Source: Myxococcota bacterium
GTDB lineage: Bacteria; Myxococcota; B64-G9
DNA: 64,000 nt
Reading direction: 5' to 3'
NCBI GenBank assembly: GCA_022710975.1
Contig: JAKLGA010000002.1
Span: 1 to 64,000, forward strand
This document shows, one piece after another, positions 1 through 64,000 of the stretch (position 1 is its first letter; every line of letters starts with the position of its first letter). A program made the translations under genes and the position numbers. The notes under the pieces are model-generated. The model was not told the DNA's origin, did no database searches, and saw only the letters and a program-made list of their open reading frames with translations.

Positions 1-143
1 AGAACGCGTCGTCGGTGGCGGGCATGCTGCTGACGACCAACGTGATGGTGGCCGAGAAGCCGGAGAAGAAGGCGCCCCCGATGCCGGGCGGCGGCGGTGG
101 CGGGATGGGCGGCATGGGCGGCATGGGAGACATGGACTACTGA
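1..143 (+). CDS. groEL: Chaperonin GroEL, C-terminal end (partial)
   Basis: The frame beginning at base 3 reads into the window and ends at TGA 141-143. It encodes the last 46 residues of a 60-kDa chaperonin: the typical [12 protein letters not shown] stretch, then [10 protein letters not shown] and a Gly-Gly-Met-rich tail ending GDMDY. The GGM tail is the flexible C-terminus that lies inside the folding cavity of GroEL. The 5' part is outside the window. An intrinsic terminator follows directly, so lon downstream is a separate transcription unit. Confidence 0.95.
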
Positions 144-164
144 GCCCGGCCCGCGAGGACTTCG

Positions 165-201
165 GGAGCCGGAGGGGCGCGTCCCCCCCGGCTCTTTTTT
201 T
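165..201 (+). terminator. Intrinsic terminator after groEL
   Basis: A stem GAGCCGG (166-172) pairs with CCGGCTC (188-194) and is followed by a run of seven T (195-201). It lies 22 bases after the groEL stop. Confidence 0.85.
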
Positions 202-205
202 GTCC

Positions 206-235
206 TTGCAACCCGCGCCAGGAGAACCATATTAC
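206..235 (+). promoter_or_regulatory. Candidate sigma-70 promoter for lon
   Basis: TTGCAA (206-211), an 18-base spacer and TATTAC (230-235) lie between the groEL terminator and lon. Called by eye; transcription would start near 242, giving a leader of about 60 nt. Confidence 0.5.
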
Positions 236-304
236 TTATCCAGCCGGAGGCCGCGCGCGGCGCGGCGGACGGCGAGGGCCGGTCCACAACGCAGAGGTAA
301 CTTC

Positions 305-2800
<2,496 letters not shown>

Positions 2801-2867
2801 CAATTCGAGCCCGCTGGATTCTCAAGCGCCGAAGGCGCGCAGAGAATCCTGCCAGGGCGAAGAATTG
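2801..2867. repeat. Three-tier nested inverted repeat after lon
   Basis: Three inverted repeats share one centre: CAATTC 2801-2806 with GAATTG 2862-2867; GGATTCTC 2816-2823 with GAGAATCC 2842-2849; GCGCC 2826-2830 with GGCGC 2834-2838 around a GAA loop. There is no T-run, so it is not a standard terminator. It begins at the first base after the lon stop codon and could protect the lon 3' end or be part of a REP-type element. Confidence 0.6.
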
Positions 2868-2870
2868 CTT

Positions 2871-2899
2871 GTCCCGTGGCGCGAAGCGACACGGGGCTA
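2871..2899 (+). repeat. 29-nt hairpin repeat, copy 1
   Basis: A hairpin with arms CCCGTG 2873-2878 and CACGGG 2890-2895, a G/A mismatch (2879, 2889), an inner stem CGC/GCG (2880-2882, 2886-2888) and a GAA loop. A second copy at 56828-56856 matches at 24 of 29 positions, and four of the five differences are two compensatory base-pair changes. It lies about 50 bases upstream of the kinase start. Confidence 0.65.
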
Positions 2900-2947
2900 T
2901 AGCTCAACCTCCCCTGCCCTGGACCATGTTGTCCCGGGAGCCGGCGC

Positions 2948-6442
<3,495 letters not shown>

Positions 6443-6448
6443 CCCGGG

Positions 6449-7573
6449 TCAGATCCGCACCAGCTCGAAGTCCCGGCTGCCCAGGCCGATCTCCTCCGCG
6501 TGCTCGAACTGGATGCGGTAGTCGATGTCGTAGGCCGCGCGCCAGGGGTCGCCCTTCTTGGCGGCCGCCTTGCTGCCCGGGGACGGCGGGCTCTCGGCCA
6601 CCAGCCTGGCCGACAACACGTCCACGGCCACCGGGTCGAGGGAGGCGGCGAAGCCCACGTCGGGCACGATGGCCGGCTCGTTCCAGTCGCAGCAGTCGCA
6701 GTCCGGGGTGATCTGGACGATGAAGTTCAGGAAACCCACCTTGGCCCGCTTGTCCAGCACCGCGGCCAGGGCGTACTCCGCGGTCTTCTTCTGGATGGCC
6801 TCGGCCGAGGTCTTCCAGCGGATGGGGATGGCCCCGTGCGGGCAGGTGGCCGTGCACTCGCCGCAGCCGATGCAGCGGGCGCCGTCGATGCGCGCCACCT
6901 CGGCGGACTGGCCCCTCTGCCGGTCCGGGCGCGCGACCAGCTCGATGCAGGGCACCGGACAGCGCCTGACGCACAGCCCGTCCCCCCGGCAGCGGGTGGC
7001 GTCCACCCGCGGGCGTACGTCCGAGTGCAGGAACTGCTTGCCGGCCGGGGTGGCGCAGCCCATGCCCAGGTTCTTGATGGCCCCGCCGTAGCCGAACAGC
7101 ATGTGGCCCTTCACGTGGCTCAGCGCGATCAGCGCGTCCGCGTCCAGGATGCCCGAGGCGATCCTGGCCGAGCCGATCCCGCAGCCCGGCAGCGCCACCT
7201 CCCGGCCGTCGTGCCCCACCAGCCCGTCGGCCACGAGCACCGGGGCCCCCAGGCTCGCCAGCGAGTAGCCGTTCATGGCCGCGGCCTGCACGTTCTGCAC
7301 CGCGTTGCGTCGCAGGCCGGTGTAGAGGGTGTTCGTGTCGGTGACGAAGGGTAGCCCGCCCGCCTCCCGCACGAGATCCACCACGGCGCGCACGTAGGGC
7401 ACCGGCAGGTAGGCCACGTTGCCCGGCTCGCCCCAGTGCACCTTGATGGCCACCTTGTCGCCCGGGGCGATCAGCCGGGCGAAGCCCGCTTTCCTGAACA
7501 GCGCCTGGACCTTGGCCAGCCGGCTCTGCTTGGGGGTGGCGTGGGCGTCAGTGAAGTAGACCCTGGCTGCCAT
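6449..7573 (-). CDS. DUF362 domain protein with 4Fe-4S ferredoxin motifs
   Basis: A 374-residue cytoplasmic iron-sulfur protein. The N-terminal 190 residues are a DUF362 domain (KVAIKVHWGEPGN; SHVKGHMLFGYGGAIKNLGMG). Two ferredoxin-type clusters follow: CRGDGLCVRRCPVPC near 193-207 and CIGCGECTATCP near 232-243. An extra cysteine cluster DCDCCDW lies about 70 residues further on. The family is annotated only as DUF362 or [Fe-S]-binding; its reaction is not known. The start was set at ATG 7573 because GGAGGAG lies just upstream; the 43-residue upstream extension crosses the divergent promoter region of dnaK. It is divergent from dnaK and convergent with the kinase. Confidence 0.88.
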   Translation of the reverse strand: MAARVYFTDAHATPKQSRLAKVQALFRKAGFARLIAPGDKVAIKVHWGEPGNVAYLPVPYVRAVVDLVREAGGLPFVTDTNTLYTGLRRNAVQNVQAAAMNGYSLASLGAPVLVADGLVGHDGREVALPGCGIGSARIASGILDADALIALSHVKGHMLFGYGGAIKNLGMGCATPAGKQFLHSDVRPRVDATRCRGDGLCVRRCPVPCIELVARPDRQRGQSAEVARIDGARCIGCGECTATCPHGAIPIRWKTSAEAIQKKTAEYALAAVLDKRAKVGFLNFIVQITPDCDCCDWNEPAIVPDVGFAASLDPVAVDVLSARLVAESPPSPGSKAAAKKGDPWRAAYDIDYRIQFEHAEEIGLGSRDFELVRI

Positions 7574-7641
7574 CGGCTCTCCTCCTGCGAGATTCGTTCC
7601 GATTATCGTCGGGTTGGCGCGGAACGCAACCCCCGCTTCCC

Positions 7642-7669
7642 TTGACAGCCCGGCCCCGGTGATTAACTT
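7642..7669 (+). promoter_or_regulatory. Candidate promoter for dnaK
   Basis: TTGACA at 7642-7647 is followed after 16 bases by TAACTT (7664-7669). No CIRCE inverted repeat (TTAGCACTC type) is visible between 7574 and 7729, so HrcA control is not supported. Confidence 0.5.
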
Positions 7670-7729
7670 GCTCACAGCTCGGAACTGGGCGATCGGCCAC
7701 AACTGGCCGGTATCGTGGAGGAAATTTCA

Positions 7730-9661
<1,932 letters not shown>

Positions 9662-9711
9662 GCAGCCCGGGTGCCCGGCCGCTCCCTCCGCCCGCGCCCG
9701 CCAACCTGTTC

Positions 9712-9740
9712 TTGTGCGGCGGCGCGCCGTCAGGTACACT
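9712..9740 (+). promoter_or_regulatory. Candidate promoter for the HD-GYP regulator
   Basis: TTGTGC (9712-9717), a 17-base spacer and TACACT (9735-9740). Confidence 0.5.
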
Positions 9741-9773
9741 CAGAGGGTCCTTGCGGGGGAGGAGTTTTCCACC

Positions 9774-10856
9774 TTGAGCCCGGCCACCCAGCCCTCTTCT
9801 CCGTTCCACGGTCCCATGGGAACCCCCCGCGTCCTGGTCGTGGACGACGAGGACGTCATCCGCGAGGTGCTGCGCGCGGTGCTGGAGGGCGAGTTCGCCC
9901 TGGCCCTGGTGCCCACCGCCGAGGCCGCCACCGCCATCCTCGAGCACCACACCGCTGACGTGGTCCTGGCCGACAAGAACCTCCCGGGCCGCACCGGGCT
10001 CGAGCTGCTGCGCACCATCAAGGAGCGCTGGAACGAGACCGAGGTGCTGGTCATGACCGGCTACGCCTCGCTGGAGAGCGCGGTCGACTCCCTGCGGCTG
10101 GGCGCCTACGACTACCTGGTGAAACCGTTCGACGACGTCTCGGTGGTGGTGGAGAAGGTGCGCCGGGCGGCGGAGAAGAAGGAGCTGCAGCGCGAGCGGC
10201 GCCAGCTCCTGGAGCAGCTGCTGGCCTCCAACCAGGAGCTGCTGAGCGCCCAGGAGCGCCTGCGCAGCGGCTACTTCGAGACGCTGACCAGCATGGCCGC
10301 GGCGCTCGAGGCGCGCGACGCCTACACGCACGGGCACTCCGAGCGGGTGGCCACCTACGCGGTGGTGCTGGCCCGCGAGATGGGACTCCGGGAGGAGCAG
10401 GTCACCTTCATCCGCGACGCCGCGGTGCTCCACGATCTGGGCAAGATCGGCATCCGCGAGGACATCCTCAACAAGCCCGGCCGGTTGACCCCGCAGGAGT
10501 TCGCCCACATCCAGACCCACCCGGAGGTGGGCGCCGGCATCCTCGGGAAGATGGAGGCCTGCCGCCACCTCATCCCGGCCGTGCTGCACCACCACGAGCG
10601 GTTCGACGGCAAGGGCTACCCGCACGGCCTGTCGGGCCTGGACATCCCCCTCGAGGCGCGCATCCTGTCGGTGGCCGACTGCTACGACGCCATGACCTCC
10701 GAACGGCCCTACCGGCAGGCCCGCCCGGAGGAGGAGGCCGTGGGCATCATCCGCTCCCTGGGCGGCACCCAGCTCGACCCCACCGCCGTGGGGGCCTTCC
10801 TGATGGCCCGCGCCAAGGGCGCGCTGCGCATCCCGGCCGCCCCCGCCGCGAGCTGA
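9774..10856 (+). CDS. Response regulator with HD-GYP phosphodiesterase domain
   Basis: Two-component output protein predicted to hydrolyse cyclic di-GMP. The receiver domain opens VLVVDDEDVIREVL and has the phospho-acceptor Asp67 in VVLADKNLPGRTG. A coiled linker (about 130-170, ERRQLLEQLLASNQELL) joins an HD-GYP domain: the HD pair His220-Asp221 in VLHDLGKIG, and HHHERFDGKGYP from 272. The protein is 360 residues from TTG 9774, chosen because GGGGGAGGAG lies at 9755-9764 with ideal spacing; the internal ATG 9816 has no comparable ribosome site. No histidine kinase is adjacent. It converges with the PEGA kinase with only 2 bases between stop codons. Confidence 0.9.
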   Translation: MSPATQPSSPFHGPMGTPRVLVVDDEDVIREVLRAVLEGEFALALVPTAEAATAILEHHTADVVLADKNLPGRTGLELLRTIKERWNETEVLVMTGYASLESAVDSLRLGAYDYLVKPFDDVSVVVEKVRRAAEKKELQRERRQLLEQLLASNQELLSAQERLRSGYFETLTSMAAALEARDAYTHGHSERVATYAVVLAREMGLREEQVTFIRDAAVLHDLGKIGIREDILNKPGRLTPQEFAHIQTHPEVGAGILGKMEACRHLIPAVLHHHERFDGKGYPHGLSGLDIPLEARILSVADCYDAMTSERPYRQARPEEEAVGIIRSLGGTQLDPTAVGAFLMARAKGALRIPAAPAAS

Positions 10857-10858
10857 CC

Positions 10859-12745
10859 CTATCTCCAGTCGATGAGCAGCGGGACCTCCCCGCCGGCCTT
10901 GATCTTGACCGTCTTCTCGGTCTCCCGGTTCAGCTCGGGGTTGACCAGGCGCACCTTGTGGGTGCCCTCCAGCAGCTGGAGCGGCGCCAGCGGAGTCTGG
11001 CCGCGGCGCTCGCCGTCGACGAACACGTTGGCCCAGGGGTGCACCACCACGATCAGCGAACCCGTCCCGAAGGCCACCCGCCGCTCGGCCCGCTCGCCCG
11101 GTCGCAGGCTGAGCGGGAGAGACTTGGAGCAGCAGGCCCCCGCCACGACCCGCAGCACGTGCCTGCCCGGGGGAGCCCGGTGGTTGCGGATGCTGCCGTG
11201 GCCCAGCTTCCTGTTGCCCAGGTAGATGTCGGCCGGCGGCTCGGTGGTCACGCTCAGGTAGGCCGGGCCCGCGGCCGCCAGCACGCCGGCGTCCGGCCGA
11301 TCGGGCGGGTCCTCGTCTCCAGGCTCTCCGAGATCGATGCCCAGCCCGGCGTCCGCGGCCGGCTCAGCGTCCTGCGCCTCGGCCGGTCCGGCGTCCGGGC
11401 CGAGCAGCGCCACCTGCGAGGGCTCCTCGTGGGGCGGGGGGCCAGCGTCCAGCCCTACCGCCGCCTGCGGCTCGCCGGTCATCAGCAGCCACACCAGCGC
11501 CGACAACCCGATCGCCAGCAGGCCGGCCACGCTCCAGACCAGCACGGGCGCGTTGCGGCGCCGCCCGGAGCGCTCCCGCGCGGCGATCAGGTTGCGGGTG
11601 AGCCCGTCGACCTTGCGGCTGACGCTCTCGAGATCCAGCCCCGGGGTGAACGGCCGGGTGCGCTCGAGCTGCAGCCCCTGCTTGTCCGCGGCCGAGGGCA
11701 GGCTCTCCATCTGGCGGTCCATGCGGCTGATCGAGCCCGGCCGGGCCTCCTCCTGGCCCTGGAACAGTTCCTTCAGGTAGGCCGACAGGTGGGCCGAGGA
11801 GGCCGGCAGGTTGGTCGCCAGCATGACCTCCTCGAGGGCGAGCTGCATCTCGCGCGCGTCCCGGTAGCGCTTGTCCGGGTTCTTGGCCAGCGCCTTCATC
11901 AACACCCGCTCGACCGCCTCCGGGATGCCGTCGTCCAGGCGGGTGATGGAGGGCACCTGGGCCTCCAGCACCGCGTCCAGGGTGGCCATCTCGCTGTCGC
12001 GCTTGAACAGCCTGCGGCTGGTGACCAGCTCGTACATCACCACGCCCAGCGACCACAGGTCGGCGCGGTGGGTCACGGGCTGGCCGCGCACCTGCTCCGG
12101 GGACATGTAGGCGTACTTGCCCTTGAGCACGCCGGAGCGCGTCTTGCCCATCTTGTGGGTGGCCTTGGCGATGCCGAAGTCGACGATCTTCACCGTGCCG
12201 TCGAAGGTGACCAGGATGTTCTGCGGGCTGATATCGCGGTGCACGATGCCGGCCGTCTGGCCGTCCGGGGTGGACCAGGTGTGGGCGTAGTACAGCCCCT
12301 CGCAGGTCTGCGCGATGATGCGCAGCACCAGGTTCAAGGGGATGTGCTGGCGGCGATCGATGTTGGCCAGCAGGAGGTTGCGGAGATCCTTGCCCGCCAC
12401 GTACTCCATGGCGATGTAGTACACGTTGCCGATGCGGCCCAGGTCGAAGGTCTGGGCGATGTTCGGGTGGGTCAGGCCGGCGGCGATGCGCCCCTCCTCG
12501 AGGAACATCTCGACCAGCTCGGGATCCTCGGAGAACACCTCGAGGATGGTCTTGATCACCACCCGCTTGGAGAAGCCGGAGTAGCCGCGCCGCTCGGCCA
12601 GCCAGATCTCTCCCATGCCGCCGACGGCCAGGCGCCGCAGCAGGGTGTAGTCTCCGACCTGCCCGCCTTCTTGGAAGGAAACGCCCAAACGCCTCCAGCC
12701 TCGACCGGCCCCGCCGGTCGCCGAGGGTGCAGAAATCGGGCTCAT
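10859..12745 (-). CDS. Ser/Thr protein kinase with C-terminal PEGA domains
   Basis: Membrane kinase of 628 residues. Kinase domain about 32-300: Gly-loop GGMGEIW 42-48, Lys65 in VVIK, HRDISPQN from 169, DFGIAK from 189, MSPEQVRG. The HRDISPQN variant is common in myxobacterial kinases. A linker leads to a membrane helix at about 402-424, an acidic Ala/Pro/Asp stretch, and two PEGA-type beta-repeats (about 493-628: TTEPPADIYLGNRKLG and VHPWANVFVDGERRG), which in this family lie outside the membrane. Start uncertain: ATG 12745 overlaps the apparent -10 box, so a transcript from that promoter would begin after it. TTG 12688, with GGAGG just upstream and still ahead of the kinase domain, is a reasonable alternative. 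Confidence 0.9.
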   Translation of the reverse strand: MSPISAPSATGGAGRGWRRLGVSFQEGGQVGDYTLLRRLAVGGMGEIWLAERRGYSGFSKRVVIKTILEVFSEDPELVEMFLEEGRIAAGLTHPNIAQTFDLGRIGNVYYIAMEYVAGKDLRNLLLANIDRRQHIPLNLVLRIIAQTCEGLYYAHTWSTPDGQTAGIVHRDISPQNILVTFDGTVKIVDFGIAKATHKMGKTRSGVLKGKYAYMSPEQVRGQPVTHRADLWSLGVVMYELVTSRRLFKRDSEMATLDAVLEAQVPSITRLDDGIPEAVERVLMKALAKNPDKRYRDAREMQLALEEVMLATNLPASSAHLSAYLKELFQGQEEARPGSISRMDRQMESLPSAADKQGLQLERTRPFTPGLDLESVSRKVDGLTRNLIAARERSGRRRNAPVLVWSVAGLLAIGLSALVWLLMTGEPQAAVGLDAGPPPHEEPSQVALLGPDAGPAEAQDAEPAADAGLGIDLGEPGDEDPPDRPDAGVLAAAGPAYLSVTTEPPADIYLGNRKLGHGSIRNHRAPPGRHVLRVVAGACCSKSLPLSLRPGERAERRVAFGTGSLIVVVHPWANVFVDGERRGQTPLAPLQLLEGTHKVRLVNPELNRETEKTVKIKAGGEVPLLIDWR

Positions 12746-12794
12746 GCTAGCATCCGCACCCGGCGTTGACAAGGTTCCGGGCATGTGAAAACTT
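12744..12794. promoter_or_regulatory. Divergent promoter pair sharing one -35 box
   Basis: Minus strand: TTGTCA (12772-12767), 17 bases, TAGCAT (12749-12744) for the kinase. Plus strand: TTGACA (12766-12771), 17 bases, AAACTT (12789-12794), weak, for the AEC permease. The two -35 hexamers overlap in a 7-base TTGACAA core. Confidence 0.5.
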
Positions 12795-12835
12795 AGCCAA
12801 ATCGCGGCCTATGGCCGTCCGAGGTCCCCTGTCCG

Positions 12836-13708
12836 GTGGACGCGCTGCACACCATCCTGCTCTCGGTCATCCCGGTCTTCGCCATCCTGGGCATCGGCTG
12901 GGTCTACGGGCGTTTCCGCGATCTGCCGGCCAGGGAGCTGAGCGACCTGGTCATGTGGATCCTCATCCCCTGCCTGGTGCTGAGCTCGGTGGGCAGCAGG
13001 CCCATGCAGCTCGCCGAGCTCGGCCGGATCGGAGCCGCGGCCGCCCTCGTGGTCCTGGGCTGCGGCCTGGCGGCCTGGCTGCTGTTCAGGCGGCGGCCGG
13101 AGCTCAGGGCGGCCATGCTGTGCGCCATGTTCATGAACAGCGCCAACATGGCCTTCCCCCTGGCGCTGCTGGCCTTCGGCCAGGAGGGGCTCACCCGGCA
13201 GGTGATCTTCTACATCGCGATCAACCTGCTGCACTCGACGCTGGGCATCGCCCTGGCGCGCGGGCGGGGCGGGCTGCGCGAGGCCCTGCGCCTGCCGCTC
13301 CTGTACGCCGCGCTGCTCGGCCTGACGCTCGCCACCTCGGGCACGCTCCTGCCGGACGCGGTGACCCGGCCGCTCGACCTGGTGGGCAAGGCCACCCTGC
13401 CGCTCATGCTGCTGATGCTCGGGGTCCGCCTGCGCCGCAGCCGGCTGGCGCACCTCGGCCCGGCGCTCGGCGTCAGCCTGGTGCGGCTGGTGGTCGGGTT
13501 CGGCCTGGGGCTCGCCGCCGTCGAGCTCCTGGGGCTCACGGGGCTCGCGCGCGGGGCCGTGCTGCTCGGCGCGAGCATGCCCGTGGCGGTGTTCAACGCG
13601 GTGCTGGCGGAGCGCTACGCGCTGCACCCGGAGCTGGTGGCCTCCAGCGTGGCCCTGTCCACGCTGCTCGGGCTGGCCACCATCCCGCTGGTGCTGGCGT
13701 TCATCTGA
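12836..13708 (+). CDS. AEC (auxin efflux carrier) family permease
   Basis: Integral membrane transporter of 290 residues with about ten hydrophobic helices. The first helix (LLSVIPVFAILGIGWVYGRF) and the conserved mid-protein FMNSANMAFPLAL are typical of the AEC/BASS-like fold, whose members move small organic anions. Start GTG 12836 follows GAGG at 12821. The gene lies 18 bases before a dihydropyrimidinase-like gene, suggesting transport of a cyclic amide or ureido acid. The substrate is inference. Confidence 0.8.
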   Translation: MDALHTILLSVIPVFAILGIGWVYGRFRDLPARELSDLVMWILIPCLVLSSVGSRPMQLAELGRIGAAAALVVLGCGLAAWLLFRRRPELRAAMLCAMFMNSANMAFPLALLAFGQEGLTRQVIFYIAINLLHSTLGIALARGRGGLREALRLPLLYAALLGLTLATSGTLLPDAVTRPLDLVGKATLPLMLLMLGVRLRRSRLAHLGPALGVSLVRLVVGFGLGLAAVELLGLTGLARGAVLLGASMPVAVFNAVLAERYALHPELVASSVALSTLLGLATIPLVLAFI

Positions 13709-13726
13709 GCGTCCCGGGAGGTCGCC

Positions 13727-15121
13727 ATGGAGCTGGTCATCGCCGGTGGCAAGGTCGTGGACGGAGGCGGCGTCCGGCGCGCGGACGTGCTGGTGCGAGG
13801 GGGGCGCATCGCGGCCGTGGCGCCCTCCACCCCCGCCGCGCGGCGCGCGGCGGGTCGCACGCTGGACGCCCGCGGCTGCCTGGTGCTGCCGGGGGCGGTC
13901 GATCCCCACGTCCACCTGGCCCTGCCGATCGGCGGGGGCACGCGGACGGCCGACGACTTCGACAGCGGCACCCGGGCCGCGGCGGCCGGCGGGGTGACCA
14001 CCCTCCTCGACTACACCACCCCGGCGGCGGACCAGGCGCCGCTGGCGGCCTTCCGGGCCCGGCGCGCGCAGGCCGACCGGACGGTGCGCGTCGACTACGG
14101 GCTGCACAACGTGCTGATCGGCTGGCGGCCGGGCTGGCGCGCGGAGCTCGCCCGGCTGGCCCGCCTGGGCGCGCCCTCGGTGAAGCTGTTCACCATCTAC
14201 CGGGATCGGGGCTGGCAGGCGGACGACGGCCGGATGCTGGAGGTGATGCAGGCCTGCCGGGAGGCGGGGCTGACCGTGTGCGTGCACGCGGAGAACGACT
14301 CGCTGATCGAGCTGTTCACCCGCCGCGCCCTGGCGCTGCCGGCCGCCCGCCGCCCCTGGGCCGCGGCCCTGGCGCTCGCCCGGCCGCCGCTGGCCGAGCA
14401 GGAGGCCGTGGCCCGGGCCATCTTCCTGGCCGCGGCCACGGGGGCGCGGCTGCACCTGGTGCACCTCTCGACCGCCGGGGCGGCCCGGGCCGTGGGCCTG
14501 GTCCGCGCGCAGGGGCTGCGGGTGTCCGGCGAGACCTGCCCCCAGTACCTGGCGCTCGACGCGCGCGCGCTCGGCCGGCGGGGTGGCCACCGCTTCGGCT
14601 GCTGCCCGCCGCTGCGCTCGCCCGGCCAGGCCAGCGGTCTGCTGGAGGCGTTGCGGCAGGGCTGGCTGCAGGCGCTGGCCACCGACCACTGCTCCTTCAC
14701 CTCCGCCCAGAAGGACGTCTGGGGGGGTGACTTCCGGCGCATCCCCTACGGGTTGCCGGGCCTCGAGACGGCGCTCCGGCTCACCTTCACCCTGGGACCG
14801 GCCGCGCGCGCCCTGCCGCTCGCGCGCTGGGTGTCGCTGCACACCGAGGGGCCGGCCCGGCTGTTCGGCCTCTACCCGCGCAAGGGCAGCCTCGAGCCGG
14901 GCGCGGACGCGGACCTGGTGGTCTTCGATCCCTCCGCGAGCCGCAGGCTGCGCGCGAGGGACCTCGAGACCCCGCTCGACTGGAGCCCCTACGAGGGCAT
15001 GCAGCTCCGGGGCGAAATCCGCCACGTGCTCCTCCGGGGGCAGGAGGTGGCCCGCGAGGGGCGCTGCCTGGACACCCCGCCCCGGGGCCGCTACCTGAGG
15101 CGCTCCCCCGCCCCGGCGTGA
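13727..15121 (+). CDS. Dihydropyrimidinase / D-hydantoinase-type amidohydrolase
   Basis: Cytoplasmic binuclear-metal amidohydrolase that opens cyclic ureides such as dihydropyrimidines or hydantoins. All metal ligands are visible in the 464 residues: His61 and His63 (DPHVHL), the carboxylated Lys153 (SVKLFT), His187 (CVHAEN), His246 (LVHLST) and Asp320 (ATDHCSF). The C-terminal YEGMQLRGEI and VLLRGQEV match hydantoinase/dihydropyrimidinase rather than dihydroorotase. ATG 13727 has GGGAGG at 13716-13721. It probably forms an operon with the AEC permease. No other pyrimidine-catabolism gene is nearby, so the physiological substrate is open. Confidence 0.88.
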   Translation: MELVIAGGKVVDGGGVRRADVLVRGGRIAAVAPSTPAARRAAGRTLDARGCLVLPGAVDPHVHLALPIGGGTRTADDFDSGTRAAAAGGVTTLLDYTTPAADQAPLAAFRARRAQADRTVRVDYGLHNVLIGWRPGWRAELARLARLGAPSVKLFTIYRDRGWQADDGRMLEVMQACREAGLTVCVHAENDSLIELFTRRALALPAARRPWAAALALARPPLAEQEAVARAIFLAAATGARLHLVHLSTAGAARAVGLVRAQGLRVSGETCPQYLALDARALGRRGGHRFGCCPPLRSPGQASGLLEALRQGWLQALATDHCSFTSAQKDVWGGDFRRIPYGLPGLETALRLTFTLGPAARALPLARWVSLHTEGPARLFGLYPRKGSLEPGADADLVVFDPSASRRLRARDLETPLDWSPYEGMQLRGEIRHVLLRGQEVAREGRCLDTPPRGRYLRRSPAPA

Positions 15122-15140
15122 TCCCGACCCGCCCTGCTCT

Positions 15141-15364
15141 CTCCAGAACAACAAGCAAGAAAGGATTTCTTGAAGGGTGAGGCTTCAGGAAGAGGGATCA
15201 CGGGCGACTTTGCTGGGGCGACTGGACCGAGCGCAGGTCGAGACCGACTTCCATCCCCTCCTCCCCCCTTCCTCCTCACCCCAAGAGAAGGTTTTTCCTG
15301 TCTCGGGATCCAATTGGAAGTGTTCTTCCTGTCCTGGGTTCTGACCAGGAATTCTTCCTGGAGT
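15141..15364. repeat. Palindromic intergenic element, copy A
   Basis: The 258-base space between two convergent genes holds an imperfect inverted repeat. The left arm (15161-15195, TTTCTTGAAGGGTGAGG then AGGAAGAGGGA) matches the reverse complement of the right half (TTCTCTTGGGGTGAGGAGG at 15289-15271). The right end carries ACCAGGAATTC and TTCTTCCTGG at 15344-15360, also found at the ends of the larger element at 49361-49743. No open frame with coding character is present. Confidence 0.55.
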
Positions 15365-15379
15365 CGGGCTGGAGATGGG

Positions 15380-16264
15380 TCAGGGCGCGCGACAGCCACC
15401 AGGCGGTACGCAGTAGAGGCCCAGGACGCAGTAGCCGCCCACGCACGGCAGGGTGCCGAAGTCGTGGCACTCGGCGTCCCCGTCGCAGGGCTGCTGGTTG
15501 AGCGCGCAGCGGTGGCTGGCCGCGCCGCAGGTGTTCCGCACCGCGGCGCAGTCCACGTCCTCCGCGCAGGTGGTGTGCGGGTAGACGCTGTTGACGCAGT
15601 CGTAGCCCGAGGGGCAGTCGTCCTCCGCCTGGCAGGCCACCAGGCAGTAGGTCGGGTTCTGCCCGCTGCACAGGTTGGCCGGATCGCCGCACGGGCCCTG
15701 GGTCTTGTCCGTGCAGCCCGCGCAGATGGGCGAGCACCCGGGCACGCAGTAGGGCTGGGTGGGATCCACCTGGCAGGCCCGCTCGGCCAGGACGCAGAAC
15801 TGGCCGAACGGGCAGTAGTCGGTCTGCTCGCAGCGCCCGGCCAGACAGCTGCCGCCCACGCACACCTCGCGCTCGAGCAGCTCGCAGTCCGCGGTGGTGC
15901 GGCAGCCCAGGTGGCAGGCGCCGCCCTCGCAGATCATGCCGATGTCGCAGTGCCGGTCGAGGCTGCAGGTGCCCGCGGCCACGCACTGCCCGGAGCCGAC
16001 GTCGCAGAAGGAGCCGGCGCCGCAGTCCTCGTTGGAGACGCAGCCCGACAGCACCTGGCAGGAGCCGCTGGGGTTGCAGTACTCGCCGTCGGCGCAGGCC
16101 TCGTCGGAGGCGCACACGCAGCGGTAGTCCAGGGTGTCGCAGCGCTGGTAGGCCGCGCAGTCGCCGTCGCGACGGCACTCGCCCTCCAGGGTGCGCTCCG
16201 AGCAGCCGCCGCCCGCCAGGGCGGCCAGGCAAGCCAGGGCCAGGCCTCGCGCGAGGGTGTTCAC
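15380..16264 (-). CDS. Cys-rich surface lipoprotein
   Basis: Exported protein of 294 residues with a signal peptide ending in a lipobox-like LAGGGC (Cys21). The mature part is a run of short six-cysteine modules (CRRDGDCAAYQRC, CSLDRHCDIGMIC, CVSNEDCGAGSFC), the disulfide-rich repeat style seen in many myxobacterial surface proteins. Start GTG 16264 overlaps the TGA of the upstream protease/VWA gene (GTGA), so the two are translationally coupled. No enzymatic motif is visible; adhesion or structural scaffolding is a guess. The 3' end faces the palindromic element. Confidence 0.85.
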   Translation of the reverse strand: MNTLARGLALACLAALAGGGCSERTLEGECRRDGDCAAYQRCDTLDYRCVCASDEACADGEYCNPSGSCQVLSGCVSNEDCGAGSFCDVGSGQCVAAGTCSLDRHCDIGMICEGGACHLGCRTTADCELLEREVCVGGSCLAGRCEQTDYCPFGQFCVLAERACQVDPTQPYCVPGCSPICAGCTDKTQGPCGDPANLCSGQNPTYCLVACQAEDDCPSGYDCVNSVYPHTTCAEDVDCAAVRNTCGAASHRCALNQQPCDGDAECHDFGTLPCVGGYCVLGLYCVPPGGCRAP

Positions 16265-18039
16265 GGCGTCGTCCTCCGCAAATAGGACACCTCGAGGTAC
16301 ACGCCCACCGGGGGCAGGCTGTCCCCGCCGAAGAAGATCGAGTTGTAGCCCGACTCGTACCGCCAGGTCCCGCCCTCGCCCTCCTCCGGCAGCTCGACCG
16401 CGCAGCGGTGGCCCGCGGCGCAGACCTGGTCCGCCTCGCAGCCGGTGGCGTCCAGGCAGGCGGCGTCCGCGGTGGTGTACTGCAGCACGTGCATGGGCCC
16501 GGGCAGAGGGACCTCCGACAGGTAGAACTTGCGCCGCAGCCCCACCGCGCTGATGCCCAGCGCGTCCACCACCGGCCCGTAGTCCTCCGCGCAGATGCTG
16601 TAGAACAGCCCGCCCGTGCCCTCCTGGACCGCCAGGTAGCGGGCCCCGGCCTGCGCGCTCGGGCAGCCGTCCGGCGCCGGGCCGACGATGGCCGACAGGC
16701 TCACCCGGGCCTCGTCACCTGCGCCCTTGAGGTGCTCCAGCCAGCGCACGTAGTACTCGACCAGCCCCAGGGAGTGGTCGTCCTCGTCCGAGATCACGAT
16801 CACGAACAGGGCGGCGTCCGCGCGCAGGAAGCCCGCGTTCTCGCCGTCCAGCAGCTCCGGGGAGAGCGCCAGCCGCATGGCGTCCAGCCCGCGCTCCACC
16901 CGGCTCAGGGTGATCGGCAGCTGGACGTTGGCGGCGAAGGCCGTCTGGGGGGCCGGGGTGCTGTTGTCGATCACCCGGGGGGAGCCCTGCAGGCGGCCCG
17001 ACTGGCTGAGGTCCTCGGTGTCGGTGGACACGATGCCGATCTGGAACTCCGCGCCGGACTCCACCAGGCGCTCCATGAAGTGGTCGAACTTGGCCCCGAG
17101 CTGGGTGCGCTCCTCGCTCATCGTGCCGCTGTTGTCCACGACCCACAGGATGTCCACCTTGGGCGCCAGGGCCTGGCGGAAGGTGTCCACCTGGGTGGGC
17201 ATCGGGTTGAAGCGCACGTCCTCGCAGCCCGCGGTCGCGAGCAGCGCCCCGAGCAGGACGAGCCCCGCCAGGGCCCACCGCCGGCGCGGCCACAGCAGCA
17301 GACCGGCGAGCAGGGCCAGGGCGCCCGCGCCGCCCCCGCCGGCCGTGGCGCAGCCCCCGTCGTCCCCGGGCTTGGCCGTGCAGCGCGGGCTGGGCAGCCC
17401 GGTCGGGTACACGTAGCACAGCCCCTGGATATCATCCTGGGCGAGATCGCGCTTCAGCGTCTCGCCCGGCGCCGCGGTCGGGTACATGGTGGCGTCTCCC
17501 GAGTCGGAGTGGTCGAGCCCCAGCATGTGGCCCGCCTCGTGGGCCACGGCGTTCTGGATGTCGCTCGCCGCGGCGGAGCCGTTGACGGCGAAGGTGTAGT
17601 CCTCGCCGTTGAGCTCGATGTCCGAGTCCACCACCTCGCCGGTGTTGCGATCGTAGGTGGTGGTGGTCAGCGCGATGGCGCCCTGCCCGTGCTCCCAGCC
17701 CGACTCGCGCCAGAGGATCAGGTTGATGTTGTCGTTCCAGTGGTCCTGGTCGAAGCCCACGTCGGTGCGGGAGGTGGTGCCGCCCGAGACGAACGCGAAG
17801 TCCGAGCACTCCGGCGCATTCCAGGCGGCCAGACCCTGGAGCACCGCGGTGAGGCACGAGGCCGGGGCGACGTCGTCGCTGCACAGCTCGTTCACCAGCA
17901 CGGTCACCTGGCGGTCGGGCCACTCCAGGCACACGTGGGTCTCGGCGTCCTGGCTGCGGGTGTAGGCCCGGGCCTCGGGCCCGGCGGTGAGCAGCGCGAG
18001 GGCCAGGGCCGCCCCGCTCCAGCGCGCGAGGGTCATCAC
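16261..18039 (-). CDS. Matrixin-like metalloprotease with internal MYXO-CTERM tail fused to a VWA lipoprotein
   Basis: One 592-residue frame with two normally separate exported proteins. Part 1: signal peptide, then a metzincin protease with HEAGHMLGLDH at 167-177 (three zinc His and the catalytic Glu) and a downstream MYP turn, ending in a MYXO-CTERM-like tail: Cys230, a Gly-rich segment, a helix 238-250 and Arg252-254. Part 2 follows without a stop: a second helix (256-271), a lipobox-like ATAGC with Cys272, then a VWA domain with MIDAS DNSGT at 302-306, and Cys pairs near the end. Between Trp255 and Cys272 there is no ATG, GTG or TTG, so the second half has no ordinary start of its own. 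Start GTG 18039 or ATG 18036 overlaps the upstream stop. Sorting, membrane topology and processing are inferred. Confidence 0.85.
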   Translation of the reverse strand: MMTLARWSGAALALALLTAGPEARAYTRSQDAETHVCLEWPDRQVTVLVNELCSDDVAPASCLTAVLQGLAAWNAPECSDFAFVSGGTTSRTDVGFDQDHWNDNINLILWRESGWEHGQGAIALTTTTYDRNTGEVVDSDIELNGEDYTFAVNGSAAASDIQNAVAHEAGHMLGLDHSDSGDATMYPTAAPGETLKRDLAQDDIQGLCYVYPTGLPSPRCTAKPGDDGGCATAGGGGAGALALLAGLLLWPRRRWALAGLVLLGALLATAGCEDVRFNPMPTQVDTFRQALAPKVDILWVVDNSGTMSEERTQLGAKFDHFMERLVESGAEFQIGIVSTDTEDLSQSGRLQGSPRVIDNSTPAPQTAFAANVQLPITLSRVERGLDAMRLALSPELLDGENAGFLRADAALFVIVISDEDDHSLGLVEYYVRWLEHLKGAGDEARVSLSAIVGPAPDGCPSAQAGARYLAVQEGTGGLFYSICAEDYGPVVDALGISAVGLRRKFYLSEVPLPGPMHVLQYTTADAACLDATGCEADQVCAAGHRCAVELPEEGEGGTWRYESGYNSIFFGGDSLPPVGVYLEVSYLRRTTP

Positions 18040-18596
18040 GGCGCCACCCCCGCGGCCCGGCGCGCGGCCCGGATGACGGACACGGCCTCGTCCCAGCCGA
18101 GCTCCAGCGGCCGGGCGTCGGCGCCGGGGAAGTCCAGGCCGCTCAGGCGCTGGCGCAGGCGCAGCTCGCCGTCCCGCGCCTCGAGCGCGAACACGCCCTG
18201 GCTGAGGCCCACCACCCGCAGCCCGGGCGCGCGCCCCGTCCGCTGCTCCAGGAACAGCAGCAACGGCTCCTCGGGCTCGAAGGTCGGGTAGCCGTGGGCC
18301 ACCTGGGCCCAGCGTCCGATCGCGCCGCCGGGCTGCACGATCTGGAAGGCGGCGGGCCCCGCGCCGGAGAGGTCCTGCTCGACCGCGAACTCGAAGGTGG
18401 TCAGCATGCGCCGGCCGGACGCGTCCCAGGCGGTGCTGGCGCGGGCGAGGTGGGCCACCACCACCCGCTCGGCCCGGGCAGACAGGTCGGCCAGGCCGAG
18501 GCGCTCGGCCACCGAGGCCTGCGCGAACCCGCCGGCGAGGGCGAGGCCGAGCCCGGCGCAGGCGAGCAGCAGGTGCGTCCAGGGTTTCGTTTTCAT
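18036..18596 (-). CDS. Small exported protein of unknown function
   Basis: 186 residues with a clear signal peptide (MKTKPWTHLLLACAGLG, cleavage near AQAS). The mature domain is alpha/beta in pattern, with a motif VVVAHLARASTAWD and ending in a helical DEAVSVIRAARRA. I do not recognise the family. It heads the operon whose next gene is the protease/VWA fusion (overlapping stop and start), so it may be a partner or inhibitor of the protease; this is inference. Its transcript would be almost leaderless: the -10 box ends 6 bases before the ATG. Confidence 0.75.
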   Translation of the reverse strand: MKTKPWTHLLLACAGLGLALAGGFAQASVAERLGLADLSARAERVVVAHLARASTAWDASGRRMLTTFEFAVEQDLSGAGPAAFQIVQPGGAIGRWAQVAHGYPTFEPEEPLLLFLEQRTGRAPGLRVVGLSQGVFALEARDGELRLRQRLSGLDFPGADARPLELGWDEAVSVIRAARRAAGVAP

Positions 18597-18602
18597 GCGT
18601 GA

Positions 18603-18631
18603 ATACTACGGTGGACGGCGGGCGGAATCAA
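18603..18631 (-). promoter_or_regulatory. Promoter of the secreted-protein operon
   Basis: On the minus strand TTGATT (18631-18626), 17 bases, TAGTAT (18608-18603); the ATG is at 18596, so transcription would begin at or within a few bases of the start codon. Confidence 0.6.
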
Positions 18632-18645
18632 GGGAGCTCAGCGGG

Positions 18646-21273
18646 TCACGGGGCGTGGTAGAAGAGCGCTCCACCCGAGCCGGTGGCCAGCCCCGCGCCG
18701 TCGGAGAACCAGGCCAGGCTCCACAGCCAGGCCCGGGTGCCGCTCTCCTGCCGGACCCACCCTCCCCCGGCCCCGTCCGAGCGCAGGATGGTGCCGCCCT
18801 CGCCGACCGCCCAGCGGGTGCCATCCGGCTGGCCGATGATCCGGCGCAGGTGGGCGGTGGTGCCGCTGGGCTCGACGCTCCAGGCCCCGCCGGACAGGCG
18901 CAGGATGGTGCCGAGGTTCCCCACCACGGTGACCTCGCCGGCCGCGCTGCCCCAGACCCCGCTGTAGCTGTCGTTCTCCGCCAGGGCCGCGGGCCGGGGC
19001 ACCTCGACCGGGAGCCAGCCGTTGCCGTCGTGGTGGTACACCCCCAGGTTCTCGCCCACCACCCACACGTCGTCCACCGCGGAGCCCCACACGTCGAACA
19101 GATCGTCCCGGGTCCCCGGCAGATCGCGATCCACCCACGCCTGCCCGTCCCAGACGCCCGCCAGGCCGTCCTCGCCCGCCACCAGGATCTCGCCGCCCGG
19201 GAGCGGCCACAGCGCCCGCAGGGTCCTGCGCTCCATGGCCGCATCCGCCTGGCCGTTGCCGTCCGCGTCGGTCAGCGAGCGGAAGGTCGAGCCGTCCCAG
19301 GCCATCAGGTGCCCCAGGGTCGCGGCCAGGTGACCCGTGCCGTCCGCCGCGAAGAACAGGTCGTAGAAGGAGAGCGCGGGCACGTCGGCCACCGGGACCC
19401 AGCCCTCCGGATCACGCCGCAGCAGGGTGCGATCCAGGCCGCAGGCGAAGAGCGCGCCGTCCGGCCGCTGGGCCGCCGCCCGGAGGTCCTTGCGGGTGCC
19501 CTGGACCAGCAGCTCGGCGTCCTCGCCTGGCGCGTCGCGCACCAGCAGCCCGCCCAGTCCGACCGCCAGGGCGGCCTGGCCGGGCCAGCCGTCCACGTCC
19601 CAGACGAAGCCCAGGCTCTCGGCCCACACCTCTTCCCAGGCGTGGCCGTCCCAGCGCAGGATCGTCCCGCGGCCGCCCAGGATGTCGAAGCCCGTGGTGT
19701 AGTAACCGCCCAGCCCGTCGCCCCACACCGAGGTCAGCAGCACGCCCGACATGCCCGCCGATTCGGTCATGAACTCGAAGCTCGCGCCGTCCCAGCGGAC
19801 CAGGCGGCCGTTCGAGGTGGACACCACCAGGGCCTCTGGCCCCTCCACGAACAGCCCGTACAGGTTCTCGTTCTCGACCAGCAGGTGGACCTGCACCGCC
19901 TCCCCGTCGTAGTGCAGGAATCGCCCGAAGTCGCTGGTGGCCCACACGTCGTAGGGGCCGCTGCCCCCGAGGTTGTGGATGGCGCCCTGGCTGATCCCGG
20001 TGTCGAACCGGCTCCAGGACTCGCCGTCGAGGAACAGCCACACGCCGTCGTCCCCGGCCACGTGCACGTGCTGCGCGTCCGCCGCCCACACCGCCCGCAG
20101 CGCCGAGCGGATCGGGGGATCGACGGTCGGCGTCACGCTGAGCCAGCGCTCGCCGTCGTAGTGCAGGACCATCCCATCCTGGCCCACGGCCCACACGTCC
20201 GACAGCGAACGGCCGTCCACCGCCAGCACGTCCAGCCAGGTGCCGGCGTCCAGGGCCACGCAGTCCGTGCCGTCGTGGTGCAGGATGCGCCCCGCCTCGC
20301 CGACGGCCAGGGCGTTGTGCGCGTCGTGGGCCCACACGCCGTGCAGCCCGTCCACGCTGGGCAGGGGGTTCTCCAGGCACCAGCCCCCGGCCGAGCACAG
20401 GTTGGCGGCGGCGCGCTGGCACGCGGCGCCCTGGAGCGCGTAGCCCGGATCGCAGGCGCAGACGTGGGTCTGGCCCTGGCGCACGCAGGCGGTGCGACGG
20501 GGCTCGGCGCACGGATTCGGTTCGCAGACGTCGTCCACGCACACGCCCTGCTCGGTCTCCAGCATGCCCTCGTCGCACAGGCACACCGCGCTCTCGCCCC
20601 GGTTCGCGCAGCGGGTCCGGGGCGGCGTCTGGCAGGGCTGCAGATCGCAGGGTCGCACGCACTCGCCCTGCCCGCCCTCGACGTAGCCGTCGTCGCACAG
20701 GCAGCTCACCGCCTGCCCGTCGGCCACGCAGCGCGTGCGGTGGGCCTCGGCGCACGGGTTCGGCAGGCAGGGATCGTCGGGCACGCAGGTGCCTCCCGGC
20801 CCTTCCTCCCAGCCCGCGTCGCAGCGGCACACGGCCACGCCGAGCTCCGCGCTGCAGCGCGTCCGGTTGGGCTCGGCGCACGGGTTCGGCAGACAGGGGT
20901 CCGGCACGCAGGCGCCCCCGGGCCCGTCCACGTAGCCGGGGTCGCACAGACACACCACCGCGCCGTCCGGGCTCTCGCACCGGGTGCGGTGCTCCTCCCG
21001 GCAGGGGTTCGGATCGCAGCCGCCCGCGGAGACGCAGTCCCCCGTCGCGCTCTCCACGTAGCCCGCCTCGCACATGCAGCGCGCGGCGCCGTCGACCTCC
21101 AGGCAGGAGGTCTTGTGCAGCCCCACACACGGGTTCGGCTCGCACGGGTCCGCGGGCCCGCCGCCCCCGCCGCAGCCGGCGGCCAGCAGGCTCGCCAGCA
21201 GCGGCCCCAGGGCCGCCGCCGCCCCCACGATCCCCCGCCGCCGCGCTCGCCGCTCCAGGTTGGGTGCCCGCAT
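18646..21273 (-). CDS. Lipoprotein with EGF-like repeats and a C-terminal beta-propeller-like repeat region
   Basis: 875-residue surface lipoprotein: basic N-terminus, hydrophobic helix and lipobox LAAGC (Cys34), followed by a Gly-rich spacer. Residues about 43-290 hold six EGF-like units of the pattern PNPC...RTRC...CxCDxGY. The remaining 560 residues contain repeating VWAVGxDGMVLHYDG/WLSVTP-type units, each about 45 residues (IRSALRAVWAADAQHVHVAG, LFDVWGSAVDDVWVVG), as in the BNR/Kelch-like propellers of myxobacterial outer surface proteins. The ATG 21273 lies 6 bases after the -10 box, indicating a leaderless transcript. It may take part in cell-surface contact; there is no catalytic signature. 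Confidence 0.85.
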   Translation of the reverse strand: MRAPNLERRARRRGIVGAAAALGPLLASLLAAGCGGGGGPADPCEPNPCVGLHKTSCLEVDGAARCMCEAGYVESATGDCVSAGGCDPNPCREEHRTRCESPDGAVVCLCDPGYVDGPGGACVPDPCLPNPCAEPNRTRCSAELGVAVCRCDAGWEEGPGGTCVPDDPCLPNPCAEAHRTRCVADGQAVSCLCDDGYVEGGQGECVRPCDLQPCQTPPRTRCANRGESAVCLCDEGMLETEQGVCVDDVCEPNPCAEPRRTACVRQGQTHVCACDPGYALQGAACQRAAANLCSAGGWCLENPLPSVDGLHGVWAHDAHNALAVGEAGRILHHDGTDCVALDAGTWLDVLAVDGRSLSDVWAVGQDGMVLHYDGERWLSVTPTVDPPIRSALRAVWAADAQHVHVAGDDGVWLFLDGESWSRFDTGISQGAIHNLGGSGPYDVWATSDFGRFLHYDGEAVQVHLLVENENLYGLFVEGPEALVVSTSNGRLVRWDGASFEFMTESAGMSGVLLTSVWGDGLGGYYTTGFDILGGRGTILRWDGHAWEEVWAESLGFVWDVDGWPGQAALAVGLGGLLVRDAPGEDAELLVQGTRKDLRAAAQRPDGALFACGLDRTLLRRDPEGWVPVADVPALSFYDLFFAADGTGHLAATLGHLMAWDGSTFRSLTDADGNGQADAAMERRTLRALWPLPGGEILVAGEDGLAGVWDGQAWVDRDLPGTRDDLFDVWGSAVDDVWVVGENLGVYHHDGNGWLPVEVPRPAALAENDSYSGVWGSAAGEVTVVGNLGTILRLSGGAWSVEPSGTTAHLRRIIGQPDGTRWAVGEGGTILRSDGAGGGWVRQESGTRAWLWSLAWFSDGAGLATGSGGALFYHAP

Positions 21274-21279
21274 GTCAAG

Positions 21280-21329
21280 ATGCTAGGTGGCGTGCCGCGG
21301 CTTGTCAAACGCCCCCGGGGGAGTAGACT
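21280..21329. promoter_or_regulatory. Back-to-back promoters sharing a palindromic -35
   Basis: Plus: TTGTCA (21302-21307), 16 bases, TAGACT (21324-21329). Minus: TTGACA (21308-21303), 17 bases, TAGCAT (21285-21280). The two -35 hexamers overlap by five bases in TTGTCAA. Confidence 0.6.
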
Positions 21330-21357
21330 CGGCCTGCGCTCCGGGAGGGGCGCCCGC

Positions 21358-21723
21358 ATGGAGGCCACCCACCCCTGCGTCTGCGACGGCGGCACCTGCA
21401 TCCGCGCGGGCGCGGTGAACGCCTGCGGCGAGGGGCTCGAGTTCGAGCTCGAGTTCCGCGCCGACAGGGTGACCCGGGTGAGCTTCAGCACCGACGCCTG
21501 CGCGCACGTCCGGGCCGCGGCCGGCGCGGCCGCCCGCCTGGCCCAGGGGCGGGACGTCTCGGCGCTCTCGCGCCTGGATGCGGCCAGCATCCTGGCGGAG
21601 CTGCCCGAGCTGCCCGCCGGGGAGCGCCACACCGCCGAGTTCGTGGCCCAGGCGCTGGCCGCAGCGCTCAGGGCGTACCTGCTGCGCCGGCGCGAGGAGC
21701 CCTGGAAGCGCCTGTACCGTTGA
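21358..21723 (+). CDS. IscU/NifU N-domain-like protein lacking the third cysteine
   Basis: 121 residues with the fold pattern of the Fe-S scaffold IscU/NifU-N: Cys23 before the first strand pair (EGLEFELEFRADRVTRVSF), then DAC at Cys48 followed by the long helix, and LPELPAGERH before the last helix. In true scaffolds a third Cys follows this RH; here it is Thr92. The N-terminus instead adds CVCDGGTC (Cys7, 9, 14), which is not usual. It may bind a metal or cluster differently or have lost scaffold function. No other isc/suf gene is near. The start ATG 21358 has GGGAGGGG upstream. Confidence 0.7.
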   Translation: MEATHPCVCDGGTCIRAGAVNACGEGLEFELEFRADRVTRVSFSTDACAHVRAAAGAAARLAQGRDVSALSRLDAASILAELPELPAGERHTAEFVAQALAAALRAYLLRRREEPWKRLYR

Positions 21724-21749
21724 CGCTCCCCGGCCGCTTCTGGTAAGGG
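21720..21749 (+). promoter_or_regulatory. Candidate promoter for gltX
   Basis: TTGACG (21720-21725), 18 bases, TAAGGG (21744-21749), overlapping the stop codon of the upstream gene. Confidence 0.45.
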
Positions 21750-21769
21750 CCTGCACGGAGGTTCCCGCC

Positions 21770-23218
21770 ATGGACAGACCGGTCCGCGTCCGCTTCGCTC
21801 CCTCCCCCACCGGCTTCCTGCACGTGGGCGGGGTGCGGACGGCGATCTTCAACGTGCTCTTCGCCCGCCGCCAGGGCGGCAAGTTCATCCTGCGCATCGA
21901 GGACACGGACCACGAGCGCAACACCGAGGAGGCCCTGCAGCAGATCCTCGAGTCCCTGCGCTGGCTGGGCCTGGCGTGGGACGAGGGCCCGCTGCGCCAG
22001 TCCGACCGGAAGGAGCTCTACCGCTCCCGCCTGGAGTCCCTGCTCGCCTCGGGCCAGGCCTACCGCTGCTACTGCAGCGCGGCCGAGCTCGAGGCCAAGC
22101 GCCAGAAGGCCATCGCGGAGAAGCGCACCTACAAGTACGACCGCACCTGCCGCGACCTGCCCGCCGGCGCCCAGGACGGGCGCCCGTACGTGGTGCGCTT
22201 CAGGATGCCGGACCAGCTCCCGGATCACTTCGACGATCTCATCAAGGGCCGCATCCCGATCGAGCCGGAGAACCTGGACGACTGGATCCTGGCCCGCTCC
22301 GACGGCAGCCCCACCTACAACTTCTGCGTGGTGGTGGACGACGCGGACATGGGCATCAGCCACGTGATCCGCGGCGACGACCACGTCATCAACACGCCCC
22401 GCCAGATCATGCTGTACCGGGCCTTCGGCTTCCCCGAGCCGAGCTTCGCCCACATGCCGCTGGTGCACGGCCCCGACGGCTCCAAGCTGTCGAAGCGGCG
22501 CGAGGCGGAGTACCGCGCCCTGGGCATCAGCGTCTCGGCCCTGGAGTACCGGGCCATGGGCTACCTGCCCCAGGCGGTGGTCAACTACTTCGCCCGGCTG
22601 GGCTGGAGCCACGGGGACCAGGAGATCTTCTCACGGGCCGAGCTGGAGGGCATGTTCGAGCTGAAGGACGTGGGCAAGTCCGCCAGCGTGATGAACCCCG
22701 AGAAGTTCAAGTGGCTCAACGCCCACTACCTCAAGGAGACGCCGGACGCGGAGCTGGCGGGCATGCTGCCGCCCTACCTCGCGGCGCTGGGTTTCCCGGC
22801 CGAGCCCGGTCCGCGCCTGGCGCGCATCGCCGGGGCCTTCAAGGAGCGCGCCAAGACCCTGGCCGAGATCGCCGAGCAGGCCCGGGTGTTCTTCGAGGCG
22901 CCCAGCGCCTACGAGCCCAAGGCGGTGCAGAAGAACTGGAAGGCGGACAGCCCCGGGCTGCTGGGCCGGGTGCGGGCCCTGGTGGCCGCGCGGGGCGTGG
23001 AGGACGAGCCCGGCCTGGAGCAGGCCTTCCGCGAGCTGGCCGAGGCCCACGCCGGCGGCAAGCTGGGGGCCGTGGCCCAGCCGGTGCGCATCGCGCTGAC
23101 CGGATCGTCCGCCAGCCCCTCCCTGTTCCTGGTCATGGCCATCCTCGGCCAGGACGAGGTCCTGCGCCGGCTCGATCGGGCCCTGGCCAGCCTGCCCGGA
23201 CCCGCCCCGCAGGGCTGA
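21770..23218 (+). CDS. gltX: Glutamate--tRNA ligase
   Basis: Class I aminoacyl-tRNA synthetase of 482 residues that charges tRNA-Glu (and possibly tRNA-Gln in organisms using the amidotransferase route). The HIGH-type signature FAPSPTGFLHVGG is at 9-21 and the KMSKS-type loop SKLSKRR at about 238. A zinc-region CYCSAAELE follows the Rossmann part. The start ATG 21770 has GGAGG upstream; a longer open frame overlaps the preceding gene and was not used. It is followed after 4 bases by the CPBP protease gene. Confidence 0.95.
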   Translation: MDRPVRVRFAPSPTGFLHVGGVRTAIFNVLFARRQGGKFILRIEDTDHERNTEEALQQILESLRWLGLAWDEGPLRQSDRKELYRSRLESLLASGQAYRCYCSAAELEAKRQKAIAEKRTYKYDRTCRDLPAGAQDGRPYVVRFRMPDQLPDHFDDLIKGRIPIEPENLDDWILARSDGSPTYNFCVVVDDADMGISHVIRGDDHVINTPRQIMLYRAFGFPEPSFAHMPLVHGPDGSKLSKRREAEYRALGISVSALEYRAMGYLPQAVVNYFARLGWSHGDQEIFSRAELEGMFELKDVGKSASVMNPEKFKWLNAHYLKETPDAELAGMLPPYLAALGFPAEPGPRLARIAGAFKERAKTLAEIAEQARVFFEAPSAYEPKAVQKNWKADSPGLLGRVRALVAARGVEDEPGLEQAFRELAEAHAGGKLGAVAQPVRIALTGSSASPSLFLVMAILGQDEVLRRLDRALASLPGPAPQG

Positions 23219-23222
23219 AGGT

Positions 23223-24011
23223 ATGGACGAGGCTGGCATCACCCCCCCGTCCCCGGCTCCCCCCTCGCCGGCCCCCCCCGCGGGCCGCTGGCGCGGCCTC
23301 TGGCGCCACTGGACCGAGGGCCTGGACTTCCAGGCGGCCTTCGTCATGACCGCGGCCACGGTGCTGCTCATCCTCTACCACTACGACGGCTCCTCGGGCT
23401 TCTACCGCCGCTACTTCGGCCAGGCCTTCCAGGGCGTCGCGCTGCGCGACCTGTTCCCGGCCTGCTACTGGTACGGCAGCAGCCTGGTGCTGCTCGGCGT
23501 GGTACCGCTGCTGCTGGGGCGGCTGGTGCTCCACCGGCCGCTGACCGAGTGGGGCGTGGGCCTGGGCGACTGGCGTTTCGGGCTGAAGGCCTCCCTGGGC
23601 ATGTTCGCGCTGTTCCTGCCGGTGCTGTGGGTGGTGTCGCACGAGCCGAACTTCGCCGCCAAGTACCCCCTGTTCGGCGAGGCCCGCCGCGATCTCTCCC
23701 ACCTCGTGCTGAACGAGGTCGGTTACGCCACCTACTTCATCGGCTGGGAGTTCATGTTCCGCGGCTTCATGCTGTTCGGCCTGAAACCCAGGCTGGGCTA
23801 CCACGCCGTGTGGGTGCAGATGATCCCGTTCGCCATCATGCACTTCGGCAAGGCCCAGATCGAGACGCTGGCCGCGGTGGCGGCGGGTATCATCCTGGGG
23901 TACCTGGCCTTGCGCTCGCGCTCCTTCTGGTACGGCTGGTTGCTGCACGCCCTGGTGGCCGTCTCGAACGACCTGTGGGCCATCTACCAGAAGGGCGGCG
24001 TGGGCGCCTAG
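23223..24011 (+). CDS. CPBP-family intramembrane metalloprotease
   Basis: Integral membrane protein of 262 residues with a Pro-rich N-terminus and about seven helices. The three conserved patches of the CPBP/Abi (type II CAAX protease) family are present: WEFMFRGF (Glu176, Arg180; single Glu rather than EE), FAIMH (His207) and HALVAVSND (His242, Asn/Asp). Family members are often annotated as self-immunity or prenyl-protein proteases; no bacteriocin gene is near, so its role is open. Probably co-transcribed with gltX. Confidence 0.85.
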   Translation: MDEAGITPPSPAPPSPAPPAGRWRGLWRHWTEGLDFQAAFVMTAATVLLILYHYDGSSGFYRRYFGQAFQGVALRDLFPACYWYGSSLVLLGVVPLLLGRLVLHRPLTEWGVGLGDWRFGLKASLGMFALFLPVLWVVSHEPNFAAKYPLFGEARRDLSHLVLNEVGYATYFIGWEFMFRGFMLFGLKPRLGYHAVWVQMIPFAIMHFGKAQIETLAAVAAGIILGYLALRSRSFWYGWLLHALVAVSNDLWAIYQKGGVGA

Positions 24012-24096
24012 CGCCCGGGCCGGGCGCGGAGGAATGCGCGGCCGGGAGGCGCCGGTTCAGGGCACGGCGCCCGAGCCCAGAGGGAGGTCGTCAGGC

Positions 24097-24816
24097 ATGT
24101 CCACGCGTGACATCCCGGCCGCGGAGCCCGCCGCCGGGAACAGCCCCGAGACGCGGCGGCGCGAGGCCCTGCCCCGGCGCCCGGTGTTCACCGTGGCGCT
24201 GGCCGGGGCCGAGATCCGCAGGCGCTTCCGGGCGCGCCTGCGCCTGTGGTTCGCGCTCAGCGTGCTGGTCGGTCTGGCGCCCGCCTGGCTGCTGCCGCTC
24301 CTGCCCGCGGAGCAGGGCCTGGCCGGCCAGGCGCCGGTGCTGCTCACCGCCGGGGCCCTGCTGGCGCTCTCCTTCGCCGCCCGACGCCGCCTGCCCCGGG
24401 TCCAGCTCGCCAGCCACCTGCTCGGTCTGGCGGCCCTGGGCGCCTGGGTCGGGCTCGGCGCGCCCCGCGACGCCGCGCTCGCCTACCTGCTGCACCCCAC
24501 CCTGCTGGTCGGGTTGCCGCTGCTCGGCGCGGCCTGCCTGCCCGGACTCGTGCGCCGCGACCTGCCGGGCTGGGCCGAGTTCCTGCTGTCCGGCCTGTGG
24601 CTGGCCCTGGCGGGGCTGTTGCTGGCCTGGCTGCCCGCCGGCGAGGGCATCCTGGCGGCCTCGGGCGCGGCCGGCATCCTGCTGCTGTTCGTGGTGCAGC
24701 TCGCCAGCCAGGAGGCGCTGCCCGTCTACACGCCCGCCGAGGCCGGCCGGGCCGCTGCGGACAGCCTGCCGCTGGCGCTCCTGGGCCTCGGGCGGCGGCT
24801 CTCCGGACAGGCGTGA
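24097..24816 (+). CDS. Integral membrane protein of unknown function
   Basis: 239 residues from ATG 24097, which has GGGAGG at 24082. The N-terminal 50 residues are soluble and basic; thereafter five to six Leu/Ala-rich helices (LWFALSVLVGLAPAWLLPLL; HPTLLVGLPLLGAACLPGL; GILLLFVVQLA). No charged residue pattern or motif identifies a family. The upstream frame extension lacks a ribosome site. Confidence 0.7.
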   Translation: MSTRDIPAAEPAAGNSPETRRREALPRRPVFTVALAGAEIRRRFRARLRLWFALSVLVGLAPAWLLPLLPAEQGLAGQAPVLLTAGALLALSFAARRRLPRVQLASHLLGLAALGAWVGLGAPRDAALAYLLHPTLLVGLPLLGAACLPGLVRRDLPGWAEFLLSGLWLALAGLLLAWLPAGEGILAASGAAGILLLFVVQLASQEALPVYTPAEAGRAAADSLPLALLGLGRRLSGQA

Positions 24817-24833
24817 CAGGCAGGGTTTTTCGC

Positions 24834-24862
24834 TTGACACGCCGAGGGGTGGTGGCTAAGAT
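24834..24862 (+). promoter_or_regulatory. Promoter abutting a small exported protein gene
   Basis: TTGACA (24834-24839), 17 bases, TAAGAT (24857-24862). Predicted transcription start near 24869, only about 4 bases before ATG 24873. Confidence 0.6.
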
Positions 24863-24872
24863 GCGCGCCGCA

Positions 24873-25394
24873 ATGAAGTTCTGCTCCCTGAAAACCGGCC
24901 TGGTCTTTCTCCTGGGCGCGGCGCTTTGCAGCCCCTGGCTGGCGCCGGGGACGGCGCGGGCCGCCGAGGCTCCGCCCAACCTGCACCGGGGCGCGCCGAT
25001 CATCCCCTGGGCCAAGGAGGCGGGCGAGAACCGCTTCCGCTCTCCGCGCAGCTACGACGAGACGCTGACTTACTACACCAAGGTGCTGCACGGCAGCTGG
25101 AACGTGTCGTTCGAGAAGATCATCAACGTCTCCGGCACCCGCGGGAAGTTCATCCGCAACAAGAACAAGGGCGAGCGCTGGGAAGGTCTCAACGTGTACG
25201 AGCACAAGGGCGCGACCTTCGTGTTCGTGGTGTTCTCGGACGCGGAGCTCGCGCGCATCGCCAAGGAGAAGGACGCGGCTGCCAGGAAGAGGACCGGCGG
25301 CGACGCGGGCGCCAAGGACCCGCCCAAGCCGACCGGCGCGCCAGCGGGCACGCGCAGAAGGAGACCCGCGCAGGATTGTTGGCGGATCGTCTAA
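24873..25394 (+). CDS. Small exported protein of unknown function, 3' end inside tRNA-Gln
   Basis: 173 residues with a signal peptide (about 1-29, LVFLLGAALCSPWL, cleavage near ARA-AE) and a compact basic domain with RSYDETLTYYTKVLHGSWNV and FVFVVFSDAELARIAKEKD. The family is not recognised. ATG 24873 was preferred to ATG 24861 because the latter overlaps the -10 box. The last five codons and the TAA stop lie within the downstream tRNA gene (overlap 25380-25394), giving the odd ending RRRRPAQDCWRIV; the C-terminus may therefore be a frameshifted or borrowed tail. Confidence 0.7.
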   Translation: MKFCSLKTGLVFLLGAALCSPWLAPGTARAAEAPPNLHRGAPIIPWAKEAGENRFRSPRSYDETLTYYTKVLHGSWNVSFEKIINVSGTRGKFIRNKNKGERWEGLNVYEHKGATFVFVVFSDAELARIAKEKDAAARKRTGGDAGAKDPPKPTGAPAGTRRRRPAQDCWRIV

Positions 25395-25450
25395 CGGCAG
25401 GACGCCAGACTCTGGATCTGGCTATCTAGGTTCGAATCCTAGTCCGCCAG
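25380..25450 (+). tRNA. tRNA-Gln (anticodon CTG)
   Basis: A 71-base cloverleaf: acceptor TGGCGGA 25380-25386 with TCCGCCA 25443-25449, discriminator G, D-arm with CTAACGGCAG, anticodon stem CCAGA/TCTGG with loop CTCTGGA, T-arm CTAGGTTCGAATCCTAG. The CCA end is not encoded. A strong terminator follows at once. Confidence 0.95.
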
Positions 25451-25457
25451 TGCTCTC

Positions 25458-25491
25458 GCCCGCCCCACCAGAGGGGGCGGGCTTTTTTTTT
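25458..25491 (+). terminator. Intrinsic terminator after tRNA-Gln
   Basis: Stem GCCCGCCCC (25458-25466) with GGGGCGGGC (25474-25482), followed by nine T. Confidence 0.93.
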
Positions 25492-25511
25492 GGTTCGTGT
25501 GCATTTTTTCC

Positions 25512-25540
25512 TTGCCAGCCCGCGGGGCCCGTGCTAGAAG
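25512..25540 (+). promoter_or_regulatory. Promoter of the rimP-nusA-infB operon
   Basis: TTGCCA (25512-25517), 17 bases, TAGAAG (25535-25540); TSS expected near 25547. Confidence 0.6.
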
Positions 25541-25569
25541 TGCCGTCGCAATCATGATGCTTCATCGGA

Positions 25570-25601
25570 GAGTGGGTCCCCGGGACCCGCTCTTTTTTTT
25601 T
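25570..25601 (+). terminator. Terminator-like hairpin in the rimP leader (possible attenuator)
   Basis: Stem 25570-25579 with 25583-25592 (GAGTGGGTCC / GGACCCGCTC, one T-G pair) and nine T at 25593-25601. It lies between the promoter and the rimP ribosome site, so full transcription must read through it. Confidence 0.7.
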
Positions 25602-25628
25602 GGAGCTGGTTGCGAGGAGCGAACGGAC

Positions 25629-26123
25629 GTGAGCCGGGACGAGCAGATCGCCGCGCGGATCGAGGGGCTGTGCGCCCCCCCGGCGGCCGGCCTCGGGCTC
25701 GCGCTGGTGCAGGTGAGCTACCAGCGCGAGAGCAGCGGCTGGGTGCTGCGCGTGCTGGTGGAGCGCCCGGGCGGCGCGGTGACCGTGGAGGACTGCTCCC
25801 GCCTGTCGCGCGAGCTGTCGGTGGTGCTGGACGTGGAGGACGCGCTGCCCCAGGCGTACCAGCTGGAGGTCTCCTCGCCGGGGCTGGATCGGCCCCTGAT
25901 CACGCTCCAGGACTTCGCCCGCTTCGTCGGCCGGGAGATCACGCTCCGCACCCACGCCCCGCAGGCTGGCCGCCGCAACTACCGCGGCCGGCTGGTCGGC
26001 GTGGCAGGAGACGAGCTCACGCTGGAGGTGGACGGCCAGCGCCAGATCATCACCCACGGCTCGGTGTCCAAGGCCAACCTGGTCCCCGAGCTTCCAGACC
26101 CCAAGACTCCCCGGCGCGCTTGA
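25629..26123 (+). CDS. rimP: Ribosome maturation factor RimP
   Basis: Assembly factor for the 30S subunit, 164 residues. The N-domain contains [11 protein letters not shown] and the C-terminal SH3-like domain [17 protein letters not shown], both diagnostic of RimP/YhbC. GTG 25629 was chosen for the GAGGAG at 25614-25619; two in-frame ATGs at 25554 and 25557 lie upstream of the leader hairpin and would give a 25-residue N-terminal extension that is not conserved in the family. First gene of the rimP-nusA-ylxR-infB cluster. Confidence 0.93.
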
Positions 26124-26155
26124 GCCCGGGAAGGTGAACACAGGAGACGAACCAC

Positions 26156-27814
<1,659 letters not shown>

Positions 27815-27842
27815 GGCTCCGCCCGGGCAGGAGGAACCCGAG

Positions 27843-28565
27843 GTGGGTCGCGACAGACGCAGGTGGTCCGGCCGGCGGGCCGGTCCCTACCGCACGTGCA
27901 TCGGCTGCCGGCGCAGGCTGGCGCTGAAGGCGAGCGTGCGGCTGGTGCGCGACCCGCAGGGCGGCCTGCTGCCCGACCTCAGCGGCAAGCTGCCCGGCCG
28001 CGGCGCCCACCTGTGTCCGGATCTGCGCTGCTTCGAGCTGGCCTGCGAGCGCCAGGCCTTCCAGCGCTCCCTGGACGCCAGCGCCCAGCCAGGGGAGCTC
28101 GGCCCGCTGGTCGAGCGCCTGGTCGAGGGCGGCCTGGCCCAGACCCGCGCGCTGCTGGCCACCGCGGCCCGCTCGGGCTGGATCGAGCCAGGCCGGGACG
28201 CCGTGCGCCAGGCCGTGACCGCCCACCAGGCCGCGCTGGTCCTGCTGGCCGAGGACGGCTCCGCCGCGCTGCGCGCGGAGCTCGGCGCGCTCGCGGAGCG
28301 CGAGCGGGTCCCCTGCCGTCAGGCGCTGCGGGTCGTGGAGCTCGCCCAGTACCACCACGGCCGCGACCTGGCCGTGCTCGCTGTCCGTCACCGCGGCCTG
28401 GCCGCGCGCTTGCTCGAGGAGCTGGACCGCACCCAGGCGCTGTCCGCGAGCCTCCACGGGCCACGCGCGCCAGTTCCCCGGGAATTGACAGGAAACCCCG
28501 GAGGCGGCAAGATGCCGCTGACCCAAGGCGGGCACGGCCCCAGCCGGCCCGGAAAAGGTGTGTAG
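27843..28565 (+). CDS. YlxR-type RNA-binding protein fused to an L7Ae-like domain
   Basis: 240 residues. The N-terminal 75 form a YlxR (DUF448) domain with RTCIGCRRRL and GKLPGRGAHLCPD. It continues with a ribosomal L7Ae/YlxQ-like alpha/beta domain (about 90-195: VTAHQAALVLLAEDGS; RVPCRQALRVVELAQYHHGRDLAVLAV); in Firmicutes ylxR and ylxQ are separate neighbours in the same cluster. The final 40 residues are unordered and their DNA contains a promoter for infB. GTG 27843 has GGAGGA upstream. The stop codon touches the infB ATG. Confidence 0.85.
   Translation: MGRDRRRWSGRRAGPYRTCIGCRRRLALKASVRLVRDPQGGLLPDLSGKLPGRGAHLCPDLRCFELACERQAFQRSLDASAQPGELGPLVERLVEGGLAQTRALLATAARSGWIEPGRDAVRQAVTAHQAALVLLAEDGSAALRAELGALAERERVPCRQALRVVELAQYHHGRDLAVLAVRHRGLAARLLEELDRTQALSASLHGPRAPVPRELTGNPGGGKMPLTQGGHGPSRPGKGV
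28485..28513 (+). promoter_or_regulatory. Internal promoter for infB inside ylxR
   Basis: TTGACA (28485-28490), 17 bases, CAAGAT (28508-28513). Perfect -35, weak -10; leader about 45 nt to the infB ATG. Confidence 0.45.
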
Positions 28566-31172
28566 ATGACCAAGGTTCGGGTGTACGAGATCGCCAAGGA
28601 TCTGGGCATGGAGAGCAAGGCGCTCCTCGAGCGCCTGGTGGAGCTCGGCTACGACGTCAAGAGCCACGCCAGCGCGCTGGACGAGAGCGAGGCGCGCCTG
28701 ATCGTCGAGAAGTTCTGGGCGGAGAAGAAGGACGTCGACGAGAAGCGCATCGGTACCCGCGTCATCCGGCGCCGGTCCAAGCCCGAGGAGGCGGCGCCGG
28801 TGGTCGAGGCCGCGCCGCAGCCCGAGGGGCAGGAGGCGCCGCCGGCCGGTGAGCAGCCCGCGCCGGAGGCCGCGCCGGACGAGGCGTCGGCCGACGAGGT
28901 CCAGGGGACCGCGCAGGATGCCCCGGCCGAGGCGGGCCCCCTGCCCTCCCCCGAGCCAGGGGTCGAGGCCCCCGAGGCGCCCGCGCCCGACGCCGCGGCG
29001 GAGCAGCCCGCGGCCGCGGCGGAGAGCCCGCCGGCCGCCACCCCGGCCCCCCGGGCGGACGGGTTCGTGCCCGCCACCATCGTCCGCCGGGCCGTCGTGC
29101 CGCCCAGGTACCAGGCCACGGTGGTCTCGCGCCCGGCGGCCGGGGCCGCGGCCGATCCGAACAAGCCCTCCGGGGTGCGCGTGCTCAAGGTCATCCCGGG
29201 CAAGGAGGGCCGCGCCAACCAGTTCATCGACCTGGGCAAGCCCGACAAGAACAAGCGCAAGCAGGCGGCCCGCGTCGAGCAGGCGGACATCAAGGAAGCC
29301 ATCAACGACGCCTTCACCCCGGGCTTCACCCCGGCCATGTCGCGCAGGCGGCGGCTGGCCAGGCGCAAGGGCGGCGCGCGCACCAGCACGGCGGCCCCGA
29401 GCAAGGCGCTGAAACGCATCATCAAGCTGGAGACCGCCACGATCCTGGCCAGCGAGCTGGGCAAGCGCATGGGGGTCAAGCTCCGGGCCATCAACGCCAA
29501 GCTGCGCGACATGGGCGACGAGACCATCGAGCTGCGCGAGGATCGCAGCCTCGATCTGGCAGCCGCGACCACGCTGGCACACGAGTTCGGTTTCGAGGTC
29601 CAGGACGTGTCATTCAAGGAGTCCGAGGTGCTGGCGAGCGGAGAAGACAGACCTGAGGAGCTGGTGGTCCGGTCCCCGGTGGTCACCGTCATGGGGCACG
29701 TCGACCACGGCAAGACGTCCATCCTGGACGCGATCCGCAAGACCAAGGTGGCCGAGGGCGAGTTCGGCGGGATCACCCAGCACATCGGCGCCTACGAGGT
29801 GACCACGCCCAAGGGCACCATCAGCTTCATCGACACCCCGGGCCACGAGGCCTTCACCGCCATGCGCGCCCGCGGCGCGAGCCTGACCGACATCGTGGTG
29901 CTGGTGGTGGCGGCCGACGACGGCATCATGCCGCAGACCGTCGAGGCCATCCACCACGCCAAGGACGCCGGCGTGCCCATCATCGTGGCCATCAACAAGA
30001 TGGACCTGCCCGGCGCCAACCCGGACCGCATCACCCAGGACCTCACCAAGCACGGCCTGGTGCCGGAGGCCTGGGGCGGCGACACCATCGTGGTGCAGGT
30101 GTCCGCCAAGACCAAGGAAGGCCTGGAGAACCTGCTCGACAGCATCCTGCTGCAGGCCGAGGTGATGGAGCTGCGGGGCAACCCCGAGAAGCCCGCCAGC
30201 GGCGTGGTGGTCGAGGCGCGCCTGGATCGCGGCCGCGGTCCGGTGGCGACCCTGCTGGTCAAGAACGGCACGCTGCGCAAGGGCGACTACCTGGTGGTCG
30301 GCATGACCGACGGCCGGGTGCGGGCGCTGTACGACTTCGAGGGCCAGTCGCGCGACGAGGTCGGCCCGGGCCGCCCGGTGCTGGTGCAGGGCCTGGCCGA
30401 GGTGCCGGCCGCGGGCGACAGCTTCAACGCGGTGAAGAACGAGCGCGAGGCCAAGAAGCTCCTGGTGCACCGCGAGGAGGAGGCCACCGCCTCCAAGGGC
30501 GACCAGAGCGCCAGGCTGAGCCTGGAGGACTTCTACGAGCAGCTCCGCGGGGCGGAGAAGCTGGAGCTCAAGGTGCTGGTCAAGGCCGACGTGCAGGGCA
30601 GCGCGGAGGCCGTGCGCCAGGCCCTGGAGAAGATGGCCTCCCCCAAGGTGGGCATCAAGGTCATCCACGCCGGCGTGGGCGCCATCAGCGAGACGGACGT
30701 GAACCTGGCCAAGGCCTCGGGTGCCGTGCTGGTGGGCTTCAACATCCGGCCCGATCCCAACGCCAAGCGGCAGGCCGATCAGCAGGGCCTGGAGATCCGC
30801 ACCTACAACATCATCTACGACCTGACGGACGACATCCGCAAGGCCCAGACCGGCCTGCTGCCCGCGACCCTGAAGGAGAACGTGGTCGGCCGGGCCGAGG
30901 TGCGGGATCTCTTCACCGTGCCCAAGGTGGGCGTGGTGGCCGGCGTGGCCGTCACCGAGGGCAAGCTCATGCGCAGCGCCCAGATCCGCCTGCTGCGCGA
31001 CGCGGTCGAGGTGTGGAAGGGCAAGCTGAGCTCGCTCAAGCGCTTCAAGGACGACACCCGCGAGGTGCCCCAGGGCATGGAGTGCGGCTGCGGCCTGGAC
31101 GGCTTCAACGACATCAAGCGCGGCGACGTGCTCGAGGCCTTCGTGGTCGAGGAGATCCGCCCCTCCCTGTGA
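28566..31172 (+). CDS. infB: Translation initiation factor IF-2
   Basis: GTPase that places initiator tRNA on the 30S subunit, 868 residues. IF2_N helix ([20 protein letters not shown]), a long Ala/Pro/Glu linker (about 75-200), a second IF2_N-like region, the G domain with GHVDHGKT from 377, [12 protein letters not shown], and domains II-IV with the C-terminal [18 protein letters not shown]. The ATG follows the ylxR stop directly; AAGG at 28555-28558 is a modest ribosome site, so translational coupling is likely. Confidence 0.97.
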
Positions 31173-31203
31173 CCCGCTCCCCCCTCCCCCGGAGGCGACC
31201 CGC

Positions 31204-31491
31204 ATGGTGGTCGGCGTCCTCAGGCTGACGCTGCACATCCCCGAGTGCTTCTCCCTCAAGGACAAGCGCCGGGTGGTCAAGCAGCTCATCGAGCGCACCC
31301 GCAACCGCTTCGACGTGGCCATCGCCGAGACCGACCTCCTCGACGAGCACGGCCAGGCCGAGATCGGGGTGTGCGTGGTGGGCAACGACCGGCGGGTGCT
31401 CAACTCCGTGCTGGATCACGCCGTGGGTTACATCGACTCCCTGGGCACCGCGCTGATCACCGGCCAGGAGCTCGAGCTGCTGAACATGTGA
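31204..31491 (+). CDS. DUF503 (YlxP-like) protein
   Basis: 95 residues, full-length DUF503: VVGVLRLTLHIPECFSLKDK at the start, RVVKQLIERTRNRFDVAIAE, and VLNSVLDHAVGYIDSL. The family sits between infB and rbfA in many bacteria and is thought to bind the ribosome or RNA; the exact role is not settled. ATG 31204 has GGAGG. Last gene before the accessory block. Confidence 0.9.
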   Translation: MVVGVLRLTLHIPECFSLKDKRRVVKQLIERTRNRFDVAIAETDLLDEHGQAEIGVCVVGNDRRVLNSVLDHAVGYIDSLGTALITGQELELLNM

Positions 31492-31587
31492 GCCCGGGGC
31501 GGCCGCCGCGGGGACATTTCCGGCCCCCGGCGTGTTAACCTTCCAGAGGCGCGGGCCACGGGCCCGGCCCCGGAAGGAGCGAGGCAC

Positions 31588-33276
31588 ATGCCAGCCCATG
31601 CTGCGATCCGCGGTCCCCGCTGGCCCTGGGTGATCGCCGGCCTGACCGCCTGCCTGGCGGCCAGCCCGGTCTCCGCGCAGCCCGCGCCCGGAGGGGAGCG
31701 GACCGGCTTCCTGGCCCTGGTGGTGGGTAGCAACCGGCCCGGCCCGGGCCAGGCGCCGCTCGGCTTCGCCGAGGACGACGCGCGCCGGATGGCCGAGGTG
31801 CTGGTCGAGCTCGGCGGCCTGGCCCCGGAGCAGGTCCGCCTGGTGCTCGGCCCCACGCGCGACGAGCTGCTGGCGGCGCTCGACGACACCGCCCGCGAGC
31901 TGTCGGCCCTGGAGGCCGCGGGCCAGCCGACGGCGCTGACCTTCTACTACTCCGGGCACGCCCGGGCCCGGGCGCTGTCGCTCGGGCAGGAGGAGGTCGG
32001 CCTGGAAGAGCTGCGCGCCCGGCTGCTGGGGCTGCCCGCCCGGCTCACCCTCGCCATCCTGGACGCCTGCCAGACGGGCGCCATCTCGGGCATCAAGGGG
32101 GCCGAGCCGGCCGCGGACTTCTCGCACAGCACGGTGGCCGAGCTGCACGCCACCGGCGTGGCCATCATGGCGTCCTCCAGCGCCAGCGAGCTGTCGCAGG
32201 AGTCGCAGGCCCTGGGCGCGTCGTTCTTCACCCACCACCTGGTGGCCGGGCTGCGCGGCGCGGCCGACGCGGATCGCGACGGCCGGGTCACGCTGCACGA
32301 GGCCTACCGCTACGCCTACCACCGCACGCTCGCCTCGACCGCGGTCACGGCCGTGGGCAAGCAGCACGTGACCCTGGAGGACGAGCTCAAGGGCAAGGGC
32401 GAGCTGGTGCTGACCTTCCCCGAGCGCAGCCAGGCCAGCCTCGCGCTCGACGCGGAGCTCGAGGCCGAGCTGTTGCTCGAGCGCCTGCCGGCCGGGAGCG
32501 TGGTGGCCGAGCTGCACAAGGCGCGGGGCGAGCCGCTGCGGCTGGCGCTGCCGACCGGCGAGTACTCGGCCCTGCTGCGGATCGGCGCCGACCTGCTGCG
32601 CTGCCCGCTCACCCTCGCCCAGGGCGAGGCCGGGAGCCTGCCCGGCGAGCGCTGCCGGCTGGTGCCGCTCGAGGAGCTGGCCGTCAAGGGCGCCGCGGAC
32701 TCTCCGCCCGCCTGGGGGCTGGAGCTCGGCGCTGGCCTGCGCTGGGGGCTGCGCGACGGGTTCGACGAGCGCCTGGCCGACTTCGGCTTCGAGGAGCAGC
32801 AGCAGCTCTTCCTGCCGGCGGTCAGCGCGCGGGTAGGCTGGTCCTTCCTGCCCTACGTGGGGCTGTGGCTGCGCTTCGACATGCTGCAGGCGGCCAGCTA
32901 CCAGCGCTCCACCCTGGATCCCTCGGGCGCGGAGCGGGGCCAGGACTTCTCCTGGCGCTGCTACGGGCTCGGGCTGTACCTGCGCGGCCAGCTGCCGCTG
33001 CTCGACGGCTGGCTGGTGCCCTACCTCGAGGCCGGCGGCGGGCTGTCCATGGGCTTCACCCGCTACCACGACGGGCAGGCCGAGCTGGACGAGCGCGAGA
33101 GCTTCGCCGGCTGGCAGCTCGGGGCCGCGGCCGGCCTGCAGCTCATGCCCTGGCGGAACTTCGGGTTCTTCGGCGAGCTGGCCTACACCACGGCCCCCGC
33201 CCTGGAGAACCTGGTCGGCGACCGGCACGACGGCGGCGGGTTCAGCGCGGTGCTGGGCCTGCGCGGCGCCCTGTGA
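31588..33276 (+). CDS. Caspase-like (peptidase C14) protein with C-terminal beta-barrel-like domain
   Basis: 562 residues. A signal peptide (about 1-31, ending VSAQ) precedes a caspase p20-type domain: TFYYSGHA with catalytic His124 and AILDACQTG with catalytic Cys161, and a conserved MASSSASELS. A middle all-beta segment (about 270-365) carries two Cys. From about 372 to the end the pattern is alternating amphipathic strands (VSARVGWSFLPYVGLWLRF; YGLGLYLRGQ; FGFFGELAYT) ending in LRGAL, resembling an outer-membrane barrel. If so, the protease would be anchored in the outer membrane; topology is inference. ATG 31588 has AAGGAG upstream. It heads a block with a Cys-rich protein and a sigma factor. 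Confidence 0.82.
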   Translation: MPAHAAIRGPRWPWVIAGLTACLAASPVSAQPAPGGERTGFLALVVGSNRPGPGQAPLGFAEDDARRMAEVLVELGGLAPEQVRLVLGPTRDELLAALDDTARELSALEAAGQPTALTFYYSGHARARALSLGQEEVGLEELRARLLGLPARLTLAILDACQTGAISGIKGAEPAADFSHSTVAELHATGVAIMASSSASELSQESQALGASFFTHHLVAGLRGAADADRDGRVTLHEAYRYAYHRTLASTAVTAVGKQHVTLEDELKGKGELVLTFPERSQASLALDAELEAELLLERLPAGSVVAELHKARGEPLRLALPTGEYSALLRIGADLLRCPLTLAQGEAGSLPGERCRLVPLEELAVKGAADSPPAWGLELGAGLRWGLRDGFDERLADFGFEEQQQLFLPAVSARVGWSFLPYVGLWLRFDMLQAASYQRSTLDPSGAERGQDFSWRCYGLGLYLRGQLPLLDGWLVPYLEAGGGLSMGFTRYHDGQAELDERESFAGWQLGAAAGLQLMPWRNFGFFGELAYTTAPALENLVGDRHDGGGFSAVLGLRGAL

Positions 33277-33290
33277 GCGGGAGGTCCGTC

Positions 33291-34409
33291 ATGCTCCTTC
33301 GACACGCGTCCCTGGCGATCGCGCTGCTGGCCTCGGCCGTCGCGCTCGGCGGCTGGTCCTCCTGCGAGCCCAGCCTGATCGAGGATCCCTCCTTCGACCT
33401 GTGGTGCGGCCAGAGCCTGTGCGCCTGGCAGCTCGAGGCCGGTGAGGTGCGGCGGGTGTCCACCTGGCACCCGGCCGACGCCGGGGTGGAGCTGGTCGGG
33501 GATCCGGCCGCCATCAGCCAGCTGCTCGGCATCTCCTCGCGCGACGTCTCCTGCCTGCGCTTCGAGACCCTGGCCCAGGTGGACGCGGACGCCAGCGTGA
33601 CGCTGGAGATGGACTTCCTGGACGACGGGAGCGTGGACTACCGCACGCCGGTGGCGGGCAACGACTGGGCCGCGGTGAGCTACCTCATCACCCCGCCCAG
33701 CTGGTACCGGGACGTGCGCCTCGGCCTGCGCAAGACCGGCCCCGGCCGCGCCGTCCTGGCCCACCTGCGGGTGACCGAGAGCAGCGAGTGCAGCGACAGC
33801 CCCCTGCCGCTGCCCGACCGCCCGCTGGGCGCCAACTGCCTGAACGACGCCGAGTGCGCGGACGGGCTGTGCGGCGTGGCCATCTTCCCCTACGCCAGCG
33901 AGGACGCGGCCCCGGGCGTGTGCGGCGCCTGCCGGGACGACGCCGCCTGCGCGGCGGGCGAGGTGTGCGGCGCCGACCCGACCCCGGTCGGCTTCGCCGC
34001 CGCCTGTGGGCCGGCCGGGCGCCACGTGCTGGGCGAGCGCTGCCTGGTGGACGGCGAGTGCGCCACCGGCGTGTGCTGCCTGAGCGTGTGCGCCGAGTGC
34101 TGCCCGGAGATCGCGCCCTGCGCCGACGGCGGCGCGTGCCTGGCGGCCGCCCTGCCCGAGCCCCTGCCCGCCTTCTCCTGGCTGGGCATGCCGGCGCAGT
34201 GCGACCCGCGCGAGGGTGAGGGCGCGGCCGGCGCGGTCTGCCTGGTGGACGAGGATTGCCAGAGCGGCAGCTGCCAGGGGTCCGGTCCGCTCCGCATGTG
34301 CCTGTTCGACAGCCACCCGTGCGAGACCGACGCGGACTGCCCGTTCGGCAACGACCTGAGCGAGCCGGCCTGCCGCCAGGCCGGCGTGCGCGACGGGCGC
34401 TGCGGCTAG
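33291..34409 (+). CDS. Exported Cys-rich protein
   Basis: 372 residues with a signal peptide (MLLRHASLAIALLASAVAL). Residues about 30-165 form a beta-rich, carbohydrate-binding-like domain (VTLEMDFLDDGSVDYRTPV); the rest is a series of disulfide-type modules of the pattern CLxDxxCxxGxC (CLNDAECADGLC, CLVDGECATGVC, CLVDEDCQSGSC). No catalytic motif. GGGAGG at 33279 gives ATG 33291. It lies 14 bases after the caspase gene and is likely co-transcribed. Confidence 0.8.
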   Translation: MLLRHASLAIALLASAVALGGWSSCEPSLIEDPSFDLWCGQSLCAWQLEAGEVRRVSTWHPADAGVELVGDPAAISQLLGISSRDVSCLRFETLAQVDADASVTLEMDFLDDGSVDYRTPVAGNDWAAVSYLITPPSWYRDVRLGLRKTGPGRAVLAHLRVTESSECSDSPLPLPDRPLGANCLNDAECADGLCGVAIFPYASEDAAPGVCGACRDDAACAAGEVCGADPTPVGFAAACGPAGRHVLGERCLVDGECATGVCCLSVCAECCPEIAPCADGGACLAAALPEPLPAFSWLGMPAQCDPREGEGAAGAVCLVDEDCQSGSCQGSGPLRMCLFDSHPCETDADCPFGNDLSEPACRQAGVRDGRCG

Positions 34410-34414
34410 GGGAC

Positions 34415-34900
34415 GTGGCCCAGGTGGAGCTCTACCGGCGATACGCCCCGGCGCTGCTGCGCAAGGGGCAGCGGCTCCTGCAGAGCCGCCAGGACGCGGA
34501 GGACGTCGTGCAGGCGCTGTTCCTCGAGCTGCTCGCGCGCGGCCAGACGAGCGTGGACCTGCCCTACCTGTACCGGGCGGTGACCAACCGCGCCCTGAAC
34601 CTGCTGCGCGATCGCGCCAACCGCGCCCGCCTGCTGGCGGTGCACGACGAGGCGCTGCGCGGCCCGGCCCGGACCCGCTGCGACGAGCGCGCCATCGGCC
34701 TGGAGCTCCTGTGCAAGCTGATCGAGCGCCTGGACGAGCAGACGATCGAGGTGCTGGTCTACCGCTACATCGACGACCTGACCCAGGAGGAGACCGCCGA
34801 GCTCCTGGGGGTGAGCCGCAAGGTGGTCCTCGGCCGCCTGGAGCGCATCCGCCTGGCGGTGGCGGAGCTCTCGCGGGAGGGAAGCGGGGTGAGCCCATGA
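34415..34900 (+). CDS. ECF-like sigma-70 family RNA polymerase sigma factor
   Basis: 161 residues with both regions needed for a minimal sigma factor: region 2 (RLLQSRQDAEDVVQALFLELL; YLYRAVTNRALNLLRDRANR) and region 4 (YRYIDDLTQEETAELLGVSR, helix-turn-helix). GTG 34415 is the first usable start after the upstream stop; its ribosome site (AGGGG) is very close. The stop overlaps the ATG of the next gene (ATGA), which encodes a zinc-finger membrane protein that looks like the cognate anti-sigma. Confidence 0.85.
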   Translation: MAQVELYRRYAPALLRKGQRLLQSRQDAEDVVQALFLELLARGQTSVDLPYLYRAVTNRALNLLRDRANRARLLAVHDEALRGPARTRCDERAIGLELLCKLIERLDEQTIEVLVYRYIDDLTQEETAELLGVSRKVVLGRLERIRLAVAELSREGSGVSP

Positions 34901-35622
34901 CGGTCGCCTGCAGCGGACAGCCCATCTCCTGGCTGGCCCTCGAGCGTTACCAGCTCGACGAGCTGGGCGCCGAGGCGCGCTCCGCGGTCGAGGCCCACCT
35001 GGCCGCCTGCCCGGCCTGCCGCGGTTGCCTGGAGCGCATCCGGGCGGACGGGGAGCTCGCCCTCCCGCCGCTCCCCCTGCCCGCGCAGCCGGCGCGGCCC
35101 GCGCCCCGCCTGGCCTGGCTGCGCTGGGCCGTGCCCGCCCTGGGCGCGCTGGCCGCGGCCTGCCTGCTGTGGCTGGCCCCGTGGGCGGTCACCACCCTCG
35201 TGCCCGACGAGCTGCCGGGGCCGCGCGTGGCCCTCGAGGGCGGCGCGCTGGGGCTCAAGGGCGGCGAGCTCGCGCTCGACCTGGTGCGCGAGCGGGCGGG
35301 CGCCATCGACCCGCAGCCCGCCGGCTTCGCCCCCGGGGATCGCTTCCGCGCGCTGGTGACCTGCCCGCCGCCCGCGCAGCCGTACGTCGAGCTGGTGGTC
35401 TACCAGGACGCTCAGGCCTCCTTCCCGGGCAGCGCGGGCCAGCGGCTCGCCTGCGGCAACCAGGTGGCGCTGCCGGGCGCCTTCCGCCTGACCGGGGCCG
35501 GAGAGGCCCACGTGTGCGTGGTGCTCTCGGAGGACGCCCTCGCGCGCGCCGCGCTCGAGCCGGGCCTGCCCGGGGACCTCCTGGGCCAGGCGGCCTGCGT
35601 CCGCCTGCCCCCCTCCCCCTGA
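34897..35622 (+). CDS. Zinc-finger transmembrane protein, probable anti-sigma factor
   Basis: 241 residues. The N-terminus has the zf-HC2 pattern His34-x3-Cys38-x2-Cys41 (EAHLAACPACRGC) found in ZAS-type anti-sigma factors; a membrane helix follows at about 72-97. The periplasmic part (about 110-240) is beta-rich with a GDRFRALVTCPPPAQPYVEL segment resembling DUF4384-type sensor domains. Translationally coupled to the sigma factor. Binding to that sigma is inferred from position and motif. Confidence 0.75.
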   Translation: MTVACSGQPISWLALERYQLDELGAEARSAVEAHLAACPACRGCLERIRADGELALPPLPLPAQPARPAPRLAWLRWAVPALGALAAACLLWLAPWAVTTLVPDELPGPRVALEGGALGLKGGELALDLVRERAGAIDPQPAGFAPGDRFRALVTCPPPAQPYVELVVYQDAQASFPGSAGQRLACGNQVALPGAFRLTGAGEAHVCVVLSEDALARAALEPGLPGDLLGQAACVRLPPSP

Positions 35623-35686
35623 GCCCGCGACATTCTTCCGTCCGCCGGTGTATCCTCCACCAGGACTTCACGAGAGGAGGACCTCC

Positions 35687-38665
35687 ATGGCGAGGTCAGG
35701 CGCGGCGTGGTTGGGGATCTCGATTCTCGCGGCAGGCGTGGCGCTGTCCGGCTGCGACCGGCCCGGCGGCGCGGGCGCGGCCGGGCTGGGGCCCAAGGGC
35801 GCGGATCCCGGGCCCAGCCTCCAGGTGAAGCCCGGGGCCGTGGAGCCCGCGCAGAAGCCGCCCCTCGAGCTCACGGCCGAGGCGGACGGCCCGGCGGACG
35901 GGCACTACATCCTGCGCGCGGACCTGCCCGAGGAGCTCGGCGCGGGCGTCCTGCCCTGGGATGTGCGAGTCGAGGGGCCGCGCCACGGCCTGGCCTGCGC
36001 CTCGGGCCGCGTCCTGTGGATCCGCCTGGTGGGCGCGGAGCCGCCGGCCGGTGCGGTCGTGGTGGCCATCCGCGACCTGCGCGAGGGTTCCTACCGGGCC
36101 GGGCCGCAGCCCGCCGCGCTGCAGAGCGTGCGGGTGGGCGTGCCGAACGCCCCGCGGGAGGCGGGCCTGGACGGGGTGGAGCTGCGGCGCGGCTTCTTCG
36201 AGGCCCTGGCCGGGCAGTTCGAGCGCACCTCCCGCGGCTGGCCCCCCCGGCAGGACTCCTTCGCCGCCTTCGCCGCCGGGCGCGCGCGCCTGCTGGCCGG
36301 CCGGGCGGAGGACCACCTGCAGCCGCTCCCCAGCCGCCAGGCGCGCACGGAGCTGGGCGAGGCCATGAGCCTGTACACCGGCATGTCCTCGGTGCACGAG
36401 GCCCTGCAGGCCGATCGCGGCCTGCTGCTGCGCTCCCCCGGGCGCGAGGCCCGCACCCTGCCCGCCGCGGAGCTCACCGGCGTGGCGCTCGCCGCCCACC
36501 CCTGGGAGGAGATGCTGACGAAGCTCGGGCGGAAGCCCAGCATCGAACCGCTGGCCGCGCGGGTCCCGCAGGACGTGCTGTACGCCCACTTCAACGACGT
36601 GCGCACCTTCGTGCAGCTCGTCGGCGAGATCGACGAGCTGGGCACGCCGCTGGCCCAGATCTTCGAGAACCAGCCTGGCGACCAGGGCATCGGCGCGCGC
36701 TATGAGGAGGAGCTGATGGTCGAGCGGCTGGGCCTGGCCGAGAAGCTCGGCCACCTGGCCGCCTCCAGCCTGGCGGTGGTGGCGGGCGATCCCTTCCTGC
36801 GCGAGGGCACCGATCTCGCGGTGCTGTTCCAGGTCCGTGAGCGCACCACGCTCCTGGCCGCGCTGGAGCTTTACGAGGCGCGCGCGAAGGCGCGCCACCC
36901 GGACCTCGCCTTCGAGCAGCTCGAGCTGGCCGGGGTGCCAGTGCGCCTGGCCAGCACGCCCGATGGGAGCGTGCGCCAGTACCGGGCCGAGCAGGGCGGC
37001 GTGCTGATCCTGTCGAACTCCCGGGCCGGCCTGGAGGCCATCCTGCGGGTCGGCCAGCAGCAGCTGCCCTCCCTGGCCCAGTCCGGGGACTTCCGCTACA
37101 TGCGCGCGCTGTACCCGGCCAGCGAGGATCCGCAGGAGGGCTTCCTGTTCCTGCCGGACGCCTTCGTGGCCAAGGCCGTGGGCCCGCGCACCAAGATCCT
37201 GGCCGCGCGGCGCCTGGCCGCCCAGGCGGACCTGCTGGCGCTCGGCTACGCCGCCCTGCTGCACGGCTGGCTGGAGGGCAAGCGGCCCGCCTCGGCCGAC
37301 GAGCTGCTGCAGGCCGGGCTGCTCACGCCCGCGGATCTCGTGGACGAGGACGGCCGGCCGCTCGCCTTCGACCCGGTCCGCGGGGCCTCCTCGGCCTTCT
37401 GGGGCCGTGCGCACGCCATGCGCCCGCTGGCCGACGTGGAGCTCGACAAGGTGAGCCCCGACGAGCGCCAGGCCTACGAGCGCTTCCGCGACACCTACCA
37501 GTCCTACTGGCGGCGCTACATCGACCCGGTGGCGGCGCGCCTGCGCTGGGTGGACGGCGGGGCGAGCCTCGAGGCCGACGTGCGCATCCTGCCCATCCTG
37601 GAGAACTCCGACTACGACGAGCTGCTGGAGCGGGCGGGCCAGAAGACGGTCGCGGCGCCCAGGCTGCGCGGCGCGGTCCAGTGGACCTTCGCCGTGGGGG
37701 AGCAGGCCGGGCTCCGGCGCGAGCTCGATCAGCTCGGGCAGATGGTGTTGCCCGGCCAGGGCGCGCTGCTGGGCTGGCTGGGGGACTGGGTCATGGTCGG
37801 GCTGCTCGACACGAGCGGCCTGTGGGACGCGGCCGTGCTGGCGGACACCATCCCGACCGCGGCGGGCGAGGCCGCCGAGCAGGAGAAGACCCTGTGGAAG
37901 ATCCTGCCGCGCATCCCGGCCTACGCCGGGACGCACGTGCGCAACAAGCTGGCCCTGGCCGCGGTGCTGACCGCCCTCAAGCAGAAGGCCGATCAGGCCG
38001 CCCCGGGCATGGTGCGCTGGGAGACCGGCCCCAGCTACCGCGGGGTGCCGATCGTGGAGATCTCGGCCAGCGAGGACAAGCAGGCCGGGCCGCGCTCGGT
38101 GCTCCAGTACGCGACCGTCGAGGACGTGTTCGTGATCACCCTGGGGCGCGACACCATGGAGGCGCTCATCGACGCCCGCCTGGACGGGGCGCTGCCCGTG
38201 TCCGCTCAGGGCGCCGGGGCCGGGGACGGCCAGGCGCTGCTCGGCGCGGTCACCCTCGGCCCGGACTCCTGGCTGAGCCGGGTCGGCCTGGGGCTCATGG
38301 AGTCGGGGGTGCGCGCGGCCAACGCGCAGGCCTTCCGCTGGCTGGAGACGCTCTCGCGCGGGCTGGTCGGCCTGCCCGGGGACGGCGCCGGGCTGCGCCA
38401 GGCGGCGCTCGGCTACCTGGGCTTCGAGCCGGTCTGCCCGAACGGCGGCGCCTTCCGCGGGCTCGCGCCCGGCCAGGTGGAGCACCCGGTGTACGGCACG
38501 CCCGCGCGGCCGCTCTACCCCGAGCTGCCGCTCCAGGACACCCCGGCCAGGCGGGTGCTGCGCTCGCTGGCGGCCCTCGAGATGTCGCTGGCCTTCGAGG
38601 GCGAGGGCGACACGCGCGGGCTGCACGCGCGCTTCGCCCTCCGCCGCCGCCCCGGCCCGCGCTGA
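35687..38665 (+). CDS. Large lipoprotein of unknown function
   Basis: 992 residues with a signal peptide and lipobox VALSGC (Cys23). The body alternates alpha/beta units reminiscent of the DUF3352 proteins of myxobacteria and cyanobacteria (DVLYAHFNDVRTFVQL; SSLAVVAGDPFLREGTDLAV; QYRAEQGGVLILSNS; VRWETGPSYRGVPIVEI). No enzyme motif is visible. ATG 35687 has GGAGGA upstream. It follows the sigma/anti-sigma pair by 64 bases and is a likely member of its regulon or of the same block. Confidence 0.7.
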   Translation: MARSGAAWLGISILAAGVALSGCDRPGGAGAAGLGPKGADPGPSLQVKPGAVEPAQKPPLELTAEADGPADGHYILRADLPEELGAGVLPWDVRVEGPRHGLACASGRVLWIRLVGAEPPAGAVVVAIRDLREGSYRAGPQPAALQSVRVGVPNAPREAGLDGVELRRGFFEALAGQFERTSRGWPPRQDSFAAFAAGRARLLAGRAEDHLQPLPSRQARTELGEAMSLYTGMSSVHEALQADRGLLLRSPGREARTLPAAELTGVALAAHPWEEMLTKLGRKPSIEPLAARVPQDVLYAHFNDVRTFVQLVGEIDELGTPLAQIFENQPGDQGIGARYEEELMVERLGLAEKLGHLAASSLAVVAGDPFLREGTDLAVLFQVRERTTLLAALELYEARAKARHPDLAFEQLELAGVPVRLASTPDGSVRQYRAEQGGVLILSNSRAGLEAILRVGQQQLPSLAQSGDFRYMRALYPASEDPQEGFLFLPDAFVAKAVGPRTKILAARRLAAQADLLALGYAALLHGWLEGKRPASADELLQAGLLTPADLVDEDGRPLAFDPVRGASSAFWGRAHAMRPLADVELDKVSPDERQAYERFRDTYQSYWRRYIDPVAARLRWVDGGASLEADVRILPILENSDYDELLERAGQKTVAAPRLRGAVQWTFAVGEQAGLRRELDQLGQMVLPGQGALLGWLGDWVMVGLLDTSGLWDAAVLADTIPTAAGEAAEQEKTLWKILPRIPAYAGTHVRNKLALAAVLTALKQKADQAAPGMVRWETGPSYRGVPIVEISASEDKQAGPRSVLQYATVEDVFVITLGRDTMEALIDARLDGALPVSAQGAGAGDGQALLGAVTLGPDSWLSRVGLGLMESGVRAANAQAFRWLETLSRGLVGLPGDGAGLRQAALGYLGFEPVCPNGGAFRGLAPGQVEHPVYGTPARPLYPELPLQDTPARRVLRSLAALEMSLAFEGEGDTRGLHARFALRRRPGPR

Positions 38666-38694
38666 CCGAAGCGAAGACCCAGGTCATCTCGGGG

Positions 38695-40311
38695 ATGCTC
38701 GCCTTCTTCTTGAACTGGAAGCTCTGGGTGGCGGTGAGCTTCGTCTACCTTGCGGTCGCCTTCGCTCACTTCATGCTCGCAGAGCCAGAGTCTTCCGTGC
38801 TCGGGACGGAGCAACCGGGAGGGAGCCAATCCTCCGATGCGGGCCTGGCCGATTCGCTGGGGACCTACAGCCAGGGTTTGGCCAACCTGCGCGAGAATCG
38901 GCTGGATGATGCGATCCGCGATTTCAGCAGTGCCATCGAGCGCGAGGGAACGTTCGCGCCCGCCTATCTCTGGCGCGGGACGGCGCTCGGCATGAAAGGC
39001 GACCAGGAGGCCGCAATCCGTGACCTGGACGCCGCCCTGAAGCTGGACCCGACCCTCTGGGGTGCCTACCGGAACAGGGCGATTGCGCACCTGAATCGGC
39101 TTGCCTTCGCGAAGGCCGTCGCCGACTACACGACCGTCATCGAGAGTCCGGAGGGCCGCGCTGAAGACTATTACCGTCGCGCCTGGGCTCGTCACAGCAT
39201 GGGTGAACTGGACGAAGCAGAGGCCGATCTGGAAATCGCCCTCGAACAGGATCCGGCGAATGCCAGAGCGTGGATGCTCCGGGGACAGATTTTCGTTGCG
39301 CGCGGAAGCCCAGGAAGGGCGCTGGGAGAGTTCAACAAGGCGCTCGACTTCGACCCCGACCTTCTCGAGGCGCTCGGGGACCGTGCGTTGGTCCACGCTG
39401 CTCTAGGAGAGCATCAGAGCGCCATCGACGACCTTTCCGCGCTGCTCGAGAATGCACCCGGCGATATCCAGGCGAGATACAACCGCGGCCTCTTCCTCCT
39501 CAAGCGAGGCGACTACCAGGCCGCTCTCGAGGACTTCAAGGAGGTGCTCAGGAGAGATCCAGGCAACCGCAGCGCCGCCATGCGCAGGGCACAGGTTCTG
39601 TCGTTGACAGGAGAGAGTGAGGAGGCGATCAAGGTATTCTCCCGTGCTCTGCTGGAGACCCCGGATGATCCGGACCTCCATTTCTTCCTCGCGATCGCCT
39701 TGGCCGAATCGGGCAAGCTCGAGGAGGCGGTCGTCGAGCACACCAGGACCCTGGCGCTCGCGCCCGACTACTCCGGTGCTTACATGAACCGCTGCATCGC
39801 GAACCGGCAGCTCAAGAGACACCTCGCCTCCATGCTCGACTGCACGAAGGCGCTCGAACTGGATCCGGATTCCCGGGCGTTACACTACCTCCGGGGCCTG
39901 ACCTACTTCGAGGCTGGCGACAACCTCAAAGCCGAGAATGACCTGAGTGAGGCGATCCGCCGCGAGCCGAGGGATCCCTCGTTCTGGCTGAAGCGGGCAG
40001 AGATCCGTTTGGCGCTCAAGCGCTGGGAGGCTGGCATCGAGGACTGCGACCACATCCTGGGTAGCTACCGAGCGGACCCCGGGATCTACCGCCTCCGCGC
40101 CAAGCTGAACGCCGGCAGGAAGGACTACAGGCAAGCGGTCGAGGACCTCCACCATGCGATCCAAATCGACCCCCGTCAGGCAGACTTGTACCGAGAGCGG
40201 GCCGGTATGTGGGCCGCACTGGGCTGGCACGATCGCGCCAAGGCGGACAGGCGCCGTGCCAAGGAGCTCGAGCAGCGGAAGCCTCGCGAGTCCCCCGCCC
40301 TTCGGCGTTGA
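38695..40311 (+). CDS. Membrane-anchored TPR-repeat protein
   Basis: 538 residues: an N-terminal membrane helix (about 10-26, LWVAVSFVYLAVAFAHFML), a short Gly/Ser linker, then about a dozen consecutive 34-residue TPR units with the usual W/G/A/P spacing (AYLWRGTALGMKGDQEAAIR; ARYNRGLFLLKRGDYQAALE; AYMNRCIANRQLKRHL). Such proteins act as protein-binding scaffolds. Codon use differs visibly from the neighbours: many A/T-ending codons in an otherwise strongly GC3-biased region, pointing to recent acquisition. The ribosome site before ATG 38695 is weak. Confidence 0.82.
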   Translation: MLAFFLNWKLWVAVSFVYLAVAFAHFMLAEPESSVLGTEQPGGSQSSDAGLADSLGTYSQGLANLRENRLDDAIRDFSSAIEREGTFAPAYLWRGTALGMKGDQEAAIRDLDAALKLDPTLWGAYRNRAIAHLNRLAFAKAVADYTTVIESPEGRAEDYYRRAWARHSMGELDEAEADLEIALEQDPANARAWMLRGQIFVARGSPGRALGEFNKALDFDPDLLEALGDRALVHAALGEHQSAIDDLSALLENAPGDIQARYNRGLFLLKRGDYQAALEDFKEVLRRDPGNRSAAMRRAQVLSLTGESEEAIKVFSRALLETPDDPDLHFFLAIALAESGKLEEAVVEHTRTLALAPDYSGAYMNRCIANRQLKRHLASMLDCTKALELDPDSRALHYLRGLTYFEAGDNLKAENDLSEAIRREPRDPSFWLKRAEIRLALKRWEAGIEDCDHILGSYRADPGIYRLRAKLNAGRKDYRQAVEDLHHAIQIDPRQADLYRERAGMWAALGWHDRAKADRRRAKELEQRKPRESPALRR

Positions 40312-40336
40312 CACCCCGGGGGGCCGGGGCTAGACT
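40308..40336 (+). promoter_or_regulatory. Promoter for rbfA-truB
   Basis: TTGACA (40308-40313), 17 bases, TAGACT (40331-40336), at the end of the TPR gene. It gives the right half of the cluster its own start. Confidence 0.65.
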
Positions 40337-40399
40337 GCCCGCCTCGCGTGTCCTGAAAACCCTCTCCGGGGTCGGGGGACGCACACCACGAGGCCTGCC

Positions 40400-41731
40400 A
40401 TGCCGTCGACCACACGCCAGCGCCGCATCGCCGACCAGATCCAGGCCGAGATCAGCGCGCTCCTGCTCAAGGGGCTCAAGGATCCGCGCCTGGGCTTCGT
40501 CACCATCACCGGGGTCGAGCTGTCCCCGGATCTCAAGCACGCCAAGGTGTTCTGCTGCACGCCCGAGGGCGAGGCGGCCAAGGACGAGCTCCTGGCCGGG
40601 CTCAGGAGCGCGGCCGGCTTCATCAGGAAGTCGCTCAGCCAGCGCATGCGGCTGCGCAGCGTGCCCGAGCTCGAGTTCCGCTGGGACGCGAGCATCGACC
40701 ACGGCGCGCACATCAGCGCGCTGCTCGACGAGGTGCGCCAGAAGGAGGGCTGGGACGATCCCACCCGGGTGCGCGGCTCGGCCGAGGAGGTGGCCCGGGA
40801 GCTCCTGGCGGCGAAGCGTGTGCTGGTCACCAGCCACCTCAACCCGGACGGCGACGCGGTGGCCTCGATCCTGGCCCTCGGCCTGGCGCTGCGCGCGCTC
40901 GGCAAGGACGTGGTCGTCTACAACCCGGATCCCGTCCCGGACAACTTCCGTTTCCTGCCCGGCTCGGCCGACGTGCGGACCGCGTTCGAGCCCGGCGCCT
41001 ACGACGTCACCGCGGTGCTCGACTGCAGCGAGCTCGGGCGGGTCGGCCCGCTGCCCGCCCCGGCGGAGCGCGGCAAGCTGGTGAGCCTCGACCACCACCT
41101 GACCACCCAGCCGCTCGGCGAGGCGTACTACGTGAACCCGGGCGCCTCGGCCATCGGCGAGATGATCCACGCCCTGCTGCCGCACCTGGGCGTCGAGGCC
41201 GACGCGGACATCGCCACCAACGTCTACACCTCGATCCTGGCCGACACCGGCTCGTTCCACTACTCGAACGCAACCCCCGCCGCCCTGCGGGTGGCGGCCG
41301 ACATGGTCGAGCGCGGGGTGAAGACCTGGGACGTGGCCCTGGCGGTGTACGAGTCCCAGCCGCTCTGCCGGCTGCGCCTGCTCGGCCGGGTGCTGGAGAC
41401 GCTGGAGGTGCCCGCCCCCGGCCAGCACGGCTCCATCCTGGTCACCCAGCAGATGTTCCAGGAGACCGGCACCACCAAGGACATGCTGGACGGGTTCATC
41501 AACTACCCGCGCAGCATCGAGGGGGTGGAGGTGGCCATCCAGTTCCGCGAGGAGAACCCCGCGCGCTACAAGGTCTCCTTCCGCTCGCGCGGGCGGGTCA
41601 ACGTGGCCGAGATCGCGGAGCGCTTCGGCGGAGGCGGCCACTTCAACGCCGCCGGCTGCACCCTGGACGGGCCGCTGCCCGAGGTGCGCGCGCTCGTCTT
41701 CGCCGCGGTCGAGGAAGCGCTGGCCGAATGA
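40400..41731 (+). CDS. RbfA fused to NrnA-type DHH phosphoesterase
   Basis: 443 residues joining two normally separate proteins. Residues 1-110 are the ribosome-binding factor A (cold-shock 30S maturation): RIADQIQAEISALLLKGLKD and RSVPELEFRWDASIDHGAHI. After a short linker (about 111-130) comes a complete DHH/DHHA1 phosphoesterase of the NrnA type (oligoribonuclease / pAp phosphatase): SHLNPDGDAVAS near 145, DCSELGR, SLDHH near 230, and the DHHA1 GGGGHFNAAGC near 410. The genes are adjacent in many bacteria; here no stop or start separates them. The stop overlaps the truB start (ATGA). Confidence 0.92.
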   Translation: MPSTTRQRRIADQIQAEISALLLKGLKDPRLGFVTITGVELSPDLKHAKVFCCTPEGEAAKDELLAGLRSAAGFIRKSLSQRMRLRSVPELEFRWDASIDHGAHISALLDEVRQKEGWDDPTRVRGSAEEVARELLAAKRVLVTSHLNPDGDAVASILALGLALRALGKDVVVYNPDPVPDNFRFLPGSADVRTAFEPGAYDVTAVLDCSELGRVGPLPAPAERGKLVSLDHHLTTQPLGEAYYVNPGASAIGEMIHALLPHLGVEADADIATNVYTSILADTGSFHYSNATPAALRVAADMVERGVKTWDVALAVYESQPLCRLRLLGRVLETLEVPAPGQHGSILVTQQMFQETGTTKDMLDGFINYPRSIEGVEVAIQFREENPARYKVSFRSRGRVNVAEIAERFGGGGHFNAAGCTLDGPLPEVRALVFAAVEEALAE

Positions 41732-42687
41732 GCGCCCGCTCCGGCCGACTGCCCGACGGCGTCCTGCTGCTGGACAAGCCAGGGGGCTGCACCTCGTTCG
41801 ACGTGGTGCGGCGGGTGCAGCGGCTGGCCCGGCCCGGCCGGGTGGGCCACACCGGCACGCTCGACCCCATGGCCACCGGGCTCCTGGTGCTGGTCCTGGG
41901 GGAGGCCACCAAGCTGGCGCCCTGGCTCTCTGGCAGCGACAAGCGCTACCTGGCCCGCTTGCGGCTGGGCCGGGCCACCGACACGCTCGACGCCGAGGGC
42001 CGGGTGGTCGAGGAGCTGCCGGTGCCGCCGCTCGACGACGCCCGGGTCGAGGGGGCGCTGGCCGGGTTCCGCGGGGAGATCGAGCAGCGCCCGCCCATGT
42101 TCTCGGCGCTCCACCACCAGGGGCGCCGGCTGCACGAGCTGGCCCGCGAGGGGCAGGACGTCGAGCGGGCGCCGCGCCGGGTGCGCATCCACGAGCTGCG
42201 GCTGGTGGGCCGCGAGCCGGACCTGCTGGTGCTCGACGTGCGCTGCTCGGCGGGCACCTACGTGCGCAGCCTGGGCGACGACCTGGCCAGGGCGCTGGGG
42301 ACCTGCGGGCACCTGGTGGCGCTCGTGCGCACCGAGGCCTGCGGCTTCCGCCTGGAGCAGGCCATGACCCCGGACGCCTGGGAGGCCCTGCCCGACCCGG
42401 AGCGCGCCGGCCGCATCCTGCCTCCGGAGGCGGCCCTGCACGGCTTCCGGCGCATCCAGGTGCCACCCACCCTGGCCGACCGCCTGGCGTGCGGCCAGCG
42501 CCTGGGGCGGGCCGATCTCGATCCCGTGGCCGGACCGTCTCCGGAACAGGCTGAAATCGTTTGGTTTCACGGGGTCGAACGCGGGCTGGTGGCCCTGGCC
42601 GAGCTCCAGCCGGCCGGCCAGGATCAGGCCATGAAGCTGCTTCGCGTGCTGGCCGTGCAGCAAAAAAACATTGACAGCATGGGATGA
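41728..42687 (+). CDS. truB: tRNA pseudouridine(55) synthase TruB
   Basis: Makes pseudouridine-55 in the T-loop of tRNAs. 319 residues with GVLLLDKPGGCTSF, the catalytic Asp46 in GHTGTLDPMATG, and the KRYLARLRLG and CSAGTYVRSLGDDLA motifs; the C-terminal 80 residues are a PUA-like domain. ATG 41728 overlaps the upstream TGA. The 3' end of the gene contains the rpsO promoter. Confidence 0.95.
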   Translation: MSARSGRLPDGVLLLDKPGGCTSFDVVRRVQRLARPGRVGHTGTLDPMATGLLVLVLGEATKLAPWLSGSDKRYLARLRLGRATDTLDAEGRVVEELPVPPLDDARVEGALAGFRGEIEQRPPMFSALHHQGRRLHELAREGQDVERAPRRVRIHELRLVGREPDLLVLDVRCSAGTYVRSLGDDLARALGTCGHLVALVRTEACGFRLEQAMTPDAWEALPDPERAGRILPPEAALHGFRRIQVPPTLADRLACGQRLGRADLDPVAGPSPEQAEIVWFHGVERGLVALAELQPAGQDQAMKLLRVLAVQQKNIDSMG

Positions 42688-42699
42688 TACTCCTACTCT
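42671..42699 (+). promoter_or_regulatory. Promoter for rpsO
   Basis: TTGACA (42671-42676), 17 bases, TACTCT (42694-42699), preceded by an A-rich UP-like stretch at 42661-42670, overlapping the last codons of truB. Confidence 0.6.
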
Positions 42700-42717
42700 A
42701 CGCCGAACATTTCACGA

Positions 42718-42736
42718 CACGGGCCGTCCCCCCGTG
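42718..42736 (+). promoter_or_regulatory. Hairpin in the rpsO leader
   Basis: CACGGG (42718-42723) pairs with CCCGTG (42731-42736) around a 7-base loop, just before the ribosome site at 42746-42755. S15 represses its own mRNA through leader structures in several bacteria; whether this hairpin serves that role is inference. Confidence 0.45.
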
Positions 42737-42762
42737 ATCGCATGTGAAGGAGGTGGGACGTC

Positions 42763-43029
42763 ATGGCAGTGCTGGAGAACAAGGCCGGAATCATCCAGAC
42801 GAACCGTATCCACGAGCGCGACACGGGCAGCCCCGAGGTCCAGATCGCCCTCCTGACCGCCCGGATCAAGCACCTGTCCGAGCACTTCAAGGCGAACAAG
42901 AAGGACCACCACTCGCGCCGCGGCCTGCTTCAGATGGTCAGCCGCCGCCGGCGGTTGCTGGACTACGTCCGGCGTCACGACGAGAAGCGGTACCAGACCA
43001 TCATCCAGACCCACAGCATCCGCAAGTGA
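42763..43029 (+). CDS. rpsO: 30S ribosomal protein S15
   Basis: 88 residues, the exact family length: [60 protein letters not shown]. Primary 16S-binding protein of the central domain. A very strong ribosome site GAAGGAGGTG lies 8 bases before the ATG. Classic partner of pnp downstream. Confidence 0.98.
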
Positions 43030-43043
43030 CGCGGCGCGGGACC

Positions 43044-43077
43044 GCCCAGCCCCTGGCCACGCGCCAGGAGGCTGGGC
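43044..43077 (+). terminator. Large hairpin in the rpsO-pnp spacer
   Basis: Stem GCCCAGCCCCTGGC (43044-43057) and GCCAGG-A-GGCTGGGC (43063-43077), one bulged A, 5-base loop. No T-run follows, so it is more likely a processing or RNase III-type site, as known for E. coli rpsO-pnp, than a full terminator. Confidence 0.6.
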
Positions 43078-43342
43078 GACTCCCGGCAGAAAGGAGTGCC
43101 CGAACAGACGCTGCCCGAGCGCACGGAACCGGACCGCCCGGGAACGGCAGGCAGCGAGAGGCCCTTGGTTCTACATCCCCGCCCTCGAGCCCAGGCTGGA
43201 GGCCAGGCTGGAGGATGGAGATGCGGGACCAACAGCAGCTCGCCTCCTCTCGCCCCGCCCGCGGAATCAGCCAACCCACGTCGCCCTTCCCGTCCGGGCA
43301 CCGCCCGCGACCGGAGGCCGACAGCCCCAGAGAGGTGACCCG
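43078..43342 (+). other. pnp leader without a gene
   Basis: The 313 bases between rpsO and pnp hold the hairpin at 43044-43077, a perfect 12-base tandem duplication (CCAGGCTGGAGG, 43191-43202 and 43203-43214) and no reading frame with coding character. In E. coli the corresponding leader is the site of PNPase autoregulation. Confidence 0.5.
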
Positions 43343-45441
<2,099 letters not shown>

Positions 45442-45445
<4 letters not shown>

Positions 45446-45915
45446 CCCGCGTCGAGACGAACGCAGCGGCGCCCGAGGTCCTGGTCCAGCGCCTCCCGCA
45501 CGGACAGGGCCTCGAGCTGCCCGCCTACCAGACCCCGCTGGCCGCCGGGCTCGACCTGCGGGCGGCCGTGGCGGACGGGCTGGAGCTCGCCCCCGGGGCG
45601 CGGGCGGCGGTGCCCACCGGCCTGCGCCTGGCCATCCCGCCGGGCTATGAGGGCCAGGTGCGGCCCCGCTCCGGCCTCGCGCTCCGCCAGGGGCTGACCG
45701 TGCTCAACGCGCCCGGCACCGTGGACGCCGACTACCGCGGCGAGGTGCAGGTGATCCTGGTCAACCTGGGCCAGGCGCCCGTGCGCCTGGAGCGCGGCGA
45801 GCGCATCGCCCAGCTCGTCATCGCCCCGGTGGCCCAGGCCCGCCTGCGCGAGGTCCCGGCCCTGCCCGGGAGCGAGCGCGGCGAGGGCGGGTTCGGCCAC
45901 ACCGGCCACTCGTAG
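45442..45915 (+). CDS. dut: dUTP diphosphatase
   Basis: Homotrimeric dUTPase, 157 residues, converting dUTP to dUMP. All five motifs: [43 protein letters not shown] and [12 protein letters not shown] (the C-terminal motif that closes over the substrate). Translationally coupled to pnp by ATGA. Confidence 0.95.
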
Positions 45916-45931
45916 GAAGACCATAATCCCC

Positions 45932-45960
45932 TTGTGACACGTCGCAGTCTGTGGTACGGA
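45932..45960 (+). promoter_or_regulatory. Candidate promoter for the kinase/FGE gene
   Basis: TTGTGA (45932-45937), 17 bases, TACGGA (45955-45960). Confidence 0.45.
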
Positions 45961-46035
45961 CGGTCCAGCCGTCCCGTGTTCTCCACACGGGCCCCGCCCG
46001 GAATCCGGGGGCCCGCACAGCCGGAGGAGCACCCC

Positions 46036-49000
46036 GTGCTTTGCTTTCGCTGTGGCAGCCACAACCCCGATGGCAGTGAGTTCTGCAGCCAGTGCGGCCA
46101 GAAGTTCTCCGAGAAGCGCAAGGCGCCGCGCGATCCGTCCGAGCCGGTGATCCAGGTGCCGGCGCGTCCGGCCGAGGGCCAGGCGGCCAGCCTGGCGACG
46201 GGGACGCAGCTCGCCGAGCGCTACGAGATCCGCGCTGTCCTCGGGCTGGGGCCCGTGGGCACGGTGTACCGCGCCCACGACCTCGAGATCGACGTGGACG
46301 TGGCGCTCAAGGTCATCTCGCCCCAGCTCTTGCAGAGCCGGGAGGACCGCAAGCGCTTCCTGACGGAGATCCGCAGCGCCCGCAAGGTCAACCACCCCAA
46401 CGTGATCCGCCTGTACGACGAGGACCAGGACGAGGATCGGGCCTTCTTCACCATGCAGCTCCTGGAGGGGCTGTCGCTGCGCAAGATCGTGAAGCTGCGC
46501 AAGGACAAGAACCAGCGTTTCCAGGCCAAGGAGATCGAGCCGATCATCTCCCACGTCTGCCAGGCGCTCGACAAGGCCCACGAGGTGGGCCCCCACGGCG
46601 ACCTCAAGCCCGAGAACATCGTGGTGCTGCCGGACATGCTCAAGGTGACCGACCTGGGGCTGTTCGCCGCCCTGCCCGCCCGGCCCTTCGTGGCGGCCCA
46701 GAAGACCGCGGCCGGCGGGTTCGCCTACATGGCGCCCGAGCTGCGCGACGGCGGCGGCAAGGCCGAGCCGGCCGCGGACATCTACTCGCTCGGCGTCATC
46801 GTGGGCGAGATGGTATGCGGTGAGGTCTACCCCGGGCCCAGCTCGGGCCTGCCCAAGCTGCCCAAGGAGTTCGAGGCCCTGCTGCCGCTCCTGTCCCGGG
46901 CGCTGAACGAGAACCCCTCCAAGCGCCAGCGCGTGCCCCGGGAGTTCTTCGAGGAGCTGCGCGGGCTGCTGGTCGGCAAGCCGGTCGCGCCCTCCAGGCC
47001 GGCCAGGTCCGAGGCGCCGGTCGCGGTGGCCGAACCTCCCACCCGGGCTGGCAAGTCGGCGGAGTCCCCGCTCGCGCCCGAGGCCGCGCCGCTCGCCAGG
47101 GAGCCCGCCGCCAAGCAGGGCGCCCGGCCTCCGCGGGCCGCGCCCAGCCGCAGGAAGACCCCCGCCGAGCTGGAGGACGTCTCCCAGCCGCCCACCATGG
47201 TGGTCGAGGCTCCGCCCGAGCCCGCCCCCATCCGGCCGGCGCCGGCCGTGCTCAAGCCCGAGGCCGAGGCCCTGGAGGAGCTGGCCGGCGACGCCGCGGA
47301 GCCCGAGGAGCCCGAGGAGATTGACGAGGTCGAGGAGGTCGAGGAGGAGGACCAGGATGCCGGGTCCTCCGGCGAGTCCCCGGACGCGGAGGCCAGCCCG
47401 CTGGACGAGCAGGAGACCATGGTGGCCACCCCCACCCCCCTGCCCTCCAAGTCCATCCCGCCTGAGGCCCGCGTGGCGCGGCCCCTCGAGCCGGGCCAGC
47501 CGATGACGCCGGCCCCGTCGGAGGACGTGGCCGGCCGGCTCAACGCGCCCGAGCCCGTGCAGGTGCTCGAGCGCAAGCGCGTCTCCACCGTGCCGAGCAT
47601 GACCTCCATGCCTCCCAGGGCCGAGCCCACCCCGCCTCCGGCCCCGGTGATCGTGTCCGCGCCACCGGCCGTCGTGGTCCAGCCGGGGATCGCCGTGCCC
47701 AGCCTGCCGCCGGGCATGGTGCCGCCGCCCTCGGCCACGGGCGTGACCCCGGGCACGGTGCCGGGCGCCCCCATCCCCGGCATGCCGGGCTACAGCTATC
47801 CGCCGGGCTTCAGCTTCCCCCCCGGCTACCAGCCCCCCTACCAGTCGGGCATGTTCCCGGTCTTCAGCCAGCCGCCGCCCACCTCCCGGGCGCCGCTGTG
47901 GATCTTCCTGGCCGTGTTCACGGTCTTCGCCGGGATAGCCCTGTACTTCCTGGTCGACTACCTGATCGCCCTCAAGCAGAGCGAGCTCACCCGCAGCGGG
48001 GGCCAGATCGCCAGCGTCGTCCCCCCGCCGCCCGTGGCCCCGGACGACGCCGCGCGCAAGGCCGAGGAGGCCAGGAAGGCTGAAGAGGCCAGGAAGGCCG
48101 AGGAGGCCAAGAAGGCCGAGGACGCCAGGAAGGCCGAGGACACTCGCCTGGCCGAGGAGGCCAGGAAGGCCGCCGAGGACAAGCGCAAGGCCGATGAGGC
48201 GGCCTCGGCCGCCGAGGCGGCCCGCAAGGCCGACGAGGAGAAGCGCAAGGCCGAGGAGCTGCGCCTGGCTTCGCTGAAGGTCAAGTCCGGCGACTCGGCC
48301 GAGACCAAGCGCCGCAAGGCCGAGGAGGCCAGGCGCATCGAGGACGAGCGCAAGCAGCGTGACGCGGAGCTCAAGCGCAAGGCCGAGGACGCCCGGAAGG
48401 CCGATCAGGCCCGCCGCGAGGCCGAGTCCCAGCGCAAGGCCGAGGCCCTGCGCCGCGCGGAGGAGGCCCGCCAGGCCGAGGCCGCTCGCAAGGCAGACGC
48501 CGCCCGCCGGGCCGAGGAGGCCCGCCAGGCCGAGGCCGCCCGCAAGGCCGAGGAGGCCAGGAAGGCCGCCGCCGGCAAGCCCAAGCTGGAGGAGGTGCCC
48601 GAGGACGGCGAGCCCGACTCCCCTGCTCCCGCCCCGGCCCCGGCGCCCGTGGCCCCCGCCCCGGTTGCCCCGGAGCCCGCGCCGGGCGGCACCGCCGTGG
48701 CCGCGGCCGAGCCGGTCAAGGAGGACAAGGGCGGCAAGTGCCCCAAGGGCATGGTGCTGATCCCGGCCGGCGCGGCCATGATCGGCAGCGCTGTCAATGA
48801 TCCCATGCGGAACTTCGGCGAGCTCACCCTGCACAAGGTCGAGATGAAGGCCTTCTGCGTGGACCTGTACGAGTACCCCAACGCAGCGGGCAGGAAGCCC
48901 ACGGCCGGCGTGTCCTACAACGCGGCGGAGAAGCTGTGCAAGAAGTCCGGGAAGCGCCTGTGCACCGAGGAGGAGTGGGAGTACTCCTGCAAGGGCGGCA

Positions 49001-49317
49001 GCAACCGCTCCTTCCCCTACGGCAACCAGTTCGAGCAGGACCGCTGCAACACCAAGGACGCCAACGATCAGCCCCGGGACGTCGCCTCGATCGGCACCTA
49101 CATGCGCTGCCGCAGCCCGTTCGGCATCGTGGACCTCAGCGGCAACGTGAGCGAGTGGACCTCCAGCAGCTACCAGGGCGGCGCGGCCGCCAAGACCGTG
49201 AAGGGTGGCTCTTCCTCCCGGCCCAACTGGGCCACCCGCTGCGCCACCCGCTCCAGCCTGGCCCCGGGCGGCACCAAGCCCGACCTCGGCTTCCGCTGCT
49301 GCGCCAGCCCGAAGTGA
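46036..49317 (+). CDS. Zinc-ribbon / protein-kinase-like / coiled-coil / FGE-domain membrane protein
   Basis: 1093 residues in five parts: a zinc ribbon (Cys3, Cys6, Cys17, Cys20); a kinase domain (about 60-315) with Gly-loop GLGPVG, ALKVI, HGDLKPEN from 187 (Gly replaces the Arg of HRD) and DLG at 206 in place of DFG; a Pro-rich low-complexity region; a membrane helix (about 620-645, WIFLAVFTVFAGIALYFLV); a rod of RKAEEARKAEEA repeats (about 671-852), like TolA domain II; and a formylglycine-generating-enzyme-like (SUMF1) domain from about 901 (MVLIPAGAAMIGS; RLCTEEEWEYSCKGG; GNVSEWTSS; LGFRCC). Only a non-RD kinase activity is possible. GTG 46036 is chosen for GGAGGAG 6 bases upstream. Confidence 0.88.
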   Translation: MLCFRCGSHNPDGSEFCSQCGQKFSEKRKAPRDPSEPVIQVPARPAEGQAASLATGTQLAERYEIRAVLGLGPVGTVYRAHDLEIDVDVALKVISPQLLQSREDRKRFLTEIRSARKVNHPNVIRLYDEDQDEDRAFFTMQLLEGLSLRKIVKLRKDKNQRFQAKEIEPIISHVCQALDKAHEVGPHGDLKPENIVVLPDMLKVTDLGLFAALPARPFVAAQKTAAGGFAYMAPELRDGGGKAEPAADIYSLGVIVGEMVCGEVYPGPSSGLPKLPKEFEALLPLLSRALNENPSKRQRVPREFFEELRGLLVGKPVAPSRPARSEAPVAVAEPPTRAGKSAESPLAPEAAPLAREPAAKQGARPPRAAPSRRKTPAELEDVSQPPTMVVEAPPEPAPIRPAPAVLKPEAEALEELAGDAAEPEEPEEIDEVEEVEEEDQDAGSSGESPDAEASPLDEQETMVATPTPLPSKSIPPEARVARPLEPGQPMTPAPSEDVAGRLNAPEPVQVLERKRVSTVPSMTSMPPRAEPTPPPAPVIVSAPPAVVVQPGIAVPSLPPGMVPPPSATGVTPGTVPGAPIPGMPGYSYPPGFSFPPGYQPPYQSGMFPVFSQPPPTSRAPLWIFLAVFTVFAGIALYFLVDYLIALKQSELTRSGGQIASVVPPPPVAPDDAARKAEEARKAEEARKAEEAKKAEDARKAEDTRLAEEARKAAEDKRKADEAASAAEAARKADEEKRKAEELRLASLKVKSGDSAETKRRKAEEARRIEDERKQRDAELKRKAEDARKADQARREAESQRKAEALRRAEEARQAEAARKADAARRAEEARQAEAARKAEEARKAAAGKPKLEEVPEDGEPDSPAPAPAPAPVAPAPVAPEPAPGGTAVAAAEPVKEDKGGKCPKGMVLIPAGAAMIGSAVNDPMRNFGELTLHKVEMKAFCVDLYEYPNAAGRKPTAGVSYNAAEKLCKKSGKRLCTEEEWEYSCKGGSNRSFPYGNQFEQDRCNTKDANDQPRDVASIGTYMRCRSPFGIVDLSGNVSEWTSSSYQGGAAAKTVKGGSSSRPNWATRCATRSSLAPGGTKPDLGFRCCASPK

Positions 49318-49360
49318 CCCGGATCCAAACCCAGCCCAGGAGGATTGGCCCTTCGGGCTG

Positions 49361-49743
49361 AGGACCAGGAAGAACAGAAAGAGGACAACTGCTTCTCAAA
49401 GGGTGAGGCAGGAGGACCGCAGGGCGGGAGAGACGGGTGGGTGCCCGCGGGCGAGCACCATGCACCAAGCACCCCCTTCGAGGGCTGGCGTTGGCAGACC
49501 CTCCGTGTGTGGATCTCTCCGGGCAGTTCTTCGAGGGAAAGTCCAGGTCCAGGCAGGATCGCCCTTTTGCCCTTCACCCTCATGGAAATGCCCTGGGCGA
49601 TCCACACACGCGGGATCAGCCAACGCCCCCTTCGGCGGCTCCGGCCCTGCTCCCCAGAACCCTGCCCGCGTCCTCCCCTCTCTTCTACCCTTTAGGAAAT
49701 CCTTCCTCGTCCTGCCGTTAACCAGAAATTCCTTCCTGGTTTT
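49361..49743. repeat. Giant imperfect palindrome, copy B of the intergenic element
   Basis: Nearly the whole 441-base gap between two convergent genes is one inverted repeat centred near 49555. Paired blocks: ACCAGGA 49364-49370 with TCCTGGT 49734-49740; AAAGGGT 49398-49404 with ACCCTTT 49687-49693; GGCGTTGGC 49487-49495 with GCCAACGCC 49619-49627; CGTGTGTGGATC 49504-49515 with GATCCACACACG 49599-49610. The end sequences recur in the element at 15141-15364. It looks like a MITE-like or structured element. Confidence 0.7.
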
Positions 49744-49758
49744 TCTCGTCCGGGGCGA

Positions 49759-50724
49759 TCAGGATTCGGGCTTGGTCGGGGTGTTGGAGGGCTGGGGGCT
49801 GGCTGCGCGCACGCAGTTGCGCCCTGCCCGCTTGGCCTCGTACAGGGCGTCGTCGGCGAGCTTCATGAGCTGATCCGGCTGCTCCGCCCCGGGGTGCGGC
49901 CAGGCCGCCACCCCGATGCTCACGGTGATGGGGATCTCGCGCGGCCCGTCGCGGTAGACTTCGCGCGCGATCCTGGACCGGATGCGCTCGGCGACGATCA
50001 GGGCCTGGGCGAGATCGGTCTCCGGCAGGGCCACCGAGAGCTCCTCCCCGCCGTAGCGCGCCACCAGGTCGACCTCGCGCACCGCGGCCTTGATGGTGGC
50101 CGCGACGTGCTTCAGCACCCCGTCGCCGACGGGGTGGCCGTGCTCGTCGTTGACCCGCTTGAAGTGGTCGAGGTCGAGCTGCAGCAGCCCCAGCGGCTTC
50201 TGGTAGCGCGCGCTGCGCTGGCACTCGTAGGCCAGGCGCTTCTCGAACACCAGCCGGTTGTAGATCCCCATGAGCGGGTCGGTGGTGGACAGCTCGTGCA
50301 GCCGCTCGTTCATGGCCCGCAGCTTCTGGTTGCTGGCCTGCAGGCCGTCCTGCAGCCCCTTCAGCCGCAGCATGGACTGCACCCGGGCCAGGAGCTCGAG
50401 CGGCTGGATGGGCTTGAACAGGAAGTCGTCCGCCCCGAGCTGCACCCCCTCGGCCAGCGCGGCCATGTCGGCCTTGGCGGTCATGAGGATGACCGGGATG
50501 AAGCCGAAGCGCTCCTGGGCCTTGAGCAGCCGGCACACCTCGCGCCCGCCCATCCCGGGCATCTCCACGTCCATGACGACCAGCTCCGGGGCGTGGTCCC
50601 GGACCGCGCCGAGCACCGAGGGCCCGTCCGCGCAGACGACGGTCTCGTGCCCCGCCTCCCGCAGGCGCTCCTCGAGCCAGGTGCGAATGGCCGCGTCGTC
50701 GTCGACCACGAGGATCTTCGCCAT
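49759..50724 (-). CDS. Response regulator with GGDEF-type domain (GGEEL)
   Basis: 321 residues: receiver domain with KILVVDDDAAIRTWL and the phospho-acceptor Asp52 in VVMDVEMPGMGG, a linker helix (about 120-145), then a diguanylate cyclase domain with DPLMGIYNRLVFEKRL and LLQLDLDHFKRVNDEHGHPVG. The active-site loop is GGEEL at 225-229 instead of GGDEF/GGEEF; the I-site RxxD is intact at 216-219 (REVD). Synthesis of c-di-GMP is plausible but the Leu is non-standard. ATG 50724; the 3' end faces the giant palindrome. Confidence 0.88.
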   Translation of the reverse strand: MAKILVVDDDAAIRTWLEERLREAGHETVVCADGPSVLGAVRDHAPELVVMDVEMPGMGGREVCRLLKAQERFGFIPVILMTAKADMAALAEGVQLGADDFLFKPIQPLELLARVQSMLRLKGLQDGLQASNQKLRAMNERLHELSTTDPLMGIYNRLVFEKRLAYECQRSARYQKPLGLLQLDLDHFKRVNDEHGHPVGDGVLKHVAATIKAAVREVDLVARYGGEELSVALPETDLAQALIVAERIRSRIAREVYRDGPREIPITVSIGVAAWPHPGAEQPDQLMKLADDALYEAKRAGRNCVRAASPQPSNTPTKPES

Positions 50725-50787
50725 GCCCCCATCGTATCCCGGCCGGCCCCCCGGGGCCAGAAACGCTCCCCGAGTTCATGGGGGGGC

Positions 50788-50816
50788 TTGCCTGCGGGCC
50801 TGGCGAGCGCTACCCT
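50788..50816 (+). promoter_or_regulatory. Candidate promoter for a small Clp-N-like gene
   Basis: TTGCCT (50788-50793), 17 bases, TACCCT (50811-50816). Confidence 0.45.
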
Positions 50817-50845
50817 GCGGCCTGGATCGATACAGGAGGCAGCCC

Positions 50846-51244
50846 TTGGCCGAGCGACGGGAGAGCCTGGAGAGGATCGTGCAACTGGCGAATGACCTGG
50901 CCCGCCAGCGCGGCTTCCGCATGGTGGGCGTCTACCACCTGATCGAGGTGGCCCGCCAGCTCGATCCGCCCGAGTACCTGCGCTGGCTCGGGGCGCGGGG
51001 CATCCCCGAGGCCCCCTTCGCCAAGGCCCTCGAGTTCCTCATGCGCCCCCGCCGGGCCGCGGGCGGCGTGCCCCGCGACCGGCAGGACGCGGCGCTCCGG
51101 GAGGAGGCCCTGGCCAAGGCCGCGGCCCGGGCCAGGGCGGAGTCCCGCGACGCCTGCAGCGCCGACCTGGGCGCAGTCCTGGCCGACCTCAGCGAGGAGC
51201 CGCTGCTCAGCCTGTGCGAGCGGCTCGCCATCGATCGGAAATAG
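50846..51244 (+). CDS. Small helical protein, possibly Clp N-domain-like
   Basis: 132 residues from TTG 50846, which has AGGAGG at 50834-50839; no ATG is suitably placed. The segment RIVQLANDLARQRGFRMVGV followed by YHLIEVARQLDP resembles one Clp-N repeat (ClpA/ClpB substrate-adaptor domain), but only one repeat is seen and no ATPase follows. The rest is Arg/Ala-rich helix. Function unknown. Confidence 0.6.
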   Translation: MAERRESLERIVQLANDLARQRGFRMVGVYHLIEVARQLDPPEYLRWLGARGIPEAPFAKALEFLMRPRRAAGGVPRDRQDAALREEALAKAAARARAESRDACSADLGAVLADLSEEPLLSLCERLAIDRK

Positions 51245-51284
51245 AATCGTGCGGCCTGCGACGTGCGGCGTGCTCTGAACTGGC

Positions 51285-53651
51285 CTACTTCACCGTGATC
51301 TGCGCCGTGCGCACCCGGTTCGAGCCGTCGTGCAGGTGGCGCGCGGTGACGTCCAGCCGCTTGGTGCCTCTCCAGAAGCCCATCCACAGGCTGAAGCGGT
51401 CGTAGGGGTAGTTGGAGGGGACCTCCATCTCGAAGTCGTCCCGCACGATCTGGCCCTGGGGCCACTCGCTGGTGGGCAGCAGCCCGCCCACGGGGGCGTG
51501 ATCGCCGAACACCCGGTGCGCCCCCTCCTGCGGCCCGTCGCCGTGGATGAAGACGAGCCAGTCCTCGGTCACCGGGCCCTTGGCCCGGAAGTAGTAGGAG
51601 ACCTTGAACTTGCCCCCGCGCGGCACCTCGGCCGGCGAGACCTCCCAGCCGAGCAGCTCGAGCTGCCCGCCGAAGTCGACGGCCATGGGGCGCATGCCGG
51701 CCGGCGGCGCGGCCACCAGGGCGTCCTGGAGCCGGCGCTCGCCCTCGGGATCGCGCTCGGTGGAGACCAGGCAGCTGAAGGGGTGCTGGTCGAACACCAC
51801 GTACAGCGACTTGCCCAGCCGCTTCTGCACCTCGGGCCGGAGCTCGGACAACAGCATCTTGCAGTCCCGCCCGTAGCCCGCGCCCAGCACCACGAAGCGC
51901 CGCCCCTCGGGCTTCAGGAACTCGATGGCCCGGTCCATGTTGGGCTGGTTGGCCACCGACAGATCGATCATCCGGTTCTCGAAGTAGAAGCTGAGCGAGC
52001 GGGACAGCCAGCCGTTGTACTGCGCGATCGGCAGGATCTGGCCGCCCGTGGCCCGCTCGTAGGCGGGCAGGAAGCACTCCTGCGAGTAGGTCCGGGTCAC
52101 CCGGGGCAGCATCCAGGCGGTCAGGAACACGGAGAGCGCCGTGGCCGCGGCGGCCAGCAGCACGAACACCCCCGTGCCCAGCCTGCGGCGGAAGAAGACC
52201 CAGGCCAGGGTCAGCAGCCAGACGCCCCCCACCGCGGCGATGAACGGGTACGGGTTGAGCTCGGCGGGCGGCGGCCAACCATAGTAGTAGTCGAACAGGT
52301 GCACGAACCACTGGTAGTCGTGCACCGCGTCCATGAGCACGACCGCGCTGACCGGCCCGGCCAGCACCACCGACAGCCGCATCCAGGCCCGGTCGTCCAC
52401 CTGGGCCATGCGGTCGAGGTACACGCCGATGAGCACCGCGGCGGCCGGCACCACCGGGAAGATGTAGTGGTGGAACTTGGTCTGGAACAGGCTGAAGGCG
52501 GTCAGCGGCACGGCCATGCTCAGGAAGATCCACAGGTTCCTGCGCCCGTGCCCCTCGAGATCGGCCGGGCCCCACTTGAGCACCCGCACCAGCGCGGCCG
52601 GCAGGAAGCCCACCCAGGGGAACAGGCCGAAGCCGAGCTGCTTCACGAACACGTCGAAGGTGCCCTCGGGCTTGCCGATGGTGCCCGCGGCCCGGTCGAA
52701 GTGGTGGTAGATGACCGCCTCGCGCAGGAACGGCCAGCCGTGCTTGGCGATCATGAAGGCGTGCCAGGGGACGACGATGGCCAGGAAGAGCCCGGCCCCG
52801 ATCCACAGCTCGCGGGTCCTGAAGCCGGCCTCCACGGCCGCGTCGCGGCCCATCCAGTAGAGCAGCACCAGCGCCCCGACGCAGGCCGTCAGCATCCCGG
52901 CGAAGGCGGGGTCCTTGGCCGCCCAGAAGAAGTAGCCGGCGCTCGCGCCGATGAGCGCGAGCCCGCCCAGCCCGTGCCGGCGCCCGATGCGGGTGAAGAC
53001 CGCGCCGTCCCAGCGCACCACCAGGTAGGCGATGAAGATGCCCGCCGGCAGGAACAGCGCCAGCAGCCACTTGGACAGGAAGGCGCCCGCGGTGAGCGCG
53101 TAGAACAGCTTCAGGTCGATGGGCCGGCCCTGTCCCGAGCGGGCCAGGAAGTAGTGCCCGACGGCGGGCGCGCAGAAGGCCATGAAGGGCAAATCGAACA
53201 TGACCTGGTGCGAGAGCAGCGCCCAGAACGGACAGGTGGCCAGCACCACCCCGCTGAGCACCCCGGCCCGGCGCCCGAACAGGCGCGAGACCCAGCGGTA
53301 GGTGAGCAGGATCCCCATGAGCGAGAGCAGGAAGATGGGCAGCCGCCCGGCGAAGTGCAGCCAGGGATCGGAGGTCGAGTCCACCCCGAACGCGGCGAAG
53401 CTGGCCCGCAGCCCCCACAGCGGCAGGATGGGCTTCGACCACCAGTTGTTCAGCCCCCGGTACCAGGGGTCCATCCAGGTGCCGTGGTCGGCCATCTCGA
53501 AGGCCACCTGGGCGTAGTGCGGCTCCCAGGGGTCCCAGAAGGCGTAGGTGCCCAGGTTGGGCAGGTAGATGGAGCCCACGAAGAGCGACAGGAAGAGCAC
53601 CGCCTGCAGGTCGCGGTTGCCGACGAGCTTGCGGAGGAAGGTGGTGCGCAT
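51285..53651 (-). CDS. GT39-type (ArnT/PMT-like) membrane glycosyltransferase
   Basis: 788 residues with about twelve membrane helices in the first 570. The first loop after helix 1 has DPWEPHYAQVAFEMADHG with the Asp-Glu pair typical of GT39/ArnT enzymes, which transfer sugars from polyprenyl-phosphate donors to lipid or protein in the periplasm. The C-terminal 200 residues are a soluble beta-rich domain (ENRMIDLSVANQPNMDRAIEF; KVSYYFRAKGPVTEDWLVF). The acceptor is unknown. ATG 53651 lies 45 bases downstream of the promoter -10. Confidence 0.85.
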   Translation of the reverse strand: MRTTFLRKLVGNRDLQAVLFLSLFVGSIYLPNLGTYAFWDPWEPHYAQVAFEMADHGTWMDPWYRGLNNWWSKPILPLWGLRASFAAFGVDSTSDPWLHFAGRLPIFLLSLMGILLTYRWVSRLFGRRAGVLSGVVLATCPFWALLSHQVMFDLPFMAFCAPAVGHYFLARSGQGRPIDLKLFYALTAGAFLSKWLLALFLPAGIFIAYLVVRWDGAVFTRIGRRHGLGGLALIGASAGYFFWAAKDPAFAGMLTACVGALVLLYWMGRDAAVEAGFRTRELWIGAGLFLAIVVPWHAFMIAKHGWPFLREAVIYHHFDRAAGTIGKPEGTFDVFVKQLGFGLFPWVGFLPAALVRVLKWGPADLEGHGRRNLWIFLSMAVPLTAFSLFQTKFHHYIFPVVPAAAVLIGVYLDRMAQVDDRAWMRLSVVLAGPVSAVVLMDAVHDYQWFVHLFDYYYGWPPPAELNPYPFIAAVGGVWLLTLAWVFFRRRLGTGVFVLLAAAATALSVFLTAWMLPRVTRTYSQECFLPAYERATGGQILPIAQYNGWLSRSLSFYFENRMIDLSVANQPNMDRAIEFLKPEGRRFVVLGAGYGRDCKMLLSELRPEVQKRLGKSLYVVFDQHPFSCLVSTERDPEGERRLQDALVAAPPAGMRPMAVDFGGQLELLGWEVSPAEVPRGGKFKVSYYFRAKGPVTEDWLVFIHGDGPQEGAHRVFGDHAPVGGLLPTSEWPQGQIVRDDFEMEVPSNYPYDRFSLWMGFWRGTKRLDVTARHLHDGSNRVRTAQITVK

Positions 53652-53695
53652 GCGGGCGAACCCTTCGGAGTGTTGCGGAAACCCGGGACGGCGCC

Positions 53696-53724
53696 ATGAA
53701 ACCAGATGCGCCCGGGGCTGTCAA
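53696..53724 (-). promoter_or_regulatory. Promoter for the GT39 gene
   Basis: On the minus strand TTGACA (53724-53719), 17 bases, TTTCAT (53701-53696). Confidence 0.5.
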
Positions 53725-53769
53725 CGGGCACGGCCGGCGCATTCCGGCCCGGTTCTGTCCAGAAGAGCC

Positions 53770-53798
53770 TTGACGCCTCCCTCCGGGCCGGTGAGAAT
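53770..53798 (+). promoter_or_regulatory. Promoter for the redoxin operon
   Basis: TTGACG (53770-53775), 17 bases, GAGAAT (53793-53798). Confidence 0.45.
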
Positions 53799-53820
53799 GC
53801 CCCGGAGGCGAGGAGGTCCC

Positions 53821-54519
53821 ATGCACCTGCGTACCCTGACCTGGCTCCCGGCGCTCTCCCTGGCGATCACCCTGGCCCTGGCCGGCCCTGGCTGCACCTT
53901 CGGCGACACGAACACGCCCGAGGACGGTGGCGTGGACGCGCCGGACGCGGCCACGGACGACGGGGACAGCGCGCAGGCGGACAACGCCGAGCCCGAGCCC
54001 CTGGTCTACCCGCCCGGACCCTACGGCACCCACCTCGACGAGACCGTGGCCAACCTGGCCATGGAGGAGGCGATCTGCGACGGCGACCAGAACACGGGCA
54101 CCCGGCCCTGGAAGCTCGAGGACTTCCTGGGCGCGGGAGCGGTGATGATCTCGGTCCACGCGGGTTGGTGCTCGGTGTGCAAGACGCAGTCGGAGAGCCT
54201 GATGGCCGACGTGGTGAACCCCTACGACGACCAGGGGCTCAAGATCGCCATGGTGATCTTCGAGGACGCCAGCCACGCCTCGGACCGGGCCTCCCTGCTG
54301 GCCTACGTGTGCGGCTACAAGAGCCACTACGGATTCAACTTCCCCATGCTGATCGACCCGGACGTCGAGGTGATGGCCCCCTACTTCCGGCCCACCGAGG
54401 CCGGCACCCCGCTCAACATGCTGCTCGACCGCGACATGGTCATCCGCTACAAGGTCGAGGGGCTGATCCCCGATTCCCGCGTGATTCAGGGGAACATCGA
54501 GGCCTTGCTCAGTGAGTGA
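53821..54519 (+). CDS. Exported thioredoxin-fold (redoxin) protein
   Basis: 232 residues with a signal peptide ending LAGPGC (Cys25, possible but imperfect lipobox) and an acidic Asp/Ala linker (about 28-60). The folded part has VMISVHAGWCSVCKTQSESL with the redox pair Cys117/Cys120, and LNMLLDRDMVIRYKVEG, i.e. an AhpC-TSA/TlpA-like domain. GAGGAGG precedes the ATG. It overlaps the next gene, another thioredoxin-fold lipoprotein, by 8 bases. Envelope disulfide exchange is the likely role. Confidence 0.85.
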   Translation: MHLRTLTWLPALSLAITLALAGPGCTFGDTNTPEDGGVDAPDAATDDGDSAQADNAEPEPLVYPPGPYGTHLDETVANLAMEEAICDGDQNTGTRPWKLEDFLGAGAVMISVHAGWCSVCKTQSESLMADVVNPYDDQGLKIAMVIFEDASHASDRASLLAYVCGYKSHYGFNFPMLIDPDVEVMAPYFRPTEAGTPLNMLLDRDMVIRYKVEGLIPDSRVIQGNIEALLSE

Positions 54520-55060
54520 GCGACTCCTGCCGGCCCTCGGGCTGGCCGCGCTGCTCGCGCTCACGGGCTGCTCGGGCGCCGGGGCCTCCGCGCGCCCGGA
54601 CGGCGAGGGCCCCGAGGCCGCCCGCGGCGCGGGCAGCGCGGGGGTGGACTTCAGTCTGAAGGACCTCGCGGGCAAGCCCGTGCGCCTGGGCGCGCTCCGG
54701 GGCAAGGTGGTGTTCGTGTCCTTCTGGGCCTCCTGGTGCGAGCCCTGCCAGATCGAGCTGGCGCGACTGCAAGAGCTGTGGAAGGAGCTCCAGGGGCGCG
54801 GCTTCGAGCTCGTGTCGGTGTGCGCGGATCCGGCCGACTCCGAGGGCGCGGTGCGCCAGCTCGTGCACCGCTACCGCTACGAGTTCCCGGTGCTGCTCGA
54901 CCAGGAGTCGAGGGTGTCGGACCGCTTCAACCCCACCATGGACCTGCCCTTCGGCCTGCTGCTCGACCGCCAGGGGCGCGTGACCGCCCGGCACCAGGGC
55001 TACCGGCCCGGGGACGAGCTCACGGTGCGCAAGGAGGTCGAGGAGCTCCTCGCCCGGTGA
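54512..55060 (+). CDS. TlpA/ResA-like lipoprotein thioredoxin
   Basis: 182 residues. Lipobox LALTGC (Cys20), a short linker, and a TlpA-type domain: FVSFWASWCEPCQIELARLQ (redox Cys76/Cys79) and LPFGLLLDRQGRVTARHQG with the cis-Pro region. GTG 54512 starts inside the preceding gene. The stop overlaps the next start (GTGA). Two thioredoxin-fold proteins side by side suggest an electron-transfer or substrate/partner pair in the periplasm. Confidence 0.9.
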   Translation: MSERLLPALGLAALLALTGCSGAGASARPDGEGPEAARGAGSAGVDFSLKDLAGKPVRLGALRGKVVFVSFWASWCEPCQIELARLQELWKELQGRGFELVSVCADPADSEGAVRQLVHRYRYEFPVLLDQESRVSDRFNPTMDLPFGLLLDRQGRVTARHQGYRPGDELTVRKEVEELLAR

Positions 55061-56751
55061 GGTCCTGCACCCAAACCCTCGCCGCCGCGCTCCTGGCGCT
55101 CCTGCTGCTGGCGCCCCGGGCCGCCCCGGCCCTCGAGCTCGAGCTGCCCTGGCTGGACCTGCCCGCGGCCGTGGACGTGACCGGCCTGCATGTGTTCGAG
55201 CACCACGCCGACAACCTGAACGGCCAGGACGACGACGACGGCTACCAGGATCTGCGCAACCAGCTCACCCTCAAGCTGGCCATCGAGCGCTTCCGCCTGA
55301 GCGTGCGGCTGGAGTCGGTGACCTTCTTCGGCGAGCCCGCCAGGGCCGCAGGCCGGGTCCCGTTCTCCGACCACTACGTGGGCGAGGAGGACGCGCCGGG
55401 CAACAACCCCACCTTCTTCGGCAAGGTGAGCGCGGGCTACGACGCGGACGCCTGGCGCGCGGAGCTGGGGGACTTCTACGCCACCTTCGGCCGGGGGCTG
55501 GCGCTGCGCGTCCACAAGTCCGACCCCCTGGGCGAGGACACCACGATCCTGGGCGCCAAGGGCTGGTTCACGGCCGGCCCGGTGGAGGTGACCGCGCTGT
55601 CGGGCCTGACCAACGCCTCGAGCCCCGATCTCTACGAGAAGACCGTGGCCGATCCCTGGGACCTGGTCTCGGGCCTGAGCGCCTCGGCCCGCATCGCGGA
55701 CCTGGTGGACGTGGGGGCGCACGGCGTCTGGTACCTGTTCGACCCCGCGGGGCTCAACGATCAGGCCAGCATGCTCCCGGACCACACCGTGCTCGCCGGG
55801 CTGCGGGTGGAGGTCCCCAGCCTGCTCGAGGTGGCCAGCCTGTACCTGGAGGGCGACTGGCTGGGCAGCCTGCCCCACCCCATCGTGGAGGGCCAGGAGA
55901 CCGAGTGGAGCCACGGCTACGCGCTGTACGCCCACGGGCACGTCGCGCTGGGGGACGTGAGCCTGGACCTGGAGGCCAAGAGCTACCGGGGGCTGGACGT
56001 CACCACCCGCACCCCGGGCGGGGACGACGGCCAGTACAACAGCGCCCAGCTCTCGTACATCCGCCCGCCCACCCTCGAGCCCGAGGACATGGAGGTCGAG
56101 AACAACCACGACGTGTCGGGCGGCCGGCTCGAGCTGAGCTACCGGCCGAACAGCTGGGACACCCTGCTCCTGGCCTCCTACACCGGCCTGTGGTCCAAGG
56201 ACTACGGCTCGGCCGGCCACCGCTACATCTACAACCTGCGCGGCGGGGTGGAGCAGGACTTCCTGGGCTCGGGCCGGGCGCGCGTGCTGGTGGGGCTGCG
56301 CGAGGAGACCCCGGACTACGCCGGCGGTCTCCACCAGCACCTGCTGTACACCACCGCCTCGGTCAAGATCCCCCTCACGGAGCGCCACAGCCTGGAGCTC
56401 CACGGGACCCACTGGAAGCGGCACAAGCGCTGGGCCGACGAGCCGCACGACTCCATCCAGGGCGAGTGGGTGCTGGGCTATGCCTGGTCGCCCTGGCTCG
56501 CGGCCAGCCTGATCTTCGGCTACGACACCGAGCCGAGCGGAGAGACCGAGCTCGAGATCTTCGCGGACCGGGGCGGGGAGCCGATCCGCCAGGCCTTCCT
56601 GGCCGGCTCCCTCACGCTGAACCTCTGGAGCACGGCGGTGATCCGCGTCCTGGGCGGCCAGATGCGGGGGGGGTTGAAGTGCATCGAGGGCGTGTGCAAG
56701 GTGTTCCCCCCCTTCGCCGGGGTGCGCACCGACGTGACCCTACGCTTCTAG
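55057..56751 (+). CDS. Outer-membrane beta-barrel-like protein (DUF6029-like)
   Basis: 564 residues: signal peptide (TLAAALLALLLLAPRAAPA) then alternating amphipathic strands to the end (LRNQLTLKLAIERFRLSVRL; ELGDFYATFGRGLALRVH; GGRLELSYRPNSWDTLLLAS), finishing in VRTDVTLRF with the terminal Phe typical of barrels assembled by BAM. The region GDFYATFGRGLALR recalls DUF6029 proteins found beside TlpA-like genes. GTG 55057 overlaps the upstream stop, so it is coupled to the two redoxin genes. Cargo unknown. Confidence 0.8.
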   Translation: MRSCTQTLAAALLALLLLAPRAAPALELELPWLDLPAAVDVTGLHVFEHHADNLNGQDDDDGYQDLRNQLTLKLAIERFRLSVRLESVTFFGEPARAAGRVPFSDHYVGEEDAPGNNPTFFGKVSAGYDADAWRAELGDFYATFGRGLALRVHKSDPLGEDTTILGAKGWFTAGPVEVTALSGLTNASSPDLYEKTVADPWDLVSGLSASARIADLVDVGAHGVWYLFDPAGLNDQASMLPDHTVLAGLRVEVPSLLEVASLYLEGDWLGSLPHPIVEGQETEWSHGYALYAHGHVALGDVSLDLEAKSYRGLDVTTRTPGGDDGQYNSAQLSYIRPPTLEPEDMEVENNHDVSGGRLELSYRPNSWDTLLLASYTGLWSKDYGSAGHRYIYNLRGGVEQDFLGSGRARVLVGLREETPDYAGGLHQHLLYTTASVKIPLTERHSLELHGTHWKRHKRWADEPHDSIQGEWVLGYAWSPWLAASLIFGYDTEPSGETELEIFADRGGEPIRQAFLAGSLTLNLWSTAVIRVLGGQMRGGLKCIEGVCKVFPPFAGVRTDVTLRF

Positions 56752-56827
56752 ACCCCTAGATACGGAGCCATCTTCACAAATGAGATAGGTATCCTCGAAG
56801 GCACTCACCACTCGGAAATCGGGTCTG

Positions 56828-56856
56828 GTCCTGTGGCGTGCAACGACACAGGGCTA
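56828..56856 (+). repeat. 29-nt hairpin repeat, copy 2
   Basis: Arms CCTGTG 56830-56835 and CACAGG 56847-56852, a G/A mismatch (56836, 56846), inner stem CGT/ACG (56837-56839, 56843-56845), loop GCA; same GT start and GCTA end as copy 1 at 2871-2899. It sits 5 bases upstream of a promoter -35. Confidence 0.65.
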
Positions 56857-56861
56857 GGCGA

Positions 56862-56891
56862 TTGACAGGCCCCGGAGCCGCCCGCTAGGGT
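56862..56891 (+). promoter_or_regulatory. Promoter for the lipoprotein at 56914
   Basis: TTGACA (56862-56867), 18 bases, TAGGGT (56886-56891). Confidence 0.5.
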
Positions 56892-56913
56892 GGTACAGCT
56901 CAAGGAGTCCAAC

Positions 56914-57582
56914 ATGAAGACGAACGCATGGACCTGGGTGCTCGCCCTGCTGGTGGCCGCGCTCGCCTGGACGGGCTGCGACGGCGGCTCGGACGGGCAC
57001 GAGGACGCCGGCCAGGACGCGGACCAGGGCGACGGCGGCGGCGGCGGCGAGAGCGACGGGGCCACCCCCTGCCTGAACAACTTCGACTGCGTGGCGCCCG
57101 AGGAGTGCATCGACCACGTCTGCCAGGTGCAGACCGTGGACCCGGACGCGAACAAGGTCAGCGGCCGGTTCACCTTCATCATGAACGACTCCGGGAGCGC
57201 GGCCAACAGCACCCTGGTGCGCGGGAAGCTGGACGGGCACGGCTTCTACATGGAGTGGGGCTACGCCGAGGTGGACGCCGGGCTGGGCGACGCGGTCCTG
57301 TACATGTACAGCATCCTGACCACCGACCCGGTGGACACCTACAACTTCCTGGTCCTCACGGTTCCGCGCCAGTCCCCCGTCGGCCAGAACATCGAGGTCG
57401 GGCCCACCAAGGTCGCCCGGGGCAGCCTGGACCGGGTGACGGTCGACTCCAACGGGCACGTGACCAGCCAGACGAGCATCGCCACGGTGGCCAGCGGGGA
57501 CCTCGCCTTCGAGGAGTTCGGCACGGCCACGGGCGCGCGCCTGGAGGGCCAGTTCGTGCTGGAGCTCGAGGCCCTGCCCTGA
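56914..57582 (+). CDS. Lipoprotein of unknown function
   Basis: 222 residues: signal peptide with lipobox LAWTGC (Cys22), a long Gly/Asp linker (about 23-58), a short Cys module CLNNFDCVAPEECIDHVC, then a beta-rich C-domain (VSGRFTFIMNDSGSAANSTL; VLYMYSILTTDPVDTYNFL). AAGGAG precedes ATG 56914. Family not recognised. Confidence 0.75.
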   Translation: MKTNAWTWVLALLVAALAWTGCDGGSDGHEDAGQDADQGDGGGGGESDGATPCLNNFDCVAPEECIDHVCQVQTVDPDANKVSGRFTFIMNDSGSAANSTLVRGKLDGHGFYMEWGYAEVDAGLGDAVLYMYSILTTDPVDTYNFLVLTVPRQSPVGQNIEVGPTKVARGSLDRVTVDSNGHVTSQTSIATVASGDLAFEEFGTATGARLEGQFVLELEALP

Positions 57583-57601
57583 CCCCGTCTCCACGGCCTG
57601 G

Positions 57602-58174
57602 CTACAGATCGTTCTCGTCGATCAGCGGGGGCGTCTCCTCGATGGGCGACAGCTCGGGGTTCAGGCGCACCTGCCCGAGCAGCTCGAGCAGCCCGCGCGG
57701 GGAGTAGAACAGGTAGTCGCAGTCGCCGAAGCTCACGGTGTTCCCGTCCCGCAGGTAGACCGGCATGCCCGACTCCACCGCGTCGCCGTTGAGGAACGTG
57801 CCGTTGGTCGAGCCGGCGTCCCCCAGCCGGTAGGCTGCCTTGTCGCTCTCGAACACGATGAAGGCGTGGCGCTTGGAGACCGAGGAGTGGTCGATGGTGA
57901 AGTCGCGATCCGCGCTGCGCCCGATCAGCAGCTTCTCCGGGCAGGGCCCCTTGCCGGAGAACACGGGCAGCAGGACCTGGAAGTCCTTGTACAGCAGGCG
58001 CTCCTGCCGGCCCTGCACGGCGTGCACCCGGCTGGCCATGCGGGTGTGGAAGGTCTGGAACGTGCCGGGCCCGTGCCCGGACGGGTAGAGCAGCACCGGG
58101 TGGTCGAAGCGGGCCAGGAAGGCCTCCTCGCCCTTCTTCTCCAGCTCGTTCAGCAGGTCCTCAACCGTCTGCAT
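57602..58174 (-). CDS. FHA-domain protein
   Basis: 190 residues. The N-terminal 85 residues are unassigned; a forkhead-associated phosphothreonine-binding domain follows with IGRSADRDFTIDHSSVSKRH, GSTNGTFLNGDAVESG and VSFGDCDYLFY. FHA proteins read out Ser/Thr kinase signalling, fitting the three kinases in this window. ATG 58174 has GGGGAGG upstream and a TTGCCT-N17-TACGCT promoter at 58234-58206. Confidence 0.9.
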   Translation of the reverse strand: MQTVEDLLNELEKKGEEAFLARFDHPVLLYPSGHGPGTFQTFHTRMASRVHAVQGRQERLLYKDFQVLLPVFSGKGPCPEKLLIGRSADRDFTIDHSSVSKRHAFIVFESDKAAYRLGDAGSTNGTFLNGDAVESGMPVYLRDGNTVSFGDCDYLFYSPRGLLELLGQVRLNPELSPIEETPPLIDENDL

Positions 58175-58205
58175 GGCCGCCTCCCCTCCCCGCGGATACC
58201 GGTCG

Positions 58206-58234
58206 AGCGTAGTCCAGGCGCCTGACGCAGGCAA
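58206..58234 (-). promoter_or_regulatory. Promoter for the FHA gene
   Basis: Minus strand TTGCCT (58234-58229), 17 bases, TACGCT (58211-58206). On the opposite strand a good -10 TATACT (58271-58276) probably serves the DUF4177-like gene, with no clear -35. Confidence 0.5.
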
Positions 58235-58298
58235 TCCATTTTTCCTGCTGGCGCGCGGCGCGCGGCGGACTATACTCCCGTCCGGGAGGAGCCCCGCG

Positions 58299-58508
58299 AT
58301 GCTGGAGTACAAGGTGGTCGAGTCGAGCCTGGTCACGGACGAGGAGCTCGAGCGCATCATCAACACCTGGGTCGCGATCGGCTGGCACCTCGAGGGCATC
58401 CAGTTCGCCATGCGCGAGGCCTCCAAGCGGCCGGCCATGGCCTTCGTCCTCTTCACCCGCCGCGGCCCGGACACCCCCCCGGACGGCGGCGAAGGAGCCA
58501 CGCCGTGA
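58299..58508 (+). CDS. Small DUF4177-like protein
   Basis: 69 residues: LEYKVVESSLVTDEELERII followed by NTWVAIGWHLEGIQFAM and FVLFTRR, the two-strand, one-helix pattern of DUF4177. GGGAGGAG precedes ATG 58299. The stop overlaps the def start (GTGA). Function unknown; possibly a small accessory of the def-epmA operon. Confidence 0.7.
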   Translation: MLEYKVVESSLVTDEELERIINTWVAIGWHLEGIQFAMREASKRPAMAFVLFTRRGPDTPPDGGEGATP

Positions 58509-59098
58509 TCCTGCACGTCGCGGTCCTCGGCCACCCGGTGCTGCGCGCCAGGGCCGAGCCGGTGCCGAAGAAGCAGATCGCCCGGGCCGAGTTCCAGCGT
58601 TTCCTGGACGATCTGGTGGAGAGCATGCTGTTCCACGACGGCGTGGGCCTGGCCGCGCCGCAGGTGTTCGTCCCCCAGCGGGTGGTGGCCGTGTGGATCC
58701 CGGCCGACATGGACGAGGGCGGCGGCCTGGAGCCGAGCGTGTTCGTCAACCCGGTGCTCGAGCCCCTGGGCGAGGAGCTGCACGAGTCCTGGGAGGGCTG
58801 CCTGTCGCTGCCGGATCTGCGCGGCCTGGTGCCGCGCCACACGCGCCTGCGCCTGCGCGCGCTGGACCGGCAGGGCCAGCCGATCGACCGGGAGCTCACC
58901 GGCTTCCCGGCCCGGGTGCTGCAGCACGAGGTGGACCACCTGGACGGCGTCGTGTTCCCCGACCGCATGACCGATCTGCACAGCCTGGCCTTCGGCTCGG
59001 CCATGGAGAAGGCCGCCGCCCAGGCGACCCCGCCCGAGGATGTCCAGGACGACCCGGACGGCGAGGACGCCGATGGCGGACCGGGCCAGGCCGGCTGA
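58505..59098 (+). CDS. def: Peptide deformylase
   Basis: Removes the N-formyl group from nascent proteins; Fe/Zn enzyme. 197 residues with the three motifs GVGLAAPQ, EGCLSLP (Cys99) and QHEVDHLDG (His141, Glu142, His145). The C-terminal 30 residues are an acidic Pro/Asp/Gly tail not usual in the family. Overlaps the epmA start by 26 bases. Confidence 0.96.
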   Translation: MILHVAVLGHPVLRARAEPVPKKQIARAEFQRFLDDLVESMLFHDGVGLAAPQVFVPQRVVAVWIPADMDEGGGLEPSVFVNPVLEPLGEELHESWEGCLSLPDLRGLVPRHTRLRLRALDRQGQPIDRELTGFPARVLQHEVDHLDGVVFPDRMTDLHSLAFGSAMEKAAAQATPPEDVQDDPDGEDADGGPGQAG

Positions 59099-60158
59099 GG
59101 GGCCGAGCCTGCGCGACAGGCTGGCCGCGGAGCCCGGGCTGGGGGACGCGCTGCGGGCCCGCGCCCGCATGCTGCGGGGCATCCGCGCGCTCCTGGACGG
59201 CCTCGGTTTCCTCGAGGTGACCACCCCGAGCCTGGTGCCCGCGCCCGACCCGAGCCTCCACCTGGAGACCTTCCACACCCTCCTGGAGGGCCCGGGCCTC
59301 CCGGCCCGTGAGCTCCACCTGGTCACCTCGCCCGAGCACTGCATGAAGCGCATGCTGGCCGCGGGCCTCGAGCGCATCTACCAGCTCGGGCCGTTCTTCC
59401 GCAACGGCGAGGTCTCGCTGCTGCACAACCCCGAGTTCACCGGGCTCGAGTGGTACCGGGCCGGCGCCAGCTTCGAGGACACCCTCCAGCTCACCGAGGA
59501 GGTGGTGCGGGCCGCGGCCCGGGCCGTGTGCGGCACGCTCCGCCCCGTCTGCCGCGGCGGCCAGACCCTGGACCTGGCGGCCCCCTTCCGCCGCCTGAGC
59601 GTGCGGGACGCCCTGGCCGAGCTGGCCGGCGTCCGGGCTCCGGCCGACTGGGACGAGGCCGGGCTGCGGCGGGCGCTCGTGCAGGCGGGCATCCCGCCCG
59701 CGGCGGACGACGCCTTCGACGATCTGGTCAACCGCGCCCTGGTGGCCCGGGTCGAGCCCGCCCTGGCCCGGCTCGGGCCCGTGTTCCTGGTGCACTACCC
59801 GGCGCCCATGGCGGCCCTGGCGCGCCTGCGGCCCGGCCAGCCGCACGAGGCGGAGCGCTTCGAGCTCTTCGCCGGCGGGCTGGAGCTGTGCAACGGGTAC
59901 GGCGAGCTCACGGACGCCGCCGAGCAGCGGCGCCGCTTCGAGGCGGAGCGGGCCACGCGGGCCAGGCTGGGCCGGCGGGTGCCCCCGCTGGACGAGGCCT
60001 TCCTGCGCGCGCTCGCGCAGGGCATGCCCGAGGCGGGCGGCAACGCCGTGGGGCTCGATCGCCTGCTGATGCTGCTCCTGGGGGCGCGGCGCATCCAGGA
60101 CGTGCTGCCCTTCCCGCTGTCGCTCGAGCTCGGGATCGAGCTGCCGGAAGATCACTGA
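59073..60158 (+). CDS. epmA: EF-P lysine ligase EpmA-like (lysyl-tRNA synthetase paralogue)
   Basis: Class II synthetase-like protein of 361 residues without the N-terminal anticodon-binding domain of LysRS, the hallmark of EpmA/PoxA, which attaches (beta-)lysine to elongation factor P. Motif 2 is FRNGEVSLLHNPEFTGLEWY, and motif 3 NAVGLDRLLMLLLG; GGLELCNGYGELTDA lies in the active site. No efp or epmB is in the window. ATG 59073 lies inside def (GCGAGGAC upstream). The 3' end overlaps the convergent minus-strand gene by 7 bases. Confidence 0.88.
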   Translation: MADRARPAEGPSLRDRLAAEPGLGDALRARARMLRGIRALLDGLGFLEVTTPSLVPAPDPSLHLETFHTLLEGPGLPARELHLVTSPEHCMKRMLAAGLERIYQLGPFFRNGEVSLLHNPEFTGLEWYRAGASFEDTLQLTEEVVRAAARAVCGTLRPVCRGGQTLDLAAPFRRLSVRDALAELAGVRAPADWDEAGLRRALVQAGIPPAADDAFDDLVNRALVARVEPALARLGPVFLVHYPAPMAALARLRPGQPHEAERFELFAGGLELCNGYGELTDAAEQRRRFEAERATRARLGRRVPPLDEAFLRALAQGMPEAGGNAVGLDRLLMLLLGARRIQDVLPFPLSLELGIELPEDH

Positions 60159-63115
60159 GGCCGGCGGCGGCGGCCGAGCCAGGTCAGGCCGAGCCAGGCC
60201 AGGCCGAGCCAGGCCAGGGCGGCCAGGGAGCCGGGTCCGGACGGGCCGCAGCCGCAACCGTCCCCGCCCCCGTCGTCCGCGCCACCGTCCGTCATGGCGT
60301 CCGCGCCCCCGTCCGCCCCGGCGTCCGCGCCGTCCTGCCCGTCCGCGGCGTCCTGGCCGTCCGCGTCCTGGCCGTCGTCCTGGACCGGGCAGCCGGCGTC
60401 CCCTCCGTCCGGGCCGCCGTCGCGCTGGTCCACCGGCACCACGCATAGCCCGTCCGCGCACACGGAGTCCCCGGGGCAAGCGCGGCCCGCGCAGGGATCG
60501 GGCTCGCACTGGCCGCCCCGGCAGCGGAACCCCTCGGCGCAGCCCACCAGCGCGCAGCCCTCGTTCTGGCACTGGCCGTCCACGCACGCCTGGGCCAGGC
60601 CGCAGGCCAGCTCGCCGCACGGGTCGGGCAGGCACTCGCCCAGCGCGCAGCGCAGCCCCGGGCCGCACCCGCCGCACAGCGGGGACAGGCAGGCGCCCTC
60701 GGCGCAGAACTCGTCCGCCGGACAGCCCTGCCCGGCGCAGGGATCCGGCGCGCAGGCGCCCGCCAGGCAGCGCTCACCGGCGGGGCAGGCCTGGCCCGGG
60801 GCGAAGCAGTCGAGCGGCACGCACTCCCCCAGGCGGCAGATCTCGCCCGGCCCGCACGCGGGCGCGCCCGGCTCGGCGCAGGGATCCGCGCACACGCCGC
60901 CGGGGCCGCAGCGCTGGCCCGCGGGGCAGGCCACCTCGCAGCACTCCGGCGCGCACCACCCGCGCAGGCAGGCGAAGCCGGGCAGCAGGCACTCGCCCTG
61001 GGGGCAGGCCTCGACGCACGCCCCGCAGCGGCACACCTGGCTCGGGCCGCAGCCCGCGCCGTCCTCGTCGGTCAGCCCGTCGCAGTCCTGGTCCAGGGAG
61101 TCGCACACCTCGGCGCCGAGGGACGGCGGCGGGCAGCGCACCTCCCCGGCCTGGCAGCTCGCCACCTGCCGGCAGCTCCCCCGGCCGCAGGTCGCGTCCA
61201 GGTGATCCTCGTCCGTGAGCCCGTCACAGTCGCTGTCCCGCCCGTCGCAGTCGTCGCTCCCCCCGGCGCTGGCGCAGCCGCCCCGGGTCGCGACCAGGAT
61301 GGTCCCCTGGGCCCCGACCGCGAAACCCAGCTCGCCCGTCGGGAAGGCCAGCCCCTGGAGGCTGCGGCTGGTCGGCAGGCTCTGCGCGGACCAGGTGGCC
61401 CCGGCGTCGGACGAGGACAGCACCCGCCCGTCCGCGCCCGCGACCCACACCCGTTCCCCGCTGCGGGCCAGGGCGAACAGGTCCTGCGCGCCGGCCGCGC
61501 CCGCGGGCGTCCAGGTCGCGCCGCCGTCCACGCTCGCGAGCACCACCCCGCCGCGGCCCGCGGCCAGCCCGCGCAGGCCGTCCTCGAAGAACACCAGCGC
61601 CAGGAGGTCGGCGCCGGTCGCGGCCGGCACGAGCTCCCAGGTCGCGCCGCCGTCCCCGGTGCGCAGGCTCACGCCGTGCGCGCCCACGGCCCAGCCGCGC
61701 AGCTCGTCCGCGAACCAGACCGCCTGCAGCCACTCGCCGGTGCCCGAGCCCTGGGGCGTCCAGGTCGCGCCGCCGTCCGCGGTGGCCCAGATGGCGCCCG
61801 CGTAGCCCACGGCCCAGCCGTGGGACTCGTCCACGAAGCGCAGGCCGTAGAAGGCCTGGGGCGCCTCGGCCACCTGGGCCGTCCAGGTCTGCCCGCCGTC
61901 CAGGCTGGCCAGGATGCGCCCCCCGCCCGCCTCCGAGGCCCCCGCGGCCCACGCGTGCAGCCCGTCGGGCAGGAGCTGGACCGCGGACAGCCTGGCCGCG
62001 CTCGAGGTGGGGACCGGCTCCCAGGTCTGGCCCCCGTCCGCCGTGCGCAGCGCGAGCCCCGCGTCCCCCACGGCCAGGCCACGCGAGGCGTCCGCGAAGC
62101 TCACCGCCCGCAGCCAGCCCAGCTCGGGCCCCGACAGCGACTCCCAGGTCAGGCCGAAGTCGGTCGAGCGCAGCAGCAGCCCCGCGTCCCCGGCGATCCA
62201 GCCCCGCCCGTCGGGCAGCAGGCGCACCGCGCGCAGGTCGCCGGCGACGCCCGAGGGCACCAGGCTCCAGCTCGCGCCGCCGTCCTCGCTGCGCACGATC
62301 GTGCCCTGATCCCCCACCGCCACCACCCGCTGCTCGTCGGCGAAGGCCACCCCAGCCAGGTTGCGGATGGTGGGCAGGGGCTCGACCAGCACGACGGTCG
62401 CGCCGTCGCGCATCACGGCGATGGTGCCGTTGTTGCCCACCGCCACCAGGTGGCAGGCCGAGCGCAGGTCCACGGCGCGCAGCGTCTGGTACACCCCGAC
62501 CGCGGGGCGCTGCCAGACCTGGCCTCCGTCCTGGGTGGTGAGCAGCAGCCCCCCCTCGCCCGCCGCGGCCCCGGTCCAGGCGTCCGCGAAGCGCACGGCG
62601 CGCAGATCCTGGGACACGCCCAGCAACAGGGGCTGCCAGGTGTCCCCGCCGTCCAGGGTCCGCACGATCGTGCCCTGATCTCCGGCCGCGAAGCCGACCC
62701 AGGGGTGGATGAAGCTCAGCGCGTACAGGTCCACGCCGGTCGGCGCGAGCAGCGGTGCGAAGCTCGCCCCCCCGTCCAGGGAGCGCAGCAGCGTGCCCTC
62801 CCCGCCCACGGCGTAGAGCCAGGCCGGGCCGACCACGGGCTGGACCAGCTCGAGCGCCCGCAGATCCACCCCCACCCGGGTGTGCGCCGTCCGCCAGGCC
62901 AAGCCCCCGTCCCCGGACAGCACCAGGGCGCCGTCCTGCCCGCAGGCGGCCAGCCCGCCCTCGGCGGTGACGTCCAGGGCCATCAGGTCCTGCCCCGTGG
63001 TGCGCGGGAGCTGCCAGCCCCAGCCGTCCTCGGCCCGGGCCCGGGGCCAGGCCGCCAGGCAGGCCAGGGCTCCCAGGAGGACCACCCACGAGGCCGGACG
63101 CTGGGCGTAGCTCAA
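60152..63115 (-). CDS. MYXO-CTERM-sorted surface protein with BNR-type repeats, -DCDG- motif and Cys-rich modules
   Basis: 987 residues. Signal peptide (about 5-30), then some 560 residues of repeated units carrying DGGATW/DGGQTW motifs (SLDGGASFAP, TADGGQTWEP, SVDGGATWTP), a multi-bladed propeller as in HCF136/BNR proteins. Next a MopE-like metal-binding segment (DDCDGRDSDCDGLTDED; SLDQDCDGLTDEDG), then a Cys-rich EGF-like region (C-x3-10-C units), a long Asp/Gly/Ala spacer, and the C-terminal sorting tail GDGCGCGPSG, a Leu/Ala/Trp helix and RRRR. TTG 63115 is chosen for the GGGGAG 6 bases upstream; an open frame goes further but overlaps the PilZ gene. It lies 23 bases downstream of that gene, a likely operon. 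Confidence 0.88.
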   Translation of the reverse strand: MSYAQRPASWVVLLGALACLAAWPRARAEDGWGWQLPRTTGQDLMALDVTAEGGLAACGQDGALVLSGDGGLAWRTAHTRVGVDLRALELVQPVVGPAWLYAVGGEGTLLRSLDGGASFAPLLAPTGVDLYALSFIHPWVGFAAGDQGTIVRTLDGGDTWQPLLLGVSQDLRAVRFADAWTGAAAGEGGLLLTTQDGGQVWQRPAVGVYQTLRAVDLRSACHLVAVGNNGTIAVMRDGATVVLVEPLPTIRNLAGVAFADEQRVVAVGDQGTIVRSEDGGASWSLVPSGVAGDLRAVRLLPDGRGWIAGDAGLLLRSTDFGLTWESLSGPELGWLRAVSFADASRGLAVGDAGLALRTADGGQTWEPVPTSSAARLSAVQLLPDGLHAWAAGASEAGGGRILASLDGGQTWTAQVAEAPQAFYGLRFVDESHGWAVGYAGAIWATADGGATWTPQGSGTGEWLQAVWFADELRGWAVGAHGVSLRTGDGGATWELVPAATGADLLALVFFEDGLRGLAAGRGGVVLASVDGGATWTPAGAAGAQDLFALARSGERVWVAGADGRVLSSSDAGATWSAQSLPTSRSLQGLAFPTGELGFAVGAQGTILVATRGGCASAGGSDDCDGRDSDCDGLTDEDHLDATCGRGSCRQVASCQAGEVRCPPPSLGAEVCDSLDQDCDGLTDEDGAGCGPSQVCRCGACVEACPQGECLLPGFACLRGWCAPECCEVACPAGQRCGPGGVCADPCAEPGAPACGPGEICRLGECVPLDCFAPGQACPAGERCLAGACAPDPCAGQGCPADEFCAEGACLSPLCGGCGPGLRCALGECLPDPCGELACGLAQACVDGQCQNEGCALVGCAEGFRCRGGQCEPDPCAGRACPGDSVCADGLCVVPVDQRDGGPDGGDAGCPVQDDGQDADGQDAADGQDGADAGADGGADAMTDGGADDGGGDGCGCGPSGPGSLAALAWLGLAWLGLTWLGRRRRPQ

Positions 63116-63138
63116 GAGTGTCTCCCCGGGGAGGCGCC

Positions 63139-63477
63139 TCAGCCCTCGTCCAGGATGCGGCGGACGAGGTAGCGCAGGAACTCCCGTGCCTGATCGCTGA
63201 TGTCGAGGAAGCGGACCGCGAACCCCGCCGGCGGGTGGCGCTGGCGCCAGACCACCTCGCCCTGGGCGCGGATGGGCACCGGGCTGTCCGGGATGGTGAT
63301 CTCCAGGCTCACCCGGGTCTCCTCCTGCAGCGGATCGTCGGCCAGCAGGAAGATGCCGCCCGCGCTGATGTTCTTGCTGGTGAAGTGCCGGACGCCACCC
63401 GGCCCCTCGAGCTTGACCATGGCGGTCAAGGGGGCGCGGTCGGCTTGTCGTTTCTCCCAGGGGCGGCGCTCGTCCAT
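63139..63477 (-). CDS. PilZ-domain c-di-GMP-binding protein
   Basis: 112 residues, a stand-alone PilZ domain: R10QADR14 supplies the RxxxR motif and N36ISAGG41 the N/DxSxxG motif for cyclic di-GMP. Followed after 23 bases by the MYXO-CTERM surface-protein gene, suggesting that c-di-GMP state and the expression or export of that protein may be linked (inference). Own promoter on the minus strand. Confidence 0.92.
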   Translation of the reverse strand: MDERRPWEKRQADRAPLTAMVKLEGPGGVRHFTSKNISAGGIFLLADDPLQEETRVSLEITIPDSPVPIRAQGEVVWRQRHPPAGFAVRFLDISDQAREFLRYLVRRILDEG

Positions 63478-63507
63478 GCCTGGATATCCCGGTGGCGGTC
63501 CTGGGGC

Positions 63508-63537
63508 ATCCTAGGCGCAGGCCCGGCGGGCTGTCAA
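63508..63537 (-). promoter_or_regulatory. Promoter for the PilZ operon
   Basis: Minus strand TTGACA (63537-63532), 18 bases, TAGGAT (63513-63508). Confidence 0.6.
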
Positions 63538-63555
63538 CGCGGTCTGCCGCCCGGC

Positions 63556-64000
63556 TCAGTCGCAGTCGCGGTAGGTCGAGTCCGGCTTCAGGCCGATCTT
63601 CCGGCGGCGCGCCTCCCGCTTCCGATCGCGCTTGACCTGCTCCTTGATCCGCCGGTCTTGGTCCTTCTGGAACTCGTCCCACTCCTCGGTGTGCTTCTTG
63701 CACTCCGGGCCCTTGCCAGCGCACACGTTGCTCGACTCCTCGTCGAGCTTCTTCTGCTCCGGGTGGGTGTTGCTCTCGCACTGGGCCAGGAACTTGGCCT
63801 GGTCCAGCTCCTCCTGGCTCCCCCGGGAGAGCTCCGCGATGCGCTTCTCGATCTTGGCCCGGTCCTCGGCGGAGTTGCCCTTGTTCTTGAGCAGCATCTC
63901 CTGGAACTGGCGGGCCTCCTCGCGCGCGAAGCTCAGGCGCGCGACCTCGAGCTGGGCCTCGCGCACCCCGGTCGCGCTGCAGGGCCCCCGGGCCGCCTCC
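63556..64000 (-). CDS. Coiled-coil protein with scattered cysteines (5' end beyond window)
   Basis: Open to the right edge: codons upstream of the internal GTG 63966 continue as sense (EAARGPCSATGV...), so the true start is likely outside. The visible part is highly charged helix (FAREEARQFQEMLLKNKGN; DRAKIEKRIAELSRGSQEEL), with cysteines in AQCESN, SNVCAGKGPECKKH and the final RDCD. Family not recognised. Confidence 0.65.
   Translation of the reverse strand, partial: EAARGPCSATGVREAQLEVARLSFAREEARQFQEMLLKNKGNSAEDRAKIEKRIAELSRGSQEELDQAKFLAQCESNTHPEQKKLDEESSNVCAGKGPECKKHTEEWDEFQKDQDRRIKEQVKRDRKREARRRKIGLKPDSTYRDCD

Follow-up and report, generated by a model that had tools for sequence, protein, structure and literature searches.

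Proteins with a MYXO-CTERM sorting tail are cut by MrtX, which also works in E. coli, and the tail crosses the inner membrane, its Arg residues lying on the inside (PMC11980579). The first-pass annotation of the DNA studied here had placed such tails at protein C-termini, but this is not always so. For MXAN_5598 of Myxococcus xanthus an internal MYXO-CTERM has already been published, with the suggestion of a gene fusion whose N-terminal part is proposed to be still processed and sorted (Guo, Haft and Wall 2025, PMC11980579), and mass spectrometry has found the protein in outer-membrane vesicles (PMC4158809). The gene described here lies in a window of 64,000 nucleotides (positions 1 to 64,000 of contig JAKLGA010000002.1, assembly GCA_022710975.1, Myxococcota bacterium). 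It resembles MXAN_5598 in having an internal MYXO-CTERM between an exported N-terminal part and a second exported part. The partners differ, however: MXAN_5598 continues into a beta-barrel/OmpA protein, the window gene into a lipoprotein with a lipobox. The other close relative is the MXAN_2677/MXAN_2678 family (NF041905), which the N-terminal half matches over the catalytic part and the tail. As modelled by NCBI this family ends at the MYXO-CTERM, whereas the window protein continues.

Bacterial polyproteins with internal signal sequences are few, to our knowledge. The fbcH product of Bradyrhizobium japonicum, a cytochrome b/c1 precursor, contains an internal signal at which signal peptidase cuts it. 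We know of no sorting tag or myxosortase in this system, and it makes one respiratory complex, compared with the many unrelated pairs found here. In viral glycoprotein polyproteins a stop-transfer helix is followed by an internal signal and signal peptidase cuts on the outer face. They work alike but are unrelated, and in the window protein the upstream cut would be made by an intramembrane CPBP protease. In the literature on polyproteins and internal sorting tags, with the 2024 in silico myxosortase paper by Haft outside our scope, we found nothing earlier beyond MXAN_5598, and no published account of the lipoprotein form, the shared-Arg hairpin, the switch of signal type, the spread through the phylum or the rule that tails run on only into signal peptides.

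RESULTS

Layout of the fused gene

The first-pass annotation had proposed that one frame joins a MYXO-CTERM metalloprotease to a VWA lipoprotein. The frame does run through 592 codons without an internal stop (Table 1), and HEAGHMLGLDH, Cys230, the Arg cluster, Trp255, Cys272 and DNSGT all lie where they had been placed. It starts at GTG 18039 (or ATG 18036) on the minus strand and its TGA stop ends at 16261. Both outer junctions of the gene are overlaps with its neighbours. Adjoining the operon, window positions 18646-21273 (minus strand) encode a protein of 875 residues whose N-terminus carries a lipobox-like signal and which has EGF-like Cys repeats.

Table 1. Positions of the fused gene, its parts and its neighbours in the window
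Feature	Residues	Positions	Strand	Basis
Whole fused frame, 592 aa plus stop		16261..18039	-	
N-terminal Sec signal peptide, AxA site ARA/Y	1-25	17965..18039	-	by eye
Metzincin (matrixin-type) protease	26-229	17353..17964	-	Pfam PF00413, NF041905
HEAGHMLGLDH	167-177	17509-17541	-	
Internal MYXO-CTERM tail: GGC (Cys230), Gly-rich turn, helix, PRRR	228-254	17278..17358	-	TIGR03901, tails of 8 relatives
Second signal segment, beginning one residue past the Arg cluster	255-271	17227..17277	-	
Lipobox Cys272	272	17224..17226	-	alignment with six separately encoded orthologous VWA lipoproteins
VWA lipoprotein half	272-592	16264..17226	-	
MIDAS DNSGTM	302-306 (DNSGT)	17119-17136	-	
Upstream operon gene, exported protein; stop overlaps protease start		18036..18596	-	
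Downstream gene, Cys-rich lipoprotein; GGAGG site; 4-nt overlap of its GTG start with the VWA stop		15380..16264	-	

The protease half has both the HExxHxxGxxH motif and the Met-turn (ATMYP, residues 183-187) of a metzincin, and Peptidase_M10 (Pfam PF00413) matches it with 46.7 bits at a cut-off of 24. The model NF041905 (MXAN_2677/2678 myxosortase-dependent metalloprotease) gives it 179.7 bits, under the cut-off of 250, and gives 168.5 bits to the separately encoded relative in genome G004. Judged by these scores, the window protease is related to the NF041905 family, below equivalog level. In the tail all three parts of a MYXO-CTERM were seen by eye, namely the GC-type motif, the transmembrane helix and the Arg cluster (RRR, residues 252-254). 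TIGR03901, the MYXO-CTERM model, scores it at 18.3 bits, slightly less than the cut-off of 20. The tail is not C-terminal, as 338 residues are still to come in frame. The same genome encodes LspA and an MrtX-like protease with EExxxR and HxxxN motifs (121 bits, under the model cut-off of 180).

Abutting RRR252-254, the segment through the lipobox reads WALAGLVLLGALLATAG followed by C272. It thus has the form of a bacterial lipoprotein signal, LLATAGC272 after a hydrophobic stretch, at an internal position and with a relaxed lipobox (TAGC). In six VWA orthologs encoded as genes of their own, the N-terminal lipobox with its invariant Cys aligns with Cys272 and the DVRF after it; the alignment bears out the lipobox-like Cys272 of the earlier reading, and the second signal is therefore the old lipoprotein signal. 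No Pfam domain was called in the VWA half, and in some relatives Pfam VWA models score no better than E 0.02-0.06. When the AlphaFold model of the window's VWA half (mean pLDDT 82.6) was compared with the PDB, the matches were VWA-type folds, among them integrin beta-chain headpieces and the inter-alpha-inhibitor heavy chain, with E 4e-10 to 1e-8. On this predicted fold and the DNSGT motif we assign the C-terminal half as a VWA domain with a MIDAS; further MIDAS-like motifs, STDT and SDEDD, follow DNSGTM.

The junction and its counterparts in the family

In codons 228-271 there is no stop, and CTG is the only start-like codon in frame. The claim that ATG, GTG and TTG are absent between Trp255 and Cys272 thus holds. 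CTG codons are found at residues 241-249, ahead of the Arg cluster, with an SD-like energy of -8.6 before CTG241. Over protease, tail, second signal and VWA half GC3 stays at 0.96-1.00 in the same frame, and because of this continuity no hidden frameshift is apparent. A frameshift between the halves was ruled out, as the other two frames give neither the tail nor the signal. We likewise ruled out the loss of a single stop codon at position 255 (TGG for TGA), which had been suspected earlier: with a TGA there the VWA half would still lack a start codon and an SD, and two genes would not result.

We compared nine genomes of the family, the window's and eight others. All eight others have the operon, in which the protease gene stands between a gene for an exported protein, like the one upstream in the window, and a gene for a VWA lipoprotein, followed by one for a Cys-rich lipoprotein. 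In each of them a stop closes the protease tail, and the next VWA gene has its own ATG behind an SD-like site (duplex -8 to -13 kcal/mol). At this junction of the window, stop, SD, ATG and n-region are all missing together, and because the whole junction is lost in frame a one-base error cannot explain the fusion. From this comparison it appears that the lineage of the window lost the whole junction in frame. The question raised in the first-pass annotation, whether the halves are separate adjacent genes elsewhere, can be answered with yes for the protease and the next VWA lipoprotein gene in all eight relatives. In G001 and G004 this next gene is orthologous to the VWA half of the window. The other relatives have a second, more distant VWA copy in its place, and the ortholog, where present, comes later in the operon or on a different contig. 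Two genomes are closest in layout, and in one of them, G001, about ten codons separate the Arg cluster from an overlapping TGATG. Several relatives (L052, L056, L057) have two VWA and two Cys-rich lipoprotein genes per operon; the window, G001 and G004 have one of each.

Census of MYXO-CTERM tails

In the window's genome and two single-contig genomes we read the MYXO-CTERM matches from the DNA to their stop codons. The window's genome has 69 credible tails, 66 of which end within 28 residues and three of which run on. Normal ends were found for 5/6 and 16/17 tails in the other two genomes, where the single run-on of each enters a signal peptide. Pooled over the three genomes, the stop comes within 28 residues for 87 of 92 tails, and all five run-ons enter a signal peptide. 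All three run-ons of the window's genome (the window gene and one gene each on contigs C7 and C24) continue into another exported protein. The C24 gene (L214 3749-5863) encodes an amidase (Amidase_3) that continues into a PD40 propeller protein. The C7 gene (L213 3657-7274; G000:C7, about 73656-77273) encodes a protein of 1205 residues with two MYXO-CTERM tails, in the order NlpC-like (by eye) Cys-rich part, internal MYXO-CTERM, lipobox, GH25 lysozyme, Cys-rich repeats and final MYXO-CTERM. A further candidate, L204, was rejected as a run-on tail; it seems to be a spurious match in a membrane protein of ferredoxin type.

Recurrence of the joint in the phylum

Profiles of the joint were run over 195 Myxococcota genomes and the candidates were then read from the DNA. 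The first profile (A2) was built partly from artificial tail-plus-signal chimeras, the second (A3) from real joints only. Six of the 20 loci in the first-profile set were left out for a stop or a short tail, as was L328 of the second set. At least 57 frames in at least 43 Myxococcota genomes and at least 13 families continue without a stop from a MYXO-CTERM through an Arg cluster into a second signal; 17 of the 57 frames listed had gone into building the second profile. By a simple pattern test, 11 of the second signals in the frames listed have a lipobox and 37 a strict AxA site, the remainder being mostly relaxed sites that look like type I. The loop from the Arg cluster to the second hydrophobic core is mostly 0-6 residues long in these frames; L214 has a long linker. 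An ATG, GTG or TTG is found near 37 of the 57 joints listed and is absent from the other 20.

The C-terminal partners of the frames listed fall into 20 groups. Several of the fusions are conserved between genera or between families. One group with beta-barrel/OmpA-type partners accounts for 14 of the 57 hairpins listed and looks like MXAN_5598. The amidase-hairpin-PD40 fusion is present in families f1, f16 and f29 (loci L214, L228, L290, L309), and its second signal is of the AxA type (type I) in G006 and G028 and has a lipobox in G184. Identity between loci L269 and L283 is 71% and extends through the joint; another fusion, common to two families, is represented by L272, L274 and L275. Proteases related to the window's (MXAN_2677/2678-like) were found with the same hairpin and a different partner in G104, G105 and G023 (loci L305, L327, L273); by sequence this partner looks like a relative of the protein encoded just upstream of the window protease. 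As the joint recurs, conserved, in other fusions, it is not an artefact of one assembly. By these comparisons the window gene exemplifies an architecture that recurs in Myxococcota, a MYXO-CTERM hairpin followed by a second signal peptide. Its own fusion is a young member of this common type, of which others, such as the amidase-propeller fusion, are old.

DISCUSSION

Probably the window gene is a real fusion that yields a precursor of two proteins, with the hairpin cut by myxosortase on one side and by signal peptidase (II here) on the other. The fusion and its signals can be read directly in the DNA; the topology and the two cuts we infer from them. The polyprotein already suggested in the first-pass annotation therefore stands as far as the fusion and its logic are concerned, with halves that are separate in relatives, signals of their own and a joint that recurs conserved, while the cutting would follow from the signals.

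It might be argued that the strain has two genes and that an assembly or sequencing error removed their junction. We found no second copy of the protease-VWA fusion in the eight family relatives or in the phylum search, so that it is present in one assembly only. However, the stop, the SD, the ATG and the n-region would all have to vanish exactly in frame, in three genomes that include the window's own 87 of 92 MYXO-CTERM frames end normally, and joints of this kind are conserved in other, independently assembled genomes, among them the single-contig G070, G095 and G148. We consider such an error very unlikely. Equally hard to credit are two translation products, where the VWA half would also be started from an internal CTG in the tail and the proteins would be effectively separate. 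The SD-like site before CTG241 and the common start codons near many of the joints listed would fit this idea. Yet with no stop in between ribosomes would still make the fusion, more than a third of the joints listed (20/57) have no common start, and CTG is the usual Leu codon at such G+C content.

The fusion could also be real and kept as one chain, the protease being tethered to the VWA domain through a two-helix hairpin with one or both sites uncut. Cleavage at both sites is a prediction from sequence. Uncut forms can work, as loss of myxosortase is only partly disabling in M. xanthus (PMC11980579). Against an uncut chain stands the observation that the second signals keep their lipobox or AxA site and that the signal type changes within one orthologous fusion, which is most sensible if they are cut. 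This switch is the best argument that can be drawn from the sequences for second signals that are really cut. Moreover, many partners are outer-membrane beta-barrel/OmpA-type proteins, which must leave the inner membrane. An uncut chain thus seems unlikely.

For the precursor of two proteins that we favour, the following course might be envisaged. In an operon that was already tightly packed, with overlapping neighbour junctions, an in-frame deletion would have taken the end of the protease tail, the stop and the next gene's SD, start codon and n-region. The Arg cluster would now have a double role, as cytoplasmic anchor of helix one and as positive n-region of the second signal. The first signal peptide would send the protease out through Sec, the MYXO-CTERM helix would act as a stop-transfer from outside to inside with RRRW remaining cytoplasmic, and the next helix would restart export from inside to outside, bringing the VWA half to the other side. 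Lipidation by Lgt and a cut by LspA before Cys272 would then give a lipid-anchored VWA protein, and a cut by myxosortase near Cys230 would give a surface-sorted protease. A hairpin of about 40 residues would remain after both cuts.

We lean, with some reserve, towards a wider reading in which Myxococcota use the MYXO-CTERM as a polyprotein joint, i.e. a removable hairpin of stop-transfer helix, Arg loop and type I or type II signal that gives paired surface proteins in equal amounts, with loss of the stop tolerated only before a signal peptide. Everything after the tag would be cut off; stop loss would therefore be tolerated only there, and fusions would arise repeatedly. Found in at least 57 Myxococcota proteins, the joint looks less like a sequencing accident than like a general ‘polyprotein’ design of bacteria. 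Should these fusions be cut where their signals point, a whole phylum would be producing surface proteins in matched pairs, each pair as one chain with the sorting tag as the joint. A ‘C-terminal’ tag cannot be taken as terminal by default. The fusions also name pairs that probably work together (protease and VWA lipoprotein, amidase and propeller, adhesin and beta-barrel) and might serve as natural substrates for the still undefined lipidation and cleavage step of myxosortase.

Among the proteins with an internal MYXO-CTERM hairpin we also noted a large repeat protein with PPGL repeats. It is common to twelve genomes from several families (loci L292, L293, L297, L307, L308, L312, L316, L317, L324, L272, L274 and L275).
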